Positions 1-64,000 of a stretch of 64,000 nucleotides of DNA are shown here, piece after piece. Both the position numbers and the translations under genes were made by a program. The stretch comes from an uncultured Candidatus Puniceispirillum sp. Its GTDB lineage: Bacteria > Pseudomonadota > Alphaproteobacteria > Puniceispirillales > Puniceispirillaceae. The notes under the pieces are model-generated. The model searched no databases. It worked only from the letters and a program-made list of their open reading frames with translations, and was not told where the DNA came from. The DNA is taken from the NCBI GenBank assembly GCA_905182545.1, contig CAJJBY010000001.1, positions 62,001-126,000 on the forward strand, read 5' to 3'. Position 1 is the first letter of the stretch. Each line of letters opens with the position of its first letter.

Positions 1-609
1 AAGCCATAGATTGCAAAAAGGTTGTGAAAAAATACGTGGCAAATCGGCGGTTCTAGCAACGGCGCGCATTGCAACGCGTCCCTTATTGGGGGCGGTATCT
101 GTGCCGTTATCAATGCCATTGACATAATGGCGGCCAAAACCAGAAACGCCATCGGCGGCGATCAACGCATCGACAACATGCCTGCCGCCGTCATCCGTTA
201 GCATATGCACCGCCTTGCCCTGATCGGAGCCGCGCTGAACCACATGGGTGATATTGGCGGTGATATGGGTCATGCCCTTTGCTGCGCTGATTTCGGCTTT
301 TAGAAGGTTGGCAAGATCGGCGCGTGACAGGCTGGCATAAGGTGACGCGCTCAGATCAAGGCTGGCAAGGGTTGCCGCTGACCGCATATCGCGAACCGTA
401 ATCGCTATTAAATTAGTAGCATGCGCGCGGGCCGTATCGCCAAGCCCAAGTTGGTCAAGGGCTGCCCAGCCATTAGGGGCGATTTGCACCCCGCCGTGAA
501 GCATTGTTGTTGGCGTCGAGCCAGCAACAAGCAATAGTGGTTTTTGATTGCGAAGAACGGCAAGCGCAGCCGCTAAACCGGCAATGCCGCTGCCGCTTAC
601 CGCTATCAT
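1..609 (-). CDS. FAD-dependent monooxygenase, N-terminal part (cut by window edge)
   Basis: This reading frame is open from an ATG at 609 down to base 1, about 203 residues, and continues outside the window. The first residues carry a Rossmann dinucleotide-binding fingerprint (V-S-G-S-G-I-A-G-L-A), and a second FAD-contact segment resembling A-A-D-G-V-S-G lies near residue 155. This fits the UbiH/salicylate-hydroxylase class of flavoprotein aromatic hydroxylases. Its start overlaps the stop of the upstream aminotransferase by ATGA, so the two are probably co-transcribed and translationally coupled. The substrate cannot be told from the sequence, and the C-terminal substrate domain is missing here. 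Confidence 0.72.
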   Translation of the reverse strand, partial: MIAVSGSGIAGLAAALAVLRNQKPLLLVAGSTPTTMLHGGVQIAPNGWAALDQLGLGDTARAHATNLIAITVRDMRSAATLASLDLSASPYASLSRADLANLLKAEISAAKGMTHITANITHVVQRGSDQGKAVHMLTDDGGRHVVDALIAADGVSGFGRHYVNGIDNGTDTAPNKGRVAMRAVARTADLPRIFSQPFCNLWL

Positions 610-1935
610 CAAATGCTGGCTTCTAGCGTTTCGTCCAAGGTTTTGCGGAATTTATCAACAATCTCGTCAATGTGTTTGCGCTCGGCAACAAAGGCCGGAG
701 CAACAATCGCATTATCGCCAGTCCATTTCACATGAAGCCCGTTCCAGAACATATCCTTTTGCATCTGCCCACCACGCCGTCCGGGGACGCCGTCAGAATG
801 AACCTCGATACCAGCCATCAGGCCAATACCGCGGATATCGGCAACAAGTGGATGATCTTGGAAGCGTCCAGATGGCATCAAGAAAATAATCCTCAAGCGC
901 AGCTGAGCGTTCAAAAAGGCTTTCGCTCTCATAGATTTTCTGCGTAGCAATGCCCGCAGCACAGGCTGCTGGATGCGCTGAATAGGTGTACCCATGGAAA
1001 AACTCAATGGCATTTTCTGGTGCAGCATTGGTGATGGTGTCATAAATTTCATCAGTCACTGCAACGCCGCCCATTGGAATCGAACCATTGGTCAATGCCT
1101 TGGCCATGGTGATGATGTCGGGGCGCACATTGAATTTCTGTGTGGCAAATGGGGTTCCCATACGGCCAAAGCCGGTGATGACCTCATCAAAAACCAGCAA
1201 TAGACCATGCTTGTCACAAATTTCACGGATTTTTTCCAGATAGCCAACTGGCGGAACCAATGTTCCGGTTGATCCTGCAACAGGCTCGATAAAGACCGCA
1301 GCCAGTGTTGAGCCACCGAGGTTTTCGGCGATCCGCTCAAGATCCATTGCAAGTTCGGCGCCGGTTTTCGGCTGGCCTTTGGCAAAGCGCTGATCTTCTT
1401 GCCATGTATGGCGGATAAGCGAGATATTTGGCAAAGTCAGGCCAAAGGTTTCGCGGTTGCGAACCATACCGGCAAGCGACACGCCGCCCATATTCACGCC
1501 GTGATAGGCACGTTCGCGGCTGATCAAACGGTTCCGCTGGGCCTGACCTGCGGCACGCTGATAGGCCAGAATGACCTTGATCGCGGTCTCGATTGATTCG
1601 GATCCTGAATTAGTGAAAAACACATGGTTGAACTGATCGGGAAGAAGCCGGCAAACCCTCTCGGCAAGTTCAAATGACCCTGGATGCCCAAGCTGGAAAT
1701 GCGGTGTATAGTCATTGGCCAGCATTTGCTTATAAACGGCTTCGGCAATTTCACGGCGGCCATGGCCAAGCGGTGTGCAGAACAAAGCGGATGATCCATC
1801 GATGATTTCGCCGCCCTTGTAATCCCACATATACATGCCTTCAGATTTAACAACGATACGCGGGTCTTTTTTGAAGTCGCGATTTGCTGAAAATGGCATC
1901 CAATGTGCTTCAAGTGAATTGACGTCATACGACAT
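609..1935 (-). CDS. Omega-amino acid (beta-alanine):pyruvate aminotransferase, class III, frame broken near 860
   Basis: A PLP-dependent class III aminotransferase that would move the amino group of a terminal-amino compound to pyruvate. The N-terminus (E-A-H-W-M-P-F-S-A-N-R), the G-S-E-S motif, the F-D-E-V-I-T-G-F-G segment and the M-A-K-A-L-T-N-G region with the PLP lysine all match omega-amino acid:pyruvate aminotransferases. I chose the ATG at 1935 because AGAAGGAG lies just upstream. Frames open further upstream lack family similarity. A single extra C near 858-863 breaks the frame, and the last ~80 residues (ending I-G-L-M-A-G...) continue in another frame to 609. The divergent MocR regulator at 2259 probably controls it. 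Taurine:pyruvate aminotransferase is a less likely alternative. Confidence 0.8.
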
Positions 1936-2142
1936 TTGACTGCTCCTTCTAAAAGCTGCGTCCGCCGCGATAGCGGCATTAACGGCAATCGGCCTAAAAA
2001 CCTTATAACTCTGTGTATCACTTTTTGTGATAGTTGAAAATGCTAAGCATTCAGCAATGTGCAAAGGCGAATGGATATTGCATCCGCTGCAACATTACTA
2101 ACACACTGGCAAAAGCCGTCACCGACAGCAAGTCTTGTCTAT

Positions 2143-2189
2143 GGAACCAGTTGTGGCATTGATTGGTACCAGTTATAATGGCCCCAGTT
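2143..2189. promoter_or_regulatory. Triple direct repeat GGNNCCAGTT, candidate MocR operator
   Basis: The 323-base gap between the divergent aminotransferase and MocR genes carries GGAACCAGTT at 2143-2152, GGTACCAGTT at 2165-2174 and GGCCCCAGTT at 2180-2189. The first two are exactly 22 bases apart, about two helical turns. MocR/GabR/TauR regulators commonly bind direct repeats in the divergent promoter of the aminotransferase they control, so this is a plausible operator. The rest of the gap shows nothing else I can name. Confidence 0.5.
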
Positions 2190-2258
2190 CGAAACCGTGT
2201 TTCCATTGCTAATGAGATAGGTGGGCATCGCGAAAACTGACAAGATAAGGGTGTTTTT

Positions 2259-3770
2259 ATGAATGAAAATCTGACAATCGCGTTGGATCCGTCATCTGGG
2301 ATCAGTCTTCAGGCGCAGATAAGGCAATCAATTGTTGAACTGATTCTCAATCATTCGATTTTGCCAGGTGACAAATTGCCATCAAGCCGGATGTTGTCGC
2401 AGCAGCTAAAAGTATCACGCAATACGGTAATTCTTGCCTATCAGGCGCTTGTTGATACGGGCTACTTACAGCCGCGTGAACGGTCTGGCTATGTTGTCAG
2501 TGAGGATGCGCCAACGACACGGCTTGTCGATACACCGGGTGCTCAGCAGCTGCGTGATCAGCCCAATTATGCGGTAAATGATGATGCCGCGAATGGCAAA
2601 ATTGATTGGGATACCAAGCTGGTGCAATCTTGCAGCTATATACGGCCTGTGCAAAAGCCAGTTAATTGGCGCGAATATCGCTATCCCTTTGTCTATGGGC
2701 AGGTCGATGATGAATTATTTTCACATTCTGAATGGCGTGATTGTGCGCGTCAGGCGTTAGGCATGCGCAATTTCAGCACAATGGTTGGTGATTTTGGCCA
2801 GCATGATGATCCAATGCTGGTCAATTATATTTGTTCGCGAAGCTTGCCACGGCGGGGGATTAAGGCACAACCAGAACAGATTTTGGTAACATTGGGCGCG
2901 CAAAATGCGCTTTATCTTCTTGCCCAATTGCTTGTCGATGCATCCAAACATGTGGTGATCGAAAACCCGTTTTATCCTGATTTGCGTGATATTCTATTAC
3001 AGCGTACACAATCAATCACGGCCTTGCCGGTCGATGCTGGCGGGTTAATTCTTGATGAAGATGTGCTTCGGCATGCGGACTCGGTTTTTATCACTCCGTC
3101 ACATCAATGCCCGACGACGCATACCATGTCACCATCGCGCCGGCGGCAATTGCTTGATATGGCGGAGCAGCATGATTTGCTGATTATCGAAGATGATTAC
3201 GAATTTGAGATGAATTTTCTGGAATCGCCAACACCGGCGCTTAAAGCCCAAGATACGGATGGCCGCGTGATCTATGTTGGCAGCTTGTCAAAATCGGTTT
3301 TTCCCGGATTGAGGCTCGGCTATATGGTGGCACCCGAAGGGTTGATCCAACAAGCGCGCGCGCTTCGCCATTTGATTTTAAGGCACCCGCCCGGCCATGC
3401 GCAGCGCACGCTGGCCTATTTTATGGCGCTTGGCCATTATGATGCGCAAATTCGCCGCCTTCGCCGCCATCTCGCCGAACGACGACAGGTGTTGCAAACC
3501 GCAATCGATGCTGAAGGGCTATTTTCGCATAGCGCCGCGCATTTTGGTGGAACCAGCTTTTGGGTCAGCGGGCCTGATTGGCTCGATTCGCGTATTTTGG
3601 CAGACCGTGCGATGGAAGATGGTGTGCTGATCGAGGCCGGTGATGTGTTTTTTGATCGTGATGCATCGCCGCTAAATTATTTTCGGCTTTCCTATTCGGC
3701 GATTTCGGCAGACCGTATTCCCGACGGCATCGCGCGGCTTGCGGTGAGCATGCGAAAATTAAAACCCTGA
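2259..3770 (+). CDS. MocR-family (GntR + aminotransferase-like) transcriptional regulator
   Basis: A 503-residue fusion typical of MocR regulators. Residues ~10-80 form a GntR winged helix-turn-helix (L-P-S-S-R-M-L-S-Q-Q-L-K-V-S-R-N-T-V). Residues ~130-500 form a class I aminotransferase fold with a PLP-binding lysine in S-L-S-K-S-V-F-P-G-L-R-L-G. Such proteins use PLP or an amino-substrate adduct as effector and do not transaminate. It is divergent from the omega-aminotransferase, the usual arrangement for GabR, TauR and PdxR, and three direct repeats lie between them. The start ATG follows a weak AAGG-type ribosome site. The effector is unknown, but regulation of the neighbouring aminotransferase is the natural inference. 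Confidence 0.85.
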   Translation: MNENLTIALDPSSGISLQAQIRQSIVELILNHSILPGDKLPSSRMLSQQLKVSRNTVILAYQALVDTGYLQPRERSGYVVSEDAPTTRLVDTPGAQQLRDQPNYAVNDDAANGKIDWDTKLVQSCSYIRPVQKPVNWREYRYPFVYGQVDDELFSHSEWRDCARQALGMRNFSTMVGDFGQHDDPMLVNYICSRSLPRRGIKAQPEQILVTLGAQNALYLLAQLLVDASKHVVIENPFYPDLRDILLQRTQSITALPVDAGGLILDEDVLRHADSVFITPSHQCPTTHTMSPSRRRQLLDMAEQHDLLIIEDDYEFEMNFLESPTPALKAQDTDGRVIYVGSLSKSVFPGLRLGYMVAPEGLIQQARALRHLILRHPPGHAQRTLAYFMALGHYDAQIRRLRRHLAERRQVLQTAIDAEGLFSHSAAHFGGTSFWVSGPDWLDSRILADRAMEDGVLIEAGDVFFDRDASPLNYFRLSYSAISADRIPDGIARLAVSMRKLKP

Positions 3771-4008
3771 TCAGAAGGCGCCCGCGCCGCCGCAATATGG
3801 ATCGGCGCAACTAGTGCCAGAAATAGCGTTGTCTGGTTCCAATCGGCGCTTTAAGATTGGCGGCAAATATGGCATATAGAAATGGCGGTGGGCATTGCGC
3901 TGGGCGTCCAGCACAGCCGGTCGAATCTTGGTTTTGTAAAATCCAAAAAGATGATGTCGTTGAATAAAAAGTCGTGCTTGTTTTGCAGGCGTTCAAAATG
4001 GGAATAGA

Positions 4009-4965
4009 ATGTTGAAACGCGCCGAAACTTCCAGCCCAATAGCAAGCCGTTTTCTGGCTACAGGCGATATGGCCTGCCCGCCAGAATTGTTCGAACTGGC
4101 CGCGTCGTCTGCCCCAAAACCATTTGGATTTGTGCGCGCAATTGGCGAAGCAACATTGGAAACGGCACGCGCTGCCGCGGCGGCAAAATTAGTTGTCCCA
4201 ATCCTTATTGGTGAACCCGATATTATAGCAAAAGATGCCGCCGCAATGGGTTGGAATCTTAGTGGTGTTGAAATTATACCAGCAGAAGGCGAAGACGGGG
4301 CGATTGCGGCGGCGATTGCGCTTTTTTCCCAAGGGCGGGTTGCCGGTCTTGCTAAAGGCCAACTTCACACCGATGTGTTTATGAGTGGCATTGTGAAGCG
4401 CGCCGCTGGCATCCGCACCGGCAAACGGCTGGTGCATTTGTTTGCCATGCTGCCGCCAACAGGTGGCCGCCCTTTGATGATTAGCGATGCTGCGGTCAAT
4501 GTTGCCCCTGATATTGAAACACGTGTTGAAGCGGCATTGTATATGGCTGACATGAGCCGCCGCCTTGGCGAGTCGCGGCCTCGTATTGCCGTTCTATCGG
4601 CCACGGAATCGGTTTTGCCAGCGATGCCATCAAGCGGCGAAGCGGCCGAAATTGCCTTGCGGGCAGCCGCCATTGATACCGAGGCTGATTTTGCTGGTCC
4701 GTTATCATTTGACTTAGCGGTATCGCCAAAAGCGGTTGCCATGAAATGTGTTGAAGGGCCAGTTGCAGGCGTTGCGGACGGTCTTGTTGTGCCAGATATT
4801 GTATCTGGCAACATCTTATTTAAATCAATCGTCTGGTTTGGGGGCGGTCTCGCAGCTGGGCTGGTTCTTGGCGGAGCAATCCCGATTATTTTAACAAGCC
4901 GGTCTGATCCACCTGCTGCGCGCTTGGCATCTTTGGCATTGGCGGCTATTTTTATCAAGGCGTGA
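4009..4965 (+). CDS. Phosphate acetyl/butyryltransferase family protein
   Basis: A 318-residue PTA/PTB-domain enzyme that would exchange CoA and phosphate on a short acyl group (acyl-CoA to acyl phosphate). The domain spans almost the whole protein, with conserved segments such as A-K-G-Q-L-H-T-D, G-R-P-L-M-I-S-D-A-A-V-N and the glycine-rich C-terminal P-D-I-V-S-G-N. No acetate or butyrate kinase is adjacent. It is the last GC-rich gene before the AT-rich island begins. Pta is also known from taurine pathways downstream of Xsc, but no xsc is present in the window. Phosphate acetyl- and butyryltransferase activities cannot be distinguished here. Confidence 0.75.
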   Translation: MLKRAETSSPIASRFLATGDMACPPELFELAASSAPKPFGFVRAIGEATLETARAAAAAKLVVPILIGEPDIIAKDAAAMGWNLSGVEIIPAEGEDGAIAAAIALFSQGRVAGLAKGQLHTDVFMSGIVKRAAGIRTGKRLVHLFAMLPPTGGRPLMISDAAVNVAPDIETRVEAALYMADMSRRLGESRPRIAVLSATESVLPAMPSSGEAAEIALRAAAIDTEADFAGPLSFDLAVSPKAVAMKCVEGPVAGVADGLVVPDIVSGNILFKSIVWFGGGLAAGLVLGGAIPIILTSRSDPPAARLASLALAAIFIKA

Positions 4966-5028
4966 GGAATTTTTCTCTGACTTTTAGTTGGTTAGCAATT
5001 CAAAAAAATTATCTACCTCAGTTATTTT

Positions 5029-6216
5029 TTATAAAAGTTGGTTATAAAACCTGCGAGAGCACACAGTTGCGTATATCGGCGATTTAGCATCGCCATTGTC
5101 TTGAGCAACTAGAAATCGTTGACCATCAGTGGCGTATTTAGTGTCTATGTGAGCGATGCCTATCGTTTTTTTTAACCAACCAGACCTAGCATAACTTTGG
5201 ATTCGGCCTCTTACTTTCCCATTGATAACAAGGCCCTTTTCTTCAAGTTCAAAAACTTCAGACTCGAATATGATGCCCACTGCTTTTATTTCGGGCTTTC
5301 CCCAGTTTTCTAGACAAGCTTTTTTTCCTCGAAAGCTGTGATCATCAAAATCAACAACAAAATTTAGGCCAAGTTCCGTTGGTGTTTCATTGCCAGTCAT
5401 GTCTTGCCCAAAGAACAAAAGCCCAGCCTCAATTCTGGCAATGTTCAGCGCGTCAAAACCGACTGGGATGGCCCCTTTAGAAATCAACAGGAACCAGATT
5501 TTTGCTGCTGCCTCTTTTCCAACAAAAATTTCAAAACCATCTTCTCCAGAATAACTTGTTCTTGATACCAGGGCGAGGTAACCGCCAATTCTTGCAAGCT
5601 TGTGCTGAAACCTTTGAGGCGCATCGCTGTGGAGGAATGTTAGAAGTGGTAAGATTATAGTGGTTGCCCTTGGCCCTTGTAAAAGCAAACACACAATGTT
5701 GTCGTCATGACGAATGTTGAGGCCCTGTTTTTGAACTTGTTTTTGCATGTATTCGAGTCCAAGACCGGCACCCAGACAAATTAACCATTCTGCTTTAAAA
5801 CTGGTCTTGGCCTGGTCGTCTAAATGAAAAACGATGGCATCGTCGATTACTTTCCCGATATTGTTCAAGAGAACAGTATAAACTGCGTTTCCAGGCTTAA
5901 CCGTTGACAAATCCCTGGTCACTGTGTGGTTTAAGAATTCAAAAGATTCTATCCCTGACAGAAAAACCTTATTGATTCCGGTCATGTCAGTTAAACCAGC
6001 GTTTGTCCTAATAGCGAAGTGTTCAGCGTTGATGTCCGAGGTATAATTCGCTGGTACAAACATGTTATTCCAGAGCAGTGATATGGCACCCATACTTTTA
6101 TGGAGGTGCGCTAGAGGGCTTGTCCTAGATGGCTGGGGAAAAGTGGCTTCTTCCACGTGCTTAACAAAGTCAATCCTTTGTTCGGCGGAAGCGCCGAACA
6201 AACAGAAATAGCGCAA
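5029..6216 (-). CDS. GcvT/DmdA-family folate-binding methyl(aminomethyl)transferase-like protein
   Basis: A protein of up to 395 residues with the glycine-cleavage T-protein fold, a family that moves one-carbon groups to tetrahydrofolate. Recognisable segments are R-T-N-A-G-L-T-D-M-T near the N-terminus, R-T-S-Y-S-G-E-D-G-F-E mid-protein, and a T-E-L-G-L segment before the C-terminal domain. The TTG at 6216 overlaps the preceding gene by 47 bases and lacks a clear ribosome site; a GTG at 6156 would avoid the overlap, so the start is uncertain. It is the last gene of the leftward run from 14.6 kb. DMSP demethylase DmdA belongs to the same family, but I see nothing that fixes the substrate. A link to the island's tetrahydrofolate enzymes is inferred. 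Confidence 0.7.
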   Translation of the reverse strand: MRYFCLFGASAEQRIDFVKHVEEATFPQPSRTSPLAHLHKSMGAISLLWNNMFVPANYTSDINAEHFAIRTNAGLTDMTGINKVFLSGIESFEFLNHTVTRDLSTVKPGNAVYTVLLNNIGKVIDDAIVFHLDDQAKTSFKAEWLICLGAGLGLEYMQKQVQKQGLNIRHDDNIVCLLLQGPRATTIILPLLTFLHSDAPQRFQHKLARIGGYLALVSRTSYSGEDGFEIFVGKEAAAKIWFLLISKGAIPVGFDALNIARIEAGLLFFGQDMTGNETPTELGLNFVVDFDDHSFRGKKACLENWGKPEIKAVGIIFESEVFELEEKGLVINGKVRGRIQSYARSGWLKKTIGIAHIDTKYATDGQRFLVAQDNGDAKSPIYATVCSRRFYNQLL

Positions 6217-8752
6217 GAGTTAAGACTGGGCCTGATAGCAGGTTAATTAGGGTAATATTTTTGAACTTTTTCTTGATACCCTCGCGCATTTTTAAACGAA
6301 TTTCACGCAATTCGCGTCTTATTGGGTATGCTGCTGAGCGTAAGTCTTTTATTTGGCCCCGTAATGTTAATGGCAGCTCTTCAACACTTTTTGCCCCAGT
6401 CATCTCTAAAACTTTGGTTATGCTTGCCTCTGTGTTGCTTATACGTGACGCGTAGTCAGACTCTCGCTGGTAGTATGCTTTGCGGCTCTCGAAAAGCATT
6501 TTCTCTATTGCGGTAAATGTCCTGATAGGACTTTCTCTCGAACGAATGTTCATGAGGTTAGGGTCACCAGCTATATGCTCAACCATATTTAAAAACAGCT
6601 TGTGGTTATCATTTATTGGCCGTGAGAAGACGCGATCACCCATCCGTGCGTCGGCCAGGCTAAAGCCGTTATAAATCCAATCAACATCGGCTATTGCGAA
6701 TATCGATGAGGCTGGTTTGTCCATTTCATATTTTGTTTGCCCATAAGGTGAAGCTAGTTGTCCAGATAAATGAAGAGCAATTATCTTACGTGTCTCATCT
6801 GTGGTTTGAAATTCTGTAGCTAGAGTTTCAGTAGACTTTTCACGCAACTCTCGTTTGCTAAGAAAATTTGTCTCGTCACTGGTTAGAATGATTGGTTGAA
6901 CGTCAATGTCGTTTTTGTTTGTCTCAAAAAAACCAGCTTCAGCAAATAAAAGTTCTTTTAAGTTGTCAGAGACAATGTGTTTTTTAGAAATGTTATTGCC
7001 TTTGATTTTAAGCCAGTAGGGGTATGAAAAGTTTCGCCCTGTAGTGGACTCCACTGTCGCTGCGTTCTTAAAATCTCCAACAATCTTGCTATTTGAAAAA
7101 TCTAAACCATAGGATTTTAACAAATCATCAATTGAATTGATTTGCCCATCTTTTGATGGCTTGATCGTGAGTGCGGCATTTGCGCGGTTCATCCGCTGGA
7201 AAGGGTCTAGCATCAAGATTGCGCCCTTTCCACTTTGTATATGGAGGTCAATGTCCTTGAGGGTTTCTTTTCTGATGACTGGCGCATCGAATACGATCAA
7301 AACATCATACGTTTCTGTTAAGCCATCAGAAAAATAGGGTATTATAGATACATCATATTGGCTTTTTAATTCTTCTAAAACTGACAAGCCAGCGTGCGGT
7401 GTGTCTATATTCGCGGGCTTCAATACCGACGACAAAATACCAATGTGTGCGGTTTTGCTTCTGGATAAATTGCTCAATTGCAGAGCTAGGTCATATTCAA
7501 GAGAAGTTGCTCGGTTAACATCAAAATAGCTTGTTACTAACTGTTTACCGCCTGATGTGAAAACAGCACCAAAATATAAACTGTCGCCAGAACTCATTGG
7601 TATTTTTCTAATACCTGCTAATTCCGCTGCCTCTGCCAAATCAGTATCTGGCTGTAAGAGAACAGACTTAGAGTTGATGCGGCCATCACTCTGTTTCGTT
7701 AAGTTTAAAAGTGCCCGAGAAACTCGATCAATATGCTGAAGGATTTGTGGTGGTATTAAACTTTTGTCTTCATTAACAAATAGTGTTATTTGGGTATCAC
7801 TTGGGCTATTTTTTGCAATTTCTAAAGTCCCTTGCCTCAACGTATATTCTTTGTGCTCAGTGACGTCGACTCTCAGATCAAATTTTTCAATACCGCGTAC
7901 CGCGCTGCCAACGAGTGCAGCACAAAGAAACAAGCCAACAATGCCGGATATAAAAGGGGCAAACGGATGTATTGGCGATGAATAATACTCGCGCATTTGT
8001 TGACAGGCTAATAACAACGTTAGAGATGTCAGTAGAATAAAGTATAGCACTGCTGACAAGCTGATTTGACCGGTTGTTAATTCATCCATCCAATGTTTTG
8101 GACTAATCACAAAAAGATAATTGCTTACATATTTAAACCAATCAGGGACTAATGAAGTTTGCACGGCATTTACGTCTGTAAAAAGAAGGATAAAAATCAA
8201 ACTTGAGCCAAGTAAAAACGAACTAATTTCTTCTTTACATATTGCCGACGCTAGTAATGCTACTGAGTAAAGTAATGACAGGGCAAGAAAAGCGCCTATG
8301 TAGCCTGAAACTAATATACCTAAATCAGGTGTGCCAATTGACGTTACCGTTATTAAGAATGGAAAGGTCAGGACCAAGGCGCAAACTATTAACACTATTC
8401 CTGCGAGCCATTTTCCAATAATGGTGGAATATGCTGGAATTGGGTAGGAGAGTATCAAGCCGACATCTCCAAGGTTTTTGCCCTGAAAACTTCGCATTGC
8501 TAAAGCGGGTAAAAAAATTACCGAAATCCAAGGTAAGAACTGCCATTGCAACGTTAACGTTGCCAAATTTGTGTCTAAGAAATCTCCGACAAGAAAGATA
8601 CATACCGATAGAAAAAATAGTATTCCAGATAAGAAAATTGCTGTTGATAAATTAAAAATACGCTGCCGTAATTCATGATGAAAAACAGTTCTTATCCCAG
8701 CCCAAGGTGACCACATTCCTGAGTAGGCGGCTTTTAGAGATTCTGTTTTCAT
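6170..8752 (-). CDS. Fused ABC-2 permease and GldG-like auxiliary protein
   Basis: An 860-residue membrane protein. Residues ~20-280 contain about six to seven hydrophobic spans in an ABC-2 type permease layout (GldF-like). Residues ~290-800 form a large soluble region resembling GldG/IFT52-like domains (R-V-D-V-T-E-H-K-E-Y-T-L near the start), and a last transmembrane helix sits at ~835-855. In Bacteroidetes, GldF and GldG are separate; here they are one polypeptide, as in many proteobacterial homologues. The adjacent ATPase at 8774-9484 is its evident partner. The transported substrate is unknown, and gliding motility is not implied. An export or envelope function is possible. Confidence 0.72.
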   Translation of the reverse strand: MKTESLKAAYSGMWSPWAGIRTVFHHELRQRIFNLSTAIFLSGILFFLSVCIFLVGDFLDTNLATLTLQWQFLPWISVIFLPALAMRSFQGKNLGDVGLILSYPIPAYSTIIGKWLAGIVLIVCALVLTFPFLITVTSIGTPDLGILVSGYIGAFLALSLLYSVALLASAICKEEISSFLLGSSLIFILLFTDVNAVQTSLVPDWFKYVSNYLFVISPKHWMDELTTGQISLSAVLYFILLTSLTLLLACQQMREYYSSPIHPFAPFISGIVGLFLCAALVGSAVRGIEKFDLRVDVTEHKEYTLRQGTLEIAKNSPSDTQITLFVNEDKSLIPPQILQHIDRVSRALLNLTKQSDGRINSKSVLLQPDTDLAEAAELAGIRKIPMSSGDSLYFGAVFTSGGKQLVTSYFDVNRATSLEYDLALQLSNLSRSKTAHIGILSSVLKPANIDTPHAGLSVLEELKSQYDVSIIPYFSDGLTETYDVLIVFDAPVIRKETLKDIDLHIQSGKGAILMLDPFQRMNRANAALTIKPSKDGQINSIDDLLKSYGLDFSNSKIVGDFKNAATVESTTGRNFSYPYWLKIKGNNISKKHIVSDNLKELLFAEAGFFETNKNDIDVQPIILTSDETNFLSKRELREKSTETLATEFQTTDETRKIIALHLSGQLASPYGQTKYEMDKPASSIFAIADVDWIYNGFSLADARMGDRVFSRPINDNHKLFLNMVEHIAGDPNLMNIRSRESPIRTFTAIEKMLFESRKAYYQRESDYASRISNTEASITKVLEMTGAKSVEELPLTLRGQIKDLRSAAYPIRRELREIRLKMREGIKKKFKNITLINLLSGPVLTLALFLFVRRFRRTKD

Positions 8753-8773
8753 GTTAATTTTCCAATTAACTAT

Positions 8774-9484
8774 TTAGCTCGCAAAAACTCTAATAGTTTC
8801 TTCTAAACGGCCTTTTTTATCAACAAATGATGAAGTTGGGCCATCTTTAACTAATCTCCCACTGTTTATAATCAAGACACGATCACAAATGGCCTCTGCC
8901 TCCTCTAGAATGTGGGTTGACATCAAAATTATTTTACCTTTTGACAGTGTTTTAATATGACTCCGGATAGCAATCTTCTGGATTGGATCAAAGCCGTCAG
9001 TTGGCTCATCAAGAAATAATATGTCAGGGTTGTGAATTAAAGATTGGCCAAGCCAAGCTCGTTGGCGCCAGCCTTTTGATAAGTCTGAAAGTTTTTGATA
9101 CTTTACCTCACCCAGATTTAGTTCTTCACAAATCCTGGCAACAGCTCGACGCATGGTTTTCCCGAAAACCCCGTGTGCATTGGCTGAAAATGATAAAAAT
9201 TCGTAAACAGTTATGTCGTCAAAACCGCCAGTTACTTCAGGTAAGTATCCAATTTTACCCTGCGCTTCCCTTCTTTCATTCCGAATTGAATGCCCATTCA
9301 GAATGGCATCACCCCTATCCGGTTTTATTACGCCTGCAAGTAGTTTTATTAACGTTGACTTGCCAGCACCATTTGCACCTAGGATGCCAATTAACTCACC
9401 GCCAGTTGCAGAAAAAGAGCAATCCATCAACGCCCTTCTGTTAGGGTAAGATTTACAGAGATTGGTCACTCGTAAGTGGGGCAT
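8774..9484 (-). CDS. ABC transporter ATPase (GldA-like), partner of the fused permease
   Basis: A 236-residue ATPase with Walker A G-A-N-G-A-G-K-S-T near residue 37, signature L-S-K-G-W-R-Q-R, Walker B F-L-D-E-P-T-D-G-F-D-P and switch histidine in S-T-H-I-L-E-E. It matches the CcmA/NatA-type exporter ATPases that pair with ABC-2 permeases. The gap of 21 bases to the permease gene indicates an operon. The second glycine of the usual LSGGQ signature is K-G here, common in this subgroup. Substrate unknown. Confidence 0.8.
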   Translation of the reverse strand: MPHLRVTNLCKSYPNRRALMDCSFSATGGELIGILGANGAGKSTLIKLLAGVIKPDRGDAILNGHSIRNERREAQGKIGYLPEVTGGFDDITVYEFLSFSANAHGVFGKTMRRAVARICEELNLGEVKYQKLSDLSKGWRQRAWLGQSLIHNPDILFLDEPTDGFDPIQKIAIRSHIKTLSKGKIILMSTHILEEAEAICDRVLIINSGRLVKDGPTSSFVDKKGRLEETIRVFAS

Positions 9485-9506
9485 TAAATGATATCCGACG
9501 TTGATA

Positions 9507-9758
9507 TTATTTCAGGTCAACAATAAAACCTGCAACTATGAACAGGCTAATGCTTAACCCAACAAAGGTATACCCAACTCTTACCAGAAACTTTTCTAAA
9601 TTTTGAGGAAATAATTTTCGCTTATAACTACTGTTTGAATTTTCCTTGGGCTCTGCCCATTTGCTAATCTTTGGAGCGATAGTGACAAAAGTAGCACCCA
9701 GCAGTGCAAAGGCCACTACAATTTTTTTTGCTGAGATCCAGAACAGGATTTCTAGCAT
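9507..9758 (-). CDS. Small two-helix membrane protein, unknown function
   Basis: An 83-residue protein with hydrophobic stretches at about residues 10-28 and 60-81 separated by a basic, Ser/Asn-rich loop. I do not recognise a family. It lies between the importer ATPase gene and the Gld-like ATPase gene, on the same strand, 22 bases from the latter, so it may belong to the Gld-like unit. It could be a small accessory subunit of either transporter. Confidence 0.5.
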   Translation of the reverse strand: MLEILFWISAKKIVVAFALLGATFVTIAPKISKWAEPKENSNSSYKRKLFPQNLEKFLVRVGYTFVGLSISLFIVAGFIVDLK

Positions 9759-9825
9759 TTGGACCTACTCCAATAGCACCGCTCTGAATTAACGTCGCTC
9801 GGCAAATTGACCGATTTAAGATTGC

Positions 9826-10671
9826 TTATTTAAGAACCGCGAAACTCTTCATTGCTTCACCATGCAACAGATCCATGGCCTGCCGCTTGTATTTAAAGGC
9901 TTTAGCTGTAGTTAACATTTTATAATTACGGGGCCGCGGCAGATCAATTTTGATCACTGTCTGAACAGAAGTGGGTTTATTTGAGAGAATAACTAAGTTG
10001 TCTGCCAAGAAAATAGCTTCATCAATCTCCGAAGTCACAAAAATGTTGGTTTTTTGGTTTTCTTCAAAAAGCTCAAGGAAGAATTCTTGCATCAAGCTTC
10101 GAGACATTGCATCAAGGCCACGAAAAGGCTCGTCCATAATCATAACGGTTGGCTCATTTATTAGCGCTCTTGCTAATTCAGCCCGCCTTTGCATGCCACC
10201 TGAAAGCTGGATTGGGAATTTATTCATAAATTCTCCAAGGCCAACTTTTATTAACAAGTCTTCTGCCTCTTTTTGTAAAGATGCCCCTTTTTTTTCTCCC
10301 CGCATTTTGGGGCCAAAAGTGACGTTTTCAATAGTTGTTTGCCATGGTATGAGAGCAGTCTCTTGAAAAACCACCATTCTATCCTTAGCTGGTCCAGTTA
10401 TGGGCTTTCCATTTACCAGCACCTGGCCTTCATCTGGAGTTTCGAAACCTGCTAGCAAGTTTACTAGCGTTGACTTTCCACATCCGGAGGGGCCAACAAT
10501 TACCGTTAATTCTCCAGCAGGGAAATCAACAGAAATATTCTTAAGAACATCTTCTGACGCCCATTCTTCACCGTAGGATTTGCTGATACCTTTTAATGAT
10601 ACTGATGAACTATCTGATTTTTTGGGCCGACGGGCATTTGATACCCCACTTTTTAATTTTGTCGTAGCCAT
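9826..10671 (-). CDS. Nitrate/sulfonate-type ABC importer ATPase A, switch histidine replaced by serine
   Basis: A 281-residue ATPase of the SsuB/TauB/NrtD class. Walker A G-P-S-G-C-G-K-S-T is at 60-68, the Q-loop V-V-F-Q at 100-103, the canonical signature L-S-G-G-M at 156-160, and Walker B M-D-E-P at 179-182 with the catalytic Glu181. The H-loop, normally V-T-H-D, reads V-T-S-E at 212-215, so the switch histidine is Ser214. The companion ATPase at 11606-12475 has the histidine but a weakened signature. The pair therefore looks like an asymmetric ATPase heterodimer with one good and one degenerate site. It is the most distal gene of the importer cluster. Confidence 0.83.
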   Translation of the reverse strand: MATTKLKSGVSNARRPKKSDSSSVSLKGISKSYGEEWASEDVLKNISVDFPAGELTVIVGPSGCGKSTLVNLLAGFETPDEGQVLVNGKPITGPAKDRMVVFQETALIPWQTTIENVTFGPKMRGEKKGASLQKEAEDLLIKVGLGEFMNKFPIQLSGGMQRRAELARALINEPTVMIMDEPFRGLDAMSRSLMQEFFLELFEENQKTNIFVTSEIDEAIFLADNLVILSNKPTSVQTVIKIDLPRPRNYKMLTTAKAFKYKRQAMDLLHGEAMKSFAVLK

Positions 10672-10730
10672 GAAATTTCTCCGGTCATTCCTAAAGTCCG
10701 TTTTTTAGTGTTTTGTTATCGGCGGTTGCT

Positions 10731-11543
10731 CTAAAAAAGCCGACGCCAGGGCATGAAGTGAAACCCTATTTTCCTTATCGCGCTCGATGATAAGTAACCG
10801 GCAATTCCGATAGAAATCATCCCAACAATAATCTGTTCTAAGGATCCTCCCATGTAAGAACTCCAAATAAAGAAGCCAAGTCCGCCACCACCTTGAGTTC
10901 CGCCACCTGAAATCATTTCTGCGGCCAAGACGACTTCCCAAGTAATTCCCATGCCAACAGCGGCGCCTGTGAAAATGGATGGTAGAGTTCCCGGTAGAAC
11001 TATTTTCCAGAAAAGATCGAACTGGCTAGCCCCCATCGATTGAGCCGCTCTCAAATAACTGATGTCAATGTTTCGCGCTCCGCCCAAAACGTTAATCACA
11101 ATTGTAAAAAAGGCTCCAAGAAAGGTTACAAATGCAATGGACATTTCATTAGTTGGCCAAAAAATTAGCGATGCTGGAACCCATGCAAGCGGCGGTATGG
11201 GCCTGAGGATTTCAAATGGAGGAAAAAAGACGCCCCGAAAATAACGATTCACAGCTAACAACAACCCAAATGGTATTCCCACAAGCATTGCAACTAAAAA
11301 GCCGGTGATTACTCGGCTAAAGCTTGCAACCCAGCTCATCCAATACCCAGTTTTTGGCATCACGCCTAAAAACGCGGTGAAAACGTCCACAGGTGGGGGA
11401 ACCAGGCCGATTCCTAGTAAATCGTAACCAGTCCACTCATCGAGTTGAGATCCGATGTGCCAAATAAACAAAAAAATAATGATTGCGCCAAAACCACGTC
11501 TGGTTGTCGTATTACTGAAAAGCGCTTGAAGATAATTCATCAT
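10731..11543 (-). CDS. ABC importer permease (TauC/SsuC/NrtB type)
   Basis: A 270-residue inner-membrane permease with about six transmembrane segments. The BPD_transp_1 core includes L-R-P-I-P-P-L-A-W-V-P-A, a hallmark of aliphatic-sulfonate, taurine and nitrate importers, and the EAA-like loop S-M-G-A-S with I-V-L-P-G-T-L-P. It lies between the two ATPase genes in the leftward cluster. It most likely forms a heterodimeric channel with the permease at 12509-13390. Sulfonate specificity is inferred from the neighbouring oxygenase, not from the permease itself. Confidence 0.85.
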   Translation of the reverse strand: MMNYLQALFSNTTTRRGFGAIIIFLFIWHIGSQLDEWTGYDLLGIGLVPPPVDVFTAFLGVMPKTGYWMSWVASFSRVITGFLVAMLVGIPFGLLLAVNRYFRGVFFPPFEILRPIPPLAWVPASLIFWPTNEMSIAFVTFLGAFFTIVINVLGGARNIDISYLRAAQSMGASQFDLFWKIVLPGTLPSIFTGAAVGMGITWEVVLAAEMISGGGTQGGGGLGFFIWSSYMGGSLEQIIVGMISIGIAGYLSSSAIRKIGFHFMPWRRLF

Positions 11544-11605
11544 TGTTGCCTCGGTTGCATTTTTAGTTTGTCCATCAATAAGACATATCGTTGAAAATAT
11601 ATAAT

Positions 11606-12475
11606 TTAGGCCATTTCTCTTTCGCCTGCTTTAAAGGCTTTTACTGCTTCCTCGTGAACAGCGTCATTAACTTCCACAAGAAGTTTTCTGAACTTTTCAG
11701 ATGACTGAGTCTCATAGGAACGCGGGCGAGGTATCTTCACTTCTACAGTCTTCTTAAGTTGGCAAGGGCGAGTTGTGACAATGTGTACTTTGTCTCCAAG
11801 GAAAATTGCCTCTTCCAAGTCATGCGTAATAAAGAAAATTGTAACGCCAGTACGATCGTATGTTTCAAGCAGAGACTCGTGCATAATTTGCTTTGTTAAG
11901 GCGTCCATCGCACGATAAGGTTCATCCAATAAAAGAACCTTTGGGTTGTTAATCAAAGCTCTTACAATTTCGGCGCGCCTCGCCATTCCTGATGAGACTT
12001 CACCGGGAAATTTCTTAATGAAATTACCTAATCCAGCCTCAGCTAGCATTTGCCCACCCTTTTCCATCGCTTGTGAAGGGGACAAAGCTTTTTGAACGGT
12101 AGGGCCGTAGGCGACATTCTCCTGTAATGTCTTCCATGGAAAAAGGGCGCCATGCTGAAATACGACCATTCGTTCAGCGCTTTGTTCAGCCTTTGGTCTT
12201 TCTGGCCCACAAAGCAATTCACCATCTAAGTGAATGCTACCTTCGGTTATTGAATGAAAGCCCGCAATTGCATTTAGTAGAGTGGTTTTGCCACATCCAG
12301 ATGGACCAACGATCATGCAAACTTCACCAGCGGCTATTTCCATGGAGCAGTTGTCAACGGCCATTACATTTACGCCGGTTGGGTCATAAATTTTAGTGAC
12401 GTTTTTAATGCTCAACGCACCTTTTTTTTCAGTTTTTGAGGTGTTTTTAGCCATTGGTTCTTCTTTCATGTTCAC
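11606..12475 (-). CDS. Nitrate/sulfonate-type ABC importer ATPase B, degenerate signature motif
   Basis: A 289-residue ATPase of the same class as the 281-residue partner. Walker A G-P-S-G-C-G-K-T-T is at 57-65, Walker B L-D-E-P at 183-186 and the switch histidine in T-H-D at 217-219. The signature normally reading L-S-G-G-Q is V-S-S-G-M at 160-164. Combined with the partner's lost switch histidine, one composite ATP site should be canonical and the other degenerate. Possible starts are GTG 12475, ATG 12469 and ATG 12454; the last has the better purine-rich leader (AAGAAG), so the N-terminus is uncertain by seven residues. It is co-directional with both permeases. Confidence 0.83.
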   Translation of the reverse strand: MNMKEEPMAKNTSKTEKKGALSIKNVTKIYDPTGVNVMAVDNCSMEIAAGEVCMIVGPSGCGKTTLLNAIAGFHSITEGSIHLDGELLCGPERPKAEQSAERMVVFQHGALFPWKTLQENVAYGPTVQKALSPSQAMEKGGQMLAEAGLGNFIKKFPGEVSSGMARRAEIVRALINNPKVLLLDEPYRAMDALTKQIMHESLLETYDRTGVTIFFITHDLEEAIFLGDKVHIVTTRPCQLKKTVEVKIPRPRSYETQSSEKFRKLLVEVNDAVHEEAVKAFKAGEREMA

Positions 12476-12508
12476 ATTAATTTAGTTCAATCGTTATAGT
12501 ACTTCAGG

Positions 12509-13390
12509 TTATCGTCCCTGTTGAGCAAGTTCTTTAACATGCCAGCCCATAAGTTTGTCGCCGAGAGCACGAACACACGCAGAGCTAAAATAGCCAATGA
12601 ACCCAAGGGTGATCATTGCGATGACCATAGGCACTGTTACGTTATTCATGTATGCGTCAACGATCAGATACCCCAAGCCGAGGTCACCAGACACCATTTC
12701 AGCTGCAACAAGGGAAAACCATGCAACTCCTATCGATATTTGAAGGCCAGTAAAAATGAATGGGAGCGCTCCGGGAACGACTACATTTTTGAATACGTCC
12801 CAACGGGATGAACCCAAACAGCCTGCGGCTCTGAAATACTCTTCATCGATTGAGTCGACCCCAAGCATGGCATTAAGCGTTGTGACAAAAAATGATGCTA
12901 GAGTCGCAAGGAAAATAACGGGCCCTTCAAAACCAGGCAATAACAAAATTGATAGCGGCACCCATGCAAGAATTGGAATTGGGCGAAGGAGTTCTATAAC
13001 AGGGAAGAGGTAATCCCTAATCGATCTGGACCAACCCATGAAAAGACCGAGCGGCACGCCAAGGCCAGTCGCGATACCAAACGCTATTAGTATGCGCTGG
13101 CAGCTGACGGAGATATGGTCATAATATTCTGCAGTGAAAATTGAAATTCCCTGAAATGGTGTTGTGGAAAACCAGTCTTTTGAGATTGCCACTGGCCCAG
13201 GCAGCTTGGTAAAGCGCCAGATTTCAAGTCCCTCACACAACACCCAGTAGGTAAAAAGCCATAGGAACACACCAGCAACCGTTAGGTATGGATCTGGACC
13301 AGTAAACTTCTTTTTAACCCTGTAGATGAAAAGGTTGAAGCCTTCGGGTGCAACTGTGGTTGTGTTTGCTGAAGAATTCATTATTTCCAC
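12509..13390 (-). CDS. ABC importer permease (TauC/SsuC/NrtB type)
   Basis: A 293-residue permease with about six transmembrane helices. It contains the family core E-L-L-R-P-I-P-I-L-A-W-V-P and the loop C-L-G-S-S-R-W-D-V-F with V-V-P-G-A-L-P-F-I-F that contacts the ATPase. It is distinct from the permease at 10731-11543, so the importer probably uses a heterodimeric membrane pair matched to two ATPases. It is the first gene after the binding-protein gene, separated by a hairpin that may lower its expression relative to the binding protein. Confidence 0.85.
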   Translation of the reverse strand: MEIMNSSANTTTVAPEGFNLFIYRVKKKFTGPDPYLTVAGVFLWLFTYWVLCEGLEIWRFTKLPGPVAISKDWFSTTPFQGISIFTAEYYDHISVSCQRILIAFGIATGLGVPLGLFMGWSRSIRDYLFPVIELLRPIPILAWVPLSILLLPGFEGPVIFLATLASFFVTTLNAMLGVDSIDEEYFRAAGCLGSSRWDVFKNVVVPGALPFIFTGLQISIGVAWFSLVAAEMVSGDLGLGYLIVDAYMNNVTVPMVIAMITLGFIGYFSSACVRALGDKLMGWHVKELAQQGR

Positions 13391-13495
13391 TCCGATAATA
13401 TTAAATGCGACTCTTGCACTTTAATTGCCAAAGGACATGCTTATTAAGCACAGGCCCCGTTTAAATTGAGTAATAAAATAGATAAAAGAAAACAA

Positions 13496-13524
13496 ACCAA
13501 GGCTCAAAAATATTGAGCCTTGGT
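13496..13524 (-). terminator. Hairpin between binding-protein gene and permease genes (terminator or attenuator)
   Basis: An 11-base perfect stem, ACCAAGGCTCA at 13496-13506 with TGAGCCTTGGT at 13514-13524 and a 7-base loop. In the leftward direction it is followed by a T-rich run. It sits 18 bases past the binding-protein stop. Such stem-loops between the binding protein and the membrane components of importers often stabilise the upstream message or partly terminate transcription. Confidence 0.72.
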
Positions 13525-13541
13525 CTTAATTTGTGTGCTGT

Positions 13542-14648
13542 TTACTTAGCTATGATGCGCCCGACTGGTGTCTTCAGACCGCGCTTCTCAAGAACACGCT
13601 CTGCGAACTGACCCATTACGCCCTCAGGACGAATCTGTGCAGCAGCAGCCGGCTTCTTCTTCAAGCTGTAAAGAAACGCAGTTGCATCTTTCAACAATGA
13701 TTTGGCGTCGTCACTGATTGTGAAATCAAGTTGCAACTTTGTTGTGCCCGCCATTGGTGAGTCGTATAGGCTCGCCTTTAAAACTGATTGGTCAATTTGC
13801 TCAGTTTGAGCCTCTGCCATCGCGGCAATCGCGTCGGCATTAGCCGGGTTAGCTACGAACTCTTGAGCGTCAAGCTCGGCCTCTAGCCAGCCCATGACAG
13901 CGTCAGGACGCTGTGAAATCAGGTCATTTAGCATCACCATGAATGCACCATCCTGAAGACCAAAATCCTCACCTGATGCTGCGCGACGAGCAATGCCAGA
14001 CTTGACCATCTTGGTAGCGGTTGGCTCCCAAATGGCTGCCGCATCTAGTTTGCCGGCCCGGAAGTTTGTGGTGATAACTTCAATGTTCTGGTTGAGATAT
14101 TTTGCTGGCTTTACGCCTGCTGACTTGAAAGCGGCTTGAGCAAATCTGTCAGTACAAGCGCCGTGAGGTGCGGATGTTATTTTTCCGTCCATCCACTTCA
14201 CAGCTGCGGTGCCGTCAGCAAATTTAGGCGCGTCATTTCTCACGAGGAAAATGTTGCACTGCTGCTTTGATGTGCCAAGGGCGGCAACGATGCGAATGTC
14301 TGTGCCACCACGCTCAGGCAAATATTTAAATGTGGAAGCAATTGCAGGCATGTCACCCATGTAACCAATGTGCTGCTTTTCTCCAGCCATTGCATTCACG
14401 ATAACTGAGCCCTGGAGCCCGACCTGAAATTCAGCTGTAGATCCAGCTGGCAAATGCTTTTTCCAAAAGCTTTTCCCGTTATTAACTACTCCTGTCCAAG
14501 ACTCGGTGTAATACGGCTGGTAGCCGATTACCAAGTTAACAGCTTCGCCTCTTTTTCCAAAATCGACGCCAGCACTGGCGGCCGATGCCCCCATTACGAC
14601 AGCACCCAACGCTGCCATTTTAACAGATGTTTTTAAAATATTAATCAT
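13542..14648 (-). CDS. Periplasmic substrate-binding protein of nitrate/sulfonate-type importer
   Basis: A 368-residue periplasmic binding protein of the NMT1/SsuA/TauA superfamily. Residues 1-26 form a Sec signal (basic start, hydrophobic core, A-S-A cleavage region). The body shows the family's N-lobe pattern (L-V-I-G-Y-Q-P-Y-Y), a ligand-cleft stretch Y-M-G-D-M-P-A and the R-A-G-K-L-D-A-A-A-I-W-E-P segment. It is the first gene of the leftward importer operon and is divergent from the Rieske oxygenase operon, which suggests the same compound is captured and then oxygenated. Methanesulfonate is my leading ligand. Other small sulfonates, taurine or nitrate cannot be excluded from sequence alone. 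Confidence 0.85.
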   Translation of the reverse strand: MINILKTSVKMAALGAVVMGASAASAGVDFGKRGEAVNLVIGYQPYYTESWTGVVNNGKSFWKKHLPAGSTAEFQVGLQGSVIVNAMAGEKQHIGYMGDMPAIASTFKYLPERGGTDIRIVAALGTSKQQCNIFLVRNDAPKFADGTAAVKWMDGKITSAPHGACTDRFAQAAFKSAGVKPAKYLNQNIEVITTNFRAGKLDAAAIWEPTATKMVKSGIARRAASGEDFGLQDGAFMVMLNDLISQRPDAVMGWLEAELDAQEFVANPANADAIAAMAEAQTEQIDQSVLKASLYDSPMAGTTKLQLDFTISDDAKSLLKDATAFLYSLKKKPAAAAQIRPEGVMGQFAERVLEKRGLKTPVGRIIAK

Positions 14649-14840
14649 TATTCCCTCCCAAGTGGTTTAAACTTATGTTGCTGCTAAATTTTGCCTCAAC
14701 ACAAGTAAATTATCACTAGTGCCGTAAAACTAAGCTATAAAGTAGCACAGTCTCAATTAGTGAATATCAGGATTATGTTACCGACTTCGGACGGTGGCTT
14801 TCAAAATCCATTAAAAAGTTAAGAGCGATTTTTTAAAACT

Positions 14841-14879
14841 ATCAAGTACTTTGATTATTCATATAAACGATCAAGTGAT
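14841..14879. promoter_or_regulatory. LysR-type (T-N11-A) dyads in the importer/oxygenase divergent promoter
   Basis: The 312-base gap between the divergent importer and oxygenase operons contains ATCAAGTACTTTGAT at 14841-14855, a perfect dyad (ATCAA-N5-TTGAT) with the T-N11-A form bound by LysR regulators. A second palindrome, ATCAAGTGAT, is at 14870-14879. TATAAA at 14863-14868 lies between them and could be a -10 element. The LysR protein at 20814-21758 is the obvious candidate binder. I see no other clear motif in the left half of the gap. Confidence 0.5.
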
Positions 14880-14881
14880 AG

Positions 14882-14923
14882 TGAGGCGCGATCGTATCAG
14901 CGGTTGTCATAAGCGGCGCCTCA
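14882..14923 (+). repeat. Perfect 8-base inverted repeat in the oxygenase leader
   Basis: TGAGGCGC at 14882-14889 and GCGCCTCA at 14916-14923 pair perfectly across 26 bases, just upstream of the oxygenase start at 14961. The arms are GC-rich in an AT-rich region. It may be an operator or a 5' leader stem; no riboswitch class is recognised. Confidence 0.4.
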
Positions 14924-14960
14924 TATAAAAATAGAGTTCATTCTCCCGAAAGGTCTTCAG

Positions 14961-17351
14961 ATGGATTTCATAGAAAACAACTCTGACGCTCAAACCAACA
15001 GTGATCAGTCAAATATTTCCGATAAAGTCGCGGCCAAGGCGTTAGACAAAGGTTTCATCGAGGAACAATCAAGGATCTTTAAAAATACTTGGATTCCAGT
15101 ATGCCACGAGTCTGAACTGCCTGATCCATATGACTTTCGCACATCAAGCATTGGCAATGAGAATGTAATCATTTGCCGAGCGCCGGACGGAAAAGTAAAC
15201 GCGCTTTTAAACGTTTGTCCTCACAGAGGAATGCTAATTGAGCGGCGACCGCAGGGTAGTTTCCTTGAGGGGCAAGCATCAGGTAATCCAAAACGAATCA
15301 CCTGCATGTTTCACGCTTGGCAATTTGATATGAGAGGCAACTGCGTATACGTGGCTCGTGAGAAAGAAGGCTATCAGGATAGGTTTTGTAAGGATGATGC
15401 GGGCCTGCGAAGGTTGCGGTGCGAAGTCAATTACGGTGGGTTTGTTTGGGTGAATATGAACGATCAGCCAGCCATTTTCCTCGAGGAATGGGCCGGAGCC
15501 GCATTTTCGGCAATTGAATCGCAGATTTGCTCTGCACCGCTCGAGGTCGTCCACTATCACAAGGAAGTCGTGGACACAGGTTATCAACAATTAATGTCTC
15601 AAGATTTTGGGTCGATTGCTGGCGACGCAAACGCCGCTAATCTTGACTATGGGCACATCGTAACAAGACATGGTGAAGTTGAAAATAACGATCCAAGTCA
15701 GACAAGCTCTTTCCCTTCCCCAGAGTCCGGACAATCCACAAGCGTCAGGCTTTTCCCCGGCTTTGCATTTCACCTTGATGGACCTACCTTAAATGTGGCT
15801 ACCATTACTCCCTTGAACGATAGTCAAGTAATGATTGAGCATCGGGGGTTGGCGCCCAAAGCAGACAGTGAAGAAGAGAGAAAGCTGCGGTCTAAACACT
15901 ATAACGCCAAGTTTGGGCCCTTCCGATTGCAAAAAATGCCAGAGCCTAATGAGAGCGTATCCGGCAAGGTTGAAGAGAATGGTTTGTTCATCCATTATAA
16001 CAATGAATGGTTGCGGTGGATGGATCAGCATCCAAACGGTGAGACACGTATTTCAGAGTTTCCTAGCTCACATTCCAAAACTCAGGGACTTAGTGAGAAT
16101 GGCGAGCTTTCTGGGCCTCATATTGTGGTGATTGGAGCGAGTCACGCTGGTGTGGCTTTTGTGGATAAGGTCCGAAAAAATGGTTTTGGTGGTCGTTTGA
16201 CTGTCTTTGACCGTCAGGTTGGTGGGCCAATGGAACGACCACCCCTCTCAAAAGCCTTTCTGCTAGGGGGAGGTGAGACGGTTGAGTCGAAGTCACTTTT
16301 GAGACAAAAGAAGTGGTATAAGACCAACAAAATTAAACTCAAAACGCAGTCCAACGTTGAGGCAATTGATACAAAGAAAAAGACGATAACAGTTAGCAGC
16401 GGCGCGGTCATAAATTACGACAACCTAGTGATTGCCAGCGGTGCGATTCCACGTGAACTGCCTGACACCCATGGGATGGGCAATGCTTTTACGTTGCGTC
16501 AACCGTCTGATGCAAATGCGATTCGCCAGGCTGCAAATAACTCTGATACCGTTGTGATTATTGGCGGTGGCTACATTGGGCTTGAGGTTGCAGCCTCTCT
16601 TCGGAAAAAAGGAATGGCAGTAACCGTTATAGAGGCTGCCAAGAGAATTCTAGCAAGGGTTGCCAGTGAGCCACTAGCTGATCGCTTGACGACATTGCAC
16701 GAGGATAATGGGGTACAAGTGCTCACAGGCGTTGGCGTTGATAGTATTAATGCAGAAGATGGTATCTTTGATAGTGTCACACTCACCAGCGGTCAAAAAA
16801 TTGTTGGAGACATGCTGATCACCGGTATTGGTGTTTTCCCCGATAGCAAGTTGGCTGCAGAAGCTGGAATCGAAACGCAGCGAAAAGATGGCGGAGCGAT
16901 TCTCGTTGACGAGACTATGAAAACCAGTGAAGAGGACGTATTTGCCGTGGGTGACGTCGCGTTACGCCGTGACCAGTCGCTGGCTATTGAGTCTGTCCAC
17001 AACGCTCAGGAGACGGCAGCTGTAGCAGCAGCGGCAGTTACCGGATCAATTGCACCAACGTTGCAAACCCCATGGTTTTGGTCCGACCAATATGATGTAA
17101 AACTCCAAATAGTAGGAGTTGTCCCGGTTAGTGATGACGATGTCTATCAGGTTGCCCGGACGGGGAAGCGTGATGGAGCAGTATCTTTTTGGAGCTATCG
17201 AGGCAAGGAATTAGTGGCGGTTGAGGTTGTGAACGATCCTGCAACTTACATGGAAGCGCGGCAATGCTTAGATACAGGACAATCGCCAGATCCAGAGCAG
17301 ATATCTAGCTTGTCGTTTTCTCCCATAGATAGTGGTGGGGCGCGATCCTAG
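14961..17351 (+). CDS. Rieske oxygenase alpha subunit lacking the catalytic iron site, fused to an FAD/NAD(P)H reductase
   Basis: A 796-residue fusion. Residues ~30-370 are a ring-hydroxylating-type alpha subunit. The Rieske site is C86-x-H88 and C115-x2-H118, with 26 residues between the pairs, the unusual spacing known from methanesulfonate monooxygenase MsmA. Aligned on conserved D-T-x-Y, the mononuclear-iron histidines of its paralogue at 19632 correspond to Ala220 and Asn224, and the acidic ligand is also absent near 328-331. This half can carry electrons but probably cannot bind catalytic iron. Residues ~387-790 form a ferredoxin-reductase-type flavoprotein with G392-x-S-H-A-G397, G535-G-G-Y-I-G540 and V-G-D at 663-665. 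AAAGG precedes the ATG. The predicted role is passing electrons from NAD(P)H to a neighbouring catalytic subunit. Confidence 0.85.
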   Translation: MDFIENNSDAQTNSDQSNISDKVAAKALDKGFIEEQSRIFKNTWIPVCHESELPDPYDFRTSSIGNENVIICRAPDGKVNALLNVCPHRGMLIERRPQGSFLEGQASGNPKRITCMFHAWQFDMRGNCVYVAREKEGYQDRFCKDDAGLRRLRCEVNYGGFVWVNMNDQPAIFLEEWAGAAFSAIESQICSAPLEVVHYHKEVVDTGYQQLMSQDFGSIAGDANAANLDYGHIVTRHGEVENNDPSQTSSFPSPESGQSTSVRLFPGFAFHLDGPTLNVATITPLNDSQVMIEHRGLAPKADSEEERKLRSKHYNAKFGPFRLQKMPEPNESVSGKVEENGLFIHYNNEWLRWMDQHPNGETRISEFPSSHSKTQGLSENGELSGPHIVVIGASHAGVAFVDKVRKNGFGGRLTVFDRQVGGPMERPPLSKAFLLGGGETVESKSLLRQKKWYKTNKIKLKTQSNVEAIDTKKKTITVSSGAVINYDNLVIASGAIPRELPDTHGMGNAFTLRQPSDANAIRQAANNSDTVVIIGGGYIGLEVAASLRKKGMAVTVIEAAKRILARVASEPLADRLTTLHEDNGVQVLTGVGVDSINAEDGIFDSVTLTSGQKIVGDMLITGIGVFPDSKLAAEAGIETQRKDGGAILVDETMKTSEEDVFAVGDVALRRDQSLAIESVHNAQETAAVAAAAVTGSIAPTLQTPWFWSDQYDVKLQIVGVVPVSDDDVYQVARTGKRDGAVSFWSYRGKELVAVEVVNDPATYMEARQCLDTGQSPDPEQISSLSFSPIDSGGARS

Positions 17352-17458
17352 AGAGGATTTAAGCGGTTTTCTGGAGCCTGTAAGGGCAAAGAAATAACAT
17401 TATCGTAAACGTAGATCTTGATTTTAAATTATCAAACGCGGACTTGGAAAGTAAAAAG

Positions 17459-17959
17459 ATGGAAAATAATTCACTAGTTACTATTGAGAGAAAGATTGAG
17501 AAAATAATTTATCAGGCCGCGCTGGCGCTGGATGAAAATAACTGGGCTGACTGGTTCAAGCTTTGTGATGACTCTTTTTTCTACTCGATAACGTCGTTTA
17601 GCCCCGAAATTGGTAAGGATATGACCTATTTCAGTGGTGATAAAAAAGAGCTAACTGGCCTCATGGACATGCTGCCAAAACATAACACTGATCACTCGCC
17701 ACTTCGCAGGCATACATCTGTTTACACCATAGACATTTCGGAAGATGGCAAAACAGCAGAGGCTGTCAGTTCAGTGGTAATTTATCAAAATTTGCTCGAT
17801 GGGATTAATTCTCATCTCGACTCCGGAGAGAGCAGACTTTTTGTAGTTGGGAAGTATCATGATAAATTTTTGATCAATGATAGTTTACCAAAATTTGTTA
17901 ATCGAGAGACAAAAATAGATAACAGGCGTCTCGATAAAGGCTCGCATTGGCCCCTCTAG
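17459..17959 (+). CDS. Ring-hydroxylating oxygenase beta subunit (MsmB-like)
   Basis: A protein of about 166 residues with the SnoaL-like cone fold of oxygenase beta subunits, a structural partner of alpha subunits. Typical features are the N-terminal I-Y-x-A-A-x-A-L-D-E-N-N-W-A-D-W segment, a central R-R-H-T-S-V-Y-T motif and the S-R-L-F-V-V-G-K-Y-x-D strand. I chose ATG 17459, which has GGAAAG eight bases upstream, over the in-frame TTG 17444. It lies 107 bases after the fused alpha-reductase gene and 70 before the ferredoxin gene. A beta subunit implies an alpha-beta assembly, probably alpha3beta3-like, in which the two alpha types could alternate. Confidence 0.75.
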   Translation: MENNSLVTIERKIEKIIYQAALALDENNWADWFKLCDDSFFYSITSFSPEIGKDMTYFSGDKKELTGLMDMLPKHNTDHSPLRRHTSVYTIDISEDGKTAEAVSSVVIYQNLLDGINSHLDSGESRLFVVGKYHDKFLINDSLPKFVNRETKIDNRRLDKGSHWPL

Positions 17960-18029
17960 ATGGGAACCCTGGCGCCTGGGCGCATTCGACGCCTTCAGTG
18001 ACATTGAATTTATAAAGAGGGTAAAATAC

Positions 18030-18428
18030 ATGACTTGGACAAAAGTCTGTGACAAGAGTGAGATACCAGAAGGCTCAATTAAAAAAGTTTGGGCTCGTAT
18101 TGGTGGTGGGATCCCTATTGCTGTTGCTCACCACAAGAAAGGTTTTGTTGCCATACCCCCAGTCTGTCCTCACCTTGAGGAACCATTGGAAGAGTCTGGC
18201 CTGGTAATGGGTTGTAAGCTTACTTGTACCAAGCATTTGTGGTCATGGGACCTTGAGACTTTGGAGTTGCAGGACGAGGCAGAGTTGCCGCTCAAAACAT
18301 ACGACGTCAAAGTCGAAGGCAGTAATGTAATGGTGTATGTCACTGAGCAACTTGAATATAATTTTGATGAAGATGAAGATATTGATGAGAATACGTTTTT
18401 TGATGATGATGACGATGATGAGTGGTAA
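18030..18428 (+). CDS. Rieske-type ferredoxin with long acidic C-terminal tail
   Basis: A 132-residue soluble Rieske ferredoxin. The cluster ligands are C46-x-H48 and C66-x2-H69 with 17 intervening residues, the normal spacing, unlike the fused alpha subunit's 26. It would carry electrons from the fused flavin reductase to the Rieske centre of the oxygenase. The last 20 residues (113-132) contain 14 Asp/Glu, including six consecutive Asp before E-W, encoded by a GAT/GAC run. This tail is not part of the Rieske fold and could be a docking surface. AGAGGG precedes the ATG. Position and size fit MsmC of methanesulfonate monooxygenase. Confidence 0.88.
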   Translation: MTWTKVCDKSEIPEGSIKKVWARIGGGIPIAVAHHKKGFVAIPPVCPHLEEPLEESGLVMGCKLTCTKHLWSWDLETLELQDEAELPLKTYDVKVEGSNVMVYVTEQLEYNFDEDEDIDENTFFDDDDDDEW

Positions 18429-18581
18429 GCAAGCTCCTTCATAAAAATATTCTGACTAAATTTCACATCGATTGGAACCGTGCTGCAAGGTCAGCAAAAT
18501 GATAGATAGATGTGCTTAACTAAAACGACACCAACATTTGATAGCGTGCTGAAAACTGCAGTTAAAAACTGATGGTACTGA

Positions 18582-19427
18582 TTGAGAGAGAGTTTGTTGA
18601 ACAATTCAAGTCAATGGCCATCTGTAAGCATTTTCGACACGAAACAGTTTAGGCAAGCAAGAATCGAAGCGCATAACGCATTATTTTGGTTGGCTCGGGG
18701 AGCCAACAGTTTCCTAGATGCAGCCCCGAATAATGGGCACCTGAGTCTATTCTGGCACAAAGATTCAAATAATTTTCGAACTAGATCTTTTGACGGCGAT
18801 CTTCAAATTGGCCTGAATTTCCCTGACTTGGAATTGTATTTTTGTGAAGGGGGCCGGAAGGTGCCTCACAGCTTTTGGTTAGACGAGAGAACGCCTGCAT
18901 TTGCAGAGGCGTGGTACTTAGTTGAATTGCTGCATAGGGACCGCGATCAATCAAAATTTTCCACTGTTCTTCCTTTCTCGTCGCCAAATATGTTGATGGG
19001 TGACACTGAAGACCACAAAGCTTCAGTTTATAAACCGGAGCTCGATGCGTTGAATTGTTGCGTGTTGAAAGGAAACGAAATACTCCAGAGTGTGTCGTAC
19101 ACACTTGCCCAACAGCCTGAATTTGCAAAATGTCGGCAATGGATAACGTTAGAACCGGAATTGTTTTCTTTGACGCTAAATGTTAGCGCAGATAACGAGC
19201 TAGTCAAATTGCCTTCAATTGGATTAAGTCTCGGTGACCATTTGCGCCCCGCACCCTTTTTCTTCGTTAAAGACAGTGTAACTAATGGAAGTTCAAAACC
19301 TCACCTACTCGACTACGACCCACAAACTTTGCTGCCATTAAAATCAATCGTTACTGAACCCACGTCTGATGTAGCGCTTGTCAAAAAGCTTGTTAACAAG
19401 TTCACCGAGGTTGATAACGCGAAATAA
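18582..19427 (+). CDS. Unknown protein in the oxygenase operon
   Basis: Up to 281 residues, not recognised. It has no signal peptide, membrane span, metal-binding cysteine pattern or nucleotide-binding loop that I can see. The N-terminal third is rich in aromatic residues (Phe, Trp) and the C-terminal half is alpha/beta-like with many Leu/Pro turns. The frame opens at TTG 18582 directly after a stop, and TTG 18594 or 18597 follow a GAGAGAGAG purine run, so the true start is probably one of those; no ATG occurs in the first hundred codons. It sits between the ferredoxin and the catalytic alpha gene, so an assembly, metallation or substrate-related role in the split oxygenase is a reasonable guess, but unproven. 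Confidence 0.6.
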   Translation: MRESLLNNSSQWPSVSIFDTKQFRQARIEAHNALFWLARGANSFLDAAPNNGHLSLFWHKDSNNFRTRSFDGDLQIGLNFPDLELYFCEGGRKVPHSFWLDERTPAFAEAWYLVELLHRDRDQSKFSTVLPFSSPNMLMGDTEDHKASVYKPELDALNCCVLKGNEILQSVSYTLAQQPEFAKCRQWITLEPELFSLTLNVSADNELVKLPSIGLSLGDHLRPAPFFFVKDSVTNGSSKPHLLDYDPQTLLPLKSIVTEPTSDVALVKKLVNKFTEVDNAK

Positions 19428-19441
19428 TACTCTATATCTAA

Positions 19442-19500
19442 GAAAGTCCATACTTTCAGGCGAGAGTTTTTACCAATATTAGATTTCGGCTATTAGCCGA
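19442..19500. repeat. Two short inverted repeats upstream of the catalytic alpha gene
   Basis: The 204-base gap holds GAAAGT (19442-19447) with ACTTTC (19452-19457) and TCGGCTA (19486-19492) with TAGCCGA (19494-19500). The second is nearly a perfect 15-base palindrome, better as an operator than as a hairpin. The gap may therefore contain a separate promoter for the 362-residue subunit. Confidence 0.35.
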
Positions 19501-19631
19501 TTAGTCCTGTTTTTGAAGATCTTCGTTGACATCTGCGGTGTCAAAATGGCAAATTATTTATATTCGTTGGCTCTTTAAGCAACAAGTGACCGCTTCGACT
19601 GACAACACGTAAATTTAGATGGGAGTGCGAA

Positions 19632-20720
19632 ATGCCACCAAGAAATCATAAAAATTGGTTAAATGCCCCACATATCGAACACATTTCGAGTGAATGCTAC
19701 AATAACCACAGCATTTATGAGCAGGAAATTGAGCATATTTTTGCTAAGGTTTGGGTTCCGATGTGCCACTTTAGCGAAATGTCTAATGACGGTGATTTTC
19801 GTTCATCGCAGATAGCGCACCAAAATGTGGTCGCGGTAAATAATAAGGGCGCCATAAAAGTTTTTCTGTGCCCTTCAATTGACCGCCCTGCCGGTAACGG
19901 CTTGGATACTGTTGGACTGAAGGAACTTCACAGTGAGGTGAAGCACGGCGGCATGGTATGGACAACTCTCGACCCGAATCCAACACAAAGCGTTGAAGAA
20001 TGGACTTGTGGAGCATTTGATTGCATTGCTGAGGCTATCGACACTGAAGAAATGGAAATTTTCCATTATCATAAAGCTGTCATCGACACTAACTATAAAC
20101 TTTGGCATGACACAAACAGTGAGTTCTACCACGATTTTATGCACTATTTTAACCGGGTGTCTGGGTTTAATGATGAATACTTTGCCAGGAAAAACATCCC
20201 GTTTGACAATGGCCACGTAAATGTTAGTAGCTTCACAGTTAACTATGAAGAGTACGATGGCTTTGAAGATCGTGGGGAGTTGTCTTTTCCAAATTTGCCG
20301 CCAAATCAATGGTATATGGTAGACTTGTTCCCAGGTTTTAATTTCAATCTCCGTGGGAGCGCGTACAGGAGCGACACTGTTACGCCGCTTGGTCCAAACA
20401 AGGTACTTATCGAGTTCAGGGGCTATGGTCTAAAAAAAGATACTCCACAAGAGCGTCAGACCCGTATAAAGCACCACAACTCTATATGGGGCCCATTTGG
20501 CCGTAATCTGCATGAAGATTTAATCGGTGTTTCAGGGCAAGGCACAACAATGAGAGAGGGTACTGAAGCCCGCAATATCTTGCATGGTCGCCACGAAAAT
20601 TCAACGATTCATGATGAAGTTGGTATGCGTCACTATTACGAGGCCTGGGGAAGATTCCTCGGAGTATCTCCCGGCAACCCTCTTGGCTTAACGGCAGAGG
20701 AAGTGATTGCTGCTGAATAG
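19632..20720 (+). CDS. Rieske-type oxygenase alpha subunit with catalytic iron site but no Rieske cluster
   Basis: A 362-residue homologue of the N-terminal part of the 796-residue fusion; shared anchors are H-Y-H-K-x-V-x-D-T-x-Y, L-F-P-G-F-x-F and T-P-L-x(4)-V-x-I-E-x-R-G. The Rieske hairpin is gone: only C80-P-S remains where C-P-H is expected, and about 47 residues carrying the second Cys/His pair are deleted. The mononuclear iron set is intact: His167 and His171 (Y-H-D-F-M-H), with Asp296 in H-E-D followed by the usual downstream Gln. It should be the substrate-oxidising subunit, dependent on electrons from the Rieske half of another polypeptide. GGGAG precedes the ATG and a strong terminator follows. 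NdmC of caffeine demethylation is a known precedent for a Rieske-less catalytic subunit. Confidence 0.85.
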   Translation: MPPRNHKNWLNAPHIEHISSECYNNHSIYEQEIEHIFAKVWVPMCHFSEMSNDGDFRSSQIAHQNVVAVNNKGAIKVFLCPSIDRPAGNGLDTVGLKELHSEVKHGGMVWTTLDPNPTQSVEEWTCGAFDCIAEAIDTEEMEIFHYHKAVIDTNYKLWHDTNSEFYHDFMHYFNRVSGFNDEYFARKNIPFDNGHVNVSSFTVNYEEYDGFEDRGELSFPNLPPNQWYMVDLFPGFNFNLRGSAYRSDTVTPLGPNKVLIEFRGYGLKKDTPQERQTRIKHHNSIWGPFGRNLHEDLIGVSGQGTTMREGTEARNILHGRHENSTIHDEVGMRHYYEAWGRFLGVSPGNPLGLTAEEVIAAE

Positions 20721-20745
20721 TTTAGCTAAAAGACTTCAAACAGAA

Positions 20746-20785
20746 AAGGAGCAGACATTTTATGTCTGCTCCTTATTTTTTATTA
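20746..20785 (+). terminator. Rho-independent terminator of the oxygenase operon
   Basis: A 13-base perfect stem (AAGGAGCAGACAT at 20746-20758, ATGTCTGCTCCTT at 20762-20774) with a 3-base loop, followed by ATTTTTTATT. It lies 25 bases after the catalytic subunit stop and faces the convergent LysR gene, so it may work in both directions. Confidence 0.92.
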
Positions 20786-20813
20786 AAAATTTTAAAGCAA
20801 GCATAACCGGGTA

Positions 20814-21758
20814 TTAGCTCACTACTGCATTTGCTTTATGATAAAGGAAATTCTGTAGCTCATTGTTTTTTGCAAGAGCACGACCAACTTCTTCAGTTAT
20901 TTTTGTGATTGGAATGGTTGTCTCGGTTTTTACCCAAAACAGTCCTATCCCTTTTCGTATAATTGGGTCCTTTAACAACAGTGCTTTGGTTCCACTATAA
21001 AGGCCAGGCATTCTGGTGTAGTGTGAAGGGATAACCGTGCAAAGTTCTGTGAACTGAGTTTGGAACATCAAATGAAGTATTGATTCTGACTCAATTTTCG
21101 GGACAACGCTCTTTCCTGCAGCCGTGAATGTTTGATCAATTACTGAGCGCTCGTACATTGATTTTCTTAACAAAGCTAGCGGTAGGTCTGCAGCCTCTGC
21201 CCAAGTGATGTCACTCAGGTTCTCAAATTGAAACGAATCTGGCACCAATAAGCTCCAAGTTTCTTCAAAAACTGGCAGGGCCTCACACCAGGGCATTTCA
21301 TCGGATTGGTCTATGTACGTTATGGCGCAATCAATTGAATAATTGTCTAAACTGGTTTTAAGCTCATTGTTTCCAACAAACCTTACATCGACTGAGACTA
21401 GCGGGTATGCTTTTCTTATGCGTTGTAAAATAATCGGTAATACCGGAGACATCGAAGGAATTGCGCCAAGGCGAATAGTTCCACTCAACCTGTCCTGCAT
21501 TTCTTCTATACTGTCTCGCATCGCGGTGCAATTGGCCAGGATTAATCGGGCCCAATAAGCTACACGCTTTCCTTCCTCCGTAATTCCATAAAGACGTTGG
21601 CCGCGCCCTCTCTTAAATAGGGTGACGCCTAATTCAAATTCTAGTTGCTTTATGCCGTTTGATAAGCTGGGTTGTTTAACGCTGCAACGGGCAGCTGCCC
21701 TTCCAAAATGGTCTTCCTCAATAACCGCGATAAGATACTCAAGCTGTTTTAGAAACAT
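20814..21758 (-). CDS. LysR-family transcriptional regulator (candidate sulfonate-island activator)
   Basis: A 314-residue LysR protein. The helix-turn-helix lies at residues ~15-60 (F-G-R-A-A-A-R-C-S-V-K-Q-P-S-L-S-N-G-I-K) and is followed by a periplasmic-binding-like effector domain (S-G-T-I-R-L-G-A-I-P-S at ~92-102). It converges on the catalytic oxygenase gene across a terminator and is divergent from the TSUP exporter. T-N11-A dyads in the importer/oxygenase promoter at 14841-14879 could be its targets. The effector could be the sulfonate or sulfite, but nothing in the sequence decides this. Confidence 0.85.
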   Translation of the reverse strand: MFLKQLEYLIAVIEEDHFGRAAARCSVKQPSLSNGIKQLEFELGVTLFKRGRGQRLYGITEEGKRVAYWARLILANCTAMRDSIEEMQDRLSGTIRLGAIPSMSPVLPIILQRIRKAYPLVSVDVRFVGNNELKTSLDNYSIDCAITYIDQSDEMPWCEALPVFEETWSLLVPDSFQFENLSDITWAEAADLPLALLRKSMYERSVIDQTFTAAGKSVVPKIESESILHLMFQTQFTELCTVIPSHYTRMPGLYSGTKALLLKDPIIRKGIGLFWVKTETTIPITKITEEVGRALAKNNELQNFLYHKANAVVS

Positions 21759-21931
21759 CCTATTGCCTTTCGCGCCTAGCTTTTGTTTTCAACCGCTGCA
21801 AAAATAGTTTTGATGCGTTTACCCACAAGAAACTGCGGCTAACGCCAACCAAAACCATAGAAGAGTAAGACATTATCACCTATGCTTAAGTTTTCCGAGT
21901 TAATAATTCCGGGTCATACTGGTTATTTGGA

Positions 21932-22681
21932 GTGGCAGTGTCGTTTGTTTTTGTTTTTTTGTGCGGCTTTCTCTCTGGAACTTTGATAGGAGCTGCAGGG
22001 ATTGGCGGTGTGGTTTTGGTGCCACTCCTCGTTTATGGTGCGGGCTACAGTATTCATATCAGTATCGCAGCGGCAGTTTCATCTTTTATTTTTTCGGGTT
22101 TGATTGGTACGTTTGCGTACGCGAAAAGAGGGGAGGTAAATTGGCTTCAACTAACCTATTTGACGGTTGGAGCGGTTCCAGGGGCGTTGGTTGGTACACA
22201 CGCGCTCTCTAGAGTTAACGCTGACTTTCTCATACTCTTCATTGCCACCGTCCTAATTTTAGCTTCATACAAACAGATTGCTAATTTAAAGTTTAAGCGT
22301 CTTCATAACCAATCAACCCCGTCAAATATAAGCTTGTTGTTTGTTGGTTTTTTAACTGCGTGCCTTTCTGTGCTCAGTGGAACCGGTGGGCCGCTAGTTT
22401 TAGTCCCAATATTAACCTTTTTATCGATGCCATTGCTTGCGGTTATCGGATTGTCACAAGCCATCCAGATACCTATTGCTGCATTTGCTACGGTTGGGAA
22501 TGAATGGTCAGGAATAATCCGATGGGAAATTGTGGCTCTATTATCACCAGGTTTAGCTTTAGGGACATTTTTTGGTGCAAAAGCTTCTGAGTACCTGCCA
22601 GTTAACAAGATAAAGAATTTAGTAGCTTTTTTATTGCTTGGTTCTGGCATTTACATGTTGATAAACGTGATTTTTTTTTAG
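21932..22681 (+). CDS. TSUP (TauE/SafE) family membrane exporter
   Basis: A 249-residue membrane protein with seven to eight predicted helices and the duplicated TSUP signature: G-A-A-G-I-G-G-V-V-L-V-P near residue 20 and the second-half G-T-G-G-P-L-V-L-V-P. Family members export or take up sulfite, sulfonates and related anions; TauE and SafE are the named examples. Here the role would be removal of toxic sulfite from sulfonate cleavage, or anion uptake. GTG 21932 and GTG 21938 are both possible starts; the second has TGGAG at better spacing. It follows the LysR gene divergently and leads toward the C1 genes. Confidence 0.82.
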   Translation: MAVSFVFVFLCGFLSGTLIGAAGIGGVVLVPLLVYGAGYSIHISIAAAVSSFIFSGLIGTFAYAKRGEVNWLQLTYLTVGAVPGALVGTHALSRVNADFLILFIATVLILASYKQIANLKFKRLHNQSTPSNISLLFVGFLTACLSVLSGTGGPLVLVPILTFLSMPLLAVIGLSQAIQIPIAAFATVGNEWSGIIRWEIVALLSPGLALGTFFGAKASEYLPVNKIKNLVAFLLLGSGIYMLINVIFF

Positions 22682-22851
22682 ACAAGAGAAATCCAATCAG
22701 GCAAGAGAAAATAGACATCACGATAGAGCTAATAGCCACGAGAGATTTTATTTCGAAACTTTTATGATACTTAATGTCTCTAGTTATCAAAACATTGTGC
22801 ATGCGGTGTTAAAAGTCACGATTAATTAATTAAGTCAGTGGGAGAAAAAAA

Positions 22852-23739
22852 ATGAGTGATGCCAAGCCAAGAAAGAAAGTTACGTTTAAGACATTACAAA
22901 AGAAAATGGCAGCCGGCGAGCCGATAACCCAGTTGGCGGCTTACGATTACAGAACTGCGGTAGTTGCCGATCGCTTGGGTATGGACATATTGTGTGTTTC
23001 AGATACCGGTGGAATGATCTTATTTGGACATCAAAGTACGACCGCTGTCAGTTTCGCTGAAGTGATGATGATGTCTCAGGCAATTGATCGCGGGTCTAAG
23101 TATGGATTAAGAATGGTTGACATGCCGTATTGGAGTTTTCATGTCTCCAAGGAGCAGGCAGTTGAAAATGCTGGCCGTTTCGTTCACGAAGCAAATGCCG
23201 AAGTGATGAAATGTGAAGGAAATCGCCATCATGTTCCTGCTATCGAAGCGATTGTTAATGCTGGAATACCTGTTCAAGGGCACATTGGGATCACCCCAAT
23301 GCGGATGCCTCAACTCGGCGGTTTTATTGCGCAGGGTAAGACCGCAGACCGTGCCAAAGAGTTAATCGATGATGCTAAAGCAATGTACGATGCGGGCTGC
23401 TTCTCAATACTTTGTGAAGTCACAACATCAGAGGTTGCAGAATACTTGGCTGAAATTCTACCAGTACCAGTTATTAGCTTGGGTGCTGGTAACTGTGCTG
23501 ATGGTGTCCACATCATCTCTTCGGACTTGTTCCATCTGTGGGAAGAGCATGTGCCTAAGCACTCTCGGATATACACAGATTTAATCCCGATTATGGAAGA
23601 TGTCATAACGCGATACATGGATGATGTGAAAACTAGAAACTATCCTGGCCCAGAAAACACAATAAAAATGCCGGAAGATGAGCTGCGTAAGTTTGCGAAA
23701 GATATGAAGTGGGAGCGTAAGCTTGATGAGCTTGGGTAA
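22852..23739 (+). CDS. PanB-family (ketopantoate hydroxymethyltransferase-like) protein
   Basis: A 295-residue TIM-barrel protein homologous along its length to PanB, which transfers the hydroxymethyl group of 5,10-methylene-THF to 2-ketoisovalerate. The metal-ligand positions seem kept: Asp in S-D-T-G, Asp in V-D-M-P and Glu in K-C-E-G. The segments G-H-I-G-I-T-P and I-S-L-G-A-G-N also match. The catalytic-glutamate region reads L-C-E-V instead of L-E-C-V, so chemistry may differ. PanC is not nearby, and the gene sits directly before formate-THF ligase and two FolD genes. I infer a specialised C1 role, such as handling formaldehyde or methylene-THF, rather than pantothenate synthesis. A good ribosome site (GGGAGA) precedes ATG. 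Confidence 0.72.
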   Translation: MSDAKPRKKVTFKTLQKKMAAGEPITQLAAYDYRTAVVADRLGMDILCVSDTGGMILFGHQSTTAVSFAEVMMMSQAIDRGSKYGLRMVDMPYWSFHVSKEQAVENAGRFVHEANAEVMKCEGNRHHVPAIEAIVNAGIPVQGHIGITPMRMPQLGGFIAQGKTADRAKELIDDAKAMYDAGCFSILCEVTTSEVAEYLAEILPVPVISLGAGNCADGVHIISSDLFHLWEEHVPKHSRIYTDLIPIMEDVITRYMDDVKTRNYPGPENTIKMPEDELRKFAKDMKWERKLDELG

Positions 23740-23942
23740 TTTGAGATAACGAGCATGACTTGGATGGCGGCGCTATTAACTTAATAGAAGGGTTAATACA
23801 GCGCTTCCATACAGGCCATCGCTTATTTTTTACAAGATTAGGGTAAAAATAAAGATCAAGTAATACTGCTTTTTTTAGAGACTTTGTGCTTGATAGCATA
23901 CTGATCCGATCTGCCTACAACTTCAACATAGCCCAATTTTCA

Positions 23943-23990
23943 AGTGGCACTGTGGGAGCCTAGCCCTGCCGAGGGTGTGGGCCTTGTGGC
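23943..23990 (+). other. GC-rich potentially structured leader before the formate-THF ligase gene
   Basis: In an otherwise AT-rich 274-base gap, this block of about 48 bases is strongly GC-rich and contains CCCT-GCCG-AGGG at 23964-23975 flanked by GCC (23958-23960) and GGC (23980-23982). A folded 5' leader is possible. I could not match it to any known riboswitch class. GGAG lies at 24003-24006, eight bases before the ATG. Confidence 0.3.
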
Positions 23991-24013
23991 ATAAAATTTT
24001 TTAGGAGAATTTC

Positions 24014-25681
24014 ATGAGTGACATCGAGATTGCACGTGCGGCAAAAAAGAAGCCAATTTTTGAAATTGGTGATGTCTTGGGTATCCCGTCCACTGAGCTG
24101 GTTCCATTTGGTCATGATAAAGCCAAGGTAAGTCAAAATTTCATCAATTCGGTTCAGGACCGCAAGGATGGCAAGCTGATTTTGGTAACGGCCATTAACC
24201 CTACGCCAGCGGGTGAGGGTAAAACAACGACAACAGTTGGTCTTGGTGATGGGTTGAACCGCATTGGCAAGAAGGCGATGATTTGTATTCGTGAGGCTTC
24301 TTTGGGGCCAAACTTTGGTATGAAGGGTGGTGCAGCTGGCGGTGGCTATGCGCAAATCGTTCCGATGGAAGACATGAATTTGCACTTCACAGGTGATTTT
24401 CATGCGATTACATCGGCGCATTCATTGCTGTCAGCCATGATTGATAATCATATCTATTGGGGCAACGAACTAGACATTGATACGCGGCGAGTCGTTTGGC
24501 GGCGAGTGGTCGACATGAATGACCGTGCCTTGAGACAAATAACTGCGTCACTAGGGGGTGTTGCTAACGGGTTTCCACGTGAAGCTGGGTTCGATATCAC
24601 CGTAGCGTCTGAAGTTATGGCTATCTTGTGTTTGGCTAATGATTTAACGGATTTGCAAAAGCGACTTGGCGATATGATCGTTGCTTATCGTCGCGATCGA
24701 TCGCCCGTATTTTGCCGTGACATAAAAGCTGATGGGGCGATGACGGTGTTGTTAAAAGACGCAATACAGCCCAATCTTTTGCAAACCCTTGAAAACAACC
24801 CAGCGTTTGTGCACGGGGGGCCTTTTGCTAACATTGCGCATGGTTGTAACTCAGTGATTGCAACAAAAACGGCGCTGAAGCTTGCTGATTATGTCGTAAC
24901 GGAAGCTGGTTTTGGGGCTGACCTTGGAGCTGAAAAATTTCTAAACATTAAATGCCGCAAGGCAGGTTTGGCTCCATCAGCTATTGTTCTAGTTGCCACA
25001 GTCAGAGCTATGAAAATGAATGGTGGGGTCGCCAAGAATGATCTCAACAATGAAAATGTGGATGCTGTTAAGTCAGGGTGTCCAAACCTTGGCAGGCATA
25101 TTGAAAATTTGAAATCATTTGGTGTGCCTGTTGTCGTCGCAGTTAATCATTTTGTTAAAGATACTGACGCTGAGGTTCAGGCAGTGCAGGATTATTGCGC
25201 TGAGATGGGCACTGAAGCTATTGTATCAAAACATTGGGCGGACGGTTCGGCTGGTTCAGAAAATTTAGCTAAGCGAGTTGCTGAAATTGCTGACTCCGAT
25301 AATGCAAATTTTGCAACTATCTATCCTGACGACATGTCATTGGAAGATAAAATCCAGACCATTTGCAAAAATATCTATCGAGCTGATGAGGCTGTGATAG
25401 ACCAAAAAATTATAGCTCAGCTAAAAGAATGGGAGGCTCAGGGATACGGTAACCTTCCAGTTTGTATGGCAAAAACTCAATATAGCTTTTCTACTGATCC
25501 CAACTTGCGTGGGGCGCCAACTGGGCATGTTATTCCAGTCCGCGAAGTGCGGATTAGCGCAGGCGCGGGCTTTATTGTCGCCGTTTGTGGTGAAATCATG
25601 ACAATGCCCGGTTTGCCAAGACATCCTGCCGCCGAAACTATTTGTATAAATGAAAATGGCGAGATTGATGGTCTGTTTTAG
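24014..25681 (+). CDS. fhs: Formate--tetrahydrofolate ligase
   Basis: A 555-residue enzyme of the expected length that interconverts formate, ATP and THF with 10-formyl-THF. The P-loop [10 protein letters not shown] at ~68-77, R-E-A-S-L-G-P and the [11 protein letters not shown] region are typical. In this C1 cluster it would run toward formate and ATP when one-carbon units arrive from oxygenated substrate, or supply formyl-THF for biosynthesis. It is followed by folD at 25763. Many alphaproteobacteria lack Fhs, so its location in the AT-rich island fits a transferred catabolic module. Confidence 0.95.
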
Positions 25682-25762
25682 AAGCTGATAGCTAACCCAC
25701 TATTATGAATTAGGCCCATGAGGATAAATGTGTTGGGTCCAGATAAGAAAGTTTTGTAGACA

Positions 25763-26653
25763 ATGTCAGCGAATATTATTGATGGTAAGGCCTTTGCCGC
25801 AACTGTTAGACAAAAAGTGGCTTCAAAGGTTGCCGACCTGAAAGAGACCCATAGTATCATTCCAGGTTTAGCGGTCGTTTTGGTTGGTGAGGATCCGGCA
25901 TCACAAGTTTATGTGAGGTCTAAAGGTAAACAAACTATTGAAGTTGGGATGAATTCGTTTGAGCATAAGCTTGGCGTTGACACGTCAGAAGAAGTGTTGT
26001 TGGCGTTAATTGATGAGTTAAACGCTGACCCAAGCGTCCACGGTATTTTGGTTCAACTCCCGTTGCCAAGTCACGTTGATGAGAGTTTAGTAACCAATCA
26101 CATAGCGCCAGAAAAAGATGTCGACGGATTTCATATTGCCAATGTAGGGCTTTTGGGCACCGGTCAACAATCAATGGTGCCCTGCACGCCTCTCGGATGT
26201 CTGCTGATGTTGCGAGATTATCATGGATCACTCTCTGGAAAAAATGCTGTTGTTATTGGTCGTTCAAATATTGTTGGCAAGCCAATGGCTCAGTTGCTTT
26301 TGAATGAGAGTTGCACAGTAACCATTGCTCATTCACGTACAAAAGACTTGGCCGATGTTGTGCGCCGGGCTGACATTGTTGTGGCTGCTGTTGGCCGACC
26401 TGAGATGGTTCCTGGTGATTGGATCAAGCCTGGGGCTACAGTCATCGACGTTGGTATTAACCGAGTTGATGCGGGTGATTCAAAAACTAAACTGGTTGGT
26501 GATGTTGATTACGCGAGCTGTGCAGCTGCTGCTGGTGCTATTACCCCAGTGCCTGGCGGTGTCGGTCCCATGACTATCGCTTGTTTGTTGGCCAATACGG
26601 TCACCGCCTGCTGCCGGATAAATAATGTGTCGGGTGAGGATTTTCTGCTTTGA
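25763..26653 (+). CDS. folD: Bifunctional methylene-THF dehydrogenase/methenyl-THF cyclohydrolase
   Basis: A 296-residue FolD of normal length. It keeps Tyr50 and Lys54 (Y-V-R-S-K), the Q-L-P-L-P segment, K-D-V-D-G-F, P-C-T-P, the NADP loop G-R-S-N-I-V-G-K-P and [10 protein letters not shown]. Both dehydrogenase and cyclohydrolase activities are expected, taking methylene-THF to 10-formyl-THF. Its stop overlaps the TTG start of the second FolD-like gene (TTGA), so the two are translationally coupled. Confidence 0.95.
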
Positions 26654-27540
26654 CCATTAAGCCGCTTCATCCACGACACCTCTTAGGTGAACCAATCAAA
26701 CAGCGTATTCTCGCTGATGTGCGGGATTATGTTAAAAACACAAGTCGGATGGGCAAACTAGTTTCTATTGCGATAGACGGCACAGCAGAAGTCGGCGTCT
26801 ACATCAGAAATCAAGCAAAAGTTGCAGCAAACGTTGGCATTGAGTTTGAACAGCAGTTTTGGGATCGAAACATAACTCAAGGGGCTTGCAAAGCCATAAT
26901 TAAAAAATTGAATGATGACCCTAGTGTACTTGGTATCATTATTCAGCGCCCTTTGCCCCCACACATAAATGTCAGGTTACTTCAAACAACGATTCACCCG
27001 CTGAAGGATGTCGAGGGCATGAACCCCGAGTCCATTGGAAATATCGTTTATTCAGATATCGCGCTTGCTCCGTGCACTGCAGCAGCTGCCATTGAAATGA
27101 TAAAGTTCTTAGAACTAGAGATAAAAGGTCTCGAAGTTGTGATGATTGGCCATTCTGAAATTGTTGGTCGGCCGGTGGCCATGATGTTAATCGCCGAAGG
27201 GGCAACAGTGACTGTTTGTCATAATATGACGAGGTCAGTTGCAATGCATTCTCGGCGTGCTGACGTGGTTTTAGTTGCTGTTGGGTCAGCGCACCTAGTT
27301 GGGCCGGATATGATTAAGCCTGGCGCGGTGGTTATTGATATTGGAATAAACCAGCAAGAAAATAGTGATGGTAAGATAAAAATTGTTGGCGATGTGGATA
27401 CTGAAGCTGTCGCTGAAGTAGCTGACTGGGTTACGCCTGTACCTGGTGGTGTGGGCCCAGTTACTGTAGCAATTTTGATGCGCAATACGGTCTTAGCTCA
27501 CCAACGCCAACTCCAAAGTATCTGGAGGGAAGTAGGTTGA
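26650..27540 (+). CDS. FolD paralogue lacking the cyclohydrolase lysine (probable monofunctional dehydrogenase)
   Basis: A 296-residue FolD homologue beginning at a TTG that overlaps the upstream stop. The active-site lysine (Lys54 in the first copy) is Gln55 here (Y-I-R-N-Q), K-D-V-D-G is K-D-V-E-G, and P-C-T-P is P-C-T-A. The NADP loop (G-H-S-E-I-V-G-R-P) and [10 protein letters not shown] remain. In human methylene-THF dehydrogenase/cyclohydrolase, changing the equivalent lysine to Gln abolishes cyclohydrolase but spares dehydrogenase. I infer that this copy works only as a dehydrogenase, or acts on a related C1-folate. Its stop overlaps the next TSUP gene, giving a coupled folD-folD2-TSUP block. 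Confidence 0.82.
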
Positions 27541-28541
27541 ATATATTTAAACGCCTCCCTGAGCTCCAGTTTCTTATCTTAATTACTATTGGTTGTTACG
27601 TATTCCTTGAGCTGTTTGTTAAGTCAAACGTTCTTAACGGTGATTTAGGGTTCTCTGGCGTTGATATAGTTTTTATTTCTTTCATTTTAAGTTTTTTAGT
27701 TGCGATTTTGTCCGTAATTGCGGGTGTTGGCGGGGGAGTAATATTTACGCCAATAATGCTAGCTTTTACATCAGTGGATACTTTGATAATCCGGTCCACT
27801 GGCCTTGTAGTAGCAATGTTTAGCGGTTTGGTTGCTTCCGGCCCATTTATGCGCAAGGGTCTTGCCGATATTAAACTAGTGTTTTTGGGGGCGCTCCCGA
27901 TCTTACTGGGGGGCTTTCTGGGTTCATATGCCGCGGTGAAGCTTTCTGAGCATTTTGGTGAAACTGGAGACTCAATAGTTCGTCTTGGCTTAGGCTTATT
28001 ATTAGCAGCAATAGCTCTGGTATTTGTTTTGGGCGGTTCTTCCAACGAATACCCTCAAGATAAAACAAAAAGCAAGCTCGCTACAAAGCTTAAACTTCGT
28101 CACATGTATTGGGAGGAAACACTCCAAAAGCCCGTAAAATATAATGTCCAAAATGTAAAAATTGCAGTTTTTTTATTGTTTGCTGTTGGCGTTACTGGTG
28201 GGTTTTTTGGTTTGGGCGGTGGTTGGGCAGTTGTCCCTGTTCTGAACCTTGTTATGAGTGTTCCATTAAAGGTTTCGGCAGCTACCAGTGGTGTTCTTTT
28301 GGCAATGGGCAACTCTGCAGCAATATGGCCATACATTAACATCGGTGCGTTGATAGGTGTTGTTGCTGCCCCTTGGATGCTTGGGCAAATAATTGGAGGT
28401 ATCGTTGGGGCGCATATTTTGTCGAGTATAAAGGCAGCCTTTGTTCGGAAACTTTTGATTGTCATGCTTTTCTTGACCAGTTTTAAATTGCTAAGCCGCG
28501 GCTTAGAGGGGCTTTTTAACATTTCAATTCCTTTTATATAA
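27537..28541 (+). CDS. TSUP (TauE/SafE) family membrane transporter, second copy
   Basis: A 334-residue membrane protein with about nine helices. It has the two TSUP repeats: G-V-G-G-G-V-I-F-T-P near residue 63 and G-L-G-G-G-W-A-V-V-P in the second half, separated by a polar loop (~residues 160-200). Transport of sulfite or a related sulfur anion is the family expectation. It starts with TTG overlapping the folD2 stop by four bases. It differs from the exporter at 21932, being longer with the first motif fully G-G-G, so the two may move different compounds or work in opposite directions. Confidence 0.82.
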   Translation: MNIFKRLPELQFLILITIGCYVFLELFVKSNVLNGDLGFSGVDIVFISFILSFLVAILSVIAGVGGGVIFTPIMLAFTSVDTLIIRSTGLVVAMFSGLVASGPFMRKGLADIKLVFLGALPILLGGFLGSYAAVKLSEHFGETGDSIVRLGLGLLLAAIALVFVLGGSSNEYPQDKTKSKLATKLKLRHMYWEETLQKPVKYNVQNVKIAVFLLFAVGVTGGFFGLGGGWAVVPVLNLVMSVPLKVSAATSGVLLAMGNSAAIWPYINIGALIGVVAAPWMLGQIIGGIVGAHILSSIKAAFVRKLLIVMLFLTSFKLLSRGLEGLFNISIPFI

Positions 28542-28549
28542 GGTGCATC

Positions 28550-28978
28550 ATGCCCACACAGAAAAAACCACCAATTCCAATTTCTGGAGTAATATATGGC
28601 GAGTTCATCTATTGGTGCACCTGTATTTCAGCAATGATTGTTGTATTTGGGACCATAAAGAGCTTTGTAGAGGGCTCTTCCTCGGATATTCCAGTTGAGC
28701 AACTTCTAGATGCGGTGTTTGCGGGGCAATCAGCTGATGCTGTTTGGGCCAGCTTACCGGTAGGCTCTACTCCTAACGCAGGGACTTATCTATCACTCTT
28801 AAATACTGGTGAGGCAATTACAGTTCTGGGAATTTGTTTTGGTGTATTGAGTGTGGGCCCAGCTATTTTTTTATCGGCGGCATTTATGTGGCGATCAAAA
28901 AATAAATTTTTTGCGATAACCGCTCTCTTTTCTGGGGTGTTTGCGGTGATTGCGCCATTTGTCTTTTTCTTGATTTAG
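28550..28978 (+). CDS. Small membrane protein following the TSUP transporter
   Basis: A 142-residue protein with hydrophobic spans at about 21-40, 90-115 and 120-141 and a soluble loop in between. It begins eight bases after the TSUP stop, so it is in the same operon. Small DUF1634-type membrane proteins are known partners of TSUP transporters in some prokaryotes; resemblance here is suggestive only. It probably assists the transporter. Confidence 0.55.
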   Translation: MPTQKKPPIPISGVIYGEFIYWCTCISAMIVVFGTIKSFVEGSSSDIPVEQLLDAVFAGQSADAVWASLPVGSTPNAGTYLSLLNTGEAITVLGICFGVLSVGPAIFLSAAFMWRSKNKFFAITALFSGVFAVIAPFVFFLI

Positions 28979-29048
28979 AGTAAACCGTTGGGAACTATAA
29001 ATCGGAATAACGTAATCGAAGCTGTGATTAATGAGCTTTTAACGACTG

Positions 29049-29092
29049 GCTATTTTTCAATAGCAAAAATGAGCTGATAGCCACTTGCTATT
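29049..29092. repeat. Tandem hairpins with GCTAT/ATAGC arms upstream of sat
   Basis: Two hairpins of a four-member set lie here: GCTATT (29049-29054) with AATAGC (29059-29064), and TGATAGC (29075-29081) with GCTATTATCA (29087-29096, one-base bulge). The third member is the terminator at 29110-29138 and a fourth, ATAGC/GCTAT, is at 29178-29192. The 16-base units TAGCCACTTGCTATTA (29078-29093) and TAGCCACTCGCTATTA (29116-29131) differ at one base and are 38 bases apart. Confidence 0.6.
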
Positions 29093-29109
29093 ATCAAGTA
29101 ATAAAAATG

Positions 29110-29138
29110 ACCTAATAGCCACTCGCTATTAGGTTTTT
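29110..29138 (+). terminator. Rho-independent terminator after the TSUP/small membrane protein genes
   Basis: ACCTAATAGC (29110-29119) and GCTATTAGGT (29125-29134) form a stem around a 5-base loop, with the T run at 29134-29138. It ends the C1/TSUP unit and isolates the sat-apr unit, which would then need its own promoter in 29139-29258. Confidence 0.75.
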
Positions 29139-29258
29139 GCTTGAAGCAGAGCGCCTTATATACTTATCCTTAAATCAATAGCAAGGGGCTATGAGCTCAT
29201 TTGTAGAAATATAGTTTTCAAATGCTTGTTTTAGTCGGTTTTTGGGGAGAAAACGGCG

Positions 29259-30419
29259 TTGTTAGTTCCACCACATGGTCATTCTGAACTGAAGCCTCTG
29301 CTTGTTGCTGAAGCCGACCGCGCTTATCAGTTAGATTTGGCGAAAACACTTCAATCTATCCCCATGACTTCAAGAGAATTGTCAGACCTTTTAATGCTAG
29401 GCATGGGTGCATACACCCCGCTTGATGGTTTTATGGGAGAGGAATCATGGAGAAAATGCTGCACTGACTTTTCGACAGATAATGGCCTTTTCTGGCCGAT
29501 ACCCATTACCTTATCGATATCTGAAGACAAGGCTTCCGAAATATTGATCGGTCAGATCGTGGCTTTGACAGATGGTGAAGGCATTATATACGGTACGCTC
29601 AAAGTAGAAGAGAAGTACAAAATCGATAAAAAGCTTGAATGCCAAGAAATTTATCGCACACTCGATCCAAAGCACCCGGGTGTTGAAAAAGTGATGACTC
29701 AAGGTGTTTTCAACCTCGCCGGGCCAGTCAGGGTTTTAAATGAGGGTGTCTACCCATCAAAATACAAAGGCTTGTATTTAAAACCAAAAGAAACAAGAGA
29801 AATCTTCGAAAAAAATAATTGGTCGACGGTTGCCGCATTTCAAACCCGTAATCCAATGCACCGTAGCCACGAGCATTTGGCAAAGATAGCGATAGAAGTT
29901 TGCGATGGCCTGCTCATCCATCAGGTGTTGGGCGCGTTAAAGCCTGGTGACATACCTGCTGAAGTTCGAGTTGCAGCGATTGACGCACTAGTTGAAAATT
30001 ATTTTGTTCCAGGGACTGCAATCCAGGCAGGGTATCCTATTGAAATGCGCTACGCAGGACCTCGTGAGGCTCTTTTACACGCCCTTTTTAGGCAAAACTT
30101 TGGATGTTCACACCTCGTTGTTGGAAGAGATCATGCGGGGGTTGGGGATTATTATGGACCTTTTGATGCTCATAAAATTTTTGATGAAATTCCAAAGGAC
30201 AGCCTCAAAACCCAGCCACTGAAAATAGATATTGCCTTCTTCAGTTACAAGTGCGGCGGCATGGCAACCGGTCGAACGTGCCCATCTGATGAAAGCCAAC
30301 GCCTCAATATCTCGGGGACACGGCTTAGGGAGATGCTCTCAAACGGTGAGCCTGTTCCAGATGAATTTAGCCGGCCAGAAGTCGTAGAAATTTTGCGGAA
30401 ACACTATGATAGCCGGTGA
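29259..30419 (+). CDS. sat: ATP sulfurylase (sulfate adenylyltransferase), dissimilatory type
   Basis: A 386-residue homomeric Sat. The nucleotide-binding motifs are clear: [10 protein letters not shown] near residue 195 and G-R-D-H-A-G-V-G around residue 288. In sulfur oxidisers it runs from APS plus pyrophosphate to sulfate plus ATP. The order sat-aprM-aprB-aprA matches the cytoplasmic sulfite oxidation route, not assimilatory CysDN. The start is TTG 29259, preceded by GGGGAG at good spacing. It gives substrate-level ATP from sulfite released by sulfonate cleavage. Confidence 0.93.
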
Positions 30420-30490
30420 TTAGCTGTTTTTATTTAACGAATCAAGTGAGTCTTAATCTTTAACCTTTTGATGTACGGAGAAGTCTGAAA

Positions 30491-31276
30491 ATGTTTGAAA
30501 TAAATCCATTTGCGGAACTAGCGGTAACGGTTCCAGCAGGCATAATGCAGGGCTTCGTGACTGTCATGATAGCCCTCGTCGCTGGGGGAACTATTTTCGA
30601 TATTATTCATAAAGGCAGTGCAAAATATTTCTTTCAGCGATGGTCTCGTGAAAAAGGGTTAAAACAAAGAGATCCAGGCTTTGATGAAAAGATTGCATCA
30701 GTTGCTAAAACGACCGCTCATGACGTCCTTACCTCTGGCGAGTTCTGTAATTTTAAGAGGCGTTTAGCACATCTACTTACAATGTATGGTTTCATTGCGT
30801 ACGCAGTAGCAACCGCCGTAATGGTTTTTTCATACCCGACCAAAGATATTGCTACACCAGCTTATTGGCCTCAGATTTGGTGGCTAGGCAGTGCAATGGT
30901 TTGCGCGGGCGGTTATTGGTTTTGGTTTTTCATCCGTGTTGACGTCGCAGCAGAAGGTAACTCACCTTTTAGGGTAATGAGGGCAGACCTTTTCGTTGTT
31001 TCTTTGATTTTGAGCACCACGTTCGCTCTAATCTGGGCTTACTCTCAAGCAGTTGGGGCCTCATATTCTTTCGTAGCTCTTGCCCTCTATTTGATCGCAA
31101 CCGCTGTTTTGTTTGGTTCCGTGCCCTGGTCAAAGTTTTCGCACATGTTTTTCAAACCGGCCGCTGCATATCAAAAGAATCTTGCACACCTTAACGGTGG
31201 TAGAAACCACTTGCCAGCACCAGTTGATAAGCCAGCTACATTAGGTAAGCCTGAACGGCATGGTCACAACTACTAA
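30491..31276 (+). CDS. aprM: AprM-type membrane anchor of APS reductase
   Basis: A 261-residue membrane protein with about five to six helices and a histidine in the A-H-L-L-T-M-Y-G-F-I segment. It resembles the heterodisulfide-reductase/nitrate-reductase gamma-like AprM found next to aprBA in some sulfur oxidisers, and would pass electrons from AprBA to quinone. It lies between sat and aprB with ACGGAGA before its ATG. The assignment rests on gene order plus topology. Confidence 0.82.
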   Translation: MFEINPFAELAVTVPAGIMQGFVTVMIALVAGGTIFDIIHKGSAKYFFQRWSREKGLKQRDPGFDEKIASVAKTTAHDVLTSGEFCNFKRRLAHLLTMYGFIAYAVATAVMVFSYPTKDIATPAYWPQIWWLGSAMVCAGGYWFWFFIRVDVAAEGNSPFRVMRADLFVVSLILSTTFALIWAYSQAVGASYSFVALALYLIATAVLFGSVPWSKFSHMFFKPAAAYQKNLAHLNGGRNHLPAPVDKPATLGKPERHGHNY

Positions 31277-31301
31277 AAGTCACAATCTATAGGAGATTAA
31301 A

Positions 31302-31802
31302 ATGCCAACCTTTGTATATATGACAGCTTGTGATGGATGCGGACACTGCGTAGATATTTGTCCGTCAGACATCATGCATATAGACCCGGTAACAAGACGT
31401 GCAGTTAATATTGAGCCAAATTTTTGCTGGGAATGTTATTCATGTGTGAAAGCCTGCCCACAAAATGCGATCGATGACCGCGGTTACTCCGATTTTGCGC
31501 CCATGAACCACAAGGTCAGAGTATTACGGGAACCAGAAAAAGGTACTATTTCTTGGCGTTTGAAATTCCGTGATGGCAGAGAGAAAAATTTTGTTTCTCC
31601 AATCCGAACGACTGAATGGGGCACAATTAAATGCGCATCTGAATACGAAGCGCCTGATGCATCAGAGATTGATGGTCAAGAACTTGCACATGAGCCCGAT
31701 TATCTGAAAGCCGAAGGTGGCTTGAGAAGAATATCAACAAAACAATTTAAGAAACATCCGATAGCAAAGAAAAGTGCCAGCAGTCTGAAAGCCGCTGAAT
31801 AA
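31302..31802 (+). CDS. aprB: Adenylylsulfate reductase beta subunit
   Basis: A 166-residue iron-sulfur protein. It has two [4Fe-4S] ligand sets: C-D-G-C-G-H-C-V-D-I-C-P at ~10-21 and C-W-E-C-Y-S-C-V-K-A-C-P at ~43-54. The following three-stranded region and extended C-terminal arm are typical of AprB, which embraces AprA. AGGAG precedes the ATG. It relays electrons from the AprA flavin toward AprM. Confidence 0.94.
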   Translation: MPTFVYMTACDGCGHCVDICPSDIMHIDPVTRRAVNIEPNFCWECYSCVKACPQNAIDDRGYSDFAPMNHKVRVLREPEKGTISWRLKFRDGREKNFVSPIRTTEWGTIKCASEYEAPDASEIDGQELAHEPDYLKAEGGLRRISTKQFKKHPIAKKSASSLKAAE

Positions 31803-31839
31803 GTTGTTTGGATAAACTAGTTTCCTAGGGAGAGTATTT

Positions 31840-33693
31840 ATGGCTGGTAAAAAGATTGTTCACGTAGACTCAGATATACTTGTTATCGGGGGTGGCTTTG
31901 GAGGTTGTGGCGCAGCATACGAGTCGCGTTACTGGGGAAGGGATAAAAATGTTGTCGTAGTTGAGAAAGCTAATATCGAACGAAGTGGCGCAGTTGCACA
32001 AGGACTTTATGCGATCAACTGCTACATGGGTATGCGCTGGGGACAAAACGAGCCAGAAGACTATGTTCGCTATCAGAGAAATGACCTGATGGGCCTCGTG
32101 CGCGAAGACCTAGGGTATGATATTGGCCGTCACGTTGATTCTACTGTTCATAAGTTTGAAGAGTGGGGGCTACCCATAATGACTGATGAAAACGGGCAGT
32201 ATCAGCGTGAAGGAAAATGGCAAATCATGATCCACGGTGAAAGCTACAAGCCGATTGTTGCTGAGGCCGCTCGAAAAGCTGCGAACAAAGTTTATAATCG
32301 CATTATGGTTACCCACCTTCTAATGGATAAGAAACAGGCTAACAGGGTAGCTGGGGCTGTTGGATTCAATGTTCGGACTGGAGATTTCTACGTTTTTCAG
32401 TCGAAAGCAGTGATTGTTGCTGCGGGTGGCGCATCACACATATTTAAACCACACTCTGCAGGCGAAGGTATGGGGCGTACATGGTATGCACCTTGGAGTA
32501 GCGGATCAGCCTACGCATTGCCCATCCGAGTTGGCGCAAAAATGACTCAAATGGAGAACCGAATTGTTCTTACACGGTTTAAAGACGGATATGGGCCAGT
32601 TGGCGCATATTTCTTACATTTGAAAACATACACGGAAAATGGATTTGGGGAACAATATGAGCCCAAGTGGAGAGAATCAATTGAAAAATTGGTTGGCGAT
32701 TACGTAAACCATGAACCCGTGCCGACATGTCTCCGAAACCATGCTTTCCTGAAAGAGGTGGAGGCAGGTGGTGGGCCAATAAGAATGGTAACTAAAGAAG
32801 CCTTTAAAGACCCGCACAAAGAAATTGTCGGTTGGGAAAATTTTTTAGGCATGACCATTGGACAAGCCGTTGTTTGGGCAGCAAACAACATTGACCCGAA
32901 AGAAATCAACCCAGAATTAGTCATGTCAGAGCCTTACGTAATGGGGTCCCATGCAACATGCTCTGGAGCTTGGGCGAGTGGACCAGAGGATTATGCACCT
33001 GACGAATACCAATGGGGTTATAATCGTATGATGACGGTGGATGGTCTGTTTGGTGCTGGAGACACCCTTGGTGGAACTCCTCACAAATTTTCTTCAGGAT
33101 CCTTTACTGAAGGCAGATTGGCAGGAAAGGCCGCCGTCAAGTATGTCAACGATTTGGGAACCAATGTTCCTGAGGTTGATGAAGCTGAGTATATGGCCTT
33201 ACAAGTGGAAATTTACCAGCCTTTGGAAAATTACAGAGTCGGCCGCAATGAAATTACGGGCGGGACAGTATCACCAAGCTACCTACTGCCACTGGCTGGA
33301 TTGCAGCGACTTGAGAAAATAATGGATGAATACTGTGGTGGTTGTGGCCAGCGTTATATGGTCAACACACCCTTGATGGAGAGAGGCATAGAGCTCCTAA
33401 AAATGCTCAAAGAAGACCTCGCAAATCTTGGTGCAGATGGATTGCACCAATTACTACGTGCTTGGGAGTTACATCATCGTGTTTTAGCATCTGAGTGCGT
33501 GATGGCGCATACAATGTATCGCGAGGAGACACGGTGGCCTGGATACTATTATCGCGGTGACTTCCCCAAGCTAGACGATAAGAATTGGCATTGCTTTACT
33601 TTGTCTCAATATGAAGAGAGGACTGGTGAGTTCCACATGGAAAAAGCACCGGTGTATCACATCGTTGACGAGCATAAGAAAGCTGCGGAATAA
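31840..33693 (+). CDS. aprA: Adenylylsulfate reductase alpha subunit
   Basis: A 617-residue FAD enzyme that joins sulfite and AMP into APS in the oxidative direction. The N-terminal Rossmann motif (V-I-G-G-G-F-G-G-C-G-A) is at ~16-26. R-S-G-A-V-A-Q-G-L-Y-A-I-N-C-Y and E-D-Y-V-R-Y are AprA hallmarks, and the C-terminal arginine-rich helical part contains W-P-G-Y-Y-Y-R. Length and motifs are intact. Along with Sat it oxidises sulfite in the cytoplasm with ATP formation. The gene is unbroken, unlike the soe genes nearby. Confidence 0.95.
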   Translation: MAGKKIVHVDSDILVIGGGFGGCGAAYESRYWGRDKNVVVVEKANIERSGAVAQGLYAINCYMGMRWGQNEPEDYVRYQRNDLMGLVREDLGYDIGRHVDSTVHKFEEWGLPIMTDENGQYQREGKWQIMIHGESYKPIVAEAARKAANKVYNRIMVTHLLMDKKQANRVAGAVGFNVRTGDFYVFQSKAVIVAAGGASHIFKPHSAGEGMGRTWYAPWSSGSAYALPIRVGAKMTQMENRIVLTRFKDGYGPVGAYFLHLKTYTENGFGEQYEPKWRESIEKLVGDYVNHEPVPTCLRNHAFLKEVEAGGGPIRMVTKEAFKDPHKEIVGWENFLGMTIGQAVVWAANNIDPKEINPELVMSEPYVMGSHATCSGAWASGPEDYAPDEYQWGYNRMMTVDGLFGAGDTLGGTPHKFSSGSFTEGRLAGKAAVKYVNDLGTNVPEVDEAEYMALQVEIYQPLENYRVGRNEITGGTVSPSYLLPLAGLQRLEKIMDEYCGGCGQRYMVNTPLMERGIELLKMLKEDLANLGADGLHQLLRAWELHHRVLASECVMAHTMYREETRWPGYYYRGDFPKLDDKNWHCFTLSQYEERTGEFHMEKAPVYHIVDEHKKAAE

Positions 33694-33706
33694 ATTTGGC
33701 CAGCTA

Positions 33707-34474
33707 ATGCTCATCGCACAACTAACCGATACACACATAACAGTTCCCGAGAATGGAAATGGGGACTGTTATGTAAAGCTTGAAGCGCTAAGGAAATGTG
33801 TTTCAGCTATAAATAAGCTCAATACTGCACCAGATGTGGTAATCCACACTGGAGATTTAGTCCACAATGGCAGTGATGAAGAGTATCGGCTGACCAAATT
33901 AATTATGGATGAATTGCGAGCACCGTATCTTATTACTCCTGGTAATCGTGACTCTGTAACAGCGTTAATAAGGAATTTTACCCTACACTCATACCAAAAT
34001 GCTGATACAGCGTTTCTTCAATATGCTACTAGTGTATTAGATTACCGCCTTATTGCGTCAGATACTTCCACTGAAAACAACAATCTTGGTTTTTTAGACT
34101 TTCAAAGACTGGCTCATCTTGACAATTTATTGAATGAAAAGCCTGAACGCTCTACTGTAATATTTATGCACCACCCGCCAATCAATCTATCAAACTCTGA
34201 ACCGTTAAAACACGAATATGAGAGTTACGGGATGGTTAGAAACTTTTCTGAAATTATTGATCGCCACCCTCAAGTGGTTGCCATACTGTGCGGCCACATT
34301 CACCGTTCGCTCACTGGTTGGATAAACGCAACGCCTCTTGTAGTTATGCCGCCACTAAGTAAGAGTTTGAACAGAGATCCGGCTTCTTACTCTTCGACAC
34401 CCAATATTGCTTTTTACTTACATACCATTTCGACAAAGGCGTCGGTAGACACTGAAGTAATAACCGTCAATTAA
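33707..34474 (+). CDS. Class III cyclic-nucleotide phosphodiesterase-like metallophosphoesterase
   Basis: About 255 residues from ATG 33707, which lies 13 bases past aprA. The calcineurin-like motifs are D-T-H (near residue 8), G-D-L-V-H, G-N-R-D in place of G-N-H-D, F-M-H-H-P-P and G-H-I-H-R. This is the CpdA/GpdQ fold. The Arg in place of the third-motif His may alter catalysis. Co-transcription with aprA suggests a role with AMP, APS or another nucleotide of the pathway, which is inference. cAMP or phosphodiester substrates are equally possible. Confidence 0.72.
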   Translation: MLIAQLTDTHITVPENGNGDCYVKLEALRKCVSAINKLNTAPDVVIHTGDLVHNGSDEEYRLTKLIMDELRAPYLITPGNRDSVTALIRNFTLHSYQNADTAFLQYATSVLDYRLIASDTSTENNNLGFLDFQRLAHLDNLLNEKPERSTVIFMHHPPINLSNSEPLKHEYESYGMVRNFSEIIDRHPQVVAILCGHIHRSLTGWINATPLVVMPPLSKSLNRDPASYSSTPNIAFYLHTISTKASVDTEVITVN

Positions 34475-34511
34475 GATTCACTCCAAATACTGAAAGTTGT
34501 GAGCTCGAAAA

Positions 34512-34871
34512 ATGGAAACAGCAGACAAATTCATTTTCAAATCCTTTGATAACATAAAAAACTTTATGATAACCCAATGTACGTTAAGTGAAGAGCCTGA
34601 CGTAGTCGTAGCTATTATGGGCGAGGATGTCCCTGAGGACTTTGAGGCCCCACTATTCCTTGGAAACAAATACGTGGTCGCACTTCCTCAAATAATAGTT
34701 GGCTATGCTAAGGAAGTAACAGTTTGGTTTTCAAAAGAGGTGCCTCCTGAAATCATGTCAAATCTAATACAAGAATACTTTGACGCTCATTTTCCCAACC
34801 TTAATATTGACGAGTCCACGTCAATGGGAGTGTCCGAAGCAGGAAAAATACGCATTATCAAAAATAGCTAG
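34512..34871 (+). CDS. Unknown small soluble protein after the apr operon
   Basis: A 119-residue acidic protein of no recognised family. No signal peptide, membrane span, cysteine cluster or nucleotide motif is visible. The predicted pattern alternates strands and helices, suggesting a compact alpha/beta domain. It starts 38 bases after the phosphoesterase gene on the same strand, so it probably belongs to the tail of the apr operon. Confidence 0.5.
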   Translation: METADKFIFKSFDNIKNFMITQCTLSEEPDVVVAIMGEDVPEDFEAPLFLGNKYVVALPQIIVGYAKEVTVWFSKEVPPEIMSNLIQEYFDAHFPNLNIDESTSMGVSEAGKIRIIKNS

Positions 34872-35007
34872 GGCCAAAAAACCTTTTAAAACTATTTCAA
34901 ATTGACACACATTTGTAGGATTGGAAAAATTTTCAACTAGTTTATTTTCTATTGGCAAGGAAACCAGTTTTTTTGTCGCTGTTAAATAATTTGGTTGAGG
35001 CTATGTA

Positions 35008-35904
35008 TCAAATGGCTTGGTGTTTAGTGTTATGAATAAACTGAATCAGCGCTTTTTCAGCATCAGTTTTTGGTCGCTCCTTGTGAACAAGCATGTAATA
35101 AATTCGAGGAGAGAAATTTAATGCAGAGGATTTAAGCAGGCCAGTTTGTATTGATAGAGCCACAACGTGCTTTGAAATTAGAGTAGCGCCCGCGCCGGCG
35201 ACAACAGCTTCTCTAACCGACTCGTTGCTTGGAAGTTCAAGAATGATATTTGAACTGTCCCAAGTTAAACCATTCTGGTTGATAAAGTCTTCTAGCATTT
35301 TGCGGGTGCCTGAGCCTTTTTCCCTGACTATCCAGGGGATGTTTTGAAGATTGATCAAACTATTTGACATCCCAAATGACAACCATTTTTTTGCAGAAGC
35401 AACCATCACTGGCTGATCATGATCGACTTCTATTAGTTCAATTTTATTTGACGTAATTTTTCCCTCAACAAAACCAATATTGGCCGTTCCCTTTAATATG
35501 GCCTGTTCAACAGCGGCCGTATTTATCATGGATACGTTTAATGTTACTTCTGGGTTTCTTGTGTGAAATATTGCCAGTCTCTGGGGCAACCAATAATTAG
35601 CGATGGTTTGGCTCGCTGGTATATGCAGTCTACCGTGTGTTTTACCGCTTAATGCCCGTAAGTTCCGCGCAGCTGCCATGGCGCTTGATAGTGTGTTTTG
35701 TGCCTCAGGTAAAAAGATTTGGCCAGTTTCAGAAAGCTCGATTGAACGCCCTACCCTTTCAAAAAGTTTGACCTCATATATGTTTTCTAGGGATGCAATC
35801 GCTGCTGAAGCAGCTGACTGGGTCATCCCAAGTATCTCTGCTGCCTTAGTTACGCTGCCAACTTGAGCGACTGTAATGAAAATTTTTAGCTGTGTTAATG
35901 TCAT
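35008..35904 (-). CDS. LysR-family regulator, divergent from soeABC
   Basis: A 298-residue LysR protein. The helix-turn-helix spans ~15-60 (S-V-T-K-A-A-E-I-L-G-M-T-Q-S-A-A-S), and the effector domain contains R-E-K-G-S-G-T-R-K-M-L, typical of the CysL/CbbR-like subgroup that responds to sulfur or carbon metabolites. It is transcribed divergently from the soeA-like gene across 163 bases with two inverted repeats, so it probably regulates soeABC. It may also affect the apr genes, whose last gene converges on its 3' end. Confidence 0.82.
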   Translation of the reverse strand: MTLTQLKIFITVAQVGSVTKAAEILGMTQSAASAAIASLENIYEVKLFERVGRSIELSETGQIFLPEAQNTLSSAMAAARNLRALSGKTHGRLHIPASQTIANYWLPQRLAIFHTRNPEVTLNVSMINTAAVEQAILKGTANIGFVEGKITSNKIELIEVDHDQPVMVASAKKWLSFGMSNSLINLQNIPWIVREKGSGTRKMLEDFINQNGLTWDSSNIILELPSNESVREAVVAGAGATLISKHVVALSIQTGLLKSSALNFSPRIYYMLVHKERPKTDAEKALIQFIHNTKHQAI

Positions 35905-35916
35905 TCCTTTATATAA

Positions 35917-35961
35917 GTTAAATCGATTAATTTAACAATGATAAGTTATTGGACAACTTAT
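35917..35961. promoter_or_regulatory. Two inverted repeats in the LysR-soeA divergent promoter
   Basis: GTTAAAT (35917-35923) pairs with ATTTAAC (35930-35936) over a 6-base spacer. ATAAGTT (35941-35947) pairs with AACTTAT (35955-35961) over 7 bases. Two adjacent dyads next to a LysR start are the standard layout of recognition and activation sites. Confidence 0.55.
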
Positions 35962-36067
35962 TTTGTTTTAGCGTACGACGTATCTTAGGTTTTGAGGTCA
36001 ACCTAAATTGATGGCTGATCTTTGATGCTCACCTAGCACTCTAGACTTCGAACCAAAGGATATTATC

Positions 36068-38878
36068 GTGAGTGAACCACACATAGAAAATTCGCCGCAA
36101 GTTTCGGACGAGGTAAAACAGACGACGTGTTACATGTGCGCCTGTCGGTGCGGTATAAATGTTCATATCCGCGACGAAAAGATCCGTTACATTGAGGGTA
36201 ATAGGGATCATCCTATTAATAAGGGAGTTTTGTGCGCCAAAGGTTCAGCAGGAATAATGCAGCATTATTCTCCCGCACGACTTAAATCACCGATGAAGCG
36301 CGTTGGACCTAGAGGATCTGGTCAATTTGAGCCAATTAGTTGGGAGGAGGCGTTATCAACTGCAACAGAATGGCTTGCGCCCATAAGGAAAAGTGATCCA
36401 AAAAAGCTAGCATTTTTTACTGGACGCGATCAATCTCAGGCCTTGACAAGTTGGTGGGCGCAGCAATTTGGAACTCCAAATTTTGCGGCACATGGTGGCT
36501 TTTGCTCTGTAAACATGGCTGCAGGAGGAATCTATACTATTGGAGGTGCGTTCTGGGAGTTTGGCGCTCCAGACTGGAATCTGACTGAAATATTTGTGCT
36601 TTTTGGAGTGGCTGAAGACCATGATTCTAACCCTATTAAAATTGGGTTAGGCAAGGTCAAGGGAAGAGGGAAAAGAGTCGTTTCTGTTAATCCTGTTCAG
36701 ACTGGTTATGCCGCAATATCGGACGATTGGTATGGAATAACACCTGGTACGGACGGTTTATTGATAATATCGTTAATTCGTGAGTTGATGCGTTCTGGCA
36801 ATATTGATGTTGACTACCTTCGTCGTTACACAAATTCACCATGGCTTGTGATCCGTAATCCTGGTGCTGCTAATGATGGACTGTTTCTTCGGGATTCTGA
36901 TGGGTGCCCTCAGGTAATAGATCGCTCAACGGGTAAAATAGTTTCGCACACAACAAAGAATATAAGCACTGCGATGCATGGTGAAATAGCTCTTGATGGT
37001 GGTGGTGTAGCAACACCTGCGTTTGTGATTATGGGTGAAACCTATATGGATGATGCATACGCACCTGAGTCTGTTTGCGCTACTGTCGGCATTTCAGCTG
37101 ATCGTATCCGTCAATTTGCTGCGGATTTGGCTGAAGCCGCTTTTGCGAAGGAGGTTGTAATTAATCAGCCTTGGACGGACTGGAAGGGTGAAAAGCATAA
37201 AACAATGATTGGTCGCCCAGTCTCTATGCACGCTATGCGAGGAATATCTGCTCACTCCAATGGTTTCCAGACTTGTAGAGCGCTGCATGTTCTTCAATTA
37301 ATGTTGGGTTCTATTGAGGTTCCTGGTGGTTGGCGGTTTAAGCCGCCATATCCAAAACCACCCGAAGCGCACCCAAAACCTGCAGGCAGACCAGATCAAA
37401 TTCAAGCTGGCAAGCCTCTTGCTGGCGCTCCTCTAGGCTATGTGTTAGGGCCGGATGATTTGCTGCTTAATGCTGATGGTGGCCCTCAGAGAATTGATAA
37501 GGCCTACAGTTGGGACGCCCCAATGTCCGCTCATGGGCTGATGCACATGGTGATTTCAAATGCGGTTGCATGGAGATCCATACCATGTTGATGTATTGTT
37601 TATGTACATGGCGAATATGGCATGGAATTCATCAATGAACACCCGCGGTGTGATGGAAATGCTCACTGAGAAAAACTCTGAAACTGGCGACTATAAGATT
37701 CCCAAAATCATTTATTCGGATGCATATTCATCAGAAATGGTGGCTTACGCCGACTTAATTCTTCCAGATACCACGTATCTTGAACGTCATGATGCTATTT
37801 CCTTACTTGACCGGCCAATATGCGAGGCTGATGCCGTTGCCGACGCCATTCGATGGCCCGTATTTCGCTCCGATCGAGACGTAAGAGGGCTTTCAATCTG
37901 TTCTGCTGGACCTTGGTGCCAGGCTTGGACTTGCCGGGCTATGACTAATGAAGATGGTCAGCAGAAATATGCGGATTATGGCGACTATACGTAATCAATC
38001 ATGAGCGAAAGCCCGGCATTGGCCCACTTGCCGGGTTTAGAGGTAATGGATGAATCAGGGCGCGGTGAACCTCAATCCTGGACAAATTGAAGCTTACATA
38101 GCTAATGGAGCGTTCTGGCATAAAGAAATTCCTAAAGAAGCGCGCTATTATAAAATGGCTAACATGGCTTATCAGGATTTTGCAGTTGATATGGGTATTT
38201 ACGACAGCCCTCAGCCCTATGCTTTTCAAATTTACAGTGAAACACTTCAGAAATTTCACCTTGCCGGAGCGGGACACGGAAATATTCTCCCCCCCGAGCA
38301 TTTGCGCTCAAGAATAAAGACTTGTTTTACTCCCCTGCCAACTTGGTATGCGCCGTTTGAAGGAGAGGCAGTATCGGACGTTGAATACCCACTCCACGCT
38401 CTAACCCAGCGGCCGATGGCCATGTATCATTCGTGGGGTTCACAAAACCCATGGCTTAGACAGATACATGGTCACAATCCTATGTTCATTCCAAAGGGAC
38501 TTGCAGAGCAGCACGATCTTTCTGACGGTGACTGGATCTGGGTAACATCTCACCACGGCAAAATAAGAGTTCCCGTAGCTGTAATGGCTGGCCTTGAATG
38601 AAAAAACTATATGGACATGGAATGCCATTGGTAAAAGAAAAGGGCGCTTGGCAACTTGAAGAAGACGCGCCTGAAGCAAAAAAAGGATTTCTACTAAACC
38701 ATCTTAATCAAAGAACTTTTGCCAGCGCAAGGCTGATGGACAAAGATGGTCAAATTCAGATCCAATAACAGGGCAGGCCGCTTGGTTTGATTTAAAGGTC
38801 AAAATAGCCAAGGCGGATCCTATGAACCAGCAGTATCCTCCCCCAATTTTCAGCTTTACCGCGAATGAACGCCGTTGA
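36068..38878 (+). pseudogene. soeA: SoeA-like cytoplasmic sulfite dehydrogenase molybdopterin subunit, multiply frame-broken
   Basis: A molybdopterin oxidoreductase reconstructed at about 930 residues. The first ~500 residues are intact from GTG 36068 (AAAGGA upstream) and include the [4Fe-4S] motif C-Y-M-C-A-C-R-C with a later V-L-C-A-K-G. There is no twin-arginine signal, so it faces the cytoplasm like SoeA of the SoeABC sulfite-oxidising complex. Past 37560 the coding frame shifts by single bases near 37565, 37890, 37933, 37945, 37990, 38050, 38072, 38598, 38642, 38705 and 38730. Well-conserved stretches such as A-L-T-Q-R-P-M-A-M-Y-H-S-W and G-Q-A-A-W-F-D-L-K-V resume in between. The cause is either assembly error or recent decay. 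Confidence 0.78.
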
Positions 38879-38955
38879 TCCGAGCCAGTTAAAACCCTCC
38901 GATATGGATTACAATGGACCGTAAACGATAAGAAATCTTGGTGGAGGAAAAAGTA

Positions 38956-39696
38956 ATGACAAGTTTACCGGAACCCTCTGCAATCAAACTTGGCTTGGTG
39001 ATTGACCTCGATATTTGTGTTGGGTGTCAAGCTTGTGTGGTTAACTGTAAAGAGTGGAACACCTCTGGATATGGTGCCCCTTAAGTGATGAGAGTGCATA
39101 TGGTGCCGACCCGAGTGGATCTTGGCTTAACAGAGTACATGCATTTGAAGCTGGGGTAGGAGAAGATGCAAAAACTGTGCATTTTCCAAAGTCATGTTTG
39201 CATTGTGAGGATGCTCCCTGTGTAACTGCATGTCCGACGGGAGCCTCTTTCAAACGTGCGGAAGATGGAATAGTTTTGTCAATGAAGACTGGTGTATTGG
39301 CTGTGGTCTTTGCGCATGGTCGTGTCCTTATGGGGCTCGAGAAATGGATCCTGCGAAGGTGTAATGAAAAAGTGTACGCTTTGTGTTGATCGAATTTATA
39401 ATGAAAATCTTCCTGAAGAGGATAGGGTGCCAGCATGTGTGCGAACTTGTCCCACTAACGCCAGGCATTTTGGCGATTTTGGTGACCCAAATTCTGATGT
39501 GAGCATTATGGTAGCTGAACGAGGCGGGTTTGATCTGTTGCCAGAGCAAGGGACAAAACCGGTGAATAAATATTTGCCGCCAAGGCCTCGGCGCAAATCA
39601 GTCGACCAGCCAATGTCATTACTTGCAATGGCTGATGCAGCCACACCAAAAGGCTTTTGGCAGTGGATGGATAATACACTTGAAAAGTTAGGATGA
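38956..39696 (+). pseudogene. soeB: SoeB-like iron-sulfur subunit, frame-broken
   Basis: A four-cluster ferredoxin-type subunit of about 245 residues. It starts at ATG 38956 after GGAGG with C-V-G-C-Q-A-C-V-V-N-C, then C-L-H-C-E-D-A-P-C and C-T-L-C-V-D-R-I. The frame breaks near 39080, 39280 and 39358, each apparently a missing single base. Restoring these gives C-I-G-C-G-L-C-A-W-S-C-P-Y-G-A-R. It would carry electrons from SoeA to SoeC. Confidence 0.75.
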
Positions 39697-39700
39697 GTTC

Positions 39701-40538
39701 ATGCACCCCGCGTGGTCAATTATTTTCTTCACATCTATATCTGGGTTAGGCTTAGGGCTTGCTGGATTCATTGTTTTAGGACTTGTGAATCTTACCCTTT
39801 TTTTGCATTTTTCTGTCGCAATCTCAGTGGTCTTTGGATTGATAGGGGCTGGCTTGCTTAGCTCAACATTACATCTTGGCCATCCCGAACGTGCCTGGAG
39901 GGCATTAAGCCAATGGCGGTCTAGTTGGTTGTCAAGAGAAGGGGTTCTAGCGATACTTGTCCTTGCCTTATTGAGTTGTTGGTTTGCGTTCACCTTCTTT
40001 ATTGGGCCGCCACCGCTATGGTCTGGTTTTTTGATACTGGTTTTGATAATAGCAACAGTCTACGCAACGTCGATGATATATGGATCATTGAAGACCGTCT
40101 CTTGTTGGCACCACCCATTGACGCCAGTTTGTTATTTGATGTTCTCTGCATGTGGTGGATCACTTGCTTTCTTATCGATGTTGGCTTTGTTTGGTCAAAC
40201 CATTCCCGGCATTCTCACCGAGATCACCTTCTGCTTTTCTCATTGGAACGTGGGCTCTGAAATTTGCGTGGTGGTGGGCGCTGGACCACAGTGTTTCAGT
40301 TAGCACGGTGGAAACAGCAACAGGACTGGGCGCAATGGGAAAAGTCCGCTCACTTATGCCACCTCATACGTCTGAGAATTATCTACAAAAAGAGATGGGT
40401 TTTGTTGTTGCGAGGCGTCACGCCGTCAAATTAAGGTATATTTCCATTTTTTTTGGAGGGATCCTTCCAGTCATCTGCGTTATTTTTAGCGGCTCATCAG
40501 CGGGCGTCGCTGAGCATGGCCTGCAGTTTTTCATATAA
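39701..40538 (+). pseudogene. soeC: SoeC-like (DmsC/NrfD type) membrane anchor, frame-broken
   Basis: A membrane protein of about 278 residues with roughly eight helices, starting at 39701 right after soeB. L-H-L-G-H-P-E-R-A-W-R-A and S-W-L-S-R-E-G are DmsC/SoeC family hallmarks. The frame breaks near 40245, and the C-terminal part (T-V-E-T-A-T-G-L-G, P-P-H-T-S-E-N-Y) continues in another frame. It would bind quinone and anchor SoeAB. Confidence 0.75.
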
Positions 40539-40664
40539 TGGGAGTTTTCGTTGAGCGCTGGCTATTCTTTGCCGAAGCAAAGCACGTCGTCACTCTCTAT
40601 TATGGCGACGAGCAATTGATGTTGATCTGAGCTTGCACCTTAATAAAAACTATTGAGCCTAAAT

Positions 40665-40699
40665 AAAACCGGCCCCAAATTAACTAAAGGACCGGTTTT
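40665..40699. terminator. Bidirectional terminator between soeC and the pyrophosphatase
   Basis: AAAACCGG (40665-40672) and CCGGTTTT (40692-40699) pair, with extra C/G pairs inside the loop side. The A/T ends give a T run in both directions. It closes both the soe unit (+) and hppA (-). Confidence 0.75.
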
Positions 40700-40718
40700 A
40701 ATATTTTGATCGTCAGGA

Positions 40719-42729
40719 TCACACCAAAAGAGGTGCAATCACAAGGCTGACAATGGCCATCACATTGATCAGGATGTTCATTGCAGGGCCTGAGGTGTCT
40801 TTCAGCGGGTCACCAACTGTATCACCAACAACTGCCGCTTTATGGACATCAGAACCTTTACCCCCAAGGTTACCCTTTTCGACATATTTCTTTGCATTGT
40901 CCCAAGCGCCACCAGCATTTGCCATCATCAGCGCCATCATCACACAGCAAACCAATGCACCAGCAAGCACGCCGCCAAGTGCCTTTGGTCCAAGACCAAA
41001 GCCAATAACAACAGGTGCCAACACAGCCATTGATCCAGGCAGGATCATCTTGCGAAGCGCAGCGCGGGTCGCAATGTCAACACAACGTGCTGTATCTGGC
41101 TTTGCTGTCCCTTCAAGAAGGCCTGGGATTTCTTTGAACTGACGGCGAACTTCGACGATCATGTCAAACGCTGCATCACCAACCGCAGTCATTGTCATTG
41201 CACTGACAAGGAATGGGAAGATGCCGCCAATGAACATACCACAAAGAACCATCGGGTCATTGATCGCAAGAACGAAATTTGGATCGCCATTGCTGATCTT
41301 GGCAATATAGGCGCTGATCAGTGCCAGTGCGGCAAGCGCCGCAGCACTGATGGCGAAGCCTTTACCAATCGCAGCAGTTGAGTTGCCAACTTCGTCAAGT
41401 GAGTCGGTGATTTCACGGGTTTCTTTGCCCATGTTTGCCATTTCGGCGATACCACCGGCATTATCGGCAACTGGGCCATAGGCATCAATCGCCATGGTGA
41501 TGCCAACAGTTGACAACATGCCAACAGCAGCAAGACCAACACCGTAAAGGCCAGCGGCCTCATTGGCGCAATAGATGATGGCAGCAATGGTCAGAGCTGG
41601 AATGGCAACAGACTGCATGCCTGTGGCCAAACCTGAAATCATCACAGTTGCTGGGCCAGTTTCACCGTCTTTCGCAATTTTACGAACCGGCGCACCGCCT
41701 GTGTAATATTCAGTAACAAGACCAACGACAATGCCGCCGATCGCGCCAACCAGAACAGCAACCCAAATACCGTTGGCGCCGCCCATGGCTTGGACTAGGA
41801 AATAGGCACCGCCGATAAAGATAACGGCTGAACCGATTGTGCCGAAACGCAAGGCAACATCAGCGCTTTTGCTTGAGAAGAGCTTCACCGCAAAAATGCC
41901 AGCAAGCGAACAAAGCAGGCCAAGTGACGCAAGCGCCAAAGGCATGAACTGAAGAACTTCCTGATTACCACCAAGGCGGGCGATGTTTTCAAGTGACATT
42001 GACGCGGCAAGAGCGATCGAAGCAATCATCGCACCACAATAGGATTCGAAAATGTCCGAACCCATGCCGGCGACGTCACCAACGTTGTCACCGACATTAT
42101 CGGCGATAACCGCTGGGTTGCGAGGATCATCTTCAGGAATGCCTGCTTCAACCTTACCAACAAGGTCGGCGCCCACATCGGCGCTTTTGGTAAAGATACC
42201 GCCACCAACACGGCTAAACAGGGCAACTGATGAGCCACCCATCGCAAAGCCCTCGATGGCTTCGATGCCATGCGCGGTGCCGCCCATGAAAAAATAGAGT
42301 GTGCCAATGCCAAGAAGACCCATCGACGCCACGGTAAGGCCCATGATCGAACCGCCAAAAAAGGCAACGTTCAGGGCAGCGGCTGCACCTTTTGTATTTG
42401 CGGCAACGGCGGTTCTGACATTTGCCTTGGTTGCTGAATACATGCCAATGTAGCCAGCTACGCCAGAGCAAAGCGCGCCGAGAGTGAAGGAGATTGCCGT
42501 GTCAGCACCGAGGCTGGCATAAAGAGCGACGATACAGATGACGCAGAAATATTGCCAAACGCTTGTATTCGCTGGCCATGAAGACCATTGCGCCGAGATG
42601 AATTTCGTCGGAAATTTCTTTGACTCTACCTTCGCCAGCTGGTGATTTGATAATATTGACGTAAATCAATAAGGCAGCGATCATACCGAACCCACCAAAG
42701 GTGATCGGCAGAATTGCATTTGTAAGCAT
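40719..42729 (-). CDS. hppA: Membrane proton-translocating pyrophosphatase, frame broken near 42547
   Basis: An H+-PPase of about 670 residues that couples pyrophosphate hydrolysis to ion pumping. The substrate region ([13 protein letters not shown]) and multiple helices are conserved. The [10 protein letters not shown] segment has Ala where K+-independent enzymes have Lys, so this looks like the K+-dependent type. An extra T in a short homopolymer near 42545-42549 separates the N-terminal ~65 residues from the rest. Because this gene is normally functional, the break is probably a sequencing error. The higher GC content marks it as outside the island. Confidence 0.9.
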
Positions 42730-42966
42730 GAAAGGATCCTCTTGCTTGATAAAGATGTGCGCAATGCTCTAGCGATAAGCTAGAAGCGGCGCGAAGACGC
42801 CGAGGTTATAACGGTAATGACGCATAGTGTAAACCATAGAATACTCAAGGTTTGCAAAGCTTTTGGATTGATTGCGATTGCCCAGATTGAATTGTACATA
42901 TTGGGCTTACTATGACGATGCGATTTGCCTTGAATTTTGTCTTTCTGGCAGCGTCAAACGGCATAT

Positions 42967-44151
42967 TTAGCCGGTTTCCAAGAGTGAGTATTTCGAGCGA
43001 ATTACCTCTTCTACTGAATAGACATTCAAGGGCGTAAAACCATTGAACCCAACTGAGGAATAAGTTGATGTGTAAGCGCCAGTGGCGTGAACCCACACTT
43101 TGTCTCCAGATCGCAAGTTAATAGGCATTTCAACTGGCGTACGTTCATATAGTGTGTCGACGGAGTCGCACGTTGGGCCAGCTATAATTGCTTTTTCACA
43201 TATTTCGTTCTCTAGCCCCGGAACCGAGATGTGGTATTTGATTGCCTCACCTTCAGTTTCTGCTAGACCGTTAAAACGGCCCACATCAAGAAAAATCCAG
43301 CGATAGCGGTCAGTTTCACTTTTTCTCGCAACTAAAATGACTTCGCCAACTATTAAACCAGCATCGCCCACAATAGCTCTTCCGGGTTCCGCTATGAGTT
43401 TTGGGATTTCATTATTAAAATATTTGGTTAACGAGTTTTGAATTTCTTGGGCGTACAGTCGCAATTCTGGAGGCCTACCATTACCAAAATTGGTAGGAAA
43501 GCCGCCCCCTAAATTCAGAGTGTCTAACTTTATATCTTGAGATGATAATTCGTCGAAAATATATTTGGCTTGGGCAATTGCTGCATCCCAGGCTGAAACG
43601 CTAAGTTGTTGCGAACCAACGTGAAATGATATTCCTCTAGGCTTGAGGCCGAGAGATGCAGCCTTGGCCAGCAACTCGATCGCCATAATGGCATCACAAC
43701 CAAATTTTCGGCTTAGAGGCCACTCGGAGCCTTTTCCTAGGTTATTAACCAAAATTCGGCACATCACGTTGGATGCTGGCGCGCATTTAGCAATTTTATC
43801 CAGCTCCTCAAGGGCATCGAATGCAAAGTGTCGGACGCCCAACTGGAAAGCTTTGGCAATATCGGATGACTTTTTTATTGTGGAGCCAAACGAGATTTTA
43901 TTTATCTCTCCACCGGACGCAATAACCATACAAATTTCGTTGAAAGAAGCGCAGTCGAATGATGCACCCTCTAGTGCTAGTCGAGACAGCACATCAGAAT
44001 GAGGGTTGGCTTTAACAGCATAGAAAACCTGAGCATTTTTGAATTTATCGCTAAAATTGCGATAATTTTCAGCCGCCCGTTCCTGGTCAATCACAAGAAA
44101 AGGGGTAGATAGTGAGCAATCGGTAATGGCTGACTTGATGCGTAATGTCAC
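42967..44151 (-). CDS. Ornithine/lysine/arginine-type decarboxylase (fold type III)
   Basis: A 394-residue PLP enzyme of the alanine-racemase-like decarboxylase group. The PLP lysine lies in Y-A-V-K-A-N-P, H-V-G-S-Q precedes the phosphate-binding G-G-G-F-P, and the second-subunit Cys-Asp is in G-P-T-C-D-S. It makes putrescine or cadaverine for polyamine supply. Many alphaproteobacteria use this family with ornithine and lysine. It stands alone between hppA and pyrC. Ornithine is the likeliest substrate. Confidence 0.87.
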   Translation of the reverse strand: MTLRIKSAITDCSLSTPFLVIDQERAAENYRNFSDKFKNAQVFYAVKANPHSDVLSRLALEGASFDCASFNEICMVIASGGEINKISFGSTIKKSSDIAKAFQLGVRHFAFDALEELDKIAKCAPASNVMCRILVNNLGKGSEWPLSRKFGCDAIMAIELLAKAASLGLKPRGISFHVGSQQLSVSAWDAAIAQAKYIFDELSSQDIKLDTLNLGGGFPTNFGNGRPPELRLYAQEIQNSLTKYFNNEIPKLIAEPGRAIVGDAGLIVGEVILVARKSETDRYRWIFLDVGRFNGLAETEGEAIKYHISVPGLENEICEKAIIAGPTCDSVDTLYERTPVEMPINLRSGDKVWVHATGAYTSTYSSVGFNGFTPLNVYSVEEVIRSKYSLLETG

Positions 44152-44573
44152 TATTTTGCCTCCCTAACTCATTTTCCTTCAGGGTTTATGACAATTGATG
44201 AAGCGTGAAAACAACGATAGTGCCAATGTCTTCGGTGGACACAACGGCCAATTTCAAAACTATTCGGTAAGTTGTTTACGGGTTCCTCGGAACTCCACGT
44301 TCAATAGCGAGAAAGCCCAAGCCACTTGCTTTACCTAATATTGGAGAACATTTATTCTTATTTGCAGGAAAATGCAAATAGAATATCCGCCCCCATCATC
44401 GCCTGAAGCGTTATGGAAGAGCGTAAAGGTTAGCAAAAGAAAGTGATGATGTTTGTTATAATGATAGTTGTCCGAGTACTGTAGATTTTGCGCAGTGATG
44501 TTGGTATGAGTTTTGGCATCGTGTTGTTTAATTATCGTCTTCGTAGTGATTAACGTTTATGGGAATCTTTGTT
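44152..44573. other. Long intergenic gap with one hairpin
   Basis: This 422-base gap separates the divergent decarboxylase and dihydroorotase genes. TATTTGCA (44359-44366) pairs with TGCAAATA (44373-44380) around GGAAAA, with partial extension of the arms outside; it may be an operator or a 5' leader stem. No tRNA, small ORF with a good start, or riboswitch is recognised. Confidence 0.4.
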
Positions 44574-45620
44574 ATGACCCAAATGACCATCCGTCGCCCT
44601 GATGATTGGCATCTTCATCTTCGTGATGGCGCCATACTTGGCGCGGTTATTGATGATACGGCGCGCCATTTTGCTCGCGCCATCATCATGCCAAACCTGG
44701 TGCCGCCAATAGTAACAGGCGCCGAAGCGGCGGCATATCGAGACAGGATCATGGCTTGTGTCAATCCAGATCATGGTTTTACGCCACTTATGACTTTATA
44801 TCTGACCGAAACAACAGGTTCGGATGATGTTGCCGCGGCGGCCAAATCGGGCTTGATCAATGCGGTTAAGCTGTATCCGGCAGGGGCAACCACCAATTCA
44901 GCATCGGGCGTTCGCGATCTGGACAAGGTCATCGCCGTTCTGGAAAAAATGGCTGACATCGGCCTGCCACTATGTGTTCATGGCGAAGTGACTGATCCGC
45001 AAATTGATATTTTTGACCGCGAAGCGGTGTTTATCGAAACCGTTCTTGATCCGTTGCGGCGGCGGGTGCCTGATTTACGGGTCGTGTTGGAGCATGTGAC
45101 CACCAGCGATGGTGTCGATTATGTCCAATCTGGCGGTGCCAATATTGCCGCCACCATCACAACGCATCATCTGTTTATCAATCGTAATCATATTCTGGCT
45201 GGTGGCATTCGCCCACATTATTATTGTTTGCCAGTCGCCAAGCGCGAAAGCCACCGCCGTGCCCTGATTGCGGCGGTCATTTCCGGTGATGGCAGTTTCT
45301 TTCTTGGTACCGACAGTGCGCCGCATCTGGACGCTGCCAAGCTGATGGCTTGTGGCTGTGCTGGTATCTATACCGCACCAAACACCATGTCGTGTCTTGC
45401 GCATATTTTTGAAGCTGAAGATGCGCTTGATCAGCTTGAAGCTTTTACCTCATTGCATGGCCCGGAATTTTATCGCTTACCAGTTAATGAAGAGCGGATT
45501 ACTTTGGTCAAACAGGATGCACCAGTCATCTATCCGGAAAGCCGCGCGACGCCTGATGGGCCATTGACGATTTTTGATTGCGGCACGCCGCTTTACTGGG
45601 CGGTTCAGAATGCCGGTTAA
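44574..45620 (+). CDS. pyrC: Dihydroorotase, class II
   Basis: A zinc amidohydrolase of about 348 residues that closes carbamoyl-aspartate to dihydroorotate in pyrimidine synthesis. The metal motif H-L-H-L-R-D-G is at the N-terminus, the carbamylated lysine is in [10 protein letters not shown], and G-T-D-S-A-P-H holds the catalytic Asp. I prefer ATG 44574 over the in-frame ATG 44559 because the E. coli-like core starts here. It marks the return to GC-rich genes. Confidence 0.93.
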
Positions 45621-45688
45621 ACTGGACTGACGCGGGCTGGCATTCTCAACCCACCCCCTCCGCTTTGCGGATGACTTATCATGAGGGG

Positions 45689-46624
45689 CTATAGTTTGGT
45701 CTCGCGGGCTCCGGCATTTGGCCGAAGCGATTTTTTGGCGCGTGCCTCACGCTGGGTGATATAGACGGTCGAGGCAAAAATAACTGCCCCGCCAATCCAT
45801 GTCCATAGACCCGGCAATTCGCTAAAAATCAACCATGCTAGAATAACTGCAAATGGCAATTTGATGAATTCAAGCGGTTGCAAAGCGGTTATATCAACAA
45901 GCCGATAGGCGCGGGTAAAGCATAGATGCGCAATCGTTCCGGCAAGCGCCATCGCCCATAAATAGCCCCAGCTTTCAAGGCTTGGCCATTGCCAGACACT
46001 GAGTGCCGGTATCAATGCCAACGGCGCCTGCATTGCCACCATCCATGTCACAATGGCTTCGGGTGTTTCGGTTGCGGTTAGTTTTTTCACGATCAGTGAC
46101 GCCATTGCAATTGACAAGGCACTGGCAAGCGCCATCATCGCGCCAACCGAAATTTCGGTAAAGCCCGGTTGCAAGATGATCAATGTTCCCAAAAATCCAA
46201 CAGCGATAGCAGCGATCCGCCGCGCGCGAATGATTTCACCAAGAAATAACACCGCGCCAATGGTTACAAATAAAGGGCCGGTAAAACTAAGCGCGGTCAT
46301 TTGCGCCAGCGGAATTAATGTTAGGGCAGTAAAGCCGCAAAACATACCGCCAAAGTTGATCACTGCACGCAGGAAAAACAGCTTTCGCTTTTGCATGCGG
46401 ATGCTTGACCAGCCAACGCGCATGATCAGTGGCACTAATAAAACCACCGCCAGGGCATTGCGGAAAAACACCACCTCAATCACGGGCAGATTGGCGGCAG
46501 ATAGCCGGATAAAAATCCCCATGCAGGTAAACATGAACAGCGCAACAATCATCAAGATTGTGGCGCGCATTTGCGGCGGTAAATTTTGAAAGGCCAGAGA
46601 CAAAGGCATAGGCATAGGCAGCAA
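45689..46624 (-). CDS. EamA/DMT-family transporter
   Basis: A 311-residue inner-membrane protein with ten predicted helices arranged as two EamA repeats. The family moves metabolites or amino acids across the membrane, often as exporters. An R-N-A-L-A-V segment in the first repeat and L-E-F-I-K-L-P in the second are typical. It converges on pyrC with a 68-base gap. The substrate cannot be predicted. Confidence 0.8.
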   Translation of the reverse strand: MLPMPMPLSLAFQNLPPQMRATILMIVALFMFTCMGIFIRLSAANLPVIEVVFFRNALAVVLLVPLIMRVGWSSIRMQKRKLFFLRAVINFGGMFCGFTALTLIPLAQMTALSFTGPLFVTIGAVLFLGEIIRARRIAAIAVGFLGTLIILQPGFTEISVGAMMALASALSIAMASLIVKKLTATETPEAIVTWMVAMQAPLALIPALSVWQWPSLESWGYLWAMALAGTIAHLCFTRAYRLVDITALQPLEFIKLPFAVILAWLIFSELPGLWTWIGGAVIFASTVYITQREARAKKSLRPNAGARETKL

Positions 46625-46751
46625 CGACCAACATAATAGAGGGTGGCAGCAAGCTTGTTTTAACCAAGATGACCTGTTGCCATATTATTGCCAGCCTAGG
46701 CGCGAAAGGAAATCAGCGTCAAAGGAAATCATTTTCAATTGTTATTTATCA

Positions 46752-47402
46752 TTAGCCCGCTATTTTGGCTGCGGCCCATTCATCCAATGCTTTGGCATAG
46801 GCGGCATATTCATCACAAACCGAGGGGTGAGCGCATAATGCCGCTTCATAGGCTTTGATCGATGCGGGTAGAATTAGGTTAAACCCAAACAAACCCTGTA
46901 AACAACGAATAATAGCAAAACTCGGCGCAAAGCCGCAATCGGCAAGGCTAAGATCGGTTCCGGTCAAAAGTGGTGATGGCGTCCTGATCTCGGCAAGCTG
47001 GTTAAAGCGGCGTTGGAGAAGGGCGGCATTTTCGGCAATGAAATCGGCATTGCGGTTCGCTGGGGCAACCTGTCCAAAATAGGCACGAAGCAGCGGTTCG
47101 ATGCGGGTGTCGTGAAACCGTGACAAGGCGCGTGCCATTGCCCGTTCCTTGATGGGTTCAGGAAGCATTGCCGGTTCGGGTGCCAACTCGTTTAAATATT
47201 CGGCAATGGCATCCGACTCGCCAATGGTAAAACCATCATGCACCAAAGCTGGAATCGTGCCTGATGGCACAATCTTACAATAGGCTGGACTGCCATAGCC
47301 ATCAGGCGGGGCAAGGCTTGTCCATTCCAGCCCCTTATGGCGAAGCAAAATGCGGGTTTTGCAGCCATAGCTGCTTATTGCAAGGTCAAAAAGCACAAGC
47401 AT
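46752..47402 (-). CDS. Glutathione S-transferase family protein
   Basis: A 216-residue protein with an N-terminal thioredoxin-like domain (residues 1-80) and an all-helical C-terminal domain. The G-T-I-P-A-L cis-proline segment and E-S-D-A-I motif that bind glutathione are present. The N-terminal catalytic Ser/Cys position reads S-Y-G-C-K. It may conjugate or isomerise small electrophiles. Substrate unknown. Confidence 0.82.
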   Translation of the reverse strand: MLVLFDLAISSYGCKTRILLRHKGLEWTSLAPPDGYGSPAYCKIVPSGTIPALVHDGFTIGESDAIAEYLNELAPEPAMLPEPIKERAMARALSRFHDTRIEPLLRAYFGQVAPANRNADFIAENAALLQRRFNQLAEIRTPSPLLTGTDLSLADCGFAPSFAIIRCLQGLFGFNLILPASIKAYEAALCAHPSVCDEYAAYAKALDEWAAAKIAG

Positions 47403-47445
47403 GAAACGGCTCCAGAAAATTTTGCAGTGGCGATGCTAAGGTTAA

Positions 47446-47474
47446 AAAAAAGAGGCATAAGATGCCTCTTTTTT
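47446..47474 (-). terminator. Terminator of the amino-acid binding-protein gene
   Basis: A-rich arm plus GAGGCAT (to 47458) pairs with ATGCCTC (47462-47468) and a T run to 47474, on a 3-base loop. The hairpin reads as a rho-independent terminator in both directions; the upstream gene on the minus strand is the binding protein at 47496. Confidence 0.88.
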
Positions 47475-47495
47475 CATATTTGATATAATTGCAGT

Positions 47496-48272
47496 CTAGT
47501 TGGCAAGCTGCCATTTCCGGCCAAGATCGGCAAAAAAGCCACGCTCGGTCTTCAACGCAATCCATGTGTTCACATAATTGATCCACACTTGATCGGCTTG
47601 CGGCAACAGCATGGCAATTGGGGTTGGTGCCTTTGGCGCTGAAACGGGAACAACCATCATTTCTGGATATTTCGCGACCAGCTTGTAGGCCTCGACATTG
47701 GATGTGATGTGCGCATCGGCGCGACCGGCCAGCACTTCTTGGAAGTCGCGTGCAGGGGCTTCAACAATTTTATACTTCGCGTTTGGGAAGAACTGCTTGA
47801 CCTGTTTTTCTTGGGTCGTGCCAAGCGTCGCGGCAACGGTAACAGATGCCTTGTCAAGATCGGCCCAATCGGAGAATTTGTCAGCATTCTTTTTCAATGT
47901 AAGCGGCACTGTTGCCAATGAAAAATAGCTGTTTGAATAGCCAGCGGCTTTTGCGCGGCCGGCTGAAATCGAGGCAGAACCGGTCATGTGGTATTTGCCT
48001 GAAGTGACACCGCTTACCAGTGTTTTCCAATCAGTTGGCACAAACTCTAATTTTACCCCCAGATCTTTTGCAAGCTCGGTCATGACGTCAATATCATAGC
48101 CAGTGTAGCTGTTTGTCGCTGTGTCTTTCATGGTCATTGGGTTCCAGTCGCCAGTGGTGCCAACTTTAAGCACCCCATCCGACAAGATTTCATTCAGTAC
48201 GCTTGCCGCATGAACGGGCGCCGTCACCGTGCTGAACGCAAAAAGAGCGGTGATTATCTTTAGAAGTCGCAT
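47496..48272 (-). CDS. Polar amino-acid-type ABC importer, periplasmic binding protein
   Basis: A 258-residue family 3 solute-binding protein with a Sec signal (residues 1-22, cleavage after A-H-A). The motifs G-V-L-K-V-G-T-T-G and Y-T-G-Y-D-I-D-V are typical, and R-A-D-A-H-I-T-S marks the second lobe. It is divergent from the matching ATPase and permease genes at 48527-50066. The ligand may be a polar amino acid or related compound; cyclohexadienyl-dehydratase-like members exist in the same family. Confidence 0.85.
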   Translation of the reverse strand: MRLLKIITALFAFSTVTAPVHAASVLNEILSDGVLKVGTTGDWNPMTMKDTATNSYTGYDIDVMTELAKDLGVKLEFVPTDWKTLVSGVTSGKYHMTGSASISAGRAKAAGYSNSYFSLATVPLTLKKNADKFSDWADLDKASVTVAATLGTTQEKQVKQFFPNAKYKIVEAPARDFQEVLAGRADAHITSNVEAYKLVAKYPEMMVVPVSAPKAPTPIAMLLPQADQVWINYVNTWIALKTERGFFADLGRKWQLAN

Positions 48273-48526
48273 TTACAGGTCTCCTTGGACTCGGTTTGGG
48301 TTAATTTTTCGATTAGAAATCCTAGATCACAGAGATGGGGTTTCGTTTGGGTAATACAAGCTTTGACTATGATTTCTTGCGCCAGAACCGATTGGGGGCT
48401 AGCCGATGGTCGCGGAATCGGGTAAAAAGGACTAAGTTTTTTGGACGGCCTTGCTGGTTGGTTATTCCTTGTGGCGAATTTATGATCTGCCCTTATGTAA
48501 TGATAGAAATTTAGGTAACAGTCACG

Positions 48527-49279
48527 ATGAGCCAGCCAGCAACACAGCCCTTTATTCAAGTCAGGGATGTTTCAAAATATTTTGCCCAGTTCTGCGCGCT
48601 TGATGCTGTATCACTTGACATCGAGCTTGGCCAAAAGCTAGTGATTTGCGGGCCATCCGGTTCGGGCAAATCAACCTTGATCCGCTGTATCAGCCGGCTT
48701 GAGCGCCATGAGGCAGGCAAAATCTGGATTGACGGTATTGTTGTTGATGACAGCCCCACTGGCCGTGCTGTCTTGCGCAACAATGTTGGGATGGTGTTTC
48801 AGCAATTTAACCTGTTTCCGCACTTGACCATTTTGGAAAATCTGATGCTGGGGCCAGTTCGTGCCCGTAAGATGGCCGAGACTGAAGCCCGTGATCTGGC
48901 AATGCATTATCTTGAGCGTGTGCGGATTCCCGAACAATTCAGCAAATATCCAGCGCAACTATCGGGCGGCCAGCAACAACGTGTGGCGATTGCACGGGCG
49001 CTCTGCATGGCGCCAAAGATCATGCTTTTTGACGAACCAACATCGGCGCTTGATCCGGAAATGATCGCCGAGGTTCTGGATGTGATCGAAGAACTTGCCG
49101 ATAGTGGCATAACAATGATTTGCGTCACCCATGAAATGGGTTTTGCGCGACAGGTTGCTGATATAATGCTTTTTATGGATCATGGAAAGATTGTTGAAAT
49201 GGGTCCGCCAAAAACATTTTTCACTGCGCCAGAAAGTGATCGTTGCAAATTGTTCCTTAGCCAGATTTTGCGGCATTAG
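48527..49279 (+). CDS. Polar amino-acid ABC importer ATPase (GlnQ/HisP type)
   Basis: A 250-residue ATPase with Walker A G-P-S-G-S-G-K-S-T at ~46-54, signature L-S-G-G-Q-Q-Q-R, Walker B L-F-D-E-P-T-S-A-L-D-P and switch histidine in V-T-H-E-M-G-F-A. All motifs are canonical. It energises the permease 13 bases downstream, with the binding protein encoded divergently. Confidence 0.92.
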   Translation: MSQPATQPFIQVRDVSKYFAQFCALDAVSLDIELGQKLVICGPSGSGKSTLIRCISRLERHEAGKIWIDGIVVDDSPTGRAVLRNNVGMVFQQFNLFPHLTILENLMLGPVRARKMAETEARDLAMHYLERVRIPEQFSKYPAQLSGGQQQRVAIARALCMAPKIMLFDEPTSALDPEMIAEVLDVIEELADSGITMICVTHEMGFARQVADIMLFMDHGKIVEMGPPKTFFTAPESDRCKLFLSQILRH

Positions 49280-49292
49280 GGGCAATCAGATC

Positions 49293-50066
49293 ATGCAATT
49301 TATAATGTTGAAATTCTGGGCCTTGGTGCCATCATCATTGATTCGTATTTTGGGGCTTGCTGGCCTTTTCAGTCTTGGCGGCTGTTCGGGCAATTGGGGA
49401 TGGTATGTTGTCAATCCAGCAACCGAAACCGGCCGCCAGAATCTGGCGTTCCTGATTGATGGTCTCTATTACACGATTGGCCTGTCAGTCACGGCAATCT
49501 GTATTTCAATTTGTCTTGGGCTTTTGGTCGCCTTGCCAGCGTTGTCAAACCGCCGCGCGCCAAAAGCAATTAACCGCATTTATGTTGAACTGGTGCGCGC
49601 CATTCCCATTTTGGTGCTGATCTTGTGGGTTTATTATGGCCTGCCACAAGTTGCCAGCCTGTCGATTTCGGTATTCTGGGCGGGGGTTCTGGCATTGGCC
49701 ATTTCCGATAGCGCCTTTCAGGCAGAAATTTTCCGCGCGGGAATACAGTCGATTGACCGTGGCCAATATGAAGCGTCACATTCGATTTCGTTGAATTACC
49801 GCGATACCATGCGCTATGTGATCTTGCCGCAGGCAATTAAACGCATTTTGCCAGCCCTTGGAAACCAGCTTGTCTATATGTTGAAAATGTCATCGCTGGT
49901 ATCGGTGATTGGCATGCAGGAACTTACCCGCCGCGCAAATGAACTGGTCGTTACCGAATACCGGCCATTGGAAATCTACACGGTTCTGGTGCTTGAATAT
50001 CTGGTGGTTATTCTGATTGTTTCGGCGGGTGTGCGCTGGCTTGAACGCCGCCTTGAAACAAACTGA
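49293..50066 (+). CDS. Polar amino-acid ABC importer permease
   Basis: A permease of about 257 residues with five to six helices. It has the HisM/GlnP family core V-R-A-I-P-I-L-V-L-I-L-W and the A-F-Q-A-E-I-F-R-A-G-I-Q-S-I EAA-like loop. I chose ATG 49293 because AGGGG precedes it; upstream in-frame codons overlap the ATPase gene. A single permease suggests a homodimeric channel. Confidence 0.88.
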   Translation: MQFIMLKFWALVPSSLIRILGLAGLFSLGGCSGNWGWYVVNPATETGRQNLAFLIDGLYYTIGLSVTAICISICLGLLVALPALSNRRAPKAINRIYVELVRAIPILVLILWVYYGLPQVASLSISVFWAGVLALAISDSAFQAEIFRAGIQSIDRGQYEASHSISLNYRDTMRYVILPQAIKRILPALGNQLVYMLKMSSLVSVIGMQELTRRANELVVTEYRPLEIYTVLVLEYLVVILIVSAGVRWLERRLETN

Positions 50067-50148
50067 ATAAGGATCATCGCTGCAGCGTGAATTCACGGTT
50101 GTTTTTGCTGCGATTTTTGAGTTGAATAAGCGATGAGGTGGTAACGTG

Positions 50149-50958
50149 ATGGATTTATCCAAGAAACATGATGCGGCGGGTCTGTTGCAGTTAAACAAAG
50201 ATGCCCAAGGTATCTTGCGCGTGACGCTGGATGATCCGGCGCGGCGCAATGCCCTGTCTGAGGCAATGCTTGACCGGCTTGGTGCAATTTTGGCTGATGC
50301 GGCAATCGATGCCAGCGTTCGGGTGATTGTTTTGGCGGCCAATGGGCCCGCTTTTTGCGCTGGCCATGATCTTAAAGAAATGAGTGCAGGCCGCGCCAAT
50401 GCTGATCAGGGCGAGGCCTATTTTACCGATGTTTTGAAACGCTGTTCGGCGGTCATGCAGGCAATCTTGCAAAATCCGAAACCGGTGATTGCCGAAGTGG
50501 CGGCAACGGCAACGGCGGCAGGTTGCCAGCTTGTGGCAAGCTGTGATCTTGCCTATGCCGCACAATCGGCGCGGTTTAGCACGCCCGGTGTTCATATCGG
50601 TCTTTTCTGTTCAACACCGATGGTGGCGCTTTCCCGCAATGTTGGAGCGAAACATGCTATGGAAATGCTGTTGACCGGCGAGATGGTGCCAGCGGCGCGC
50701 GCTGCTGAAATCGGGCTCGTTAATGCGGTTTTTGATGATGCTGATCTGACCGATCATGTGACCGCTGTGGCGCATAAAATTGCCAGCAAGTCACCGGTGA
50801 CATTGGCCATTGGCAAAAGCGCTTTTTACACACAACGTGAATTATCAATCGCGGATGCCTATGAATATGCATCGCGGGTTATGGTCGAAAATATGCTTCA
50901 CCGCGATGCTGTTGAGGGCATTGATGCCTTTATCGAAAAGCGCGAGCCGAAATGGTAG
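50149..50958 (+). CDS. Enoyl-CoA hydratase/isomerase family protein
   Basis: A crotonase-fold protein of about 269 residues. The oxyanion-hole motif F-C-A-G-H-D-L-K-E-M lies near residue 67, and the second loop A-T-A-A-G-C-Q-L near residue 120. It hydrates enoyl-CoA or catalyses a related CoA reaction. GAGGTGG lies before ATG 50149. It heads a three-gene group with acyl-CoA synthetase and an FAH-family enzyme that suggests a fatty or aromatic acid route. Confidence 0.87.
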   Translation: MDLSKKHDAAGLLQLNKDAQGILRVTLDDPARRNALSEAMLDRLGAILADAAIDASVRVIVLAANGPAFCAGHDLKEMSAGRANADQGEAYFTDVLKRCSAVMQAILQNPKPVIAEVAATATAAGCQLVASCDLAYAAQSARFSTPGVHIGLFCSTPMVALSRNVGAKHAMEMLLTGEMVPAARAAEIGLVNAVFDDADLTDHVTAVAHKIASKSPVTLAIGKSAFYTQRELSIADAYEYASRVMVENMLHRDAVEGIDAFIEKREPKW

Positions 50959-50993
50959 ATGAAAAGGCTGTTTGACGGCAAGGGGACGGCAAA

Positions 50994-52628
50994 ATGACAA
51001 ATCCATATGATATCGGGCTCGACCAGAATCCAGCAAATTACCAGCCTTTGACACCGCTGACATTCCTTGAGCGTGCAGCGATGGTTTTCCCAAATCAAAC
51101 GGCCGTTATTCATGGGTCTTTGCGGCGTAATTATGCGGCGCTTTATGCGCGATGCCGGCAATTGGCAAGCGTGCTTGCGGCGGCAGGGCTTGGGCGCGGT
51201 GATACGGTCTCGGTCATGCTATTAAATACACCAGCAATGATCGAAGCCCATTACGGCGTGCCGATGTCGGGTGCGGTTCTGCATTCGCTGAATACGCGGC
51301 TTGATGCGGCGACAATTGCGTTTCAACTTGATCATGCCGAAGCCAAAATTCTGATTGTTGATATCGCGCTTTTGCCGCGTGTGCGTGAAGCATTGGCGCT
51401 GGCCAAGGGCAACCCGCAATTGATCATTTATGATGATGCCGAATTTGACGGGCAAAGATCGGGCTATGACGAGACCGAATATGAAACATTTATCGCGTCA
51501 GGTGATGCTGATTTTGCGTGGAAAATGCCCGATGATGAATGGGATGCAATTACGATCAATTACACATCAGGCACAACGGGCGATCCAAAGGGCGTGGTGT
51601 ATCATCACCGTGGTGCCTATTTGCTGGCGCAGGGAAATGCGCTGACCGCATCAATGAAAAAACAGGCAGTCTATCTGTGGACTTTGCCGATGTTTCATTG
51701 CAATGGCTGGTGTTTCCCTTGGACCATTTCGGCGATTTCGGGAACGCATGTCTGCCTTCGCGAGGTGCGCGCCGAAGATATCTGGAATGCTATACTGGAA
51801 CATCGGGTTAGCCATATGTGCGGCGCGCCAATTGTTATGTCGCTTGTCGTGGCTGGCAAACCGGCAAGTGCCAAACTGGATTATGAGGTTGAATTTTTTA
51901 CCGCTGCCGCGCCGCCACCCGAAGCCGTGCTTGCCGCCATGAAAGATGCCGGTTTTAACGTCACCCATCTCTACGGCTTGACCGAAACCTATGGGCCATC
52001 AGTGGTCAATGATTGGGATCCGGAATGGGATTTGTTGGATAATGTTAAACAAGCTGCATTAAAGGCGCGTCAGGGGGTTCGCTATTTGGCGCTTGAAGGG
52101 CTTGATGTTGTTGATCCCTCCAGCATGGTGCCGGTGCCGCGTGATGGCGCAACGATTGGCGAGGTTGTGATGCGTGGCAATGTTGTGATGAAGGGCTATT
52201 TCAAAAATGCGCCATCGACCGAACGCGCTTTTGCTGGTGGCTGGTTCCATTCGGGTGATTTGGGGGTTGTTCATCCCGATGGCTATGTTCAGTTAAAAGA
52301 CAGGTCAAAAGATATCATCATCTCTGGCGGCGAGAATATCTCGTCAATCGAGATTGAGGATGTTTTGCATAAACACCCCGCCGTGGCCAATGTTGCTGTT
52401 GTTGCGATGCCGCATGAAAAATGGGGCGAGACACCTTGCGCCTTTATCGAAATCATTGATGGCAAAAACGCCAGCCAAGACGTGCTGCGCGATTGGTGCC
52501 GCCAGAATCTTGCTGGCTTTAAAGTGCCAAGTGAATTTCGTTTTGAATCAATTCCCAAAACATCAACCGGAAAGATTCAAAAATATGCGCTTCGCCAACG
52601 CATTGCCGCTGGCGGCGACCCCGATTAA
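50994..52628 (+). CDS. Acyl-CoA synthetase (AMP-forming)
   Basis: A 544-residue adenylate-forming enzyme. The P-loop-like motif Y-T-S-G-T-T-G-D-P-K-G lies near residue 190, then Y-G-L-T-E-T-Y-G, and S-G-D-L with K-D-R-S-K-D-I-I-I-S-G-G-E-N marks the hinge. A C-terminal lysine in T-G-K-I-Q-K is catalytic. It activates a carboxylic acid to CoA for the neighbouring hydratase, and resembles medium-chain (AlkK-like) ligases. Confidence 0.9.
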   Translation: MTNPYDIGLDQNPANYQPLTPLTFLERAAMVFPNQTAVIHGSLRRNYAALYARCRQLASVLAAAGLGRGDTVSVMLLNTPAMIEAHYGVPMSGAVLHSLNTRLDAATIAFQLDHAEAKILIVDIALLPRVREALALAKGNPQLIIYDDAEFDGQRSGYDETEYETFIASGDADFAWKMPDDEWDAITINYTSGTTGDPKGVVYHHRGAYLLAQGNALTASMKKQAVYLWTLPMFHCNGWCFPWTISAISGTHVCLREVRAEDIWNAILEHRVSHMCGAPIVMSLVVAGKPASAKLDYEVEFFTAAAPPPEAVLAAMKDAGFNVTHLYGLTETYGPSVVNDWDPEWDLLDNVKQAALKARQGVRYLALEGLDVVDPSSMVPVPRDGATIGEVVMRGNVVMKGYFKNAPSTERAFAGGWFHSGDLGVVHPDGYVQLKDRSKDIIISGGENISSIEIEDVLHKHPAVANVAVVAMPHEKWGETPCAFIEIIDGKNASQDVLRDWCRQNLAGFKVPSEFRFESIPKTSTGKIQKYALRQRIAAGGDPD

Positions 52629-52698
52629 GATTCGAGTCACGATTGCATTGTGAAACACTCCGGTTGATCAATCCGCTATATATCATGGAGACTTAAAG

Positions 52699-53550
52699 AT
52701 GCGCCTTGTCCGCTATGGAGACATTGGTCAGGAAAAGCCCGGCCTAATTGATGCGGCTGGCATATTGCGTGATTTATCGGATCACATTGCCGATATCGAC
52801 GCCAATTCGATTGATGATGCCAGCCTTGACCGGATTCGGGCGCTTGATCCGGCAAGCCTTGCCGGCGTGGCAGGGTCGCCACGCCTTGGCGCTTGCATTG
52901 CCAATGTTGGTAAATTCATTTGTATCGGTCTGAATTTCCATGACCATGCCCGCGAGACTGGCATGCCGATTCCGGCGCATCCGATTGTGTTTATGAAGGC
53001 GACTTCGTCAATCAATGGTCCGGATGATGATATCATCATGCCACGCGGTTCAACACAAAGTGATTGGGAAATTGAACTGGCGGTTGTGATTGGCACACGT
53101 GCCAAATATGTAACAGCCGAAACCGCGCTTGATCATGTTGCTGGCTACTGCATTGTGAATGATGTGTCTGAGCGCCATATGCAGATGAATCTGACTGGCC
53201 AATGGACCAAAGGCAAATCATGCGATCATTACGGGCCTGTCGGGCCATGGCTGGTGACGCGTGATGCGGTTTCCGATCCGCAGAAATTAGCCATGCGATT
53301 GGCGGTGAATGGCAAGATGATGCAGGATGGCAGCTCGGCCCATATGATTTTTTCGATTGCCGAAATCATCGCGCATTTATCCGAATTGATGACATTGCAT
53401 CCAGGCGATATCATTGCCACCGGCACGCCAGCAGGGGTGGGGATGGGACAAAAGCCCGATCCGGTCTATCTTCAAGATGGTGATGTGATGACGCTGGAAA
53501 TTGATGGGCTTGGCCGTCAGCAACAGACCATTCGTGCCGATCATGGCTAG
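52699..53550 (+). CDS. Fumarylacetoacetate hydrolase family protein
   Basis: A 283-residue FAH-fold enzyme. Metal ligands appear in the D-W-E-I-E-L-A-V-V-I-G segment and the E-R-H-M-Q mid-region, with G-D-I-I-A-T-G-T-P-A-G-V-G near the C-terminus. Members hydrolyse or decarboxylate 2-oxo acids; ureidoglycolate lyase-type annotation is common for this subgroup. The substrate remains open. Confidence 0.87.
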   Translation: MRLVRYGDIGQEKPGLIDAAGILRDLSDHIADIDANSIDDASLDRIRALDPASLAGVAGSPRLGACIANVGKFICIGLNFHDHARETGMPIPAHPIVFMKATSSINGPDDDIIMPRGSTQSDWEIELAVVIGTRAKYVTAETALDHVAGYCIVNDVSERHMQMNLTGQWTKGKSCDHYGPVGPWLVTRDAVSDPQKLAMRLAVNGKMMQDGSSAHMIFSIAEIIAHLSELMTLHPGDIIATGTPAGVGMGQKPDPVYLQDGDVMTLEIDGLGRQQQTIRADHG

Positions 53551-53659
53551 CTGATCCCATAATGGACAGACTGCATATACCTTGTTTTTCGTCCTTGTGA
53601 CGCCTATATCGCCTACAGTGATTTCCGGGTATGTTTAGCGGTTAGGTTGCAAGGTGGCG

Positions 53660-55105
53660 ATGTCAGGTTCAGTTCATATTCATTGGTTTCGTCAGGATCT
53701 AAGACTTTCCGACAATCCATCATTATCTGCGGCCGCGGCCAATGGCGCGGTTCTTCCGGTTTATATTCTTGATGATGCCAATGCTGGTGATCACCGTATG
53801 GGTGGTGCCAGCCGCTGGTGGCTTCACCAGTCCTTGACGGCGCTTAATCAGGCACTTGACGGTAAATTGATTGTGCTATCAGGCAATCCAGCCGAAATTC
53901 TGGCGAATCTGGCTGATGCTGTTGCCGCGGCAGGGCTGTCTTGGAACCGCGCTTACGATCCATGGCGGATCACTCGCGATGCCGCCATTAAGGCGCAATG
54001 TGCCGCGCGCGGCCTTGCGGTTGAAAGCCATAATGGGTCGCTTCTTTGGGAGCCTTGGGACGTGCTAAAAAATGATGGCACCCCCTATAAGGTCTTTACG
54101 CCTTATTACCGGCGCGGCTGTCTTGCCGCCACACCGCCACGCCGCCCGTTGCCAGTGCCGCCAAATCTGGTCATTGCCAATGGCGATGGGTTTGCCAATG
54201 GTCAAAGCGCAATCGATGCGCTTGGCCTTTTGCCAGAACGCGATTGGAAAGATGGGTTGGCATCGATTTGGGATGTTGGCGAGGCGGCAGCGTATGACCG
54301 GCTTTACGCCTTTCTTGATGATGGTCTCGACGGTTATAAGGATGGCCGTAATTTCCCCGCAAAACGCAATGTATCGCGGCTATCGGCCTATTTGCATTGG
54401 GGCGAAATTTCGCCAAACGCAGTATGGTATGCTGCCAAAGATCGCATGGATGCTGGCATTGGGCAGGATCTTGATTGCGATCATTTTCTGTCCGAACTTG
54501 GCTGGCGTGAATTTTCCCATTCGCTTCTTTATCATTTCCCCGAATTGCCGCGCAAAAATCTGCAGCCGCGTTTTGATAATTTTAACTGGCGTGATGATCC
54601 TGCATTGCTGAAAAGCTGGCAAAAAGGATTGACCGGCTATCCTGTTGTTGATGCTGGCATGCGCGAATTATGGCAAACCGGCTATATGCATAATCGGGTG
54701 CGGATGATTGTTGGGTCATTTCTGGTGAAAAATTTGCGGCTGCATTGGCATCATGGCGAGGCGTGGTTCTGGGATTGTCTGGTTGATGCTGATCTTGCCA
54801 ATAACAGCGCAGGATGGCAGTGGATTGCCGGTTGTGGCGCTGATGCGGCGCCTTATTTCCGCATTTTCAACCCAATCACCCAAGGAGTGAAATTTGATCC
54901 TGACGGGCATTATATCCGGCGCTATCTTCCCGAACTTGCCAATCTTCCCGATGCGTATCTTTGCAGCCCATGGGAAGCGCCTGCTGAAATTCTTGCTGGT
55001 GCTGGTGTCCGGCTTGGCGAGACCTATCCAAAGCCGATTGTTGATGTCAAAGCATCACGCGAGGCAGCTTTGGCCGCCTTTTCGGCATTGCGCGAAACAA
55101 CATGA
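53660..55105 (+). CDS. phrB: Deoxyribodipyrimidine photolyase (CPD photolyase)
   Basis: A light-driven DNA repair enzyme of about 481 residues. The N-terminal antenna domain begins H-W-F-R-Q-D-L-R, and the FAD domain includes G-Y-P-V-V-D-A-G-M-R-E-L, N-R-V-R-M-I-V and a D-A-D-L-A-N-N-S-A-G-W-Q-W segment. ATG 53660 has AAGG at proper spacing. It overlaps the next photolyase gene by ATGA, so the two are coupled. Confidence 0.93.
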   Translation: MSGSVHIHWFRQDLRLSDNPSLSAAAANGAVLPVYILDDANAGDHRMGGASRWWLHQSLTALNQALDGKLIVLSGNPAEILANLADAVAAAGLSWNRAYDPWRITRDAAIKAQCAARGLAVESHNGSLLWEPWDVLKNDGTPYKVFTPYYRRGCLAATPPRRPLPVPPNLVIANGDGFANGQSAIDALGLLPERDWKDGLASIWDVGEAAAYDRLYAFLDDGLDGYKDGRNFPAKRNVSRLSAYLHWGEISPNAVWYAAKDRMDAGIGQDLDCDHFLSELGWREFSHSLLYHFPELPRKNLQPRFDNFNWRDDPALLKSWQKGLTGYPVVDAGMRELWQTGYMHNRVRMIVGSFLVKNLRLHWHHGEAWFWDCLVDADLANNSAGWQWIAGCGADAAPYFRIFNPITQGVKFDPDGHYIRRYLPELANLPDAYLCSPWEAPAEILAGAGVRLGETYPKPIVDVKASREAALAAFSALRETT

Positions 55106-56635
55106 AAACACTTCGGCTTGTTCTTGGTGATCAGTTAAGCCGTGATTTGCCAAGCCTGAAAGATCTGGATCCGGCCAAGGATTTGGTGTTGATGGCCGAA
55201 GTGATGTCCGAGGTCACCTATGTCAAACATCATAAGCGGAAAATAGCCTATCTGTTTTCGGCGATGCGCCATTTTGCCAACTCGCTTGGTGATGATGGTA
55301 TCGCGGTTCGCTATCGCCGGCTTGATGATCCGGATAATGCGGGCTCGCTTGCTGGTGAAGTTGCCAACGCGATTGCTGCTTTTGGTCCAGATCGGATTGT
55401 GATCACCGCACCGGGGGAATATAGGCTTGCCGATGAAATGGTGGGCTGGCAGGCGCGGTTTGGCCTTGCTGTCGATATTCGCGCCGATACAAGATTCCTC
55501 TGCAGCCTTGATGATTTTTCTGGATGGGCTGAGGGACGAAAATCGCTTCGCATGGAATTTTTCTATCGCGATTTGCGGCGGCGTTATCAGGTACTGATGG
55601 AAGGCGATGAGCCAATTGGCGGCAAATGGAATTATGATGCCGATAATCGCCAACCGCCAAAAGCCGGACTGGCTGTGCCGCTCGCCAAGCAGCTTTGCGC
55701 CAGATGCGATCACAACCGAAGTTTTGGCCCTTGTCGAGGTGCGTTGCGCCGATCATTTTGGGCAATTGGCCGGATTTGATTTTGCCGTTACCCGCGATCA
55801 GGCCTTGCATGTTCTTGATCAATTTATCGGTGAACGTCTGCCCCTTTTCGGCACTTATCAAGATGCGATGATTGAGGGCGAACCATGGATGTATCACAGC
55901 CATATCGGTCTTTATCTGAATGCTGGATTATTATCGCCGATCGAAGTGATCAGAGCGGCCGAGACAGCCTATCATAGCGGCGATGCGCCGTTAAATGCGG
56001 TTGAGGGCTTTATCCGCCAGATTCTGGGCTGGCGCGAATTTGTCCGCGGGCTTTACTGGCTGAAAATGCCAGCCTATGCCGAGGCGAATTTTTTGCAGGC
56101 AACGCGCCCGCTTCCCGATTTTTTCTGGTCTGGCAATACCGATATGAATTGCCTTGCCCAATCAATAAAGCAAACCGATGCTCTGTCTTATGCGCATCAT
56201 ATCCAGCGTTTGATGGTTCTTGGTAATTTTGCACTTCTTGCCGGTTTATCGCCGCAGGCGGTGAATGAATGGTTTTTGGTTGTCTATGTTGATGCCTATG
56301 AATGGGTGGTGATGCCGAATGTGTCGGGAATGGCGCTTTTTGCTGATGGTGGCTATCTTGCCAGCAAACCCTATGCGGCTGGTGGTGCCTATATCAATCG
56401 GATGTCAAATTATTGCAGAAACTGCCATTATAAGGTGACGGAAAAATCAGGCGAAGATGCATGCCCATTTAATTATCTCTATTGGGATTTTCTGGATAGG
56501 CATCGTGAAAAGCTTGGTAATAATCCGCGGCTTGGCATGATCTATCGCACATTTGACAAAATGGCGCCGGAAAAACAGGCTGGCGTCAGTGCTGATGCTG
56601 GCCGGTTTTTGGAGGGTTTTGACAAGGCTGGATAG
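55102..56635 (+). CDS. Prokaryotic (6-4) photolyase / FeS-BCP-type cryptochrome, frame broken near 55681
   Basis: A photolyase-related protein of about 510 residues. The N-terminal half starts L-R-L-V-L-G-D-Q-L-S. The C-terminal half holds the four-cysteine [4Fe-4S] pattern of the PhrB-type (6-4) photolyases: a Cys in D-M-N-C-L, then C-R-N-C and, 12 residues later, a Cys in D-A-C-P-F-N. A single extra C near 55680-55682 breaks the frame between the halves. It complements the CPD photolyase by repairing the other main UV lesion. Confidence 0.85.
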
Positions 56636-56743
56636 GGGTGATGGCGCGCATTTATGGCACCCCAAACTGAATTTATCAGCACGACCTGTATTAGTTTGCT
56701 AGGTTTGCATTGACATCAAATGAAGCGCGAAGGGGAGGATGAT

Positions 56744-57391
56744 ATGGCACGACAAAAACGAAGCATGGCTAGGTTGATATTTGGTGGATTAATGCGCCTA
56801 TTTCTTACCGCCGGATTATTGGTTGGCGCCTTTGCCGCTTTATCGGCCTGTGCGCAAAAAGATGTAACGCATCTATCGGAACGCCGTCCCTCGCTTGTGC
56901 TTGAAGAATTTTTTGCTGGTGACACGATCGCCTTGGGTATTTTTGAAGACCGGTTTGGCAATTTGCGGCGTCAATTTCGGGTGAATTTGCAAGGCACAAT
57001 CACTGGCAATCAGCTAGTGCTTGATGAAACCTTTTTATATGATGATGGTGAAAAAGCCTCGCGCGTCTGGGTGATTGACAACCTTGGCCGATCCGAAGAT
57101 GGCAGTTTTCGCTATCAGGGACGGGCGGATGATGTCGAAGGTCAGGCCGAAGGCCGCATTTCCGGCAATGGCCTGAATTGGCAATATGACGTGACCCTTG
57201 ATATGGCTGGCAGCCAAATGAATGTTCATTTTGATGATTGGATTTATCGGCAAAGTGAAGATATTGCGATAAACCGCGCCTATGTCAGCAAATTTGGGAT
57301 TGAAATCGGATCAGTTACGATTGTGTTTTTGCGTGGTCAAGCGGCGGCGGCGGTTGGCCCGCTGGATGTCGAACAATGGATTGCGCGTTAG
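56744..57391 (+). CDS. DUF3833-family lipoprotein
   Basis: About 215 residues from ATG 56744, which follows GGGGAGG. It has an N-terminal hydrophobic stretch with a lipobox-like L-S-A-C, so it is a probable lipoprotein. The body is a DUF3833 domain (L-E-E-F-F-A-G-D-T-x-A-x-G-I-F) common in marine proteobacteria, with unknown function. Confidence 0.77.
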   Translation: MARQKRSMARLIFGGLMRLFLTAGLLVGAFAALSACAQKDVTHLSERRPSLVLEEFFAGDTIALGIFEDRFGNLRRQFRVNLQGTITGNQLVLDETFLYDDGEKASRVWVIDNLGRSEDGSFRYQGRADDVEGQAEGRISGNGLNWQYDVTLDMAGSQMNVHFDDWIYRQSEDIAINRAYVSKFGIEIGSVTIVFLRGQAAAAVGPLDVEQWIAR

Positions 57392-57407
57392 GTGGGTTGA
57401 GGGGCTG

Positions 57408-57983
57408 ATGGCATCCTATCCACCGATGAAGCTGGTGTCGTTCTTTCTGGAAATTTTACCGCTTGCCGGGTTTTTTCTGGGCTATGAATTTTTCGGGCTT
57501 TTTGCAGCGGCGGTTATTTCGGTTGGGCTTGGGGCACTGGTCATGGGCGCAAATTGGTTGCAGACCAGACGGCTTGCAAGATTCGCGTTATTTTCACTAT
57601 TGATGTCAGGCGGAATGACGCTCGCCGCGCTCTATTTTAACGCCGCTATTTTTATCAAAATCCAGCCAACGATTTTCAATGGTCTTTTTGCCATTGTTCT
57701 TCTTGGCGGGCTTTTTTTTAGGCAGGCGATGATGCGTGAGTTTTTCGGCACGCAATTTCACCTGAAGGCATCAACATGGTTTTTGCTGAGCCGAAGATGG
57801 GGGCTTTTCTTTTTATGTTTTGCCATTGCCAATGAATTGGTTTGGCGCAATGCCAGTGATGCCGATTGGGTGGCTTTTAAAACCTTTATCGCCGCGCCTG
57901 CCAGCATTTTATTTATGATGGCGCAATTACCGCTGACGCTTCGCGGGCGGATTGCCGATACCGCGCCAGATCGTGATCAATAG
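57408..57983 (+). CDS. YciB-family inner membrane (septation protein A) protein
   Basis: About 191 residues from ATG 57408 (TTGAGGGG just upstream), with five hydrophobic helices. The segments L-E-I-L-P-L-A-G-F-F and K-I-Q-P-T-I-F-N-G match YciB/IspA, which is linked to envelope and division integrity. The 3' end overlaps the convergent SDR gene by seven bases. Confidence 0.83.
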   Translation: MASYPPMKLVSFFLEILPLAGFFLGYEFFGLFAAAVISVGLGALVMGANWLQTRRLARFALFSLLMSGGMTLAALYFNAAIFIKIQPTIFNGLFAIVLLGGLFFRQAMMREFFGTQFHLKASTWFLLSRRWGLFFLCFAIANELVWRNASDADWVAFKTFIAAPASILFMMAQLPLTLRGRIADTAPDRDQ

Positions 57984-58711
57984 GGAATTGGCGTGCCATC
58001 ATAGGCAAAGAATCCGCCGCTATCTTTGGGCGATAAATGATCAAGAACGCCCCACAGATTGGCCGCGCTTTGCGCCGGACTTTGTAATTGACCCTTGGCA
58101 AGATGCCCACGAAAGGGCTGGGATAAATTTGTATCAACAGTGCCTGGATGAAGCGTTGCGATCACGGCATCGGGGTTATAGCGGGCAAGCTCGATTGCAA
58201 GGGTGCGCATATATTGGTTCAATGCGGCCTTGCTGGCGCGATAGCTGTACCAGCCGCCAAGCCGGTTATCCGAAATAGAACCGACCCGTGCCGATATGCT
58301 GGCGGCGACAAGCGGATGGGCGCGGCGCAATTCAGGCCATAATGATTTGAAAAATAGGATCGGCCCCATTGCATTGATCTGATACAGCGTCAGCATTGCA
58401 TCAGGCGTCAATGCGCCAAGCCGCTTTTCGGGTTGCAGATCACCATCATGAAGTAACCCAGCGGTGGTGATAATCCGGTCAAGATGGGGCGCTGCGGCAA
58501 GGATGGAATCGCATGTGTTGGCAATGCTGTCAGGATCTAGAAAATCCATCGCAAACCAGTGAATATTGGGTGATGGTGGCAATTGCGCATAGCCCGCGCT
58601 TTGTTCAGGATTGCGGGCGGTGAGATAAAGATGGGTTGCACCAACAGTGAGGGTATGATGAGCGAGAGCAAGACCGATGCCGCGGCCTGCGCCCTGAATC
58701 GTAATATGCAT
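57977..58711 (-). CDS. Short-chain dehydrogenase/reductase family protein
   Basis: About 244 residues from ATG 58711, preceded by AAGGA. The cofactor loop is G-A-G-R-G-I-G near the N-terminus and the catalytic Tyr-Lys is in Y-S-Y-R-A-S-K. The N-terminus I-Q-G-A-G-R-G resembles the CsgA-like C-factor SDRs. Substrate unknown; it converges on the yciB-like gene. Confidence 0.82.
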   Translation of the reverse strand: MHITIQGAGRGIGLALAHHTLTVGATHLYLTARNPEQSAGYAQLPPSPNIHWFAMDFLDPDSIANTCDSILAAAPHLDRIITTAGLLHDGDLQPEKRLGALTPDAMLTLYQINAMGPILFFKSLWPELRRAHPLVAASISARVGSISDNRLGGWYSYRASKAALNQYMRTLAIELARYNPDAVIATLHPGTVDTNLSQPFRGHLAKGQLQSPAQSAANLWGVLDHLSPKDSGGFFAYDGTPIPY

Positions 58712-58828
58712 TTGTTTGTCCTTTTGTTCCTCGGCATCAACGTATGCTTCGCCATACCGCATTTGCAATATTAGAGATAAGTTGTCATCCTGACATAAGC
58801 AACTATTCGTGATGAGATTGGATTAAAG

Positions 58829-59330
58829 ATGCGTTTTCACCGTTTTTATCTGGCAGGGCTGTCAAGCCTGATGGCCTGTCTGTTTTCCGTTGCCGCACTT
58901 GCTGATAATTTGGTGCGGCCAGACCCGTCAATTGCGCCTGCCGAGGTGGTGGCGATCCAGCTTATGAGCCTCAAAAATAATGACCTTGTCGAAGCTGATT
59001 TTGGCATACGCCAGACATGGAATTTTGCGCATCCGCAAAACCGCAAGGTGACCGGTCCCGTTTCCGCGCTTTGCTATGATGCTGAAAGGGCCGGGCTATG
59101 ATGTTTTGCTGAACCATAAATCCCACAGCATCAAAACTGGATCAAATACGACGTCAGGCAAAACAAGTGATGGCGCGATGTGGCAGCAATTTGACGTCCT
59201 GATGGAGACCCGCCGTGGTGAAATTCTGTATTTTTCATGGGTTGTGCAAAAAGTTATCTCAGGCCAGTTCAAGGATTGCTGGATGACGGTTGCGGTTTCA
59301 TCGCCGCGTCCGGCAGGTCAGTCTGGCTAG
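58829..59330 (+). CDS. DUF4864-type secreted protein, frame broken near 59075
   Basis: About 165 residues when joined. A Sec-like signal covers residues 1-25 (A-L-A-D-N). The N-A-H-P-Q-N-R-like segment reads F-A-H-P-Q-N-R-K-V-T-G-P, and the rest continues in another frame from R-F-A-M-M-L-K-G-P-G-Y. One extra base near 59070-59078 explains the break. Function unknown. Confidence 0.68.
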
Positions 59331-60195
59331 TGGCTTTTGACCTTGCTTTCGCGTTGCAGGGCAAACAGGCCTGAACTAACAATGATGCTGCCGCCAATAA
59401 ACAACATGGGATCCAGTGAATCGGCAAAAACCAAAATCCCAATGCTTGAGGCAAAGACCAGTTGCAAATAGGCAAAGGGCTGGATCGTTGATGCCTTGGT
59501 TGCGTCAAACGCTTTGATGAGCAGATAATGCCCGCCGGTGCCGGTTAGGCATAATAATCCCATCCAGCCCCAATCACTGCCAACCGGTGGCAACCAGAAA
59601 AACGGGCCGATACACAACATGGCAATGCCGCCAGCCATTGCGGTCCAGAAAAAGCTGGTTTCGGCCGCATCGCGGCGTGCGGCATAGCGGGTTAAAATCC
59701 CATAGATTGCCATCATGAAGGCCGCCAGAACTGGCAAGATATTGGTGCTGCTAAACATTTCTGTTCCCGGCCTTAGAATTAACAGCACGCCGCAAAAGCC
59801 AACGCAAACCGCCAGCCAGCGTCGCCACCCAACCGCTTCGCCAAGAATGGGGACTGAAAGCGCCATGACCATCAGCGGATAACTCGCAAAAACCGCATGA
59901 AAATTAACCAGCCCGACGGTGCTGAAGCTCAAGATCGCAACGCATATCTGCGCACAAGTAGCAAGCCGCGTCCAATCTGTAATGGCAATTGATCGCTGCT
60001 GGCCACTTGCCGGATACCACCTTTTTGGCGGCTGCTATAGGCCAGAACAAAGCACATGAAAAACATATAGCGGATCGTCACAACGGTGATGACGTTATAA
60101 TTTTCGGCAAGATATCTTGAAATACCATCCTGAACCGCAAAGACGACCGTTGTGGCAATCATCAGCGCAATGCCTAGGCGCGGGTTATCTTGCAT
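59327..60195 (-). CDS. EamA/DMT-family transporter, frame broken near 59960
   Basis: About 289 residues in two frames: the N-terminal ~75 residues from ATG 60195, and the rest from about 59960 downward. Ten helices in two EamA repeats are expected. The join near L-L-L / C-A-Q-I-C-V-A-I-L-S-F-S requires a one-base correction. It overlaps the DUF4864 gene tail by four bases. Substrate unknown. Confidence 0.75.
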
Positions 60196-60397
60196 CGAAT
60201 CAGTCGGCCCTTATTTTCAAATAAGATCCATATATAATTATCACATATTCCTGGTGTTTTATGTGAAAATAGCCATCTCAAAAATCAGTCGAAAATCGGC
60301 AAAAATGGCAAAGTGATCCACGTTGGATTTCAACTTATAGATATCTGTCATGTTTGACTTGAAAAACAACCAACGCCAGCGCAGTAATCTGGACAGG

Positions 60398-61087
60398 CTA
60401 TAGCCGCCAGTCAATTGGGGTGATTGCATGGCTGGCAAGATAGTCATTGGTTTTTGAAAATGGTTTGCTGTCCCAAAACCCATTATGTGCCGATAAGGGT
60501 GATGGGTGCGCTGATTCAATGACCAAATGGCGTTGCCGGTCAACCTGTTGGCCTTTTTGCTGCGCCTTGCGCCCCCAAAGCACAAAAACCAGATGATCGC
60601 GATCGGCATTCAAGGCGGCGATGGCGGCATCGGTAAATGCCTCCCACCCTTTGCCAGCGTGCGCTGCGGCCTTGCCATCTTCAACCGTCAAACAGCTATT
60701 CAGTAAAAGCACGCCTTGGTTTGCCCAAGATTCAAGGTTGCCATGACCAGGATGGGGCAGACCAAGGTCATTTGCCATTTCTTTATAGATGTTTTGCAAA
60801 GATGGAGGTGGGGTAATGCCGTGGCGTACGGAAAAGCTAAGGCCATGCGCCTGTCCTGCCCCATGATAGGGGTCTTGGCCAAGGATGACGACCTTCACCT
60901 TATCGAATGGCGTCATGTCAAAAGCGACAAAGATTTCGCTGCCAGCCGGATATATATGTTTTCCAGCGGCTTTTTCAGCGCGCAGAAACTGGCTTAACGC
61001 AGTCATATAATCGGCAGCAAATTCATTCTCCAGCCGGTCTTTCCAACCTGCTTCGATGTTAACCTCGCGCATGATGTGTTCCTGCAT
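60398..61087 (-). CDS. ung: Uracil-DNA glycosylase
   Basis: A family 1 UDG of about 225-229 residues that removes uracil from DNA. The water-activating loop G-Q-D-P-Y-H-G and the minor-groove loop H-P-S-P-L-S-A-H-N-G-F are exact. Both ATG 61087 and ATG 61072 are possible starts. It is followed leftward by a 202-base gap with nothing recognised. Confidence 0.95.
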   Translation of the reverse strand: MQEHIMREVNIEAGWKDRLENEFAADYMTALSQFLRAEKAAGKHIYPAGSEIFVAFDMTPFDKVKVVILGQDPYHGAGQAHGLSFSVRHGITPPPSLQNIYKEMANDLGLPHPGHGNLESWANQGVLLLNSCLTVEDGKAAAHAGKGWEAFTDAAIAALNADRDHLVFVLWGRKAQQKGQQVDRQRHLVIESAHPSPLSAHNGFWDSKPFSKTNDYLASHAITPIDWRL

Positions 61088-61159
61088 TACAGGCGGTGCG
61101 TTCTAATCGGCCGCAGCATGGAACTAACATATCTGGCTGGCGGCAGAGCCGCAAGATGC

Positions 61160-61795
61160 CTATTCGGCAGCGGCGGACAGGTTGCGCCTTGCCACGGTTT
61201 GACAGATGGCATCAATCTGGCAATTGGCGGCGCGAAGGATCCCTTCCTTATCATTGGCAAGGCCGGTTGCGTCAACCATATCAATATCGTTGCAACCAAT
61301 GAATCTCAGGATGAACCGCATGAACCCTGTGGCAAATTCATCATCAGCACCAGCACGCGTGTGGTTTGATGTCAAAATGACGATGGCATGTTTGTAACGA
61401 TGAGCATCGGTTTTGCCGATCGCTGTAGCACCGTCGACATTGTTACGACATACCATGTCAATCCATGCTTTTAACGCGGCGGGGATGCTGAAATTGTAAA
61501 TTGGAACGGCAAACACAATAATGTCGGCTCGGTCAACCTCGGATGATAAAGCGTCTGACTGTGCTAAAAGGGCGCGGTCTTCGGCTGAGCGTGCAGCAGC
61601 GGCGCCAAGGCTGGCATCACGCCATGCGCTGTTTACATGACCTACGCCTGATTTCAGATCACGCCAAACAATCTCGGGGTCGGCTAGTTCGGCACGAAGC
61701 CTGGCGACGGTTACATTGGCAAGGTCGCGGCTTACCGAACCATGCTGCCGCATGCTGGAATCAATGCGTAATATTGAAACAGTATTAGTGGTCAT
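61160..61795 (-). CDS. FMN-dependent NADH-azoreductase (AzoR type)
   Basis: A 211-residue flavodoxin-fold oxidoreductase. The N-terminal phosphate loop holds R-I-D-S-S-M-R-Q, and the A-V-P-I-Y-N-F-S-I-P-A-A-L-K-A-W-I-D segment is diagnostic of AzoR/quinone reductases. It reduces quinones or azo compounds with NAD(P)H. It is divergent from a LysR gene, which probably controls it. Confidence 0.9.
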   Translation of the reverse strand: MTTNTVSILRIDSSMRQHGSVSRDLANVTVARLRAELADPEIVWRDLKSGVGHVNSAWRDASLGAAAARSAEDRALLAQSDALSSEVDRADIIVFAVPIYNFSIPAALKAWIDMVCRNNVDGATAIGKTDAHRYKHAIVILTSNHTRAGADDEFATGFMRFILRFIGCNDIDMVDATGLANDKEGILRAANCQIDAICQTVARRNLSAAAE

Positions 61796-61852
61796 GGCAC
61801 TACTTCCCTAATTTGAGGCCCGGATAGATTGAGCCAAGCCCCTGGGGCATAG

Positions 61853-61883
61853 AGCCATGAGAGGGGGGAGGTCTCTCATGGCT
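61853..61883. repeat. Perfect 11-base inverted repeat in the azoR-LysR gap
   Basis: AGCCATGAGAG (61853-61863) pairs with CTCTCATGGCT (61873-61883) around a purine-rich 9-base loop. It may be an operator for the LysR protein or a leader stem. No T run follows in either direction, so a terminator is less likely. Confidence 0.55.
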
Positions 61884-61975
61884 AACTGTTTATAATTCTT
61901 TCTCGCTTTAAGAATAAAGTGGTCAAAACGAAAAATATATTTCTAATAAACAGAAAAATAAATTATATTGTTGGC

Positions 61976-62905
61976 ATGAGCCAGATTGAAGAACTTCGTG
62001 CCTTTGTCCTGATTGTGGAAACAGGCAGCTTAACGCAAGCTGCAGACCGGATGGGAATTGCCGTCTCGGCAGTTAGCCGTAGGCTTCGCGATCTTGAGCT
62101 TCGGCTTGGTACAGCCTTGATCCAACGTTCGACAAGGCGGTTGTTTCTGAATGAAACTGGACAGCTATTTTATCAGCGGGCCAAAACGGTCTTATCGACT
62201 CTCGAAGATGCTGAACAGGAAGCGCAAAATGCTGGCGGTGCGTTGAGTGGTGTTTTGCGGATCAGCGTTCCTTTGTCATTTGGGATTGCGCATATGTCGA
62301 CTGCGATCGCGCAATTCATGCATGCGCATCCTGACATTCACATTGAGATGGATTTAAGTGATAAGCGGGTGGATATGATTGCTGAGGGTTTCGATGCGGC
62401 AATCCGCATTGGCAATCTGACCGATTCCAGCCTGATTGCTAAAAAGATTTCCTCGGTCAGTGTTCTGCCAGTCGCCGCGCCAAGCCTGATTTCGCAATGG
62501 CCCCAGCTAAACCATCCAAATGATTTGGCAAATATGCCAGCACTTGTCTATGCCAATGACCGAAGCTCGCATGATTGGCATTATGTTGCGCCGGATGGCA
62601 AAGCTGGCAGCCTAAACATCACGCCGCGCATGTCGGCCAACAATGGTGATGTACTTCGCGATTTAGCCGTTGCCGGCCTTGGCATGGTGTCATTGCCAAA
62701 TTTTTTGCATTATGAGGCGATTAACAAAGGCCTTTTGCAACCGCTGTTTCCAGATTATGACTGGAGCAGCTTTGATATTTTCGTGGTCTATCCAAAAACA
62801 ACGATCTTGCCAAAGCGCACGCGTGTTTTTGTTGATTTCATATCTGGCCTTTATGGCAGGTCGCCTTATTGGGAAGAGATTGACCGGACGGCTCTTGCCG
62901 GTTGA
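61976..62905 (+). CDS. LysR-family transcriptional regulator
   Basis: About 309 residues from ATG 61976. The helix-turn-helix (S-L-T-Q-A-A-D-R-M-G-I-A-V-S-A-V-S-R-R-L) spans ~18-40 and the effector domain begins S-G-V-L-R-I-S-V-P. It belongs to the large DmlR/CrgA-like subgroup. It is divergent from the azoreductase gene, the classic setting for LysR control of a detoxifying reductase. Confidence 0.87.
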   Translation: MSQIEELRAFVLIVETGSLTQAADRMGIAVSAVSRRLRDLELRLGTALIQRSTRRLFLNETGQLFYQRAKTVLSTLEDAEQEAQNAGGALSGVLRISVPLSFGIAHMSTAIAQFMHAHPDIHIEMDLSDKRVDMIAEGFDAAIRIGNLTDSSLIAKKISSVSVLPVAAPSLISQWPQLNHPNDLANMPALVYANDRSSHDWHYVAPDGKAGSLNITPRMSANNGDVLRDLAVAGLGMVSLPNFLHYEAINKGLLQPLFPDYDWSSFDIFVVYPKTTILPKRTRVFVDFISGLYGRSPYWEEIDRTALAG

Positions 62906-62972
62906 TCTTTTTTTGCAATATCACGCTTCATGTCATTGACAAATGACCGGTAGCAAGGCACCAGTCTGACCC

Positions 62973-64000
62973 ATGCTAAAAATTCAAAATCTATCATTCT
63001 CCATCGAGGGAAAACCGCTGTTTGAAAACGCGTCTGCGGTCATCCCAACCGGCCATAAGGTGGGAATCGTTGGGCGCAACGGAACGGGCAAAACATCGCT
63101 TTTCCGGTTGATCCGTGGCGAATGGGCGCTTGATTCAGGCCAGATCGAATATCCCCAACAATTTCGCATCGGCGGTGTCGATCAAGAAGCCCCGGCAAGT
63201 GATATCAGCCTTGTGGATACGGTTTTGGCAGCAGATAGCGAACGCGCCCAGCTTTTTGCCGAAGCTGAAACTTCAACCGACCCGGACCGTATTGCCGATA
63301 TTTATACACGCCTTTCCGATATTGACGCCTATTCTGCCGAGGCGCGCGCCGCCTCAATTCTATCAGGGCTTGGCTTTAGTGCCGAAGCACAGGCGCGTCC
63401 TTGCCATGAATTTTCGGGTGGCTGGCGCATGCGGGTGGCGCTGGCGGCGGTGCTGTTTTCCCAGCCTGATTTGCTGCTTCTTGACGAGCCAACCAACTAT
63501 CTCGATCTTGAAGGTGCGGTCTGGCTTGAGGCATTTTTGGCGAAATACAGACACACGGTTTTGGTGATTTCGCATGACCGGCAATTGCTTAACCGATCAG
63601 TGACCGGCATTTTGCACCTGACCGATCGCAAGCTTGGATATTATACCGGCAATTACGACCAGTTTGATACTGAACGGCGAATGAAGCTTGAACAGCAGCA
63701 ATCAATGGCGCGCAAACAGGACGCCCAGCGACAGCATATCCAGTCATTTGTTGACCGGTTCCGTTACAAGGCGTCAAAGGCACGTCAGGCACAATCACGT
63801 CTCAAGCAGCTTGAAAAAATGCAGCCGATTATGGCGTTGTCGGAACAGGCCGTATCGCCTTTCCGTTTTCCAACGCCTGAAGAATTGCCACCGCCTTTGC
63901 TGGTGCTTGAAGATGTGGCAGTTGGCTATAATCAAAAGCCGGTTTTGCGCAAATTGGATTTGCGCCTTGATGCCGATGACCGCATTGCCCTTCTCGGGGC
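62973..64000 (+). CDS. ABC-F family ATPase (cut by window edge)
   Basis: The first 342 residues of a tandem-ATPase ABC-F protein. The first domain has Walker A G-R-N-G-T-G-K-T, signature F-S-G-G-W-R-M-R and Walker B L-L-D-E-P-T-N-Y-L-D-L, followed by the linker rich in Gln/Lys (Q-Q-S-M-A-R-K-Q) typical of YheS/Uup. No membrane domain is expected; these act on the ribosome. The second ATPase domain has begun at the window end. Confidence 0.9.
   Translation, partial: MLKIQNLSFSIEGKPLFENASAVIPTGHKVGIVGRNGTGKTSLFRLIRGEWALDSGQIEYPQQFRIGGVDQEAPASDISLVDTVLAADSERAQLFAEAETSTDPDRIADIYTRLSDIDAYSAEARAASILSGLGFSAEAQARPCHEFSGGWRMRVALAAVLFSQPDLLLLDEPTNYLDLEGAVWLEAFLAKYRHTVLVISHDRQLLNRSVTGILHLTDRKLGYYTGNYDQFDTERRMKLEQQQSMARKQDAQRQHIQSFVDRFRYKASKARQAQSRLKQLEKMQPIMALSEQAVSPFRFPTPEELPPPLLVLEDVAVGYNQKPVLRKLDLRLDADDRIALLG

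Follow-up and report, generated by a model that had tools for sequence, protein, structure and literature searches.

Rieske oxygenases whose two metal sites lie on different polypeptides have been described in two settings, and the accessible parts of the literature on each permit a comparison with the locus treated here. In the 7-methylxanthine demethylase NdmC/NdmD/NdmE of Pseudomonas putida CBB5, the catalytic subunit lacks a Rieske site, the Rieske centre is carried on the reductase polypeptide, and the GST-like NdmE is required; the descriptions available to us mention no link to phages. The chlorophyllide a oxygenase (CAO) of Micromonas is likewise made of two chains, though it belongs to eukaryotic chlorophyll biosynthesis, and neither a reductase fusion nor phage copies appear in the accessible accounts. 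In Kunugi's work of 2013 the Rieske motif is reported on one CAO chain and the iron motif on its partner.

The canonical methanesulfonate (MSA) monooxygenase MsmABCD, which converts its substrate to formaldehyde and sulfite, holds both centres in a single MsmA chain with a 26-residue Rieske spacer (X26, the published MsmA signature), accompanied by a beta subunit, a ferredoxin, the reductase MsmD as a separate gene and an adjacent msmEFGH-type transporter; published msm clusters also show synteny of a sulfonate-type transporter with TauE. According to the accessible portion of one report, MsmA occurs in some SAR116 genera (PMC8547437). A Rieske-less MsmA has already been published for IMCC1322 and for phage HMO-2011, without the explanation of a complementary split. 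In CntA, 44 Å separate the two centres of one subunit, against 12.2 Å between neighbors, where a glutamate forms the bridge.

The window (the whole stretch of 64,000 nucleotides that was analyzed), from a marine SAR116 bacterium, encodes what we take, with a probability of roughly 0.8, to be an MSA-monooxygenase-type Rieske oxygenase whose two metal centres are divided between two homologous alpha subunits, FUS and CAT, the latter of a type that phages also carry and that would there depend on the host. Their features are as follows.

14961..17351, + strand: FUS, 796 aa, MsmA-like alpha subunit (Rieske site present, iron site dead) joined to an FAD/NAD reductase of the BphA4/putidaredoxin-reductase type
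15051..15455, + strand: FUS Rieske domain, aa 31-165 (PF00355 at residues 43-132)
15216..15314, + strand: Rieske ligand motif of FUS, C86-X-H88-X26-C115-X2-H118 (in 15/15 FUS rows)
15456..16085, + strand: catalytic domain of FUS, aa 166-375, dead through loss of its iron ligands (from alignments, identity 0.43)
16116..17315, + strand: ferredoxin-reductase-type FAD/NAD domain of FUS, aa 386-785 (PF07992, PF14759)
19632..20720, + strand: CAT, 362 aa, MsmA-like alpha subunit with an iron site and no Rieske site
19632..19904, + strand: remnant of a Rieske domain in CAT, aa 1-91, lacking the metal-binding loops
20121..20144, + strand: E164-F-Y-H167-D-F-M-H171 of CAT, with the bridging Glu and two of the iron ligands
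20517..20519, + strand: D296, third iron ligand of CAT

Both open reading frames are present as the preliminary description had them, and the full Rieske site it assigned to the 796-residue protein (CXH-X26-CXXH) is read directly. The iron ligands it assigned to the 362-residue protein are also there, together with E164, and the loss of the Rieske hairpin is borne out by an alignment in which residues 1-350 of CAT pair with 1-403 of a canonical MsmA (L148), with about 50 residues gone. The acidic third ligand is absent from the fusion as claimed, the D296-bearing stretch being deleted in 15/15 fusions. A220 and N224, which had been set opposite H167 and H171, do exist in FUS but do not amount to a plain substitution of iron ligands: the pairing of A220 with H167 is arbitrary because the iron-binding helix of FUS is shortened and drifting and the D296 stretch is missing. 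The 26-residue Rieske spacer occurs in FUS only, as CAT has no Rieske motif.

The same division is found throughout the alignments. All four Rieske ligands (C-H-C-H) are kept in 15/15 FUS rows (one of which, L045, is encoded as two ORFs) and the iron triad in 0/15, while the E/H/H/D set is kept in 19/19 CAT rows (two of which, L143 and L144, are probably from phage contigs binned in MAGs) and the Rieske site in 0/19. Since this holds in every row, the complementary pattern is not due to chance. The scan of genome contigs gave 157 confirmed loci, the best 80 of which comprise 15 cellular split-type, 2 probably phage and 63 canonical loci; among these 80, canonical MsmA has the iron site in 63/63, three Rieske ligands in 63/63 and the fourth in 62/63 (one X). 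A canonical alpha subunit thus holds both sites in one chain, whereas FUS has the Rieske site only and CAT the iron site only, and within the pair the bridging glutamate is retained only in the iron-bearing half. As in the Ndm system, a Rieske-less catalytic subunit (CAT) is accompanied by a Rieske centre on the reductase chain (FUS), and complementary metal sites lie on homologous chains, as they reportedly do in two-chain CAO. NdmC/NdmD, the precedent named in the preliminary description, is not the sole one, given Micromonas CAO.

The AlphaFold model of FUS is no better than fair (mean pLDDT 75.7, pTM 0.47, with parts of the Rieske loops below 50) and says nothing on a ring, and when it is compared with PDB structures the list is taken up by reductases (Z up to 42.3), leaving the oxygenase half uncovered. 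A phmmer search with CAT against solved structures finds distant alpha subunits only (best E 2e-07).

The two halves also occur together. CAT is found in 12/61 family genomes and FUS in the same 12 (in one of them, G028, in pieces at the ends of contigs); at E <= 0.001 the family searches match CAT in 19/61 and the FUS oxygenase half in 48/61, and the 12 counted lie far above the rest. Order-wide, CAT matches occur in 13/136 genomes, and the thirteenth genome (G128) has in place of the pair a single 424-aa ORF which, as expected of canonical MsmA, matches CAT as well as the oxygenase half of FUS. A point against the split model is that CAT does not adjoin FUS everywhere: the transporter genes put some 11 kb between them in G029 and in both copies in G025, and in G015 the distance is about 7 kb. 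This co-occurrence bears on the reading in which the two proteins are independent enzymes, FUS binding iron in some other way or acting alone and CAT using another Rieske protein. A displaced His in the degraded helix of the G015 FUS orthologue (KFHQDFMK) and a His in the H171 column of one FUS row would suit such a reading, yet it seems very improbable: all 12 family genomes with one half have the other, the third-ligand segment is deleted in 15/15 FUS rows, conservation around the FUS iron site is poor (identity 0.36 vs. 0.90 for its Rieske domain), and the window's genome offers four Rieske-family matches, two of them outside the cluster, in ORFs 166 and 222 aa long.

Still harder to credit is the reading that the two genes are decaying duplicates, or that assembly or binning produced the pattern. 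Many of the relatives are single-cell genomes or MAGs, but the single-contig genome G015 carries both halves, and FUS or part of it is present in the fetched stretch of 10/15 cellular split-type loci (11 of the 15 being, judged by length, the same contigs as family-set genomes), the other 5 stretches stopping short of FUS. The strong purifying selection on each retained centre also speaks against decay.

The constraint is specific to each domain, with the reservation that in several pairs dS is saturated or not computable. The FUS Rieske domain has a mean pairwise identity of 0.90 (55 pairs) and a dN/dS of 0.010-0.021 (5/6 pairs computable), the dead domain an identity of 0.43 and a dN/dS of 0.075-0.217 (5/6 pairs computable), and the reductase domain an identity of 0.75 and a dN/dS of 0.029-0.067 (6/6 pairs). 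The Rieske half of FUS is strongly constrained and the dead catalytic half is drifting. The vestigial N-terminus of CAT is constrained as well (dN/dS 0.017-0.042, 5/7 pairs computable), so it has some role, one that the split model does not specify. Taken with the complementary ligand loss, the co-occurrence in 12/61 genomes and the glutamate kept only in the iron half, this domain-specific constraint agrees with the earlier proposal of two one-function alpha subunits, which would need each other.

The same observations can be set against a model in which FUS is a mobile electron donor: CAT would form a homotrimer with the beta subunit, and either the ferredoxin or the FUS Rieske domain would dock at the position of the lost one, as has been proposed for NdmD and NdmC. 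This model draws on the description of NdmCDE with an extra Rieske cluster on its reductase, on FUS being a reductase fusion likewise, and on the constrained CAT N-terminus (~91 aa), which could shape a docking face. We consider it unlikely, since FUS retains a recognizable oxygenase domain on which purifying selection still acts (dN/dS of the dead domain 0.19-0.22 in three pairs, those with dS <1) and for which a plain donor would have no use, and since Rieske-less phage copies also derive from gammaproteobacterial MsmA, the cellular relatives of which (not necessarily the phages' hosts) carry both centres in a single chain, a situation that favors mixed alpha rings. In the accessible descriptions NdmD bears an extra [2Fe-2S] cluster rather than a whole degenerate alpha subunit, the substrate of NdmCDE differs from that of the msm system, and NdmE is needed, while the SAR116 cluster encodes ORF281, a beta subunit and a Rieske ferredoxin of its own.

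These neighbors, and the transport and regulatory genes around them, are listed below.

17444..17959, + strand: MsmB-like beta subunit (SnoaL_4 just above cut-off; Ring_hydroxyl_B below cut-off)
18030..18428, + strand: MsmC-like Rieske-type ferredoxin (PF00355)
18582..19427, + strand: ORF281, whose gene accompanies split msm clusters and a number of canonical ones
13542..14648, - strand: MsmE-like sulfonate-type substrate-binding protein (NMT1_2; TIGR01728 below cut-off)
9826..13390, - strand: two ABC permease/ATPase pairs, an MsmFGH-like transporter (from reading the translations and conserved synteny)
20814..21758, - strand: LysR regulator
21932..22681, + strand: TauE/SafE-family exporter

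The component set of an MSA monooxygenase (alpha, beta, ferredoxin, reductase) is complete here, with the alpha subunit split and the reductase, a separate gene in published msm operons, fused to FUS. The beta subunit is 47-69% identical to genes adjoining canonical MsmA, and a sulfonate-type ABC transporter adjoins the cluster, its SsuA-family match falling below the curated cut-off. The ORF281 family (25 members) finds nothing in Pfam better than E 0.11, and although its AlphaFold model is confident (mean pLDDT 87.2), Foldseek finds nothing at E <= 0.001, and none of 989 chains reaches Z >= 5 in VIA-align, which is no proof of a new fold. Relatives of ORF281 (29.6-36.8% identity) lie in the fetched stretch of 13/63 canonical loci (within the best 80 of 157), and the gene is thus not specific to the split.

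We infer the mixed assembly, the electron path, the substrate and the activity of the phage copies as follows. NADH would reduce the FAD domain of FUS, from which the electron would pass to the Rieske ferredoxin and on to the Rieske centre of FUS, and it would then cross the subunit interface via Glu164 to the mononuclear iron of CAT in a mixed ring, where the substrate would be oxidized. The substrate is probably methanesulfonate, given the synteny and the X26 signature. Since the catalytic iron would come from CAT only and the alpha-subunit Rieske centre from FUS only, each should be inactive without the other. If FUS and CAT form a ring of three, just one interface can be productive, which is a cost to the mixed-ring model.

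The catalytic half is also widespread in phages. Among the matches listed, 236/236 near-full-length viral copies are without a Rieske site (192 distinct proteins, from 256 viral loci that are slices, some from one contig; left out were 17 copies in which <150 residues precede the iron motif and 3 loci where no motif is in frame), and the FUS reductase, beta subunit, ferredoxin, ORF281 and MsmE were found at 0/256 of these loci. The FUS Rieske-domain query matched 249 viral loci, always inside the CAT gene (262/262 segments among the matches listed). At the DNA level a Rieske pattern gave 0 matches in viral contigs vs. at least 120 for an iron-site pattern. On controls the Rieske pattern finds 51/63 canonical loci (of the best 80 of 157) and 14/14 FUS loci, and the iron-site pattern 30/63 canonical loci of the same set; about one fifth of canonical copies could escape the Rieske pattern, which finds 51/63, so the zero is strong but not absolute evidence that viral Rieske sites are missing. 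A second viral scan, with patterns from outside the Rieske motif, yielded 64 loci, 61 with the iron motif and three (L235, L268, L273) in which it is absent from the slice. A loose Rieske regular expression matched five viral loci (L217, L242-L245) in sequences unlike a Rieske site.

The annotated "MsmA" of phage HMO-2011 (ADW08429) is a CAT orthologue, 73% identical, with the iron site kept and the Rieske site absent; unlike the SAR116 cluster it is phage-borne, with no partner gene annotated within 13 kb. In phage records the FUS query matched HMO-2011 only at its CAT gene, and the beta and ferredoxin queries matched none of 50,697 records. The HMO-2011 group is described as a dominant one with a broad distribution among marine viruses (PMC9038755), in a text that has no mention of methanesulfon-, msmA, MSA or Rieske. 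Phages would most likely supply the CAT-type half only and use the Rieske-bearing subunit, ferredoxin and reductase of the host; the phage half probably works by plugging into the host enzyme.

In the catalytic-domain tree Rieske loss appears at three places. A single origin uniting all 51 Rieske-less rows is rejected (p-AU 0.0103). Joining the two gammaproteobacterial-type phage groups as one loss is not rejected (p-AU 0.257), and for this reason our claim is that Rieske loss arose at least twice, not three times. In the SAR116 group a topology that unites the phage rows in one clade is not rejected (p-AU 0.177), and host CAT forms one group with a support of 75/86. The stretch before the Rieske region is 72-75% identical to gammaproteobacterial MsmA in the L237 type and 65% in L210, while the best matches of L212 and L217, of the other group, are alphaproteobacterial or equal (64% to L153; 59% to L176 and L168), so that the N-terminal evidence points to a gammaproteobacterial source for the L237 type and L210 and is mixed overall. 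The quick tree (139 rows) included every third first-scan viral row with HMO-2011 and every second of 58 second-scan rows. The careful catalytic tree (103 rows) had 52/63 canonical rows (L187 and ten near copies dropped), 17/19 CAT rows (L143 and L144 dropped), 17/81 viral rows and 17 of 18 picked second-scan rows, and the Rieske tree (67 rows) 15 FUS and 52/63 canonical rows.

A broader scenario seems to us slightly favored: marine phages would repeatedly have excised the Rieske metal loops of MsmA, because electrons cross between subunits and a host alpha subunit can supply them, and the resulting catalytic half would insert into host rings, including those of hosts with intact MsmA, redirecting or boosting methanesulfonate oxidation during infection. 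The SAR116 split may be a settled end point, in which the Rieske-less half (perhaps phage-derived) was kept while the original MsmA, its iron site gone, became joined to the reductase. The preliminary description knew of no account of such a split and did not touch on phages; the Rieske-less protein is already in print, but in the literature searched, mostly without subscription papers, there is no report of a complementary MsmA split, nor of a Rieske-less phage MsmA acting with host subunits, and the viral loci that carry the catalytic half only are new here.

The pair offers a natural experiment on inter-subunit electron transfer, with each homologous Rieske oxygenase chain stripped of one metal centre, and a reason for the Rieske-less MsmA of HMO-2011, an absence that had made its annotation doubtful. 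It suggests that phages carry an unusual metabolic gene, one that encodes just half of a catalytic unit and would leave the other half to the host, and it bears on the ocean sulfur cycle. Where msmA serves as a marker, searches will miscount if they demand a Rieske motif or take every MsmA for a complete enzyme.

The gene order at this locus resembles that of published msm regions, which the available text of PMC4433239 describes as msmABCD divergent from msmEFGH, with LysR and TauE genes nearby. The genes in the window are as follows:

13542-14648 (-), MsmE, a sulfonate-type substrate-binding protein, with two permease/ATPase pairs; upstream of FUS on the opposite strand
14961-17351 (+), FUS, a 796-residue MsmA-like alpha subunit with a fused reductase
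between FUS and CAT, a beta subunit, a Rieske-type ferredoxin and ORF281 (18582-19427, +; 281 residues)
19632-20720 (+), CAT, a 362-residue MsmA-like subunit
after CAT, LysR and then TauE

Both open reading frames are present where the preliminary description had placed them, and the residues it named were verified in translation (C86, H88, C115, H118, A220 and N224 in FUS; H167, H171 and D296 in CAT), together with E164 of CAT. FUS has a Rieske domain in its N-terminal part and, from about residue 386 on, a BphA4/putidaredoxin-reductase-type FAD/NAD reductase; the sole Pfam match of CAT is the catalytic domain of ring-hydroxylating oxygenases. ORF281 belongs to no Pfam family; its predicted model is confident (pLDDT 87.2) and has no clear match among PDB structures, and the protein is conserved beside split (FUS plus CAT) loci and at 13 of 63 canonical msm loci (approximately 30-37% identity in the latter).

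The proposed complementary loss of metal centers was borne out by a ligand census in one alignment of 178 sequences (15 FUS, 19 CAT, 81 viral and 63 canonical MsmA, the last carrying both centers in one chain and taken from the best 80 of 157 confirmed loci in genome contigs). All four Rieske ligands are kept in 15/15 FUS rows, none of which has an intact iron triad: H167 and E164 are each found in 0/15, D296 is deleted in 15/15, and the H171 column holds a histidine in one row. A220 and N224 are present as first described but are not clean substitutions, since FUS has a shortened iron helix and lacks the segment with D296. CAT shows the reverse, with E164, H167, H171 and D296 in 19/19 rows and Rieske ligands in 0/19, as do the viral rows (iron site 81/81, Rieske 0/81). 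The canonical proteins retain the iron site in 63/63 and the Rieske C, H and C in 63/63, with the last H in 62/63 (one X). The FUS of genome G015 reads KFHQDFMK where the CAT-type motif reads EFYHDFMH, and from its sequence seems to represent an earlier stage of iron-site decay.

The two halves occur together. With each used as a query against 61 Puniceispirillaceae genomes, CAT was found at 85-100% identity in 12 and FUS in those same 12 (in G028 as pieces at contig ends), including the single-contig G015 genome of 2,753,527 bases; the remaining 49 have neither half at comparable scores, only weak matches to other Rieske oxygenases. Counting all matches at E ≤ 0.001, weak ones included, CAT reaches 19/61 genomes and the FUS oxygenase half 48/61. 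Across the order, CAT matched in 13 of 136 genomes at E ≤ 1e-20, the thirteenth (G128) through a single 424-residue ORF that matches both CAT and FUS residues 34-322, as expected of a canonical MsmA. Genome G025 carries the split system in two copies on two contigs (L043 and L044). In G029, two ORFs of 330 and 465 residues (L045:16189-18572) take the place of the fusion and meet at the oxygenase/reductase boundary, through either a natural separation or a sequencing frameshift. Split clusters in MAGs titled Planktomarina and Marinovum (L135, L137) group with SAR116, and these assignments are probably errors of binning or naming.

Over the 55 pairs formed by 11 full FUS proteins, mean identity is 0.90 in the Rieske domain, 0.43 in the dead catalytic domain, which has no iron ligands, and 0.75 in the reductase. 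In six close pairs, with many dS values near or beyond saturation, dN/dS is 0.010-0.021 for the Rieske domain (5 computable), 0.075-0.217 for the dead domain (5) and 0.029-0.067 for the reductase (6); for the dead domain, the three pairs whose dS there is below 1 give 0.19-0.22. The dead domain is thus relaxed yet not free, as expected of a scaffold. The vestigial N-terminus of CAT (residues 1-91) is not relaxed: 13 proteins (78 pairs) average 0.80 identity there and 0.92 in the catalytic domain, with dN/dS of 0.017-0.042 (5 of 7 pairs) and 0.010-0.034 (3 of 7 pairs), respectively.

In a Rieske-domain tree FUS forms one group (support 100/99) apart from 52 canonical MsmA. Stand-alone reductases at two canonical loci (L146, L177) share 52-57% identity with the reductase domain of FUS and are plausible forerunners of the fusion. 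In the SAR116 MAG MED-G04 (L160), a canonical MsmA adjoins an MsmE 92% identical to that of the window, so the split system may have replaced canonical msmA at the same locus.

How the two halves could cooperate is suggested by CntA, in which the centers lie 44 Å apart within a subunit and 12.2 Å apart between neighbors, bridged by Glu205 (available text of PMC7948474). With such distances, an iron-only subunit beside a Rieske-only subunit can complete one electron path, and in the proposed mixed FUS/CAT ring the electron would pass from the Rieske center of one subunit to the iron of its neighbor. On our reading of the motif, E164 of CAT, three residues ahead of the first histidine, matches Glu205; CAT retains this bridging glutamate and FUS is without it.

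Phage HMO-2011, which infects Ca. Puniceispirillum marinum IMCC1322, carries a CAT orthologue (73% identity over 97% of the query, annotated MsmA) not far from terminase and portal genes. Its two records were the only matches to CAT among 50,697 phage records, where the beta subunit and ferredoxin queries had none. A pattern scan of IMG/VR gave at least 543 relatives among the 600 pattern matches listed. In our viral set (256 loci, 2.44 Mb of slices, some overlapping), the iron motif is in frame at 253 loci, and the Rieske motif is absent from all 236 copies that have 150 or more residues ahead of the iron motif (192 distinct proteins). The FUS reductase, beta subunit, ferredoxin, ORF281 and MsmE match 0/256 loci at E ≤ 1e-3; the FUS Rieske domain matched 249, yet 262/262 segments fall inside the CAT gene. 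At the DNA level, a pattern for the Rieske motif of MsmA, which finds 51/63 canonical and 14/14 FUS loci, has 0 exact matches in viral contigs, and the iron-site pattern, which finds 30/63 canonical loci, has at least 120. CAT genes in contigs of Rickettsiales and Hellea MAGs (L143, L144) group with viral copies in the quick tree, and that of L143 lies near phage-type ribonucleotide reductase genes, which suggests phage contigs binned in MAGs.

A careful catalytic-domain tree of 103 rows, like the quick tree, places Rieske-less sequences in three positions: SAR116 CAT with HMO-2011 (support 100/100), and two viral groups nested within gammaproteobacterial canonical MsmA. One origin for all Rieske-less sequences was rejected (p-AU 0.0103); a single origin for the two gammaproteobacterial-type viral groups was not (p-AU 0.257). 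At locus L237 the catalytic part shares 91% identity with a canonical MsmA and the stretch before the Rieske cysteine 73%, with the metal-binding loops between them missing. The L210 group is 81-85% identical to gammaproteobacterial-type MsmA in its catalytic part, and the N-terminal stretch of two members (L212, L217) is not clearly nearest to that type. Neighbors of L217 include ribonucleotide reductase, DNA primase and a tail tape-measure protein; at L239, three of six scanned neighbors match PHROG families and three have no match. In the family to which the Thioglobus genome of L202 belongs, the phage protein matched in 14 of 33 genomes, 13 of them with ORFs of 423-451 residues and one (G163) cut at a contig end; the X26 Rieske motif lies in the same ORF in 10/10 loci read from those 13, and no short Rieske-less ORF occurs among the matches in the 33 genomes.

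Part of this picture is already published. The available text of PMC4433239 reports two MsmA proteins in IMCC1322, only one with a Rieske motif, along with Rieske-less MsmA of HMO-2011 and similar environmental sequences, and that text gives no account of how such proteins could work; the phage protein is termed a putative MsmA in the accessible part of PMC4928673. The precedent first suggested, NdmC/NdmD, is part of NdmCDE, a known Rieske oxygenase whose Rieske domain sits on the reductase (PMC4408171, in part), and Micromonas CAO is known as a two-chain Rieske oxygenase (PMC9615114, in part). Our literature search found no report of the complementary pair, its fusion, or repeated loss in phages. 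The phage copies, in which Rieske is lost but every iron ligand conserved, offer independent support for the mechanism, as they become understandable if their electrons come from a host subunit. In SAR116 this partner would presumably be FUS, and for phages with gammaproteobacterial-type copies it would presumably be an intact MsmA in gammaproteobacteria. This reading of the phage copies would be more novel than the split itself.
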